Under the pieces are notes generated by a model that saw nothing but the letters and a program-made list of their open reading frames with translations, was not told where the DNA came from and ran no database searches. Source: Planctomycetaceae bacterium (GTDB lineage Bacteria; Planctomycetota; Planctomycetia; Planctomycetales; Planctomycetaceae). Taken from it: a stretch of DNA of 34,855 nucleotides. This document shows positions 1-34,855 of the stretch, in pieces. The translations under genes and the position numbers were made by a program. Position 1 is the first letter of the stretch; each line of letters begins with the position of its first letter. The stretch is from assembly GCA_027489895.1 (NCBI GenBank), contig JAIXZD010000457.1, forward strand, positions 1-34,855, in the 5' to 3' direction.

Positions 1-398
1 TCAATGTGCGACTGATAACCCAGCGCATGCTTGCCGGGCGTCTGGTCCCATGTCACCGGCCCCGCCGCCAACTCCTTGGATCGCGCCAGCCCTAGCTCAA
101 GAACCGCGAGCGTCTGCGGCCCGAGCTTCGCATCATGAAACTCGTGATGCCGGACGATCCAGTCCGCGGCCTTCGCGCAGACCGCGATATCGGCCAGATG
201 CTGGTCCGAAACATCCGCCTTCAGCAGCGGCGCAATCGCCATTTCCAGCGCCGCGCGACTCGTCGTAATCGCCTCCAGCGGCAACTCCGCCGCCGGTATG
301 ACCTTGGCCTGACCCAGAGCGACTCGGTCCGAAACCACGGCCCCGACCGCCAGGGCCGAGCAAAGCACCGTCACAAACCACGTGTCACACCGGCCCAT
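1..398 (-). CDS. Exported protein, N-terminal part only (possible planctomycete alpha/beta-hydrolase-type esterase)
   Basis: An uninterrupted minus-strand frame runs from an ATG at 398 off the left edge of the window, so only about 132 residues are visible. The start at 398 is chosen because a GAGGGGG Shine-Dalgarno lies about 6 nt upstream; an in-frame ATG at 419 is the alternative. The first ~30 residues (MGRCDTWFVTVLCSALAVGA...) form a basic-then-hydrophobic signal peptide. The visible mature part is helical and mixed, containing ADWIVRHHEFHD and ending ALGYQSHID at the edge. The helical N-terminal domain followed by GYQSHID resembles the lead-in of planctomycete prolyl-oligopeptidase/esterase-like exported proteins, but no catalytic residue is in view, so function is a guess from memory of the family. 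It is the third gene of a same-strand run with the two genes upstream of it. Confidence 0.6.
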   Translation of the reverse strand, partial: MGRCDTWFVTVLCSALAVGAVVSDRVALGQAKVIPAAELPLEAITTSRAALEMAIAPLLKADVSDQHLADIAVCAKAADWIVRHHEFHDAKLGPQTLAVLELGLARSKELAAGPVTWDQTPGKHALGYQSHI

Positions 399-538
399 CG
401 CAGCCCCCTCGCACGCCATCACCACCCACCGACCAAAGCACAGGGTCGCAGGAACGATGGTAGGTCAGGAGCCGCCCGACAACAAACCGCGTCAGACGTT
501 CGAGATCTGTTCAAGCGAAAACGACAGTCCTAGCCCAG

Positions 539-566
539 GCGAGCCGACCCTTTCAGGGGTCGGTGG
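539..566 (+). repeat. Short palindromic intergenic repeat (GGCGAGCC...CGGTG family, copy 1)
   Basis: CCGACCC (544-550), loop TTTCAG and GGGTCGG (557-563) form a perfect 7-bp stem. A diverged copy with the same GGCGAGCC start and CGGTG end lies at 14284-14311. It sits between the 3' end of the beta-propeller gene and the start of the partial exported-protein gene. Confidence 0.65.
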
Positions 567-634
567 AAACGATGCGATCACAAAAGTCCGCTGCCCCTTG
601 CAGACGCGTCGGGCGACAGAGTGAATTCCAGCCC

Positions 635-2041
635 CTACGGTGCCACCAGATCATACGCCGTCAGCTTCTCCTGATCGCGCAAGAACAGCTTCCCCGCCGC
701 CACCACCGGCCAGGGCCACGTCTGCCGGCCGCTCTTTTCCTGCGGTTCAAACCGGCCCAACTCCTCGTATCCGTCCGGCGACAGCTTGACCAGCGCCACC
801 GGGCCGCCCTCGCTGCGGAGAATCAGCATCCCATCGGCCGCCGTGATCGCGCCCTTTCCGACCGACCGGTCCTGCCACATCTTTTTGCCGGACTTCAGTT
901 CCAGGCAGCGCAAAATACCGGGATCGCTCGCACCATAAAGATAGCCGTCCGCCAGCACCATCCCTCCATGGTGGCTCTCCATCTCTTTGGTGAAGTAGCC
1001 CAGCGTGGCCGTCGTCTCGCCGCCCTTCGCGGCCAGTTTCAGCATCGCCCCACCTGTCCCATATCCCGACGAGGTGAACACCATGTTGTCCGCGAACAGG
1101 GCCGACGAGCAGTTCGCCGTCCCGTTATGCGAGCGATCGTTCGCCCACAACGGTTTGCCATCCTTCGCCCGGATGCCCATCGTCCCCTTCTGGACGAACT
1201 GAACGTACTGCCGCACCCCGCCCACTTCGATCGGAACTGCCGACGCATACCCCGCCGAACTACCGCCCGGCACCTGACACGTCCAGACCGTCTTGCCCGT
1301 CGACTTGTCGAGCGCGACCACCGTCCCCTTCGAACCACCCGGCGTGCAGATCACCTTGTCTCCGTCGATCAGCACCGATTCCGAGATCCCCCAGCCAATG
1401 TTCGATCCCGAAAACTCCTGCAAAATGTTCAGTGACCAGGCCACTTCGCCGGCCTTCACTTCACAGCAGACCAGGTCGCCATTCGCACCGACCGCATAGA
1501 CGAAGTCGCCATCGACGCTCGGCGTTCCGCGCGGACCATCACCCATTCCGTCGGGACGGGTTTTTCCAACGCGCGTCTTCCAGACCAGATTGCCCGATTC
1601 CAGCGACAGCGCGATCAACATCTCGTCATCGCCGATTGACCCGAGTGTGTAGACCTGGCCCTTGGCAATGGAGACCGATGAATAGCCGACGCCCAGATCG
1701 GCGGCGGTCCACACCACTTTCGGGCCGCCGTCGGGCCAACTCTTCGCCAGCCCCGTTTCCCGCGAGACGTTGTTCCGGTCCGGACCCATGTACTGTGGCC
1801 AGGGGCTCTCGGGATCAAACGGAGCCGCTTCGGCAGACTTTTTGGCTTTCCCAGTCGACTTCGTCATCGCCGGTTTCGTCGGCTTCGAGGCCGGTTTCTT
1901 CTTCGTCGTCGCCTGGGCCAGTTCCAGCACCGTCGCTGGCTCCGCAGCAAAGGCCGCCGACCGTCCCATCGGTCCCGACTCGATCAGGAGCCATCCCGAA
2001 AGCAGTCCCACCACCAGCGTTCCCCAGGCCCACTGCGGCAT
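635..2041 (-). CDS. Exported PQQ/BamB-like beta-propeller repeat protein
   Basis: The product is 468 residues and is probably periplasmic. The ATG at 2041 has an AAGGAGAG Shine-Dalgarno 7 nt upstream; an ATG 54 nt further out at 2095 lacks this. Residues 1-35 (MPQWAWGTLVVGLLSGWLL... ending SAAFA/AEPA) form a signal peptide. A Lys/Ala/Pro-rich linker of about 35 residues follows. From the WPQYMGPDRNN motif onward come repeated blades with V(Y/F)xxGxxGDLxCxEVKAGExxW and VVALDKSTGKTVW patterns, the PQQ-like (WD40-superfold) propeller signature seen in many planctomycete exported proteins. No catalytic Asp/Ca site typical of true PQQ dehydrogenases is obvious, so a scaffold or binding role is more likely than an enzyme. 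It lies 224 bp downstream of the adenylate kinase gene on the same strand. Confidence 0.9.
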   Translation of the reverse strand: MPQWAWGTLVVGLLSGWLLIESGPMGRSAAFAAEPATVLELAQATTKKKPASKPTKPAMTKSTGKAKKSAEAAPFDPESPWPQYMGPDRNNVSRETGLAKSWPDGGPKVVWTAADLGVGYSSVSIAKGQVYTLGSIGDDEMLIALSLESGNLVWKTRVGKTRPDGMGDGPRGTPSVDGDFVYAVGANGDLVCCEVKAGEVAWSLNILQEFSGSNIGWGISESVLIDGDKVICTPGGSKGTVVALDKSTGKTVWTCQVPGGSSAGYASAVPIEVGGVRQYVQFVQKGTMGIRAKDGKPLWANDRSHNGTANCSSALFADNMVFTSSGYGTGGAMLKLAAKGGETTATLGYFTKEMESHHGGMVLADGYLYGASDPGILRCLELKSGKKMWQDRSVGKGAITAADGMLILRSEGGPVALVKLSPDGYEELGRFEPQEKSGRQTWPWPVVAAGKLFLRDQEKLTAYDLVAP

Positions 2042-2156
2042 TTCGACTCTCCTTGCCCACCAGATCGCGACGGAAACAACAAATCCACCATCCATGATGA
2101 ATCCTAGACCCCCGGCGAAACCTCCGCCAGTTCAGCCCAACCTCGCCCAAGCAGAG

Positions 2157-2179
2157 TAGCGGAAGCGGTGACGCTTCCC
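2157..2179 (+). repeat. GTAGC-stem-GNRA hairpin repeat (copy 1)
   Basis: GTAGC is followed by GGAAGCG (2162-2168), loop GTGA and CGCTTCC (2173-2179), a perfect 7-bp stem closed by a GNRA-type tetraloop when read as plus-strand RNA. Related copies with compensated stems lie at 9077-9099 and 15057-15079. It lies in the 224-bp gap between the adenylate kinase and beta-propeller genes, next to a short direct repeat of CCCGCGCAGCGGCCC at about 2180 and 2204. Confidence 0.75.
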
Positions 2180-2265
2180 CCGCGCAGCGGCCCCCACCAT
2201 CCCGCGCAGCGGCCCTAACCAGCCCGCATCGCAGCCCCGACGGCTAACCCGCGCCCCACGCCCAC

Positions 2266-2904
2266 CTAAACCAGCGAGTCGGCCTCCACCCGCTCCCGCC
2301 GGAAGTGGGCATTCTGCGCCGGCACCAGGTGCGACAGCGTCTTGAGCAGCACTTCAGCCGGCGACCCGAACGCATCCACCTCGTGAATGATCTGTTTCGG
2401 GTAATACTCCAGCACCGGTCGGGTCTCTTCTTCGTAGATTTTGAACCGGCGGCGGATCACGTCCTCGCTCGCGTCGTCGACCCGGTTTTCGCGGATCGCC
2501 CGACGACGGATGCGGTGGATCATCGCCTCTTGCTGCGGGCAGACCAGATGCACCAGGCAGAGCACTTCCAGATGGTCTTCAATCAATTCCGCCTGCTTCC
2601 GATTCCGCGGCAGCCCGTCCAGAATCAGCAGGTCTTCATGCGGCTTGTACCGCGACAAAATCTTCAGCGCGTCCAGGTGCATCTTCCAGACCCGGATCGT
2701 CGTGTCGTCTGGAACCAGTTGCCCTTTCGAGCTGTACTGATAAATCTCCCGGCCTTCGGGCGAATTGATGTCCAGTGAGCGAAACACATCGCCGCACGAC
2801 AAATGGAAGAACCCCGGTACCTGTCCCAGAATCCGACCCTGGGTCCCTTTCCCCGCACCGGGAGCACCAAACAGCAGCACTGTGCTGAACTTCTTGTTCG
2901 ACAT
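2266..2904 (-). CDS. adk: Adenylate kinase family nucleoside monophosphate kinase (short-LID type)
   Basis: This cytoplasmic enzyme is expected to transfer phosphate between ATP and AMP (or a related NMP). The 212-residue product starts at MSNKKF (2904). The P-loop GAPGAGKGTQ occupies residues 13-22 with Lys19. The NMP-binding region has LSCGDVFRS, and DGLPRNRKQAE matches the family DGFPRxxxQAE block with Leu in place of Phe. RRRAIRENRVDDASEDVIRRRF matches the Arg-containing LID-to-core transition, but the zinc-type long LID insertion (about 27 residues with C-x2-C) is absent, so this is the short-LID form. The C-terminus has a basic/acidic extension ending ADSLV. The usual bacterial length is about 214. 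It could be a paralogue specialised for another NMP. A purine-rich GGGGCGGGG stretch lies upstream of the start. Confidence 0.88.
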   Translation of the reverse strand: MSNKKFSTVLLFGAPGAGKGTQGRILGQVPGFFHLSCGDVFRSLDINSPEGREIYQYSSKGQLVPDDTTIRVWKMHLDALKILSRYKPHEDLLILDGLPRNRKQAELIEDHLEVLCLVHLVCPQQEAMIHRIRRRAIRENRVDDASEDVIRRRFKIYEEETRPVLEYYPKQIIHEVDAFGSPAEVLLKTLSHLVPAQNAHFRRERVEADSLV

Positions 2905-3110
2905 CGCATCCCCGCCCCGAGAGGGCTTCAGAACCAAAACTCCGCGGCCTCTGCCACGCGTTCCGTTCCCCCCGGTCATTTGGCCGACAAATCAATTCCA
3001 ATTGACGAATCGATCATCCTACGCGGATCGTTCGCCAACAACAATCGGGAACCGCAGAGGGCCTTCGGCTCTCCAACGGAAACGACTCCCTCCTTTTGCA
3101 AGCCATCTCA

Positions 3111-3135
3111 GGGGAGCCGGAACCGTCAGCGCCCG
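3111..3135 (+). repeat. Intergenic repeat (GGGAGCCGGAA..GTCAGCG.CCGG family, copy 1)
   Basis: The core GGGGAGCCGGAACCGTCAGC recurs with small changes at 9162-9186 and 11191-11214. The CCGG ends can pair. It lies between the small membrane protein gene and the adenylate kinase start. Confidence 0.6.
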
Positions 3136-3145
3136 GTCAACCGGA

Positions 3146-3295
3146 TCAACGCCGCCCCGCTCCACGCATCGACAGGTATCCCACCACCGCGACAAACGTC
3201 AGGATGTATCCATACTGATGCGGCGTCAGGTTGTGCCAGGCCGACATCAACGACGTTTGATAGAAGTGCAGGTAGTGATAGGCGGTGTCGCGCAT
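3146..3295 (-). CDS. Small single-span membrane protein, function unknown
   Basis: This 49-residue reading frame starts at an ATG at 3295 with an AAGGAG Shine-Dalgarno 8 nt upstream, the best translation signal for 1 kb around. A longer in-frame extension upstream (to 3430) is Arg/Gly-rich and does not look like protein. The product starts MRDTAYHYLHFYQTSLM, is rich in aromatics and histidine, has one hydrophobic segment (YGYILTFVAVVGYLSM, about residues 28-43) and ends GAGRR, suggesting one membrane span with a positive C-terminal flank. It lies upstream of adk on the same strand and is divergent from the secretion cassette. I do not recognise the family. The strong ribosome-binding site and protein-like composition are the reasons for calling it. 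Confidence 0.6.
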   Translation of the reverse strand: MRDTAYHYLHFYQTSLMSAWHNLTPHQYGYILTFVAVVGYLSMRGAGRR

Positions 3296-3824
3296 GACGC
3301 CGCTCCTTCCTGAGTTCGAGTTCGGATCACCGGAGAAACAGGCTCGGCCCCAGCGCAACGCCGTAGCCCATCGCCGCAGTCCACGGCCACGCCGGTCGAC
3401 AACGGGAGCCAGCCCCCGCAACCCTAGCATTCGCCCGCCAATTCAACGGGAGCGGGAATTCTTTCCGGGCCATTCCAGACATCCCAAACACTCCAGTAAC
3501 CCATGTGCGGGAATTTCTGCCTGAAGCGCAAGGGACGGTTCTGCCGATTGTCACACCAGCAGCAACTCCGATTTGACCACGTCAATTTCTGGCCGACACG
3601 AGCAACCTTGCTAAAATGCAATACTCGGATCGTTTTGCTTGGTCCGGTTCGACCCAAATGCCGTAGATGCTCACAAGGTCCGGACTCACTGTCCGTGGCA
3701 AGATTCGCGATTCGCCCCGACGACCGTCCTGGTTCTCGTGCCAGAACCCGCCGAACTTGGCAATCGACGACATCCCGGAAGCATCGCAACGGGCAGAACT
3801 GGTGGCTTAGCGGAGATAGGAAAT
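3296..3824. other. 529-bp divergent intergenic region upstream of the secretion cassette
   Basis: I see no convincing gene here: frames on both strands read through Arg/Ser/Pro-rich sequence. The region separates the small minus-strand membrane gene from the plus-strand ABC exporter, so it should hold both promoters. The part around 3560-3640 is the least GC-rich and holds the candidate extended -10 element listed separately. Confidence 0.5.
3609..3617 (+). promoter_or_regulatory. Candidate extended -10 promoter element for the secretion cassette
   Basis: TGCTAAAAT matches an extended -10 (TGnTAnnnT) in an otherwise GC-rich stretch, 207 nt upstream of the ABC exporter start. No good -35 box lies at 16-18 nt; TTGACC at 3573 is too far away. 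This is a weak call from pattern alone. Confidence 0.25.
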
Positions 3825-5663
3825 ATGGGAGATTCGAGTCGTGGCAGCACGGGGACTGACCCGCTGACTCCTGGATTGCGCGCGTCGCAGTCTGGGCACG
3901 CCACCGGTTCGCACACCGCCGCGCACCATTCCCATTCATCGCATCCGACGCATGCTCATCCCAAGCCCTGGGTCCGGCTGATCTCCCTCCTGAAGGTCGA
4001 ACGTCGCGACATTGGCGTCGTCGTCACGTTTGCGCTTTGGGTCGGAATTCTCAGTCTCGCCACCCCCATTGCCGTCGAGTCGCTGGTTAATACCGTCGCA
4101 CTCGGGGCGCTGCTGCAACCGCTGGTGGTTCTTACGCTCTTGCTCCTTGCCTGCCTCGGTCTGGCCGCCGCGCTCCGGGTCTTGCAGGCCATTTCAGCCG
4201 AAGTGATCCAGCGCCGCATTTTCGCCCGCATCGTCGCCGACTTGTCCTACCGCTTGCCCCGCGTCCGGATCGATGCTCTCGACGGACAGCATGGACCAGA
4301 ACTCGTTAACCGCTTTTTCGACGTGATGACCGTCCAGAAAACCAGCGCGGTTCTGCTCCTCGACGGCGTCGCCGTGCTCCTGCAAACGACCATTGGTCTA
4401 GTCATTCTCGGCTTCTATCATCCCGCGCTGCTCGGTTACGACGTTCTCCTCCTCGGCGCGATTGCCATCGTCGTCTTCGGTCTCGGCCGGGGCGGCGTCC
4501 GCACCAGCATCGCCGAATCGTACGCCAAGTATGCCGTGGCCGACTGGCTTCAGGAGTTGGTTCGCCATCCCGGTGCGTTCAAGATCGCCGGCGGTTACGG
4601 CTACGCGCTCGATCGGGTCGAGCAGCTCACCGTCGACTTTTTCACCGCCCGCAAACGTCACTTCCGCGTGGTGCTCCGCCAGAACATCGCCGCCCTCGCC
4701 CTCCAGGCGGTCGCCAGTACCATCCTCCTGGGCCTTGGCGGCTGGTTGGTCATCTCCGGAGAACTCACCCTCGGCCAACTCGTCGCCGCGGAACTCATCG
4801 TGACCGTCATCGTCGGGTCGTTCACAAAACTCGGCAAACAGCTCGAGTCCTACTACGACCTGATGTCCGCCATCGACAAGCTCGGCCATCTGACCGACCT
4901 CCCCGTCGAACGGGCCGAGGGCATCCCCCTGCCCCAGACCAACGAACCGGCCCGCGTGCGGCTCCACGAAGTTGCGTTTGCATACGATCCCGCCCGGCCC
5001 ATCCTTCGCGACGTCTCGCTTGAACTCCAGCCCGGCGAGCGCGTCGCCCTCGTTGGACCCAGTGGCTCCGGGAAATCGACGATCGTCGACCTGTTGTTCG
5101 GCCTGCGATCTCCAGAACACGGCTACATTCTGATCGACGGTGCCGACCTGCGCGACATTCGCCTCGCCGATCTGCGGGCTGGCGTCTCGGTGGTCAAAGG
5201 CAGCGACGCCATTGAAGCCTCCATCGCCGACAACGTCTCCCTGGGCCGGACAGTCGTCACGCCCGAACGCGTTCGCGAAGCACTGCAAGCCGTTGGTCTG
5301 CTCGATGAAATGCTCGCCTTTCCGGAAGGCCTCTCCACCCAGCTTTCCACGGTCGGAACGCCACTGTCCCAAGGCCAGTTGCGGCGCCTCATGATCGCCC
5401 GCGCCATCGCCGGCCGCCCCCGGCTGCTCGTCATCGATGAAACGATCGACGCGATCGATGTCGAAGCCCGCGACGAAGTCCTGAAAGTCCTCTTCGACCC
5501 CAGCGCCCCCTGGACGCTGCTTGTCGTCTCTCACGCCGAAGACCTGGTCGACCGCTGCACCCGTGTCGTCGTCCTCCGCGACGGTGTCACCGAAGAGAAA
5601 GACTGCCCCTCACGCCTCAAAGTCAGCGAACTCCGCCGTCCCGTCCTCGCCGCCAATCCGTAA
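3825..5663 (+). CDS. Type I secretion ABC exporter (membrane + ATPase fusion)
   Basis: This 612-residue inner-membrane half-transporter is expected to power export through the adaptor and outer-membrane channel encoded next. The ATG at 3825 is preceded by GGAG (3812) at 9 nt spacing. Residues about 24-45 are strikingly His-rich (HATGSHTAAHHSHSSHPTHAH). Membrane segments follow from VVVTFALWVGILSLATPIAV through VIVGSF, ending near residue 345. The ATPase has Walker A GPSGSGKST (411-419), signature LSQGQLRR (from 514), Walker B LLVIDE (534-539), D-loop IDAID and the switch His in VVSHAED. No C39 peptidase domain is present, so any substrate would not be cut at a double-Gly leader by this protein. 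The motif LVNTVALGALLQPLVVL places it with HlyB/PrtD-like exporters lacking a peptidase. The next gene starts 67 bp downstream. Confidence 0.92.
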   Translation: MGDSSRGSTGTDPLTPGLRASQSGHATGSHTAAHHSHSSHPTHAHPKPWVRLISLLKVERRDIGVVVTFALWVGILSLATPIAVESLVNTVALGALLQPLVVLTLLLLACLGLAAALRVLQAISAEVIQRRIFARIVADLSYRLPRVRIDALDGQHGPELVNRFFDVMTVQKTSAVLLLDGVAVLLQTTIGLVILGFYHPALLGYDVLLLGAIAIVVFGLGRGGVRTSIAESYAKYAVADWLQELVRHPGAFKIAGGYGYALDRVEQLTVDFFTARKRHFRVVLRQNIAALALQAVASTILLGLGGWLVISGELTLGQLVAAELIVTVIVGSFTKLGKQLESYYDLMSAIDKLGHLTDLPVERAEGIPLPQTNEPARVRLHEVAFAYDPARPILRDVSLELQPGERVALVGPSGSGKSTIVDLLFGLRSPEHGYILIDGADLRDIRLADLRAGVSVVKGSDAIEASIADNVSLGRTVVTPERVREALQAVGLLDEMLAFPEGLSTQLSTVGTPLSQGQLRRLMIARAIAGRPRLLVIDETIDAIDVEARDEVLKVLFDPSAPWTLLVVSHAEDLVDRCTRVVVLRDGVTEEKDCPSRLKVSELRRPVLAANP

Positions 5664-5730
5664 CGGTCCACTCCTCGTCCGGTCCTCTGTTCGTCCTGTC
5701 CGTAGTCCTTCTGTCCTGGCGAAGCCCACC

Positions 5731-7149
5731 ATGTCGATCGCCGTCCCTCCCCAAACTCCGCGAGTGGGCGTTCTGATTCACGAGCCGCGCTCCGCTGACG
5801 AGCGCGTCTTGCGGGTCTTCGAACTCGTTCCGCCCTCCACGGGGACCCGCGTAGCCGCGCGGTGGCTCCGCCCCCTGATGATTCTGCTCATTTGCGGGCT
5901 GATGTTTATCCCCTGGCAACAGTCCGTTAAGGGGTATGGCCGCGTCATCGCCTGGAATCCGACGGAGCGTCCCCAGACGTTGCAGGCTGCCGTGGGCGGA
6001 CGGGTCAAACATGTTTGGGTCATCGAAGGGCAGCATGTCGAGAAAGACCAGCCGCTCATCGAAATCGAAGACAACGACCCGAACCTGATCGATAACCTCA
6101 ACCGGGCTCGCTCGTCGGAAATCGAAAAAGTGGCGCTCTCCAAAGCCCAGGTCGATGTCTATGGGGCGGCCGTGAAGGACCACATCAGCGCCCGCGACAG
6201 TGCCATCGCCAAGGCCAGAAACGATATTCGGGCTGGCGAATCTGAAATCGAAGGCAAGCAGATCGAAGTGGGCGAGCGCGAGGCCGAACTCATTCAGGCC
6301 CGCCAAAACGTCGAACGCGTCCGTAAAGCGTTCAACATGGGTCTCGCCTCGCGCAACGACCTCGAAATCGCGGAACGCAGCTTCTCGACCTCCACCCAGA
6401 AGTTCGAGAAGGCCAAGAACGATGTCGACATCAAGACCGCCGAGGTCGATTCCAAACGCTCCGATCTCGCCAAAATCGATTCCGAGTACGCTGCCAAAAT
6501 CAAGGACACCAGTGCCAAAGTGCAGGAAGCCGAGCAGAAGGTTCAAGAGGGCCAGAAACAGCTCGCGTACATCGAGTCGACGATCAATCGGCAGGACCAG
6601 ATCATCGTCGCCCCCAGGGCCGGAGTGATCCACAAGGTCTGGGTCAACAACAATGCCGAAATGCTCAAACAGGGCGACCGTCTCGTCACCATCGTCCCCG
6701 ACACAGACCAGCGCGCTGTGGAACTCTATGTCGATGGCAACGATGCCTCGCTCATCCAGAGTATCTCCCACAACCAGAACGAGTTCTCCGCCGCCGTCGA
6801 TGGTGCGGGGCAGAGCTGCCGCCTCCAGTTCGAAGGCTGGCCCGCCGTCCAGTTCGCCGGCTGGCCCTCTGTCGCCGTGGGAACCTTCGGCGGCAAGGTC
6901 GCTCTCGTCGACCCCACTGATGATGGCAAGGGCAAGTTCCGCATCGTCATCGTGCCTCACAAGACGATGGAACGCGATAGCGACTGGCCTTCGGGCCGAT
7001 TCCTCCGTCAGGGAGTCCGGGCCAACGGCTGGGTCCTGCTCAACCAGGTGCCCATTGGCTGGGAACTTTGGCGACAGCTCAACGGCTTCCCGCCCGTCGT
7101 CGACACCGTGGAACCTGAAGACATCAAGAAGCCGAAGGTGCCGAAATGA
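5731..7149 (+). CDS. HlyD-family periplasmic adaptor (membrane fusion protein)
   Basis: This 472-residue adaptor links the inner-membrane exporter to the outer-membrane channel. ATG 5731 starts MSIAVPPQTPRVG; a purine stretch GGCGAAG upstream is a weak ribosome site. A cytosolic N-terminus of about 45 residues is followed by one membrane span (LRPLMILLICGLMFIPW). The first lipoyl half is GGRVKHVWVIEGQHVEKDQ. A long coiled-coil hairpin rich in Lys/Glu/Ala/Gln (about residues 115-285) follows. The second lipoyl half is APRAGVIHKVWVNNNAEMLKQG, then a beta-barrel domain (VELYVDGNDASLI, QFEGWPAVQFAGWP). The end of the gene overlaps the channel gene by 4 bp (ATGA), indicating translational coupling in one operon. 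The length and long hairpin fit type I secretion adaptors better than RND adaptors. Confidence 0.93.
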   Translation: MSIAVPPQTPRVGVLIHEPRSADERVLRVFELVPPSTGTRVAARWLRPLMILLICGLMFIPWQQSVKGYGRVIAWNPTERPQTLQAAVGGRVKHVWVIEGQHVEKDQPLIEIEDNDPNLIDNLNRARSSEIEKVALSKAQVDVYGAAVKDHISARDSAIAKARNDIRAGESEIEGKQIEVGEREAELIQARQNVERVRKAFNMGLASRNDLEIAERSFSTSTQKFEKAKNDVDIKTAEVDSKRSDLAKIDSEYAAKIKDTSAKVQEAEQKVQEGQKQLAYIESTINRQDQIIVAPRAGVIHKVWVNNNAEMLKQGDRLVTIVPDTDQRAVELYVDGNDASLIQSISHNQNEFSAAVDGAGQSCRLQFEGWPAVQFAGWPSVAVGTFGGKVALVDPTDDGKGKFRIVIVPHKTMERDSDWPSGRFLRQGVRANGWVLLNQVPIGWELWRQLNGFPPVVDTVEPEDIKKPKVPK

Positions 7150-9020
7150 CAGCTCCCACGTCATGGATGACGCGTTTTCTCCGGGTGCCTACCGCGCTGG
7201 CAGGAAGCCTCGCGCTGACGGCCCTCTGCCTCGTGCTCGCCCACTCACTGGACAGTCGCGCCCTCGCCGCGCCGCCCGGCCCCATTAAAACGTCCTCACC
7301 GTCCGCGCACTCCGCCCTCGATGAACTCGATCGCTCGATTCTCGGGGCACCGGTAAGGACCCTGCCCTCCCAGCGGGTCGCCCCGGCGACCTCAATCACC
7401 CGGCGCAGTCGTTCAATCATAACGCTCGCCGCGGACGAACAGCCCGCAACCGACACCGCGCCGGTCGACAAACCAGCCGCGAATGCTACCCCGGCCCGCA
7501 CGCCCCCCCTCAACAAACGCCCCACGCCTGCCGAGCCGCATCCGCAAGGGCTCGATCAGACCGGCGAAGACATGCCCCAGATCAAGAACCTCGCCGACTA
7601 CGACTTCGACGCGGCCCAGCTGGATCTCCCGCCCCTCCCCGAGATCGGCCCCGAAGCCCCCTCAACCGGCGAGCCGCTCTCACTCGACGAAGTCCTCACG
7701 TCGGTGGAAACCACCTTTCCGCTCCTCATCGGTGCGCTCCAGGAACGCGGGATTGCCGATGGGGAACTCGTCGCCGCGCTCGGCGCGTTCGACCTGTCGA
7801 TCTCGGGCTCGGCGCTGCAGACTCCGGCCGGGTTCTACGACAACTACCGGGCCGACCTGAAGCTCGAACAGCAGACCACCGCGAACGGAGCCAAGGTCTT
7901 CGGCGGTTACAAATTTGGCCGAGGTCACTTCCCGGAATGGTTTGGCGACCGTCAGACCTACGACGGCGGCGCCTTCCAGGGCGGCGTGTTACTCCCGCTG
8001 CTTCGTGGAGCACCCATCGACAAGAAGCGGGCCGATCTCTACAAGGCCCGCATCGGCCGCCAGACAGCCGAACCTGCCATTCAGCGGGCCCGCATCGAGT
8101 ATGTCCGCAATGCCTCCCGTGCCTACTGGGATTGGGTCGCTGCCTCGCAGACCGTGCGAGTCGGACAAGACCTGCTCGATATCGCCGTCGAGCGGGATGG
8201 GTTCATCGCCCAACAGGTCGAGATCGGGGCGATCGTGCCGATCGAGCGGATCGACAACCGCCGCGTCCTCACCAGCCGTCAGGCCAAGCTGATCGACTTC
8301 CGTCGCAAATCGCAGGCGACGGCCATCAAGCTCTCGCTCTACTACCGAAATGAAACCGGTACGCCCCTCCTGACGCGGATCGATCGTGCCCCTGTCGGTT
8401 TTCCCGAGTTCGACGAACCCGATGCCCGGTTGCTCCTCGCGGAAGGACTCGAGGTCGCCGCCAACAACCGTCCTGAAATCGTACAGATTCAGCTCCAGCG
8501 CCAACGGGCCGGCATCGATCTCGAAGTCGCCCGCAACAGTCGGCTGCCAACACTCGATGCCGTCGCCCAGGCGAGTCAGAACGTGGGTGGCCCGACCGAC
8601 AAGTTCGACAAGAGCCAGGCCGTTGTCGAAGCCGGGGTGATGTTCGATGTTCCCCTCCAGCGCCGTCAGGCCCGGGGCGATATCCAGAAGACCACCGCGC
8701 AACTCGCCCGGCTCGCCCAGCAACTGGAGTACGCCCGAAACATCGTCACGACCGAAGTCCAGGAAGCGGTCGTGAACCTCTCCGCCAGCTACCAGCAGGT
8801 CGACCGCACGCGGGAAAGCGTCGTCCTCGCCGAGCGAATGGAGCAGGCCGAGCGAGCCCGCTTCGAACTTGGCCAGGGGACGACGAACATCCTCGTCGTC
8901 AACCTCCGCGAACTCGCCACCGCCGACGCCCGCCTGCTCCTCGTCGAGGAAACCAGCGAATTCTTCCGCGCCTGGGCCGACTACCGCGCCGCCGTCGGCC
9001 AGGGCAACACCGAAGAGTAA
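7146..9020 (+). CDS. TolC-like outer-membrane efflux/secretion channel
   Basis: The 624-residue protein is the third member of the cassette and should form the trimeric outer-membrane and periplasmic tunnel. The ATG at 7146 overlaps the adaptor stop. Residues 1-42 (LAGSLALTALCLVLAHSL...ALAA) are a signal peptide. A low-complexity Ala/Pro/Thr-rich stretch of about 120 residues precedes the channel domain, unusually long for the family. The outer membrane efflux protein repeats begin at LSLDEVLTSVETTFP and recur near RLLLAEGLEVAANNRPEIVQIQLQ; the helical parts contain the usual ARIEYVRNASRAYWDWVAASQ and QEAVVNLSASYQQVDRTRESV patterns. A second-half helix ends NILVVNLRELATADARLL. The gene is followed by a cluster of intergenic repeats and then convergent hisB. 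Confidence 0.92.
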   Translation: MTAPTSWMTRFLRVPTALAGSLALTALCLVLAHSLDSRALAAPPGPIKTSSPSAHSALDELDRSILGAPVRTLPSQRVAPATSITRRSRSIITLAADEQPATDTAPVDKPAANATPARTPPLNKRPTPAEPHPQGLDQTGEDMPQIKNLADYDFDAAQLDLPPLPEIGPEAPSTGEPLSLDEVLTSVETTFPLLIGALQERGIADGELVAALGAFDLSISGSALQTPAGFYDNYRADLKLEQQTTANGAKVFGGYKFGRGHFPEWFGDRQTYDGGAFQGGVLLPLLRGAPIDKKRADLYKARIGRQTAEPAIQRARIEYVRNASRAYWDWVAASQTVRVGQDLLDIAVERDGFIAQQVEIGAIVPIERIDNRRVLTSRQAKLIDFRRKSQATAIKLSLYYRNETGTPLLTRIDRAPVGFPEFDEPDARLLLAEGLEVAANNRPEIVQIQLQRQRAGIDLEVARNSRLPTLDAVAQASQNVGGPTDKFDKSQAVVEAGVMFDVPLQRRQARGDIQKTTAQLARLAQQLEYARNIVTTEVQEAVVNLSASYQQVDRTRESVVLAERMEQAERARFELGQGTTNILVVNLRELATADARLLLVEETSEFFRAWADYRAAVGQGNTEE

Positions 9021-9040
9021 TCCCGGCACGTCCGTCGCCG

Positions 9041-9099
9041 AACGCGCAAGCGTAATGCCAAACGCGCAAGAGTTAAGTAGCGGAACGCGTGAGCGTTCC
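9041..9099 (+). repeat. Tandem AACGCGCAAG repeats plus GTAGC-stem-GNRA hairpin (copy 2)
   Basis: AACGCGCAAG occurs at 9041-9050 and 9061-9070 in a 20-bp register. A GTAGC hairpin unit follows at 9077: GGAACGC (9082-9088), loop GTGA, GCGTTCC (9093-9099). The first small unit can also fold as ACGC-GCAA-GCGT, again with a GNRA loop. It lies in the convergent gap between the channel gene and hisB. Confidence 0.75.
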
Positions 9100-9161
9100 C
9101 AAGACCTCCAACCATCAGTGAACGCGCCCCCCACCAAGCCGCCCCCAGGTCGCAACCCCCA

Positions 9162-9186
9162 GGGAGCCGGAAGCGTCAGCGACCGG
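9162..9186 (+). repeat. Intergenic repeat (GGGAGCCGGAA..GTCAGCG.CCGG family, copy 2)
   Basis: GGGAGCCGGAAGCGTCAGCG followed by ACCGG matches the copies at 3111-3135 and 11191-11214. It lies between the convergent channel gene and hisB. Confidence 0.65.
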
Positions 9187-9214
9187 AGCCGCCCGCTCCA
9201 ACGCGATCACGCAT

Positions 9215-9808
9215 TCACTCGCTCAGCGTCCCCTTCGACGACGGCACACCGGCTTGCCGTGGATCAATCGCAACCGCCTGCCGCAGAGCCCGCGCCGTCC
9301 CCTTGAAAATGCCCTCGGCGATGTGATGCGCGTTCGAGCCGTGGTGCAGAACCTGGTGCAGGTTCATCAGCCCAGTCGCCGCGACCGACTGCCAGAACAC
9401 TTCGACCAGCTCGACGTCGAATCCGCCAATCTTTGGTGCCGGATACGCCACTTTCGAGACGTACCACGCCCGTCCCGAAAGATCGACCGCGCACGTCACG
9501 AGCGTTTCTTCCATCGGCAATGAAATGCTGCCGTACCGGCTGATGCCCCGTTTGTCGCCCAGCGCCTGAACCAGCGCCTTGCCCAGGCAGATGCCGGTGT
9601 CTTCCACGGTGTGGTGAAAGTCGACATGCAGGTCGCCCAGCGCCTTGACCGACAGGTCGATCAGCGAATGCCGCGACAGCAGTGTGAGCATGTGGTCAAA
9701 GAACCCCACACCCGTGGCGATGTTCGGCTCGCCCGTCCCATCCAGGTTGAGGGCCAGTTCGATATTCGTCTCGCCCGTCGTCCGCTTGACTGTCGCCACC
9801 CGACTCAT
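9215..9808 (-). CDS. hisB: Imidazoleglycerol-phosphate dehydratase
   Basis: The enzyme removes water from imidazole glycerol phosphate in histidine biosynthesis, in the cytoplasm, as a metal-dependent 24-mer. The product is 197 residues, the normal length for the monofunctional bacterial form. The ATG at 9808 has a GAGGT Shine-Dalgarno 7 nt upstream; codons further up to 9892 fall in repeat sequence and are discarded. Family motifs are in order: [34 protein letters not shown] and [20 protein letters not shown], carrying the Mn-binding His and Glu residues. No phosphatase domain is fused. It lies 101 bp downstream of hisC on the same strand, so the two are probably co-transcribed, with a hairpin repeat between them. 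No other his genes are in the window. Confidence 0.97.
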
Positions 9809-9870
9809 ACCGCAACCTCTGAAAAAAAGGCCTGATGCCCCAATGGGAAAATGTCTAATGCCCAAATGCC

Positions 9871-9921
9871 TAATGACGAACTTCTGCCCCATTCGTCATT
9901 AGTTATTCGTCATTCGTCATT
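9871..9921. repeat. ATTCGTCATT repeat cluster with 10-bp hairpin between hisC and hisB
   Basis: TAATGACGAA (9871-9880) and TTCGTCATTA (9892-9901) form a perfect 10-bp stem with an 11-nt loop. Two further overlapping copies of ATTCGTCATT lie at 9905-9914 and 9912-9921. The cluster runs into the end of hisC and encodes its last three residues (NDE) and TGA stop. No T-tract follows on the minus strand, so it is not a standard terminator; it could pause or stabilise the message. Confidence 0.7.
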
Positions 9922-10998
9922 CCCCACAACCTCTCCCATCCCCACCAGCATCCGATCCACCTCCGCATCCGTTCCCACACTAATCCGTAGCCCCGTCAGC
10001 ACGCCATCCACGGCCGTCGGCACATCTCGGTAAGTCATGAATCGAACGAGAATCTTGCGGGCTTTAAGGCCTTCATAGATCGCGCGGTGCGATCGCGTCG
10101 GGTGTGTCGCCCAGACAAAGTTCGCCTGGCTCGGCACGACATCAAACCCCAGCGCTTTCAGGGCCGACGTCATCCGTGTGCGCGTCGTCCGCACCTTGGC
10201 CGTGTTGTCCAGCATCCACCGCTGGTCCTCGAGTGCCGCGATTCCCGCGGCCAGCGACAGCGTGTCGCAGTTGTAGCTGTCCTTCACCTTCCGCAGGCCG
10301 GCGATCAGATCCGGATGCGCCACCCCGTACCCCAGCCGCACCCCCGCCAGCGAGTACGACTTGCTGAACGACCGCGTCACGATCACGCGTCCCGCCGGGG
10401 CCTCGCGTAGAAACTCTCCCCGGTGCGGCACATCGGCAAAGTCGCCATACGCCTCGTCCAGCACCAGCACCCCCTGTCGGGGCACCAGCGACAACAGCTC
10501 CGCCCGTGACCAGAGGTTGCCCGAAGGCGAGTTCGGGTTTGGCACCAGCACCAGCTTGGCCGTGTCTTGCGCCGTCGCAACCTGCTCGGCATTCCACGAC
10601 CAATCCGCATTGAGGCCAATCCGCGCGAACCGCGCCGCCTGCAATTCGCCCAGCGTTTCGTACAGGATGTAGCTCGGGTAAGGCGATGCGACAGTGTCGG
10701 TGGAGTCGACAAACGCCCGCAGAATGAGCGTCAGCACTTCATCGCTGCCATTCGTCGGAATGATCCAGTCCGGGTCGACATCGAGCAGCGTCGCAGCCGC
10801 CTTCCGGAACGCCGTTCCCAGCGGATCCGGATACTTGTTGAGCGGTCCCCGTGCGGCCCGAGTCACCGCCTCAACCACGGCCGGCGAAGGCGGATACGGG
10901 TTCTCGTTCGTGTTCAGCTTGATCCAGCCCGAATCCTGAGGCTGCTCGCCCGGCACATACCCTGCCATCCGCTCAATGTTCGCTCGAAACAGACTCAT
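9910..10998 (-). CDS. hisC: Histidinol-phosphate aminotransferase
   Basis: This PLP enzyme moves an amino group from glutamate to imidazole-acetol phosphate in histidine synthesis. The 362-residue product starts at MSLFRANIERM (10998); in-frame sequence further upstream is Arg/Gly-rich and not protein-like. The family blocks are all present: LNTNENPYPPSP near the N-terminus, TNGSDEVLTLILRAF, PYPSYILYE, VPNPNSPSGN, VLDEAYGDF and SFSKSYSLAGVRLGYG with the PLP Lys at residue 213. The C-terminal domain keeps LGFDVVPSQANFVW and LRISVGT. The last residues NDE and the stop are encoded inside an intergenic repeat. The gene precedes hisB on the same strand and is divergent from the sulfatase gene. Aromatic aminotransferase activity is possible for the family, but the hisB neighbour supports HisC. 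Confidence 0.96.
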   Translation of the reverse strand: MSLFRANIERMAGYVPGEQPQDSGWIKLNTNENPYPPSPAVVEAVTRAARGPLNKYPDPLGTAFRKAAATLLDVDPDWIIPTNGSDEVLTLILRAFVDSTDTVASPYPSYILYETLGELQAARFARIGLNADWSWNAEQVATAQDTAKLVLVPNPNSPSGNLWSRAELLSLVPRQGVLVLDEAYGDFADVPHRGEFLREAPAGRVIVTRSFSKSYSLAGVRLGYGVAHPDLIAGLRKVKDSYNCDTLSLAAGIAALEDQRWMLDNTAKVRTTRTRMTSALKALGFDVVPSQANFVWATHPTRSHRAIYEGLKARKILVRFMTYRDVPTAVDGVLTGLRISVGTDAEVDRMLVGMGEVVGNDE

Positions 10999-11190
10999 GC
11001 TGTCGTTCAACCTTCCCCGCAGAAATTTCGCCCCAGACCTCAACCCGACCTCGGCCACGCCGTATCGACGTCCGCCGTCTCTACGACACCGCATCCCGCG
11101 CCCCGGTTCAAACCAGAGGCCAGACCTGCCATCATTCTCGGGCCTGTCCCTCGTTGCAATCCGCTTTCGCCGCACCTTCGGGAGTTGCTG

Positions 11191-11214
11191 AGAGCCGGAA
11201 GCCTCGGCGCCCGG
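11191..11214 (+). repeat. Intergenic repeat (GGGAGCCGGAA family, diverged copy 3)
   Basis: AGAGCCGGAAGCCTCGGCGC followed by CCGG is a diverged member of the family at 3111 and 9162. It lies in the 289-bp divergent gap between hisC and the sulfatase gene. Confidence 0.5.
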
Positions 11215-11287
11215 AGATTCGCACGTTTCTCCCGGCGTTCAACGCAAGAAGCCCTTGAAGACGACCGCGCCCTCCGGGAGTTCCCAC

Positions 11288-12706
11288 ATGACCACCTTGC
11301 GTCTCAATCCCCTCACGGCCCTGCTGGTCTCGCTCATCGCGTTAACCTTACCCCCCGCCGCGTCCTACGCGGCTCCTGAGTCCGCCTCCTCCGTTCCCCG
11401 CCCCAATATCCTCTTTCTCTTCAGCGACGATCATCAGTCCAATGGGATTCACGCCCTCGGCAACCCCGATCTGATCACCCCGCATCTCGACCGTCTCGTC
11501 AACCGCGGCTGCGCCTTCACCCGCACCTACATTCAAGGCGCACTCCAGCCAGCCGTCTGTGTTCCCAGTCGGGCCAGCCTGCTCACCGGCAAAGGTCTCT
11601 GGCAGGTTCCTTCCGACTTTGGACCCGAACATCCCTCCTGGGTCGAGCAGTTTCGCGCTGCAGGGTACGCCACCTTCCTGACCGGAAAGTGGCACAACGG
11701 CCGGCCCGCGTTCACCCGCGCCGCCTCCCACGGCGGAGCGATTTACTTCGGCGGCATGCACGACCATCGCCACATGACACTCTGGGACTTTGCCCCCGAT
11801 TCAAGCTATCCACCGAAAGCCGCCACGCTTCGCGAAGGCTTCTCCTCCGAACTGTTCACAGCCGAGGCGATCCGCTTTCTCGAATCCCGTCCCAAAGACC
11901 GCCCGTTCGTTGCCTACGTCGCCTACATGGCTCCGCACGATCCGCGCGTTCCTCCCGAGAAGTTCCGATCGCTCTACGACCCGGCCCGCCTCACTCTGCC
12001 TCCCAATCTCCTCCCCAGACACCCCTTCGACAATGGCGAGTTGTCGGTCCGTGATGAGCAACTCGCCCCCTGGCCCCGCACCGAAGCCGTTCTCCGCGAA
12101 CAACTCGCCGACTACTACGGCATGATCTCCCACCTCGATTCCGAGATCGGCCGTCTTCTGACCCGCCTCACAGAACTCGACCTTGCTCACAACACCATCG
12201 TCGTTTTCGCGGGAGATAACGGCCTCGCCCTCGGACAGCATGGCCTGCTTGGCAAGCAAAACCTCTACGAGCACTCCCTGCGTGTCCCGCTTGCAATCTC
12301 CGGACCGGGAATTCCCCCCGGTGTCCGGTTCTCCCAGCTCACCTATCTCTTCGACCTGGGCCCCACGCTCTGTGAACTTGCGGACGTGCCGCCTCCACCA
12401 GCCGCGACCGGCCGCTCGCTCGCTCCGCTGCTGACAAACTCGAACAAGGTCCACCGCACCGAAATCTTCGCGGGCTATCGCGACTTCCAGCGGGCCCTCG
12501 TCACCGACCGCTGGAAGCTCATTCGCTACCCCCAAATCGACCGAACTCAACTGTTCGACCTGGCGGCTGACCCCTACGAGACGACGGATCTCTCATCCAG
12601 TAAGGAAGTTGCGGAAACACTCGGCACGCTCAGGTCACGGTTTGACGCCAGCCGTAAAGAATGGGGCGACCCTCTGGGCTGGACCTCTGCCGCTCGCGAT
12701 CGTTAG
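11288..12706 (+). CDS. Exported sulfatase (arylsulfatase family, formylglycine type)
   Basis: The 472-residue protein is expected to hydrolyse sulfate esters, probably of polysaccharides, outside the cytoplasm. The ATG at 11288 has GGGAG at 7 nt; an upstream TTG at 11255 is less likely. Residues 1-28 (TALLVSLIALTLPPAASYAA) form a signal peptide. The core begins RPNILFLFSDDHQS with the paired metal-binding Asp residues. The formylglycine motif is CVPSRASLLTGK, with Cys91 as the residue to be modified by a sulfatase-maturing enzyme not seen in this window. GKWHNG, MAPHDPR and VVFAGDNGLALGQHGLLGKQ supply further metal and sulfate ligands, and the C-terminal domain ends with TDRWKLIRYP and LFDLAADPYETTDL. 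It resembles the many sulfatases of planctomycetes. The substrate is unknown. Confidence 0.95.
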   Translation: MTTLRLNPLTALLVSLIALTLPPAASYAAPESASSVPRPNILFLFSDDHQSNGIHALGNPDLITPHLDRLVNRGCAFTRTYIQGALQPAVCVPSRASLLTGKGLWQVPSDFGPEHPSWVEQFRAAGYATFLTGKWHNGRPAFTRAASHGGAIYFGGMHDHRHMTLWDFAPDSSYPPKAATLREGFSSELFTAEAIRFLESRPKDRPFVAYVAYMAPHDPRVPPEKFRSLYDPARLTLPPNLLPRHPFDNGELSVRDEQLAPWPRTEAVLREQLADYYGMISHLDSEIGRLLTRLTELDLAHNTIVVFAGDNGLALGQHGLLGKQNLYEHSLRVPLAISGPGIPPGVRFSQLTYLFDLGPTLCELADVPPPPAATGRSLAPLLTNSNKVHRTEIFAGYRDFQRALVTDRWKLIRYPQIDRTQLFDLAADPYETTDLSSSKEVAETLGTLRSRFDASRKEWGDPLGWTSAARDR

Positions 12707-12968
12707 CGCCGCCACCTCTGGCACTTCCTCTGACGCAACTGGTTTCCTCGGAGAACCTTGCGGCGTTTCGTCGCATCCCGGACCTGTCTTCCCTCGCTTT
12801 CCGGAATTGACCCAACTTTTACACAACGGTGACCTTCACAAACGGCCTCTTGTGTATTTTTCCCTCGTCTACTCGTGATCTTCGCGTTCGACGATCACTG
12901 CCATCCCCCGTTGGCAACTGCTTTCAACAGCGTCTTGTCCGCGGAAGGCCCCCTGCCGGGAGACTCCG

Positions 12969-14081
12969 ATGCTTGAAAACACGCTGGGCTCCGTGCCCGT
13001 TTCGGACGCGGACGCGTCAAACACGACACCAACTCTGCCGCTCGCCCCCGAGCTGCGTCTGCACCCGGACGTCACGGCTTATGTCGACGACGCCGGCCTC
13101 ATTCAGGATCCCGTCCTGTCTCCTGAGGCCAAGGAACAGGTCGTGGCGAAAAAGCCATTCGATCCGACCGACCCCAACCAGCTCCCCGCCGGAAAGACAC
13201 CGTTCTTCCAGCGGTTCCCGCGCGGCGTCTGCTGGCCGGTCACCCTCTGGATGGCGGGCATGCACATCGGTGCGGTTGCCGCCCTCTGGTTCATCAGTTG
13301 GCAGGCCATCGCCACCTTCCTTGTCCTGCACTTCGTCACCGCCTGCCTCGGGATCACGCTCGGCTATCACCGCCTGCTGACCCACGGCTCGTTCCAGTGC
13401 CCCAGCGTCGTCCGCTACTTCTTCTCGATCTGCGGCATGCTCTCCGCCGAAGGCAGCCCGCTGGAATGGGTGGCCACCCATCGCAAACACCACGTCCACT
13501 CCGACCAGGACGAAGACCCCCACAGCCCTCTCCATGGCTTCTGGTGGGCTCATATGCTCTGGTTCTACCCCGCCGAAACCGAAGAGCAGCGCAACGCCCT
13601 CTTCCAACGCTGGGCCCCCGACCTTTACCGCGACCCCGTCCAGCGATTCTTCCACAAAACGTTTGCCTTCTACCCCATCATCCTCGGCGTCATCCTCTAT
13701 GCCGTGGGCGAATACGCCCTCGGTGGCCTGGGGCTGTCGATGGTTCTCTGGGGCCTGTGTGCCCGCATGGTTGGGGCTTACCACAGCACGTGGTTCGTGA
13801 ACTCCGCCACGCACATGTGGGGCTACACGAACTACCAGACGACCGACAAATCGAAGAACAACTGGTGGGTCGCCTTCCTCAGCTACGGAGAAGGCTGGCA
13901 CAACAACCACCACGCCCATCAGCGGCTTGCCGCCCACGGGCACAAATGGTGGGAATTCGACGTCACCTGGAACGTCATCAAGGCCCTGCGGTTCGTCGGT
14001 CTCGCCTGGAAAGTCCAGGACAACGTTCCCCTCTGGCACAACCACAAAGACCAGTCCCACCAACCCGCCGAAGCCGCCTAG
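12969..14081 (+). CDS. Membrane fatty acid desaturase (acyl-CoA delta-9 type)
   Basis: This 370-residue di-iron membrane enzyme should introduce a double bond into long acyl chains. The ATG at 12969 has GGGAG about 7 nt upstream. A soluble Asp/Pro-rich N-terminus of about 85 residues precedes the membrane part. The three His boxes are HRLLTH (134-139), HRKHHVHSDQDEDPHS (from 171) and HNNHHAH (311-317), with the usual YHSTWFVNSATH before the last. Hydrophobic pairs flank them (VTLWMAGMHIGAVAALWFIS, IATFLVLHFVTACLGITLGY, FYPIILGVILYAVG, GLSMVLWGLCARMVG). The box spacing matches stearoyl-CoA-type desaturases rather than delta-12/15 plant types. It is a single gene with a clear intrinsic terminator about 130 bp after the stop. 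Confidence 0.95.
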   Translation: MLENTLGSVPVSDADASNTTPTLPLAPELRLHPDVTAYVDDAGLIQDPVLSPEAKEQVVAKKPFDPTDPNQLPAGKTPFFQRFPRGVCWPVTLWMAGMHIGAVAALWFISWQAIATFLVLHFVTACLGITLGYHRLLTHGSFQCPSVVRYFFSICGMLSAEGSPLEWVATHRKHHVHSDQDEDPHSPLHGFWWAHMLWFYPAETEEQRNALFQRWAPDLYRDPVQRFFHKTFAFYPIILGVILYAVGEYALGGLGLSMVLWGLCARMVGAYHSTWFVNSATHMWGYTNYQTTDKSKNNWWVAFLSYGEGWHNNHHAHQRLAAHGHKWWEFDVTWNVIKALRFVGLAWKVQDNVPLWHNHKDQSHQPAEAA

Positions 14082-14207
14082 CACGGTCGATTGTGACAGC
14101 CGCTGGGGGACCAGCCGCGAAGCAAGCGGACGCGTTTCATTCTCTCTAGCCAGAGAAGAACCGATCGGCCCGAAGCGAAGCGTTCAAACTCTGAGAACTT
14201 CCACCGA

Positions 14208-14245
14208 CAGGGCCCGCTTTTTCAGGCGGGCCCTGTTTTCGTTTC
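14208..14245 (+). terminator. Intrinsic terminator after the desaturase gene
   Basis: CAGGGCCCGC (14208-14217) pairs with GCGGGCCCTG (14226-14235), a perfect 10-bp GC-rich stem with an 8-nt loop. It is followed by TTTTCGTTTC. It lies 127 bp past the desaturase stop, on the same strand. Confidence 0.85.
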
Positions 14246-14594
14246 AGGACATCCTTCCCGCCGACCCGACCCCAACGCACCAAGGCGAGCCAACCCTCTC
14301 AGGGGGCGGTGTCAGCGACCGTGACAGACATCACTGTCGGGAATCACTGTCGGGAATCAGCGCAAACAACCAGGCAATCCGAAAGCATCACCGCCCCGGA
14401 TTTCAACTGCCAACGCGGAGACGTCCTCAACGACCGCAGCACCCAGTTTCATCTCGACTCGCCAGCCGCTCACTGCAGACGCTCGCCCCGCCAGTTCTTG
14501 ATCTGCCTTTCCTTGGTGCCTTGGTGGTCAATAAAAACTGGAACGTCACCGCTCGTTTCGACATTCCCTCCCCGGTTACTACACTCCGGTCACC
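14246..14594. other. Gene-free stretch with several short repeats
   Basis: No coding frame looks real. The stretch holds a diverged copy of the GGCGAGCC...CGGTG repeat (14284-14311), a 13-bp tandem duplication of TCACTGTCGGGAA (14331-14356) and a CCTTGGTGCCTTGGTGG unit (14511-14527), an 8-bp-register repeat. The promoter for the phosphatase gene should lie near the AT-richer CAATAAAAACT at about 14529, but I see no clear box pair. Confidence 0.5.
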
Positions 14595-15032
14595 ATGCCC
14601 AACCTCCTCGTTCTCTGCACCGGCAACTACTACCGCAGTCGGTTCGCCGAAATCCTGTTCAACCACCACGCAAAGGCTCGAGGGCTCGACTGGCGTGCCT
14701 TCTCCCGCGGCCTGGCCCTCGACCCCAACAACCTGGGCCCGATGTCGATCCACACGCTCGCCCGGCTCCAGGCGATGGGGATCCCCCATGCCGAGTACCT
14801 GCGCCTTCCCGAGGATGTCGCCCGGCCCGATTTCGACGCCGCCCACCACGTCGTCGCGGTGAAAGAAGCCGAGCACAGGCCGCTCATGCGCCGCCGCTTC
14901 CCCGACCTCGTCGATCGTGTCGAATACTGGGGCGTCCACGATCTCGACTGCGCCGGTCCTGTCGAAGCCCTCAATCACCTCGAGCAGGAAGTCCTCGCCC
15001 TCCTCGACCGCCTCGCCGCTCCCCACTCGTAG
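14595..15032 (+). CDS. Low-molecular-weight protein tyrosine phosphatase family protein
   Basis: The 145-residue cytoplasmic protein has the family signature at its extreme N-terminus: VLCTGNYYRSR, i.e. C-x5-R-S with nucleophile Cys8 and Arg14, forming the phosphate-binding loop. A C-terminal acidic pair in VHDLDCAGP (Asp116/Asp118) sits where the general-acid Asp-Pro loop of the family lies, though the following Pro is not adjacent. The fold context (helix FAEILFNHHAKARGL, then SRGLALDP) fits LMW-PTP/ArsC. The usual length is 140-160. Whether it acts on phosphotyrosine, phospho-arginine or arsenate cannot be told. The start at 14595 is the only Met giving the P-loop near the N-terminus; the ribosome site is weak. 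The TAG stop is shared with the first base pairs of a GTAGC hairpin repeat. Confidence 0.88.
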   Translation: MPNLLVLCTGNYYRSRFAEILFNHHAKARGLDWRAFSRGLALDPNNLGPMSIHTLARLQAMGIPHAEYLRLPEDVARPDFDAAHHVVAVKEAEHRPLMRRRFPDLVDRVEYWGVHDLDCAGPVEALNHLEQEVLALLDRLAAPHS

Positions 15033-15079
15033 CGGAAGCCGCAAGGCGCCGAATTCGTAGCGGAACTCGTGAGAGTTCC
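15029..15079 (+). repeat. Two adjacent GTAGC-stem-GNRA hairpin repeats (copies 3 and 4)
   Basis: Copy 3 starts GTAGC at 15029, with GGAAGCC, loop GCAA and a decayed 3' arm GGCGCC; its TAG is the stop of the phosphatase gene. Copy 4 starts GTAGC at 15057, with GGAACTC (15062-15068), loop GTGA and GAGTTCC (15073-15079), a perfect 7-bp stem. Both loops are GNRA in the plus-strand sense. Confidence 0.75.
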
Positions 15080-15137
15080 AACGCCCCCGCTCCGTCGAGC
15101 ACTCGCCACACAGTTTTCTTCGCCCGCGCCAGCGTGC

Positions 15138-15172
15138 AAAAAAAACCGGCCGAGGCAATTCGCCTCGGCCGG
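15138..15172 (-). terminator. Intrinsic terminator of the giant gene
   Basis: Read on the minus strand, CCGGCCGAGGC (15172-15162), a 5-nt loop and GCCTCGGCCGG (15156-15146) form a perfect 11-bp stem. It is followed at once by eight Ts (15145-15138). It lies 55 bp after the giant gene's stop and is a textbook rho-independent terminator for it. There is no T-tract on the plus strand. Confidence 0.95.
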
Positions 15173-15226
15173 GTTCGATTTCTATCAGTCTCGATCAACC
15201 GTCAGTTCGCTCAGTCACCGCAGTGA

Positions 15227-18200
15227 CTAGTCGACATCCGTCAGCGGCACATCCAGCCCGCTCGACAGCGTCGAACCGATCGACGACCAGAACAGATCGA
15301 GGTCATTCGGTTCGGCCGACTCGTCCGCAGCCGTCCCAATCTCGCCGACCGTTTCGTCATCGTCGTCGGTGGCACCACCAGCCGTCGCCGGCTTCGCGAC
15401 CGGAACCGCAACCGCCGTCCCGATCAGTCGATCCACCGCAGAACTTTCGACCGAATCATTCGTCGTCAACGTTGCCGTCACCGTCGGAGAGACAACCGAC
15501 GCGGTGGCGACCACGGCACTTGCTGTCGTCGGAGTGGCCGAGGCACTGCTCGCCGCCGCCGTCGCGAAGAACGGCCCCTGCGGAACGAACGACCGTGCCG
15601 GATCGAAGAACGCAAAGCCCAGACTGTTGTGCTGTTCCCAGATTCCACCCGGAGTCGCCAGCACGGCGTCCCGAATGGCCGGGCTTTCCACATACAGGTG
15701 GACCCCCGAGTTCTTGTTGTACAACCGGAAGATCTCGATCGTCCCCGAAACCTGAACCGGATAAACGAACGGCTCGTTCAGCTCGTATCGCCACCCGATC
15801 CGGTTGTAGTTCGGATCGGTCACCGGAACGAGACCCACGAGGTAATCCCGCTCGGCCTGGTTCGTGGTGTAGTAGTGACGTCCCGTCTCCAGGTTGTACA
15901 ACCGGAAGATCGGCAGCGCCCCAGGCAGCGGATTGAACCCCAATGCGAAGCCGGTCTGATTGACTGCCTCGTTCTGGTACCCGCCGTTGAGTGCCGCGTT
16001 GAACTCCAGCGCGTTCGTCGTGAAGAAGTGATAGTCGGCCGACGGGTTGTACGCTCGCAGGAACCGCACCTTCTGAATCTGCGTCGGATCGAGAGCATTC
16101 ACATTGATCGTGAACGTTTCGGTCAGCGTGTTGCTGCCCCCGTTGTCCGTCCCGCCACTGTCTCGCACCGTGAACGAGAACGAGGTCGTTCCCGTCGTCA
16201 GCCCGACCGGTCGGAACTGCAATCCCTGCAACTCGGCCAGAGTCAACTGCAGACCGACGAACAACTGCGTCCGTCCATCCGCCTGCGTCATCACCCCCAG
16301 AGCCGGGTTCGGTAGTGCGCTGACCGTGTACACCAGCGTCTGCGGATTCTCATCCGCTGTCGGCCCCGGCACGTAGGACAGGTTGCCCAGTCCCATCGAG
16401 ACCTGTGCCTGATCCTGCCGCAGATTGACCGTGTTCGTCGCCGGACCGGTCACCCGCCGCGGCGCGTCGTTCACCGGAGTATAGGTCAGCGTGACCGTCC
16501 CGGTGGCCGACTTGAAGTCATCCACGCCATTCGACCGGCCGTTGTCCCGCACCACGTACATGAACGTCGCCACTCCGTTGAAGTCGGCCGCGGGCGTGAA
16601 CACCACGTTCGAGCCGACAATCGCCACCGATCCACCCACCGGGTCGCCCACGCTCACCAGGGTGAGCGTCTGGGCCGGCGGGATGAGCGGTTCGGTCATC
16701 GAGTACGGGCTGTTCGTCGCGACCGCGTCATTCCCCAGCAGTTGCGAGATCGCAATCGAAATCGTGTTGTCTTCCAGCAGCAGGTTCGGGCTGATCGGGA
16801 ACGCATCGGCCCCCGCGATCGGCGCGTCGTTGTACGCCAACGTCACGATCGAGAACGTCCGTTCCACCACGCCGTCGTCCTGCGTGTTCGCAATCAGATC
16901 GACCCCGCTGTCGAACACCCGCACCGTCACCACCGCGGTGCCGCTGATATCGCCCCGCGTTTGGTAAGCGATCGACGCCGTTCGCGTTGCCGCGTTGAAC
17001 GTCAGCACCGGCTGCTGGCCCGTCACGAACATTCCGGGCGTGTCGTTGAACAGCAGTTGCGCCCGCAATCCGTTGGCATGAGCCGGGTTCGAGTCGCCAA
17101 TTCCCGTCAGCGTGATCGTCTGCGGACCAACCCAACCCAGGTGGTTCACATCGCCAATCGGATCGAGGTTCGGGTTCACGTTGCTCGGTGCGAACGTCAC
17201 ATTGAACGTCCGCGTGGTCGTCCCGTTGTCGGCGGCCGTCGCCAGGTTGTTGTCCAACCCGCCGTCTTCCACCGTCACCGTCACCTGCACCGTCCCCGCA
17301 ACACCGAACGCCTGGCCCCCGTTGAACGGCAGCAGCGACAGCGAACCGGTCGAGCCACCGGCGTACGAGACCGAAATCGGACTCGCCACCACGCCCGCCG
17401 TTCCACCCGTCACTGCGGCGGTCACCCGCAGCGGCTGCTGAATCTCACTACCACCCGCGGCAATTCCGGCCAGCGGAATCACCTGGCCCGACGGGATGAT
17501 CCCCGTGTAGTTCACGTCGGTGGGCTGCGTCATCACCGGCACATCGTTCCGCGGCAGAATCCGCACTCGGATGTACCGCGTCACCGACTGGTCATCCGGT
17601 TCATCCGAATTCTGATCGTCGTTGAACACCCCGTTGAACCCGGCATCGGTCACCGTGATCGCGATCGTCACCACGGTCTCAACCGCGATCGGCTGGTTCG
17701 GCAGCGTCACCAGTTGCAGCGTGCCCGTGCTGTTGGGAGACACATAAGTCACCGGATTGACGATCGTCAGCACCGTCGGATTGTCACTCACCGCCGTCAC
17801 CCGCAGCGCCTGAGTCTCCGTATTGTCGTAGTTGAAGTTCGGCGCCGGCGGGTTGTTCAGGTTGCGTCCACCCGCCGTAATCCCCGTCAACGGAACGGCC
17901 AGCACGGCCGTGTCGTTGATTAGCGCCGCCAGCGGGAACGCACCATCGGGGAGCCGCTTCGGATTCATCGGGTCGACATCGTTCAGCACCGGCGTCCCGA
18001 ACGGGGTATCCGGCTGATGCACGCCGACTTGTCCCTGGTCTTCCCAGATCGTCAACCGGCCGCCCGTCCCATTCAGCGGCTGATCCAGCGTCGGGTCTTC
18101 CAGCAGCAGTGTCACGCTGAACTGAATCGTTCCATCCGCCCGGTTGGGCAGCAGCGTGTTGTTGGCGAGGTCCGTCATCAGCCCCGTCACATTCGTCGCT

Positions 18201-21200
18201 GCCTGTCGCGACGTCACGGTCACGTTGTACGTCCCCGGTCGGAACGTCGAGGCCGCCACGAACTGAATCTCGTTGGTGTTCTCGTTGAAGATGAACGTGT
18301 AGTCCGGCCCGGCGGCTAGCGGAACAGCTGGGCCACCGCTTGCCGGGGTCCGCGTCAGCGCGAACGCCGACGACAACACCGTGGCTCGGTCGATCCCCAC
18401 TCCCACATCCGCCAGTTGCAGCCGGATCGTCGTCACATCGGCCGCACTGCGGTCGCGAATCACCACGCTGTTTCGGGCACTGTCGCGGTCCAGTCGCGGA
18501 TCGCCCGACCACATTCCCGCACTCTGATCCAGCCGCAACTGGAACGCGGCATCCGGCTCGGTCGTCACCAGGTCCTTGAACGACAGGATCGGCTGCGTGA
18601 AGTCCGCCCGCTCAATCGCTCCGCGGTCCTTGACGATGTTCGCCCCAATCCCCGGGAAGCTCGCCTGGCTCGGATCGTCTTTCCGCAACTGGCCATACAG
18701 GTCGTTCTCGGGAGCAATGATCGGCGACACGGGAATCGCCAGAGGCGACAGCACCGTCGTCATCGCCGGTCGGTCCGAGATCGAGTTCTTCGAACTGTCA
18801 ATCGCCGACGATCCGGTCGTGAGATAGAAGTTCCGCGTCGTCGAACTGACAAACATCGCACTACCACCCGCCACGACGATCGAGTCGGTCCCGGTATTCC
18901 CGGCCGCTCCCACCCCGTGGAACGCCGTCGTTTCGATCACCGTATTGGCAAAAGAGCTCCCGGCAACCGCAATCCCCGTCGTCATCCCGGTGGCCGAGCC
19001 AGTCGGCGCTCCCGAGAGCAGGTTGTTGAGCAGCGTCGGCGCGGCGTTCGCACCCACGTTGATCCCAGTCGTCGCGGAAACGATCGTGTTGTTCACGATC
19101 CGGCCATACGGCACGACCGCAGCCGGCAGGTTCGCTCCGCCCGCATCCCCGGCGAAGTTGATCCCCGTCACCCCTTCGGTGATCAGGTTGTTCGCCACGA
19201 CCACGCCCGTCGCCAGCCGCGAACTGTTCAGCGTCGGCAGACCAATCGCCGATCCAGGCCGGGCAATGTTCGTCTGGTTGTCCCGGCTCGCGGCGACGAT
19301 ATCTATCCCCGTCGTCTGCGAGTTCCGAATGATGTTGTTCGCGATGATAAACTGACCCTGATCGCGGATCGGGTTTTGATCCCCAATCGACCCGGTCGAT
19401 CCAATCGCCGGAGTCACCGAGACGCGAACCGCATCCCAGGCAATTCCACTCCCCGTCGCAAACGTCCCATCTTGGGCCGGTTGATTCACAACCGGTGGAA
19501 CCTGAACCAGTCCCACCTGCAGCCGCATTTGCAGGTTCGCCAGGTTTGTGAACCCAGCGTTCGTTGCTGCCGCAACGAGGTCGATCGCCACGGTCCGCCA
19601 CGCACCCAGCGTGATCTCCGGCGTGAAGATCGTATACCAATCCGTTCCGTTCTCGCTGATCGACACCCCTGTTCCAAACGCGGGCTGGCCTAACCCCAGA
19701 TTCGGATCGGTAAAGTTCGTCGGCAGCGACACCACTGGCGTCCGCAGGTTGTTGTAAGCGAAGTTGAGGAACGCTGTCGGCAGTCCGACAATGCTACCCA
19801 GGTTGAACGTCGCGTACGAAATTCCGACGACCGACCCCAAGAGCGGAGTGTTCGGGTTCGCGGCATCCATGAACAGTGCGTGTGATCCTTCAAACGGGTG
19901 GATGTGCGTTTCTTCATGCACATCATCACCGACAGAACTGCCCGGCGGCACATACGCCGGCGTGGTGACTTCCGTCAGCACCTGCACGCGACCATTCGTC
20001 GAGACAATCACTGGCGCCGTCGTGTTGACATCATTGCCGCCGCCAGTTCCCACCGACGTCGTTCCGTCGAAGAACTCGGAATACGAGTTGTTGTTCGGAA
20101 CCGTGGCCGGGAACTGTACGAAGCGGTCGTCTGTGTCGAAAAGTCGTCCAATCCCGAGGTCGGAGGATGCCGGATCCAGAGGCGCGGCATACTCCGTCCC
20201 CCGGCGAATCGTCAGCGTGTAGGGCCCGGTTTCCACCTTCATCGGAACCGAATCACTCGTAGGCAGCGCGGTGTTGAACGTCACGTCCGACTGCCCGGCG
20301 AGCCCACCCGTCACCATCTCGCCGCGTTCCGCGAACCCGATGATGATGTCGTCGACGTAGAACCCTTCAAAGTCGTTGTTTTGAGCCCGCCGCTCATCGT
20401 TAAAGTTCCCGAAGATCGCCCCCGAGATATTGTTCAGCGGATCCAGATCGCCATCCCCGTCCACATCACGCAGGCTCTGGGTGCTCAACCGTCCGGCGGT
20501 GCTGAAGTCAAATCGCAGCTGCAGGTTCCCCTGTCCAACGAAGTCGGACAAATCGACGCGGGCCTGCCGCCAGCCGTTCGATGTACCGCCCGCCTCGTCA
20601 AACAACTCCTGAACACGCTGGTTCTCGTTCGTCGACAGATTTCGCGACACCGACTGGAAGGCCGGAAGTTCGCCATCGGCCGAATCCGCCGCGGAAGCCG
20701 CGCTGTTGTTCGTCGCCAGCAGCCGCCAGGTCAATCCATTGTCCGAACTGATCAGCACTCGCGCCGCATCGCGCATCGTCGAGTCCTTGATATCCGTCGA
20801 TTCCGTTTCCAGGACGTAGTTGAAGTACAGGGTCGGCTTGGCCGTCGCTGAATATCCGGCCAGGCTGAACTGACCTGTTCTCAAACTGCCGAACGCCCCG
20901 CCCGGCAGGTTGTAGTTCCCGTTTCGACTGCCCGTCGCACCAATGTTCGGGTTTGCTGTCAACTCCTCCTGCCACCGGTAGTTGCCGCCCGACTGCACGC
21001 CGAACTGTTCCGTTCCGCTGTCGTAAGGCAGATATCGATTGTTGTTGACCGGATTGTCGTTCCACTCCTGTAGCCCGAACCACATGCTCGCGCCGCCCTG
21101 CCGCTCGTTAGAGTCCTCCAGCGAGCCGTCTCCATATGGAATCACCAGATCGTCCACCGTCGTCGACCGGGTATTGTCGAACGTGGGATTGACCCCATGC

Positions 21201-24200
21201 CCGGCCTCGGCCCGACGATTCAGCGTCGGGTGCCAAAGGTTCACGTCCAAAGGCGAGAACGCCAGCCCCGTCGCACCCGCGGTCAGCACGTTCGAGATAT
21301 TGCTGTCACCCACACCATCGGCATTCGTATCGAACACGTTGGTCACGAGAGTGTTTGTGGTCGGGTTAATGACCACCAGTCGTCCCGCCGTGGTGATCGC
21401 GAAGAACATTCCACGGAACCGCGAGTTCTCCAGGTTTTGAGGAGCCGCGGTCAGGCCCTGAAAGCCGCCGACCGTGGCAGAGAAGTCAGCCAGAACGGTC
21501 GAGTTCGCGTTGAAATCAATGAGTTCCTGGCCGGTTCCCTGAGTCTTTCCACCCGGGCTCACCCGAATAAAACGCCCGTCACTCGTCACCCCAAACAACG
21601 TGCCCGAACTGTCCTGCTGAAACTGCAGGCCGGTCACCAGCGGATTTACCGTCCCCGTCGGCACCGTCACCCGCCCGAAGTAACCGAAGTTCGTATCCGT
21701 GTGGGCCTGGCTGGCTGCACCGTTCGCCGCTCCTGCCGCCGTGCCCCCATCCGCCGCGCGGTACAGCTTCGATTGGCCACCGTCATTGACGATGTACCAC
21801 AGGTCGTCGTAGTCCCCGACATTTGATCGCCGGAATGCCAGCGCGGACACCGAATTGGTCGTCGTCTGATTATTCGTCGGGTTTGTGGCGGCACGGTCCG
21901 CAATCCCGTCGTTCGAGGACGAGATGATTTCTCCCGTTCCGGTGCTCAGTTCCGACAGAACACCGGCAGTCCCGGTATTGTTGCCCGTCGTTCCGGAGTA
22001 GGCATAGAGCCGTCCGTCCGGTCGCATGTCGATATCACCGACGACCAGTCCGTTGCCGTTGTAATTTCTATTGAAACTCGTCTCAAACGTCCCGCGGAAC
22101 GCATCGTATGTCAACAGCCCGGAACTGGTCGAAACATACAGCGTCACGTCTTCCAGCCCGAACGTGGTCGCATGCGTGCTCAGCGCCTGTTCCGTGCTGA
22201 TATCGATGAGTTGCGGAACCACGGGCGTCACCTGACCGCCCGACGTATAACCACTATGACCAATGTGATCTTCGACAATTCTCCGGATCGAACTCACGGG
22301 CTCCAGACGCGTCAGCGAGTTCGTCGCCGTCGAGTTGAACGTCGCATTCATGGCGTTTGGCAACCGCCGGTTCGACGACACCGCCACAAAGTACCGGAAC
22401 GGGTGATTCACTCCGCCCGGATTCGTCACCGTCCCCGAGGTGTAACCCGCCGTCGAACCCACCTGACTCGGCACGCCCGCCGGCAACTGCGCCGGTCCGA
22501 TGAACGGATCCAGCGCCCCGTTCGACCCACGACGCATGTCGTCGAAGTCGGCTCCCTGCCCCGCTGCCGACTGGTCATCCAGAATCTGCCCATCGCGAGC
22601 CACCAGGATCAGCCGACCCGCCGTGTCGAACACCGACAGGGTCGTGTCCGGCCGCGCATACCCGTCGGCGTAGTCGATGTCGAACACCGTCGCAAACGTC
22701 TTCCCGCCGCCGTTGACGCCGCCGATTTCCTGGATCAGGTCGTAGTTGAGGACGAAGCTGTACCAGTCGACGTCCGTCACCGACGACAACTGGCCGCTAA
22801 CGGTCACCGTATTCCGGTCCGTCTGCAGCAGGTTCCCCAGATCCTGGGCACCACCAATCCCGTTGTTCGCTGTGTCATCAGCTTCCGCAGCTTCACTCAC
22901 CAGCGGCGAGTTCCGCGGCAGGCCGATCACCTGAATCCCGTTCACCGCATAACGCACATCGGCAAACTGCACCGTCGAGCCGGGCTTGTCGTCCCGCTGG
23001 TTGACGCGCACCCGCAATTCGTAGTGTCCGCCGGTCTTCCCTTGAACACTCGTCACCCGGATGAAGAACGTATCGAGTGTCCCCGCGGTTCCCGGCAGAA
23101 TCACCCGCATCCCCGCGTCGTACGCGTTCGTCGAGTAGTAATCACCGCCCCGGTACGTGTCTTTCTGCAGGTCGCCATTCGCACCCGCCAATAGCACCGT
23201 ATCTTTCGAGGCCGCCAGCACGCTGCCGGTGTTCGTGTTCGGCAACTGCGACGAATCCGAGGTAGCCAGAACATTCCCTGCCGCATCCAGCAGCTCGACG
23301 AACGTATCCAGCGACGAACTCGAATTGTCGATGTCGATCCAGACTTCCGACCCCGAATAGGCCGACACCTGGTAGATGTCCGCATCGGTCGGCCGGTTCT
23401 CCGAAATGTACCCGTGAACTTCGAAGCCCAGTCGGCGATTATCGTCGCCGCCCTTTTCGCGGATCGCTTCCTGCAGGTCGGTGCTGGTAATCCCGGAAGC
23501 CGTCACGACGTTCGGGGCGAGCGTCCCAAGGTTCTCGGCTTTCGCCGTCGTCCCGTTCTTGTCGCCGCCCGTCAGCCCCGCTTCGCGTTCGTTGTAGACC
23601 GCCACGTTGCGATCGTTGCTGAATCGTTCAAACACGAGGCCCCGCCACGACCCCGGCACCGCCGACGAGGCCGAGCCATCTTCGTTGGTATCCTTGGTCG
23701 GCAGACCCCGCAGGTTGAAGCTCGCCCCCACCGAGTCATCGGCGAGCGCCGTCAACACCACGGGGTAGCCCGGCTGACCCACCACCTGCACCGTCCCGCC
23801 GATCCGGTCATCGATATCCGCCGGTGTCCCCGTCGCGATGATCGCCGCGGTTCCCGTCGTGAACTTGACGACCAGGCTTTCCGTGGGGTTACTCTGCAGC
23901 CGCAATCCCGTCTTGGTGTGCAGATTCCCGACGAAGATCACGCCACTCACCAGGTGGACAATGTCCGTGTCATCCCACACGCTTTCGACGCTGATTTCTT
24001 CCGCCCGCACCCGCACCCCGCTCTGCGTATTCCCCGCGTTGATGATCGAGGGATCCACACTGAACCGGTTCGCGCGCAGCAGCGGGCCAAAGTTGTTGTC
24101 GTACTCCAGACGCCGCGCAATCAGCCCCGTTTGCCGCCCCACATCGGGACGCGGCGTGTACATCATCGAGTTCGCGTTGATGCTGATCGCCGCGCCCATG

Positions 24201-27200
24201 TTGTTCAGGAAGTCGTTCCCGACGAGGATCGGCTGCGCTCCGCTGACATAAATCGTCGAGGAGTCGTTCGTCCCCCGGCTGTTCCGGTTGTTTCCACCGG
24301 CACTGCCCGTGTCGTTCAGATCGAACCGCGTGTTCGCGATCCGCACATTCGCCTGACGAATCTCCACGGTGTTGAAGTTACGCGTGTCGCCTTCAATCGC
24401 CGACGAACCCCCCCCGAACGCAATGTACGCATTGTCGATGCTACCGCTCGACGCCTGCATGAACACCAGCCCGCTCCAGTCGCCCGCCGCGGACGCCAGC
24501 GACGTGCTGTTCGTCGGATCGATATCCGGCAGGTTTCCATTGGTGTCGAACGTGCCACCGGCACCAAAACGCGGATCCGCGAGCGAAGTGAACACGATCG
24601 GCCGCGTCGCGGTCCCTTCCGCGATCAGCTGGCTTGGGCCGCGATCCATTTCGATTCGTGCGCTGCTCAGTTTGACCACGACGCCCGGGTCAACCTTCAA
24701 CCGTCCCACGTTCCGCGCCCGAGCGGTCCCGCTCGTCGCATCCAGCCCGCCCGCGCCACCCGTCAGAACCAGGTTCTCCGCAATCACATAGGCGATATCC
24801 GTGCTGGCAAACCGGGCCGGAACATCGAGCTGATTCGGGCTGCTCCCCAGCTCTGTACCGATTCGTACAAACAGTCCGTTCGTCGTGTTGTTCTGCAGCG
24901 TGTTGCCGTGGACATCCGGACCAGAGCGACCCAGGCGATCGTCGAAGGCATTCGGGTCGGCCGAAATCGCCGCCCCCGCGCTGAACTGGATCGTGTTGTT
25001 CGTCACCGCGGGACGCGTCCCCGCCGGAGCCGACCCATCAAACCGGCGACTGTCAATGTGCACCGGCGCAAACGTCTGCAGTTGGGCATTGACCCGGACT
25101 TCACCACCCCCGTACGTCAGCGTCGCCCCGTTCACCGAGTTGAGGAACGCCTTCTTCGTGGTAGCCGCTTCGACAACCGTTGAATCCGAGTCGCCCCGGA
25201 ACACCAGCCCGCCCCACTGTCCGCCCTGCAGGTTCGGCCCCGTGTCGTCGCTGTTGCCGCCCACGCTGTCGTTGTGGAAGCTTGTCAACTGGACGTTTCG
25301 TCCCGGCGTTCCCAGCACTTGCAGGGCGGCGCCAGACCGATTCACAAGACCGCTGGAGCTTCCCACTTCTACGTTCGCCGCGCGGAACTTCAGGACAGCG
25401 CCTTCGTCGATCATCACCGTGGTCCGCTGGGGAATCGCGAAAAACTCGCCATCCTGCAGCGGATTGCCATCGAGATCCGTGCCGACCAGATACGGCCGGG
25501 CCGTCGCGGGCGACGTCCCATTCCCAAGGAGCCGGACCAGAACATTCCCCGTCACCGGATCGGTCGCCGTGCGGTTGGCCGCCGCGGCAGCCAGGGCAGC
25601 GGAAATCGTGTTGAACGGCATCGCGAGCGACCCATCGCCCCCGCCCGTCGCCATCTTGTCGACAAAGTAGGTTCGCGACGTCCCGGAACTGACCGACGCT
25701 GCCGCCGTCTGGAACCAGAAGTTGTACAGCCCGCCTGCTTTGCCATCCGCGTCGCCATCGACGGCCGAACCCTGCAGGTCCGTGATCCCGCCCTGCGACG
25801 CCGTGCTCGTGAAGTTCACCTGCAACTGGTATGCGCCATCCGTCCGTCCACCCGAACCGCTGTTGATGACTTCCGGGTTGAACTTGTCGTTCCCCTGGCT
25901 GGTCACCGCCACGAAAAACGTCGTCGGGCCCGTGATGTCCGACAACTCGAGTTCGATCTGCGAATCGGTGTTGTTGAAGTCGTCGTTCCGCGCCACGAGC
26001 GTTCGCGTCGATCCATCCGGGCTCTGCCGGTACACCGTCAGCAGCGTATCGAGGCCCGTCGCCCCGGCCGCCTGCAGCGCCGCCACCGCGTTGATCTTCA
26101 CCTTGCCCGGTTCGGTCACCTGGAACGAATACAGGTCGATATCCGCACCGGTCTTGGCGTAGATCGCTTCCAGATGCACATCGTCGTAGGGGAAGGGATA
26201 GACTTCGCCGTCCACGGCCGAGCCATTCAGCCCACTCCCGCCCATCACCGAGGGCAAGTCGTACGCATGGCCCAGACCCAGCGCATGCCCGATTTCGTGC
26301 AGCGCTACTCCCCACCAGCCCCCGCCCACGTTATTGCTGCTGCCGAATGCCCCGGAGTTCATCACCACCAGGCCGCCCCCGGCAATCCCCCCGACCTGCG
26401 GGTAGTTCGGATTGACCGCGCGGATATCCCCCGTCACCACACCCAGCCCCGAGCCCGCCGTTTCCACGAACCGCAGGCCATGTGCCTTCCCGAAAATCTC
26501 GAAAATCATCCGCGCCATCTGCCGCTGTTCCGGCGTGATCGCGTTGTTCAGCGGCTGACCCGAGGTTGGGTCAGTTCCATACTGAACCGGGAAGTAGTAC
26601 TGCCGCACTGCCAGCGTATTCGCGTTCGCCGGAGCGGAACTCCCGATCCCATGCGACTCCACCGGCACATCGCGATGACCCGGCTCGTCCTGTCCACCCG
26701 GCTGACCAGGAACCAAAAGTGTCCCGGTCGGATTCTTGGGCGAAATGGCCCCTGTCACCACCTGCGTCGCCACGCCCAGCGTTCCCAGAGGTTGTGCCCC
26801 GGTGAAAATGCTGTTCGGGTTCGAGTTGATCGTCGCCGTCTCGGCTTCAACCAGCGGAGGATTGGCCAGCGGTGCGGTGTAGGTCCCCACCTGCAGCCGA
26901 TAGGTTTGGTTGTCCTGAATCGCTCCGGCGCCGAACGTCACCACCGCGAGGCCGGTGGCCGGCGTGTACACCACGCCCGTCGCTGCTGTCCGCGTTCCCG
27001 TCGCCGTGTTGATCAGGCTGTAAAAGCCCGGCGTCTGGGCGCTCGCGGCATTCAGCGGGTCGTTCTGGTTGAAGTAAACGTGGACCACATCCCGAGCCTG
27101 CGACAGCACGCCCGTCCCCGGATCGCGAGTGATCGGCTGCGGCACGACCGAGACGATTTGCGCCCCGAGGTTCATCTTGAACCGGAACGTCTCAGGTGTC

Positions 27201-27685
27201 CCCAACGTCTCGGTGGCTGTTCCCAGCCCCGCCGTCATCCGAATCTCGTACGCGTCGTCCAGCAGCGGCTGCGCGAACCGGATCACCACTTCATTCTGGT
27301 TTGGGAAGTCGTTCCGGCCGATATAGCCGATCTGCACCTGCTGGTCAGTCTGAGTGCCCGTCCCGCCAAACGCATCGTTGAACCCGCCGCTGCGCCACAC
27401 CGAAATGTTCGGTGCAATCGTCCCCGGGCTGACGGTGCTGCCCGGGCTGAACCGCAGCGTGATCTGCTGAGGGTTCTCCGTCAGTACCTCGTCACGACGC
27501 AGGAAGTCGTCCCCCTGCGGGCTCTTGAGCGCCGCCACGAAGTCGAATGCGAGCATCTGTCGCGATTCGAGGCGTTCCACGTCGCCGGGCGACCGGCGGG
27601 ACCGCAAGGCTTTCGCACGTCGCTGCCGCGACATGCTCCGCGTGAACGTGTTCTTAACGGACGCCAGCCAGGAAGTGAGAAGCAT
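15227..27685 (-). CDS. Giant (4152-residue) secreted multidomain protein with M10-like metalloprotease site
   Basis: The ATG at 27685 (MLLTSWLASVKNTF) has AAAGG about 9 nt upstream; an in-frame extension to 27796 is unlikely. Residues 1-46 are basic and end in ERLESRQMLA, the LEPR-like N-terminal motif of planctomycete giant exported proteins. After two Ig-like domains, HEIGHALGLGH (463-473) and a nearby SVMGG Met-turn form a matrixin/serralysin-type zinc site. PPC-like jelly-roll domains follow (DIDLYSF.. near 517, DADIYQV.., DVDWYSF..), with right-handed beta-helix segments (about 760-1290 and 2780-2900), a propeller-like section, a GFYVDDIIIGF jelly-roll near 2440, four cadherin-like/tandem-95 repeats (VNDAP, NDAPIAG; about 3380-3870) and a DUF5648-like unit (YHFFTTN, HYYTTNQAERDYL; about 3870-4030). 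The tail is Ala/Thr/Ser-rich, then acidic, ending PNDLDLFWSS...DVPLTDVD. No RTX nonapeptides, cell-wall anchor or membrane anchor is seen. The likely site is the cell surface or outside; adhesion or matrix processing is inference. Confidence 0.93.
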   Translation of the reverse strand: MLLTSWLASVKNTFTRSMSRQRRAKALRSRRSPGDVERLESRQMLAFDFVAALKSPQGDDFLRRDEVLTENPQQITLRFSPGSTVSPGTIAPNISVWRSGGFNDAFGGTGTQTDQQVQIGYIGRNDFPNQNEVVIRFAQPLLDDAYEIRMTAGLGTATETLGTPETFRFKMNLGAQIVSVVPQPITRDPGTGVLSQARDVVHVYFNQNDPLNAASAQTPGFYSLINTATGTRTAATGVVYTPATGLAVVTFGAGAIQDNQTYRLQVGTYTAPLANPPLVEAETATINSNPNSIFTGAQPLGTLGVATQVVTGAISPKNPTGTLLVPGQPGGQDEPGHRDVPVESHGIGSSAPANANTLAVRQYYFPVQYGTDPTSGQPLNNAITPEQRQMARMIFEIFGKAHGLRFVETAGSGLGVVTGDIRAVNPNYPQVGGIAGGGLVVMNSGAFGSSNNVGGGWWGVALHEIGHALGLGHAYDLPSVMGGSGLNGSAVDGEVYPFPYDDVHLEAIYAKTGADIDLYSFQVTEPGKVKINAVAALQAAGATGLDTLLTVYRQSPDGSTRTLVARNDDFNNTDSQIELELSDITGPTTFFVAVTSQGNDKFNPEVINSGSGGRTDGAYQLQVNFTSTASQGGITDLQGSAVDGDADGKAGGLYNFWFQTAAASVSSGTSRTYFVDKMATGGGDGSLAMPFNTISAALAAAAANRTATDPVTGNVLVRLLGNGTSPATARPYLVGTDLDGNPLQDGEFFAIPQRTTVMIDEGAVLKFRAANVEVGSSSGLVNRSGAALQVLGTPGRNVQLTSFHNDSVGGNSDDTGPNLQGGQWGGLVFRGDSDSTVVEAATTKKAFLNSVNGATLTYGGGEVRVNAQLQTFAPVHIDSRRFDGSAPAGTRPAVTNNTIQFSAGAAISADPNAFDDRLGRSGPDVHGNTLQNNTTNGLFVRIGTELGSSPNQLDVPARFASTDIAYVIAENLVLTGGAGGLDATSGTARARNVGRLKVDPGVVVKLSSARIEMDRGPSQLIAEGTATRPIVFTSLADPRFGAGGTFDTNGNLPDIDPTNSTSLASAAGDWSGLVFMQASSGSIDNAYIAFGGGSSAIEGDTRNFNTVEIRQANVRIANTRFDLNDTGSAGGNNRNSRGTNDSSTIYVSGAQPILVGNDFLNNMGAAISINANSMMYTPRPDVGRQTGLIARRLEYDNNFGPLLRANRFSVDPSIINAGNTQSGVRVRAEEISVESVWDDTDIVHLVSGVIFVGNLHTKTGLRLQSNPTESLVVKFTTGTAAIIATGTPADIDDRIGGTVQVVGQPGYPVVLTALADDSVGASFNLRGLPTKDTNEDGSASSAVPGSWRGLVFERFSNDRNVAVYNEREAGLTGGDKNGTTAKAENLGTLAPNVVTASGITSTDLQEAIREKGGDDNRRLGFEVHGYISENRPTDADIYQVSAYSGSEVWIDIDNSSSSLDTFVELLDAAGNVLATSDSSQLPNTNTGSVLAASKDTVLLAGANGDLQKDTYRGGDYYSTNAYDAGMRVILPGTAGTLDTFFIRVTSVQGKTGGHYELRVRVNQRDDKPGSTVQFADVRYAVNGIQVIGLPRNSPLVSEAAEADDTANNGIGGAQDLGNLLQTDRNTVTVSGQLSSVTDVDWYSFVLNYDLIQEIGGVNGGGKTFATVFDIDYADGYARPDTTLSVFDTAGRLILVARDGQILDDQSAAGQGADFDDMRRGSNGALDPFIGPAQLPAGVPSQVGSTAGYTSGTVTNPGGVNHPFRYFVAVSSNRRLPNAMNATFNSTATNSLTRLEPVSSIRRIVEDHIGHSGYTSGGQVTPVVPQLIDISTEQALSTHATTFGLEDVTLYVSTSSGLLTYDAFRGTFETSFNRNYNGNGLVVGDIDMRPDGRLYAYSGTTGNNTGTAGVLSELSTGTGEIISSSNDGIADRAATNPTNNQTTTNSVSALAFRRSNVGDYDDLWYIVNDGGQSKLYRAADGGTAAGAANGAASQAHTDTNFGYFGRVTVPTGTVNPLVTGLQFQQDSSGTLFGVTSDGRFIRVSPGGKTQGTGQELIDFNANSTVLADFSATVGGFQGLTAAPQNLENSRFRGMFFAITTAGRLVVINPTTNTLVTNVFDTNADGVGDSNISNVLTAGATGLAFSPLDVNLWHPTLNRRAEAGHGVNPTFDNTRSTTVDDLVIPYGDGSLEDSNERQGGASMWFGLQEWNDNPVNNNRYLPYDSGTEQFGVQSGGNYRWQEELTANPNIGATGSRNGNYNLPGGAFGSLRTGQFSLAGYSATAKPTLYFNYVLETESTDIKDSTMRDAARVLISSDNGLTWRLLATNNSAASAADSADGELPAFQSVSRNLSTNENQRVQELFDEAGGTSNGWRQARVDLSDFVGQGNLQLRFDFSTAGRLSTQSLRDVDGDGDLDPLNNISGAIFGNFNDERRAQNNDFEGFYVDDIIIGFAERGEMVTGGLAGQSDVTFNTALPTSDSVPMKVETGPYTLTIRRGTEYAAPLDPASSDLGIGRLFDTDDRFVQFPATVPNNNSYSEFFDGTTSVGTGGGNDVNTTAPVIVSTNGRVQVLTEVTTPAYVPPGSSVGDDVHEETHIHPFEGSHALFMDAANPNTPLLGSVVGISYATFNLGSIVGLPTAFLNFAYNNLRTPVVSLPTNFTDPNLGLGQPAFGTGVSISENGTDWYTIFTPEITLGAWRTVAIDLVAAATNAGFTNLANLQMRLQVGLVQVPPVVNQPAQDGTFATGSGIAWDAVRVSVTPAIGSTGSIGDQNPIRDQGQFIIANNIIRNSQTTGIDIVAASRDNQTNIARPGSAIGLPTLNSSRLATGVVVANNLITEGVTGINFAGDAGGANLPAAVVPYGRIVNNTIVSATTGINVGANAAPTLLNNLLSGAPTGSATGMTTGIAVAGSSFANTVIETTAFHGVGAAGNTGTDSIVVAGGSAMFVSSTTRNFYLTTGSSAIDSSKNSISDRPAMTTVLSPLAIPVSPIIAPENDLYGQLRKDDPSQASFPGIGANIVKDRGAIERADFTQPILSFKDLVTTEPDAAFQLRLDQSAGMWSGDPRLDRDSARNSVVIRDRSAADVTTIRLQLADVGVGIDRATVLSSAFALTRTPASGGPAVPLAAGPDYTFIFNENTNEIQFVAASTFRPGTYNVTVTSRQAATNVTGLMTDLANNTLLPNRADGTIQFSVTLLLEDPTLDQPLNGTGGRLTIWEDQGQVGVHQPDTPFGTPVLNDVDPMNPKRLPDGAFPLAALINDTAVLAVPLTGITAGGRNLNNPPAPNFNYDNTETQALRVTAVSDNPTVLTIVNPVTYVSPNSTGTLQLVTLPNQPIAVETVVTIAITVTDAGFNGVFNDDQNSDEPDDQSVTRYIRVRILPRNDVPVMTQPTDVNYTGIIPSGQVIPLAGIAAGGSEIQQPLRVTAAVTGGTAGVVASPISVSYAGGSTGSLSLLPFNGGQAFGVAGTVQVTVTVEDGGLDNNLATAADNGTTTRTFNVTFAPSNVNPNLDPIGDVNHLGWVGPQTITLTGIGDSNPAHANGLRAQLLFNDTPGMFVTGQQPVLTFNAATRTASIAYQTRGDISGTAVVTVRVFDSGVDLIANTQDDGVVERTFSIVTLAYNDAPIAGADAFPISPNLLLEDNTISIAISQLLGNDAVATNSPYSMTEPLIPPAQTLTLVSVGDPVGGSVAIVGSNVVFTPAADFNGVATFMYVVRDNGRSNGVDDFKSATGTVTLTYTPVNDAPRRVTGPATNTVNLRQDQAQVSMGLGNLSYVPGPTADENPQTLVYTVSALPNPALGVMTQADGRTQLFVGLQLTLAELQGLQFRPVGLTTGTTSFSFTVRDSGGTDNGGSNTLTETFTINVNALDPTQIQKVRFLRAYNPSADYHFFTTNALEFNAALNGGYQNEAVNQTGFALGFNPLPGALPIFRLYNLETGRHYYTTNQAERDYLVGLVPVTDPNYNRIGWRYELNEPFVYPVQVSGTIEIFRLYNKNSGVHLYVESPAIRDAVLATPGGIWEQHNSLGFAFFDPARSFVPQGPFFATAAASSASATPTTASAVVATASVVSPTVTATLTTNDSVESSAVDRLIGTAVAVPVAKPATAGGATDDDDETVGEIGTAADESAEPNDLDLFWSSIGSTLSSGLDVPLTDVD

Positions 27686-28070
27686 GGGAACCGACCTTTG
27701 AAAACGGCGAGCAACTCTGTGTGGGAAGACCGAAGCGGCAGGGACTTGGTTCAGCGACGGCAACGTGCTTGGGCTCTGAACGGGGCGACTGATCAATCGG
27801 GTTTGGTTTCACATCCGGTGGTGTCCGACTCCAGTGGTTGGAAACAGCCAACGCACCGGGACAGACTCTGCCGGGAAGAGCACCGTGGCGCACCGGCTGT
27901 GTCTCGGCCCTCCCGGGAGACAACAGTGGTGGCTGAACGATGCATCGCCCGCCTGGGGAGAAAGGCGGGCTATCGAGGGGGTAGTTCCACTACACCGCCC
28001 GCGTGAACCCTTTGCAAGACAAATTGACGGCTTCAAGACAACCTCGCGAATGCAGGCTAAGTCATTATGA
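27686..28070 (-). promoter_or_regulatory. Long structured 5' leader of the giant gene (candidate cis-regulatory RNA)
   Basis: No gene is seen between the candidate promoter and the giant start, about 385 nt. In RNA sense GCGGGC (28002-27997), GCCCGCC (27970-27964) and GGCGGGC (27953-27947) are three segments of which the middle one can pair with either neighbour, a switch-like arrangement. Other hairpins are GTAGT-GGA-ACTAC (27993-27981), the palindrome CGATGCATCG (27946-27937), CTCCCGGGAG, and GTTGG-CTGTTT-CCAAC near 27840-27855. CGCACCGG is repeated (27852-27859 and 27889-27896). I could not match it to a known riboswitch class. Confidence 0.4.
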
Positions 28071-28078
28071 GAAAAGCG

Positions 28079-28109
28079 GTTATAAAAATCCACGGCAACC
28101 ACTTGTCAA
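28079..28109 (-). promoter_or_regulatory. Candidate sigma-70-type promoter of the giant gene
   Basis: On the minus strand TTGACA (28109-28104) is a perfect -35 hexamer, followed after 19 nt by TATAAC (28084-28079), or TTATAA after 18 nt. The stretch is distinctly AT-rich in a GC-rich genome. It would start transcription near 28070 and give a leader of about 385 nt. The spacing is slightly long. Confidence 0.5.
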
Positions 28110-28549
28110 AAAAATGAAGCACGTTGACGTTCCATTTGGAAGCGCTCCCGAGACACGGAACTTCTTCCGCGCCGCAAGCCGCCCCGATACCGACGACTTG
28201 AATCGCCGCAAAGTTCCCGCGCGATGGGTTTCGGGCTCAAGTTTGGGCAAAACTCATCCCTCGGTTGCCCAACCTCGTCACTCTAGCCGGCCTCGCCAGT
28301 CGTAGGGCATTCCCCAGTCAACCAGGCGCAGCGATCGCCTCGTCCACCTTTGCCAAGGGGAACCGGACGCGCTAGCGCTGAGACGAGCGACCGCTGGGGC
28401 CGCAACGTCCCGCTGCGCCGAAACCTCGCGACTCCCAAGCCGATCGATCAGTAGGCGACTTGCCGATCAAGAGAGAAGATCGCGACCTGGCGAGCCACCT
28501 TGGACCGCGGGGGAGACTCAGCACCCTGCCGATGCGCAACGAACCGCGC
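28110..28549. other. Gene-free stretch upstream of the giant-gene promoter
   Basis: I see no credible coding frame on either strand and no terminator behind the lipoprotein gene. A perfect palindrome GCGCTAGCGC lies at 28369-28378. The stretch may hold regulatory sites for the giant gene. Confidence 0.4.
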
Positions 28550-29227
28550 TTACTGCTTCAGCTTCATTGAGCTGACAAACGCATCGAACTTCTCGGCGTT
28601 CGCGGCCATGGTCGCCTTCGGGCCCACCAGCTTCACGTAGTACGCGGCCGTCTGTCCCGTCGGCACGATGACGGCGAGCATCCGGTAGTTTTCGCGGGGG
28701 GGGACCGGCTTGAAGGAGGGCCCCTTCCATGTCCCGCGAATGTCGACCTTGGTCGACTCGACACCGCTTACGGTGAGTGCTTCTGTCTTCGCATCGTCCT
28801 GGCTTTCCACCACAAACTCGCCCCGCCAGCGGCCGATGTTGTCATCCCGCCCGCCCCCCGCCGCCATAATCGTCAGCCGACCATCGAACTCGTCGCCCTC
28901 GGCCTTGGGAATCGCAAACTCCGCTTCGACAATTCGCGAGGTCGGCGGATCGACCCGCTGCCAGCCTTCAGGAACAATCAACGACACGCCATCGAGATCC
29001 AACGGCCCCGTCGAAATCGGCTTCGCCTCATTCGCTGCTGCTGCAGGATCAGACGCTGGAGTGGAACCATTCGCCGCGGCCAGGTCGATCTTCGGCGTTT
29101 CGGGCTTCGCGGTTTCGGGTTTGTTAGTGGCCTCGGCCGTGGGGATCGGTGCTTCGGGCGGTTTCGCCGCCTCGCAGCCCGCCAGCAAAACCACCACCAT
29201 GCAGAAATGACGAGCGCACAACACCAT
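28550..29227 (-). CDS. Lipoprotein of unknown function
   Basis: The 225-residue product starts at MVLCARHFCMVVVLLAGC (29227), giving a short hydrophobic signal ending in the lipobox LAGC with Cys18 as the lipidation site. The longer upstream frame is Arg-rich and crosses a repeat, so it is rejected; the ribosome site is weak (GAAAG). A Pro/Thr/Ala/Glu-rich linker (about residues 20-75) precedes a globular domain from GVSLIVPEGWQRV to the end. That domain contains EFAIPKAEGDEFDGRLTIM, GRWRGEFV and YYVKLVGPK and ends SSMKLKQ. The pattern 'VPxGW.R..P.S.....F.LP...GD...A.L' is common in exported planctomycete proteins of unknown role, which is all I can say on function. It is not in an obvious operon with the giant gene (864 bp away, same strand). 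Confidence 0.75.
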   Translation of the reverse strand: MVLCARHFCMVVVLLAGCEAAKPPEAPIPTAEATNKPETAKPETPKIDLAAANGSTPASDPAAAANEAKPISTGPLDLDGVSLIVPEGWQRVDPPTSRIVEAEFAIPKAEGDEFDGRLTIMAAGGGRDDNIGRWRGEFVVESQDDAKTEALTVSGVESTKVDIRGTWKGPSFKPVPPRENYRMLAVIVPTGQTAAYYVKLVGPKATMAANAEKFDAFVSSMKLKQ

Positions 29228-29699
29228 CGGTCGAACTTTCAGAACAGGTCCACGCACGGCCAGGACAGTATCTCCACCGGCAATCTCCCCCAGATTAGAC
29301 CGGCGCCAACGCACCCCGTCGAGTCGCCAGCCTGCACTTGCGACCCCGTTTCCTCGTGGAATGTTTGATCTGGCGAATCGCAAATCACGTTCGTTACCGT
29401 GATAAACCAAGTGATGGATCGATCGCTGGGTGGACACAGCCCCTCGCGGCGCACCAACACAGCCCAAGAAAGATTTTTCGGATCGCCAACGAACCCGGTC
29501 AATTTGACGTTCAAGAAGCCGTGAGCAGTGGCGAAATCCAAGGCAGAATGCATTCCAGCCCTGTTGAAGCCGTGGGCATGTGGTTCGGTATTTGTGGACG
29601 GGTGAGCCATGGTGGGCAGTGCCCACTTTACGCCGCACCCAGGCAGAAATCACTTAGGAACGGACGAAGTCGGGGCACAGACTTCCGGAGGAGGGAACG
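29228..29699. other. 472-bp divergent intergenic region
   Basis: No credible gene lies here. It separates the minus-strand lipoprotein from the plus-strand YiiX-like gene and contains one inverted copy of the GGTGGGCA palindrome repeat at 29601-29629. Promoters for both genes should be here, but no clear box pair stands out. Confidence 0.4.
29601..29629 (-). repeat. GGTGGGCA-N-TGCCCACC palindromic repeat (copy 1, reverse orientation)
   Basis: GGTGAGCCAT is followed by GGTGGGCA (29611-29618), a centre base and TGCCCAC (29620-29626). The same unit with a flanking GGTGAGC tail recurs in the doublet at 31643-31803 and at 34821-34850, fixing orientation. This copy is reversed and has lost the GTAGGG end. 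Confidence 0.75.
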
Positions 29700-30383
29700 A
29701 TGACCGGGTGGTTCTTGGCGATTCTTCTGGCGGGCTCTCCCACGCCCGACGTTCAGTCGATTCCCGCAGCGGAGTTTGTGTCCAAAGTCGAGTCGCAGGT
29801 GCAGGCCGGGTCGCTGCTCGTGAGCGCTGGCGACTGCCTCGCCGTGAAGACCTTCACGGGCAGCCCCTACACGCATGTCGCGATCGTCGTTCCCCGTGAG
29901 GGGCGGCTGTTTGTCTACGACAGCACGTCCGGCCGAGGTGTCCGCTGTCAGACGCTGGCCAACTACCTGGGCTGGCTGGGCACTCACGATATGCTGATTC
30001 TCAATCCCCAGACTCCGCTTTCGGAAGCGCGGGTCGCCGCCCTGACGCGGCATCTCGATGGCGAACTGGGCCGCCCGTATGCGGTGCTTCATCACCTGAC
30101 CGGAGAGCGGTGCGAGGGCGTTCACTGTGCCGAGTATCTGACGGATGCATTCGTCGCCGCGGAACTGCTCAAGGTGCGCTCCGCTCCGAAAGTCTCGCCC
30201 GCCAGTCTCGTCGAAGGGTTGACCCGCGGCAGCCTGTATGCTGAGGCCGGTCGCTTTCAGAAGATCGAGCCAGTGGTCGCACCGGCCAATACCGGCTCCT
30301 GGTGCGGGGACTGCTGGGCCGAAACGAAATCCTGTAGCGCGTGGTGCTGGACCAAGGTCAAAGGGCTGGTGCTGTGCCAGTAA
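29700..30383 (+). CDS. YiiX-like permuted NlpC/P60 (papain-fold) protein with Cys-rich tail
   Basis: The 227-residue protein starts at an ATG at 29700 behind a strong GGAGGAGGG ribosome site. A short hydrophobic N-terminus (MTGWFLAILLAGS) suggests export. The circularly permuted NlpC/P60 layout is visible: GDCLAVKTFTGSPYTHVAIVV carries the putative catalytic His59, and VHCAEYLTDAF carries the putative nucleophile Cys143, in the His-before-Cys order of YiiX/YaeF-type (C92) amidases or acyl hydrolases. The substrate is unknown; family members act on amide or ester bonds in peptides or lipids. The C-terminal ~30 residues hold five cysteines (WCGDCW, SCSAWCW, final LCQ), which is not part of the usual domain. 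The next clear gene on the same strand is tilS, about 270 bp on. Confidence 0.75.
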   Translation: MTGWFLAILLAGSPTPDVQSIPAAEFVSKVESQVQAGSLLVSAGDCLAVKTFTGSPYTHVAIVVPREGRLFVYDSTSGRGVRCQTLANYLGWLGTHDMLILNPQTPLSEARVAALTRHLDGELGRPYAVLHHLTGERCEGVHCAEYLTDAFVAAELLKVRSAPKVSPASLVEGLTRGSLYAEAGRFQKIEPVVAPANTGSWCGDCWAETKSCSAWCWTKVKGLVLCQ

Positions 30384-30397
30384 ACTTGTCTGTTGCC

Positions 30398-30416
30398 CAG
30401 CCTGTTGGGCAGGCTG
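30398..30416 (+). repeat. Hairpin repeat after the YiiX-like gene
   Basis: CAGCCTG (30398-30404), loop TTGGG and CAGGCTG (30410-30416) form a perfect 7-bp stem followed by GCTTCCAAG. The AGGCTGGCTTCC part resembles the GGCTTCC-GCCTGTC repeat arms at 32999 and 33211. There is no T-tract, so a terminator role is unsure. Confidence 0.5.
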
Positions 30417-30434
30417 GCTTCCAAGTCAGGCGCC

Positions 30435-30656
30435 ATGATGCTGTCTGAACTCTTCAAGGTGATATTCACCGAGCTGATCGAAGAGGGAGTCCGATACGCC
30501 TTCAGGCGGTGTCTGGGGCTCAGCGGGGAAGTCCACCAGCACAGGGCATCGCGCTGGAGTCGTTCGCGTTTACTGAGGCAACAACAAGCTCCCGTGGCAT
30601 ATGAAATCGCTGGGCACAGGTGCGATGGGGCTGCTAACTTGAAGACGCAATCGTGA
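30435..30656 (+). CDS. Possible small protein overlapping the tilS start
   Basis: The 73-residue frame starts MMLSELFKVIFTELIEEGVRYAFRR and stops with a TGA that overlaps the GTG start of tilS (GTGA), the arrangement of translational coupling. The first 30 residues look like an amphipathic helix and are protein-like; the rest is Arg/His/Gln-rich and is not. No good ribosome site precedes it. It may be a remnant, a leader peptide for tilS or chance. I do not recognise it. Confidence 0.25.
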   Translation: MMLSELFKVIFTELIEEGVRYAFRRCLGLSGEVHQHRASRWSRSRLLRQQQAPVAYEIAGHRCDGAANLKTQS

Positions 30657-31648
30657 CGCCTGAACATGCCGTCGACGAGGCCATTCGCCGACACAGGCTG
30701 GCCGGCTCGCGGCTGCTGGTGGCCGTCTCGGGGGGGGCCGACAGCGTCGCGCTGCTGCGGGCGGTGGTGGCGCTTGCCCGGCGGTACCAGGTCGAGCCAG
30801 AGGTCGCGCACTTCAATCATCGCTGGCGAGGTGCCGATTCCGATGCCGACGAGCGGTTCGTTGTGAAACTGGGGGAGGGCTTGGGCCTGCCGGTGCATGT
30901 GCGGCGGGCCGAATCGCCACCGCTCTCCGAAGGCTGCTCTGAAGAGGCTGCTCGCGATTTGCGGTATGCGTTTCTGGAACAGGTTGCGAGCGACCGTTCT
31001 CTTCCGACGATTCTCGTGGGGCATCAGCAGCGGGATCTTGTCGAAACGGTTCTGTTTCAACTGATCCGCGGGTCCGGCCTAAGGGGGCTGACTGGCATGC
31101 GGGCCGAGCGGACGCTGTCCAGCGGAAAACGCCTGATCCGACCGCTCCTGGCCGTGACGCGGGAGTCGATCGAAACGTACCTTCGCGAACTGGGGCAGGA
31201 GTATCGAACCGATGTGACGAACCTCGACCCGCGGTTTGCCCGGGGACGATTGCGAACGCGGATCCTGCCCGAGTGCGAAGCGCTCAACCCGCGAGTTGAC
31301 GCGGCGATTGCCCGTCTCGCCGAGCAGGCGGCCGAATGGCGCGACGAGACCGAGGCGAACGCCGCCCGTCTGTTGGCCCGGTCGCTCATGCCGACAGAGG
31401 ACGGTACCATTCGACTCGACCGCACTGTCTTGAACGATGCGACCGATGGTTCGCGGAGAGAACTGTTCCTCGCCCTCTGGCGCAGCCAAGGTTGGAGCGA
31501 GCAGTCGATGTCGGCCGAACACTGGAAGCGGCTCTCGGAACTGGCCGAAATCGACGGCGCGGTCTCCCTGCCCGGCCACCTGCAAGCTTGCTCCCACTCC
31601 CAATGGCTGACGATCGTGCCCGGTCCTGAGCACCGCTGCCGTGGGTAG
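30653..31648 (+). CDS. tilS: tRNA(Ile)-lysidine synthetase
   Basis: The enzyme attaches lysine to the wobble C34 of tRNA-Ile(CAU) using ATP, changing both codon reading and charging. The product is 331 residues from a GTG at 30653; no in-frame ATG lies upstream, and the start puts the P-loop at the expected place. The PP-loop is LLVAVSGGADS (SGGADS at 26-31). AHFNHRWRGADSDADE and GHQQRDLVETVLFQLIRGSGLRGLTGM follow the N-type ATP pyrophosphatase pattern, then RPLL..TRESIETYLRELG and NLDPRFARGRLRTRILP. The C-terminal part keeps the helical substrate-binding region, but the protein is about 100 residues shorter than E. coli TilS and probably lacks the last domain. The last codon and TAG stop fall inside the left arm of a repeat doublet. 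Confidence 0.95.
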   Translation: MTPEHAVDEAIRRHRLAGSRLLVAVSGGADSVALLRAVVALARRYQVEPEVAHFNHRWRGADSDADERFVVKLGEGLGLPVHVRRAESPPLSEGCSEEAARDLRYAFLEQVASDRSLPTILVGHQQRDLVETVLFQLIRGSGLRGLTGMRAERTLSSGKRLIRPLLAVTRESIETYLRELGQEYRTDVTNLDPRFARGRLRTRILPECEALNPRVDAAIARLAEQAAEWRDETEANAARLLARSLMPTEDGTIRLDRTVLNDATDGSRRELFLALWRSQGWSEQSMSAEHWKRLSELAEIDGAVSLPGHLQACSHSQWLTIVPGPEHRCRG

Positions 31649-31803
31649 GGTGGGCACTGCCCACCAATGCTCACCAGTCCCCATCTGCCGAACATCGTTT
31701 CTTCCGGCTCCAATCAACCCCCCAGTTCGGGCGGACCAGCAATCCAATAGACTTCTGGTTGTCCGCATTGGTGAGCCTTGGTGGGCAGTGCCCACCCTAC
31801 CCC
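31643..31803. repeat. Inverted doublet of the GGTGGGCA palindromic repeat (REPIN/MITE-like, 161 bp)
   Basis: The left arm (31643-31677) reads GGGTAGGGTGGGCACTGCCC then ACCAATGCTCACC; the right arm (31770-31803) is its reverse complement with one or two changes. The ~35-nt arms are separated by about 90 bp, and each arm is itself a palindrome (8-bp half-sites around one base). This is the architecture of a REP doublet. It occupies the gap between tilS and the DAHP synthase gene (321 bp in all). The rest of that gap holds a small hairpin AACCGG-CTA-CCGGTT at 31881-31895 and no gene. Confidence 0.8.
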
Positions 31804-31969
31804 GCAAACCGTGCCGCAATCCTTGGCGAGTTCCGCTTTGGGCGGGATGGGCGGTAGAATCCATTCAGGCATTCGCGGTGAACCGGCTACCGGTTGCCGT
31901 GTCTGTTCGATCAGGCCAGTCCGCCGGTTTTCCGCCCTTGTTTCTCGAATTGCCCCTCAGGGAGTTGTC

Positions 31970-32983
31970 ATGATTGTCGTCCTCAAACCAGCCCCGACCG
32001 CCGAGATGATTCAACGGGTGGTGCAGCGGGTGGAGGGGTTGGGGCTGAAGGCCCATGTGATCGTCGGGACCGAGCGGACGGTCGTTGCGGCCGTGGGAAA
32101 CGAGCGGAATGGGGCCCAGCAGGAACTGGAATCGTGCGACGAGGTCGAAAAAGTGCTGCCCATTCTCGCCCCCTATAAGATTGCCAGCCGGGAAACGCGG
32201 ACGGAGCCGACCGTGGTGAAGACCGGCCCGCTGACCCTGGGCGGCGGGCATATTGGCGTGATCGCCGGGCCGTGCTCGGTCGAAGATGAAGCCCAGATTC
32301 TGCTGGCGGCCGAACAGGTGAAGGCGGCCGGGGCGACCGGGTTGCGAGGCGGCGCGTTCAAGCCGCGAACCAGCCCCTACTCGTTCCACGGGCTGAAAGA
32401 CAAAGGTCTTGAACTGCTGGCCCTGGCCCGCGAGAAAACCGGACTGGCTGTCGTGACCGAAGTGATGACGCCGCAGCATGTCGAGCTGGTCGCCGAGTAC
32501 GCCGATGTGCTGCAGATTGGCGCTCGGAACATGCAGAACTATCACCTGCTGTGGGCGGTGGGCGAGGTTCGCAAGCCGGTGCTCCTGAAGCGCGGGCCTT
32601 CGGCCACCATCGAAGAGTTCCTGCTTGCGGCCGAGTACATCCTCGACCAGGGCAATACGCAGGTCATCCTCTGCGAGCGGGGCATCCGCACGTTCGAGAG
32701 TCACACGCGATTCACGCTTCCCCTGGCGACTGTCCCCTATCTCAAAGAGCGGACGCACCTTCCCGTGGTGGTCGACCCGAGCCATGGAACGGGGATCGCC
32801 TCGCTTGTCCCGGCGATGTCCGCCGCGTCGGTGGCGGCCGGGTGTGACGGGCTGATCATCGAGGTTCACCCCGATCCCTCGCATGCAATGAGTGACGGCG
32901 CCCAAACGCTCACTCCTGCCGCCTTCGAAGCGACGATGGCCACCTGTCGCCTCGTCGCCAACGCGTTGGGGAAGACCATGTAG
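31970..32983 (+). CDS. aroF: 3-deoxy-7-phosphoheptulonate (DAHP) synthase, type I-beta with N-terminal regulatory domain
   Basis: It condenses phosphoenolpyruvate and erythrose 4-phosphate in the first step of the shikimate pathway. The ATG at 31970 has GGAG 5 nt upstream; the product is 337 residues. Residues 1-70 ([20 protein letters not shown]...) form a ferredoxin-like domain as in Thermotoga-type enzymes, where it mediates feedback inhibition by tyrosine or phenylalanine. The barrel has [12 protein letters not shown] (metal Cys102), [60 protein letters not shown] and [15 protein letters not shown], carrying the substrate and metal ligands. It is unlike the AroG/AroH type and lacks a chorismate mutase domain. 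The TAG stop begins a GTAGGGTG sequence resembling the repeat family next door. Confidence 0.96.
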
Positions 32984-32998
32984 GGTGAGTGGTGTACC

Positions 32999-33233
32999 GT
33001 GGGATAGGCTTCCTGCCTGTCAGTTCGCCGATGAGGCGGTGATGTTTTAGGACGATCGTTGAATTCGCGATGGAAACCCGAAGCGTCCGCGAGTGCCCCA
33101 GCGTGGATTCCGGGGAGATTGAGATCTGTCAGGAGAGCGGGGTCCCTCGCTCACGCTTCGAGGTTTCCAGAAGATCACTTTGTCCCCAGATTCAGTACGG
33201 CGAAGGCTTCGACAGGCTGGAAGCCTATCCCAC
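32999..33233. repeat. Nested inverted repeats (235 bp, MITE/REPIN-like) before the YgfZ-like gene
   Basis: The outer arms are 23 nt: GTGGGATAGGCTTCCTGCCT.. (32999-33021) and its reverse complement with one mismatch at 33211-33233. Nested inside is a second pair: GGAAACCCGAAGCGTCCGCG.. (33072-33093) and the reversed GGAAACCTCGAAGCGTGAGC.. (33146-33168). In the orientation given, the right inner copy contains a GTGA loop. Most of the element could be read in frame into the downstream gene, but the encoded residues are not family-like. Confidence 0.75.
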
Positions 33234-33264
33234 AAAAGATGACACCCTCGGAGGCAAATTGACC

Positions 33265-34374
33265 GTGGCGAATGAATGGCAGCAGTGGCTCACTCAGCAG
33301 GGCGCTCAATGGGCGGAGACGCCGGACGGCCACGGCGACCTCCCCGAGTCGTTTGGCCACCCGCACGCTGAATACACCTGGATTCAGACCGAGTCGTTCT
33401 GGTGCCCCAGGCCCGATGTCGGCTGGCTGGAGGTGACCGGCCGCGACCGCGCCAAGTTCCTTCACAACTTCTGTACGCAGGATGTCCGCGGGCTGGTCCC
33501 CGGAGCCGGCGCGGAAGCGTTTATCACCACCGTCCAGGGCAAAGTATTCGCGCACGTCTTCCTGTTCGCCGGTCACGATTCACTCTGGATCGCCAACCTC
33601 GGTTCACCCGTCTCCCGCCTGCTCGCTCATCTCGACAAGTACCGTATCACCGAGGATGTCGAGTTCCACGACCGGTCCGCCACCCGCGCCTCGCTCCTTG
33701 TTTCCGGGCCCGATGCCGAGGACAAACTCGTTGGGCTAGGCCTTGCGGCCGCCTCACTCGGGCCGCTCAATCACTTCTGGACCGATCTCCCGACCGCAGC
33801 GGATTCCTCAGTGCGGGTGCATGTGGCCCGCGTCGACTGGCTCGGGCAACCGGGCTACCTCCTGTCGTTCGATGCCGATTCCGGGCTGGAATCGCTGCTC
33901 TGTCGCGCCGCGACCGCACTCACCGCCCGTGGCATTCATCCGGTCGGCCAGGCTGCGTTTGAAGCGGCCCGCATCGAAGCTTGTTTTCCCTGGTACGGCC
34001 AAGACTTCAGCGAGGCCAATCTGGCGCAGGAGATCCAGCGGACCGCGCAGGCGATTTCGTTCACAAAGGGCTGCTACCTCGGCCAGGAACCCATCGCCCG
34101 GATCGATGCCCTCGGCCACGTCAATCAGCAGTTGCGTGGTGTTCGGCTCTCGCGAGGTCCCGTCCCACTTCCCGGCACACCGATTTTCCCTCCGGGGGGA
34201 GGCGACAAGCCGATTGGTAAGATCACGTCGGCCACCATCTCTTTCGCCGACGATCAACCGGTCGCCCTCGCCCTGATGCGCCGCGGCAGTGATCGACCCG
34301 GCCTGCAGGTCGTCGTCCATCAGGAACAGGGGCTCTCCCCGGCCACGCTGTTCTGGGCCGAGCACGAAGCCTGA
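33265..34374 (+). CDS. ygfZ: YgfZ/GcvT-like folate-binding protein (Fe-S cluster maturation)
   Basis: The product is 369 residues from GTG 33265; GGAGG lies at 33250-33254, 10 nt from GTG and 4 nt from an in-frame TTG at 33259, so either may be used. A longer in-frame start at 33070 would translate through inverted repeats and is rejected. The fold is that of the GcvT aminomethyltransferase: DVGWLEVTGRDRAKFLHNFCTQDVRGL and GAEAFITTVQGKVFAHVFLF near the N-terminus. The YgfZ signature KGCYLGQEPIARID with Cys270 lies from residue 268, followed by a HVNQQLRGV block. In other bacteria this tetrahydrofolate-dependent protein helps build or repair Fe-S clusters. It is not a true GcvT because KGCYxGQE is diagnostic for YgfZ. 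An S4-domain gene follows 66 bp on, same strand. Confidence 0.9.
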   Translation: MANEWQQWLTQQGAQWAETPDGHGDLPESFGHPHAEYTWIQTESFWCPRPDVGWLEVTGRDRAKFLHNFCTQDVRGLVPGAGAEAFITTVQGKVFAHVFLFAGHDSLWIANLGSPVSRLLAHLDKYRITEDVEFHDRSATRASLLVSGPDAEDKLVGLGLAAASLGPLNHFWTDLPTAADSSVRVHVARVDWLGQPGYLLSFDADSGLESLLCRAATALTARGIHPVGQAAFEAARIEACFPWYGQDFSEANLAQEIQRTAQAISFTKGCYLGQEPIARIDALGHVNQQLRGVRLSRGPVPLPGTPIFPPGGGDKPIGKITSATISFADDQPVALALMRRGSDRPGLQVVVHQEQGLSPATLFWAEHEA

Positions 34375-34440
34375 CGAGAACGATTCGACCACGCCTGCGC
34401 CAAAGATATCCCTCTCTCTCCACGATTGATCCGTCTCGCC

Positions 34441-34686
34441 ATGACCGACCAGCCCGCTCCCGGCAACGCGCCGTCCGAAGAGACGATTCACCTCGACCAG
34501 TTCCTCAAGCTGCAGGGGCTGGTTTCGACGGGCGGCCACGCCAAAATCGTCATTCAGGGCGGTGAGGTGAAGGTCAACGGCCTCGTCGAGACCCGTCGCC
34601 GTCGTCAATTGCGCATCGGGGATGTCGTCGAAGCGATGGGCGAAACCATCCCGGTCGAAAGCGACGAGAACGATCCGCCGGAGTAG
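34441..34686 (+). CDS. Small S4-domain RNA-binding protein (YbcJ-like)
   Basis: The 81-residue protein starts at MTDQPAPG (34441); an in-frame TTG 15 nt upstream is possible and no clear ribosome site is seen. An acidic tail and leader flank a single S4 domain: IHLDQFLKLQGLVSTGGHAKIVIQGGEVKVNG, then RRRRQLRIGDVVEA. This pattern (LDxFLKxxGLVxTGGxAKxxIxxGxVxVNGxxExRR) is the YbcJ/YaaA S4 family, which binds structured RNA, possibly ribosomal. It is probably co-transcribed with the YgfZ-like gene. Its exact role is not established for the family. Confidence 0.9.
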   Translation: MTDQPAPGNAPSEETIHLDQFLKLQGLVSTGGHAKIVIQGGEVKVNGLVETRRRRQLRIGDVVEAMGETIPVESDENDPPE

Positions 34687-34698
34687 TGCTCCATCCAT

Positions 34699-34809
34699 CG
34701 ATCAATGTCAGGCTGCGTCAACACGGAGCAAGGCAAAAGTCAAAAGTCAAAAGTCAAAAGTGATGATTTCGGGCAGGCCCGACCTGTTTTTTCTGCCTGA
34801 CATTGATCG
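34699..34809. repeat. 111-bp element with 15-bp terminal inverted repeats and (CAAAAGT)4
   Basis: CGATCAATGTCAGGC (34699-34713) is perfectly reverse-complemented by GCCTGACATTGATCG (34795-34809). Inside lie four perfect tandem copies of CAAAAGT (34734-34761). No coding frame is credible. The size and ends are those of a miniature inverted-repeat element. Confidence 0.7.
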
Positions 34810-34820
34810 GTAGTCAACTA

Positions 34821-34850
34821 GTAGGGTGGGCACTGCCCACCAGCGCTCAC
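34821..34850 (+). repeat. GGTGGGCA-N-TGCCCACC palindromic repeat (copy 4)
   Basis: GTAGGGTGGGCACTGCCCAC followed by CAGCGCTCAC matches the left arm of the doublet at 31643. It is close to the right edge of the window, so a partner arm could lie just beyond. Confidence 0.75.
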
Positions 34851-34855
34851 CCGCA

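Follow-up and report, generated by a model that had tools for sequence, protein, structure and literature searches.

A long-form GTAG-type REPIN family of a planctomycete, probably spread by a RAYT clade found in other Planctomycetota and in Cyanobacteria

The inverted doublet between tilS and the DAHP synthase gene of a Planctomycetaceae bacterium (assembly GCA_027489895.1, contig JAIXZD010000457.1; the whole stretch of 34,855 nucleotides analysed is called the window) is very probably a GTAG-type REPIN, a non-autonomous miniature element that is or was spread by a RAYT of a clade whose genes are flanked by hairpins with the stem GGTGGGC. The window element belongs to a GTAG-type REPIN family. 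Its REP is a short palindrome with a 5' GTAG tag, dispersed in high copy number and mainly outside genes, inverted doublets with GTAG outward are over-represented, REPs in doublets are more conserved than singlets, and the same REP flanks RAYT genes in other genomes. Anatomy, copy number, doublet orientation, the sharp GTAG edge and the link between REP and RAYT clade in other genomes were each observed directly and are set out below.

The doublet is formed by two inverted copies of GTAGGGTGGGCACTGCCCACC with their GTAG ends outward (Table 1). The original prediction had described two internally palindromic, inverted arms of about 35 nt some 90 bp apart, in agreement with the arms measured here (31643-31676 and 31769-31802; 34 nt each, 97% complementary, 92 nt spacing). 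Each arm forms its own hairpin, GTAG-GGTGGGC-ACT-GCCCACC, and the whole doublet is predicted to fold as one long hairpin, with z scores of -9.6 as single-stranded DNA and -10.4 as RNA, each against 200 dinucleotide shuffles. A scan of the window at up to three mismatches returned four REP matches (29611-, 31645+, 31780- and 34821+; chance expectation 0 in 100 shuffles). Two of these had been taken for single copies; the one then placed at 29601 lies on the minus strand and is the right end of a second, decayed doublet, in which the sequence beside the left arm is still recognised by the interior profile (nhmmer E 2e-5), and the one at 34821 is a copy with an exact core that ends 14 nt short of the window end, where any partner would lie beyond the window. 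When TilS (331 residues) was searched against 20 relatives, the match reached query residue 301-325 in 19 of them and ended at 235 in one (G068), so the protein whose stop codon is supplied by the REP does not look truncated; lending of TAG stop codons to neighbouring genes is described as frequent for GTAG REPs in the text of PMC3733652.

Table 1. REP-derived features of the window (positions count from the first nucleotide of the window)
Feature	Position	Strand	Basis or context
REPIN, head-to-head REP doublet, 156 bp from GTAG to CTAC	31645..31800	.	between tilS and DAHP synthase
Left REP arm, exact core GTAGGGTGGGCACTGCCCACC	31645..31665	+	window scan
Right REP arm, exact core GTAGGGTGGGCACTGCCCACC	31780..31800	-	window scan
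B-type subterminal part, ANNGCTCACC ... TTTCTTCCGGCTTC	31666..31716	+	interior profile match E 2.8e-9, consensus
A-type subterminal part, ANNGCTCACC ... TTTGGATCGCTCACC	31727..31778	-	interior profile match E 6.1e-9
TAG stop of tilS frame 30653-31648, supplied by the GTAG of the REP	31646..31648	+	PP-loop domain in frame
REP arm, 2 mismatches, right end of second, decayed doublet 29425-29631	29611..29631	-	window scan
Decayed left arm of doublet 29425-29631, 6 mismatches to 21-nt core	29425..29445	+	interior profile; inverted-repeat listing at 68%
REP arm, exact core, cut off by window end	34821..34841	+	window scan

Copies were counted in the bacterium's own genome, a draft of 5.93 Mb in 575 contigs that is about 93% complete. 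At up to three mismatches the window REP had 355 matches (185 + 170) and the reversed pattern, used as a control, had 0, so the family is not confined to a handful of copies. So as not to favour repeat-rich contigs, sampling used 60 contigs picked by number together with the window (683,193 bases), the window itself having been chosen for its repeat. The number-chosen sample held 34 arms, of which 24, 7, 2 and 1 had 0, 1, 2 and 3 mismatches, and no arms with 4 or 5 mismatches were present in the 683,193 bases; matches at 6 mismatches numbered 17, against 14 in a Markov control. Doublets elsewhere, on which the original prediction also depended, were found in numbers: the number-chosen sample contained 10, spanning 156-212 bp, beside 14 singlets, and 24 doublets and 27 singlets were present in all 81 stretches, a set that includes 20 chosen for RAYTs or abundant repeats. 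The form proposed, that of a REP doublet, was borne out by orientation, GTAG facing outward in 10 of 10 and 24 of 24 doublets, respectively. With arms limited to three mismatches and singlets to those with room for a partner, doublet arms carried fewer mismatches than singlets both in the number-chosen sample (0.20 vs 0.77, p 0.03) and in all 81 stretches (0.15 vs 0.50, p 0.02). An excess of singlet decay at 6 mismatches (3.7 vs 0.75) was dropped, since matches at that level are no more than about what chance gives.

Conservation was profiled over 101 arms that had been required to start with GTAG. Information content was at most 0.29 bits outside the GTAG and near 2 bits across the 21-nt core; inward of the core followed two free positions, then GCTCACC, and then a gradual loss of conservation. 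The interiors have two types of half, A (...TTTGGATCGCTCACC) and B (...TTTCTTCCGGCTTC or CCCCCGGCTTC), and where both arms of a doublet were in register (38 doublets), an A half stood opposite a half of another kind in 26, the other 12 lacking A halves altogether. At arm positions 23-24 a maintained mismatch seemed possible, since none of 38 pairs matched and only 6 of 76 bases did so (23.9 in permutations; of 48 doublets, 10 had an arm out of register and were omitted). It was rejected as covariation: most A arms, but few B arms, carry GC at these positions, and the signal was gone when B arms were shuffled within the 26 A/non-A doublets (5 vs 5.6 matches, p 0.48). Pairing within the element beyond the core was also rejected, the 25 nt inside GCTCACC being as alike between doublets (0.41) as within the same doublet (0.39).

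In this genome the REPINs are 152-212 bp long, with one of 324, and a 31-nt pattern that includes GCTCACC occurs 141 + 119 times; at up to two mismatches the same pattern was absent from all 169 other genomes of the order. The bare 21-nt REP, at up to one mismatch, was present in 24 of 98 relatives, with up to 75 copies (G075) and a control that gave one match in 99 genomes, and some of these counts include REPs with other loops, such as the TTT-loop REPs carried by a RAYT of G015 (L293). The doublets listed for two of these relatives are compact, measuring 31-44 nt from start to start in G075 (18 doublets) and 49-56 nt in eight of nine GTAG-outward doublets of G074.

The proposed link of the repeat to RAYTs was confirmed in other genomes. 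In a Planctomycetota MAG (G054, JAADHY010000464), a RAYT gene (L060) has one exact window REP and one loop variant on either side, and in Paludisphaera soli (G070) a RAYT has the same stem upstream and a degenerate copy just downstream. Among the best 80 loci of a RAYT scan of named genomes, the 15 that resemble L060 most, L060 being one of them, include 13 with a GTAG-GGTGGGC hairpin within 700 nt, and these belong to Planctomycetota and to Cyanobacteria (e.g., Spirulina, Mojavia, Nodosilinea, Xenococcus and Oscillatoria). A tree was built from 78 of 86 frames, 8 short or broken ones being dropped, and excluded L062, L063 and L197, which duplicate rows that were used, as well as L068. In it, 11 of 15 GGTGGGC-flanked RAYTs fell into one 15-row clade (SH-aLRT 96), the other four rows of which had no detected stem or another stem, and all five GGCAGGC-flanked RAYTs, that of contig C304 of the own genome among them, formed a separate clade (SH-aLRT 98). 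The labels GGTGGGC, GGCAGGC, GGTCCGC and GTCAGGC were more clustered than in any of 500 shuffles; GGTGCGC and GGTACGC showed no clustering in this tree. Four GGTGGGC-flanked RAYTs (L057, L240, L242 and L274) are placed elsewhere in the tree, so that membership of the clade does not follow from the stem alone. In L060 and L057, the TAG of the flanking REP's GTAG was seen to serve as the RAYT gene's own stop codon at its 3' end.

The mechanism that we propose follows that of a known enzyme. The RAYT L060 matches the solved E. coli TnpAREP (4er8; E 5e-35, residues 1-169 of 191), and a C-terminal Gly-Glu pair, like the G160-E161 that contacts GTAG in E. coli TnpAREP according to the text of PMC8266576, was present in 6 of 8 proteins, their tails not being aligned to 4er8. 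The two inverted REP hairpins with GTAG outward would constitute a non-autonomous miniature element, and the enzyme that spreads or spread it would be a RAYT (TnpAREP) of the clade flanked by GTAG-GGTGGGC-ANN-GCCCACC. By analogy with what has been reported for E. coli TnpAREP, it may bind the GTAG hairpin on single-stranded DNA, cleave and rejoin, and such a RAYT would have built the population in this lineage. With RAYTs of this clade present in other Planctomycetota and in Cyanobacteria and missing from this assembly, the population would be either an orphan or one whose RAYT went unassembled.

The own genome yielded six Y1_Tnp matches, five of which pass the NCBIfam cut-off for REP_Tyr_transpos, the sixth (L031) being nearer to IS200. 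A RAYT with a matching flanking repeat, for which a search of this genome had been advised, was not among them: at up to five mismatches none of the six loci contained a window-type REP (the L032 locus is cut by a contig end), and a search of the assembly with the L060 RAYT at E up to 10 returned nothing nearer than the RAYT of contig C304 (49%). RAYTs flanked by the window REP were thus seen only in other genomes; in this one the cognate enzyme has either been lost or escaped assembly, and, the assembly being a draft, its absence is not final. Three of the RAYTs present are bracketed by hairpin types particular to them, GTGCCACTGGC-NNN-GCCAGTG at C525 (L033), CATGCTTGC..GCAAGCATG at C335 (L035) and GTAGGGCAGGCTCCCGCCTGCC at C304, and the hairpins near the first two and near the RAYT of C80 (L034) recur 16, 18 and 11 times, respectively, in the 683-kb sample. 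A RAYT relic with three stops was noted at C78:14234-14404 (L056, 14087-14404), preceded by a C304-type REP.

That the cognate RAYT is present in the organism and merely missing from the 575-contig, ~93% complete draft is a serious alternative to loss, to which we give somewhat less than an even chance. A gene flanked by a 350-copy repeat assembles poorly, repeats flanking a RAYT as in G054 would break short-read contigs, and the near-invariant ends, with no decayed tail at 4-5 mismatches, suggest a working recogniser. Against this, REP copies with no RAYT close by are also seen where assembly is nearly complete: G074, in 3 contigs and 99% complete, has 25 REP copies, each of them 62 kb or more away from its 6 RAYT-like matches. 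In G091 the RAYT shares 73% identity over 115 residues with its P. soli counterpart; its frame is broken, with a stop and a second overlapping frame, and window-type REPs at 1-2 mismatches flank it on either side. Orphan REP populations are not unique to this draft. Copies at the ends of contigs C236 and C223 were considered as edges of a collapsed repeat hiding a RAYT and rejected, the two ends having in common a 481-bp stretch at 94% identity that probably reflects strain variants or a duplication. These ends (L046 9179-9651 and L051 3273-3751) indicate that the assembly may hold strain variants. Also on C236, the left half of a window-type element is followed at once by a C304-type REPIN at 7306-7512 (L043, 7214-7512). 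The arrangement is no more than suggestive of a nested insertion, as which it had first been read, because no right half turned up on the far side.

The ends of the elements are held while the interiors drift. Interiors of 32 doublets were at best 82% and at median 59% identical (shuffled sequence 51%), and no recent sister copies were seen among them. Between nearest-neighbour doublets, preselected at up to three mismatches per end, interiors differed by a median of 19% (minimum 15%) and the 21-nt ends by 2.3%, so that 0.97 of 42 end positions differed against 8.2 expected at the interior rate. A search of 61 contigs with interior-only profiles, trained partly on the same contigs, found 28 places, of which 21 stood beside a perfect 21-nt end and 3 beside an end with one mismatch; of the remainder, one each had 2, 3 and 6 mismatches (the last being 29425) and one was internal without an end. 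Either transposition that requires the ends or use by the host could hold them, and the lack of recent sister copies leans weakly towards host use.

On these grounds, the 2.3% end against 19% interior divergence and the missing sister copies, a REPIN population of more than 300 copies, with a long form private to one lineage, might be kept intact without its transposase, the ends being under selection in place for use of the hairpins by the host, a reading that we hold to be doubtful. Equally tentative is its counterpart for the doublets themselves, that they are immobile now and kept as host elements acting as RNA or single-strand DNA hairpins at gene ends. Besides the conserved ends, placement speaks for it: by a crude gene caller whose frames cover 89% of bases, called frames contained 19 of 51 elements and their edges 3; among the 29 intergenic ones, the nearer gene end was a 3' end for 22 (against 46% of random intergenic positions), and 12 stood between convergent genes (19% for random positions). 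However, a 3' bias is reported for ordinary REPs too in the text of PMC3733652, the window doublet had no called terminator-like site and no match among Rfam families, and the doublets with conserved ends had been preselected. It counts against spread by a RAYT that neither empty sites nor insertion events were observed.

The weakest alternative to spread by a RAYT of the GGTGGGC clade is that the RAYT of C304 acts in trans on the window family in addition to its own GTAGGGCAGGC-type REP. This RAYT has an intact open frame of 203 aa with HUH and Y-N-P motifs, matches 4er8 at E 3.7e-43 and is the nearest to L060 in the genome, the two REPs have GTAG and a G-rich 7-8 bp stem in common, and a window-type arm (C304:852) lies ~3 kb away on the same contig; we nevertheless regard action in trans as improbable, because the gene is flanked on both sides by its own REP, GTAGGGCAGGCTCCCGCCTGCC, with 33 matches genome-wide against 355, because C304 belongs to the separate GGCAGGC clade, and because the loops differ (4 nt TCCC vs 3 nt ACT), loop bases being described in the text of PMC8266576 as critical in a tested group 3 TnpAREP.

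Elements of this kind are known. The original prediction considered a planctomycete REPIN system worth describing, but planctomycete GTAG REPs are already in the literature: an account from 2013 covers GTAG REPs, their dimers in head-to-head arrangement and cases from planctomycetes, with R. baltica named among species with several REP families and GTAG given as the mark of RAYT-linked REPs (text of PMC3733652). Across the texts of PMC3733652, PMC8266576, PMC3116915, PMC8049555 and PMC6006769, planctomycete and cyanobacterial GTAG REPs, head-to-head dimers, RAYT-specific REP types and REPIN genomes without a RAYT are already in print, E. coli strains having REPs without a RAYT in the account of PMC8049555. 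The sequence of the window REP was not met in the running text of this literature, to which, figures and supplements standing outside it, the comparison was limited, and we do not claim it as unpublished. As the text of PMC3116915 describes for the REPINs of Pseudomonas fluorescens SBW25, the window family has inverted REPs in many copies, conserved ends, a less conserved spacer, a single-strand hairpin and singlets more decayed than doublets; it differs in its length of 152-212 bp with two unlike halves, against 71 bp between invariant 16-mers in GI of SBW25, and in that its matching RAYT was not found in its own assembly. With GTAG REP families 1-24, compared by their description in PMC3733652 and without assignment of a family number, it has in common the GTAG tag, 7-bp stem, 3-nt loop, head-to-head dimers, intergenic and 3' bias and lent TAG stops, and planctomycete and cyanobacterial families exist among them; the interior between its arms is longer than the 20-100 bp usual for the spacing of REP dimers there. 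The RAYTs flanked by the window REP resemble E. coli group 2 TnpAREP (4er8) over the residues given above, whereas E. coli REPs are long, with a bulge in the stem, and window REPs short and perfect, like the group 3 REPs in the text of PMC8266576.

What is new is the window REP family, its ~165-bp form, absent from 169 relatives of the order, and its RAYT clade; that is, a new family of a known kind of element, which has a private form of unusual length and whose enzyme is apparently missing, and in which one REP sequence is tied to one RAYT clade common to Planctomycetota and Cyanobacteria. The genomes form a series with the enzyme present (G054, Paludisphaera soli), broken (G091) and apparently absent (G074 and the own genome), which makes the conservation of REPIN ends, by continued transposition or by host use, testable outside Proteobacteria.

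Other repeats and one gene of the window were recorded in passing. A second, different pair of inverted hairpins, GTGGGATAGGCTTCCNGCCTGTC, lies at 32999-33021 and 33211-33233 (0 expected by chance); this hairpin occurs 19 times in the 683-kb sample, with four of five close pairs spaced 50-51 nt from start to start, and represents another REP-like family. Positions 34737-34792 are part of a further dispersed repeat (CCAGGTCGGGC..GCCCGACACC, TTTTGACTTTTGAC), with similar stretches on many contigs of the genome, and positions 15227-27796 (-) hold an unusually long open frame of 4189 codons.
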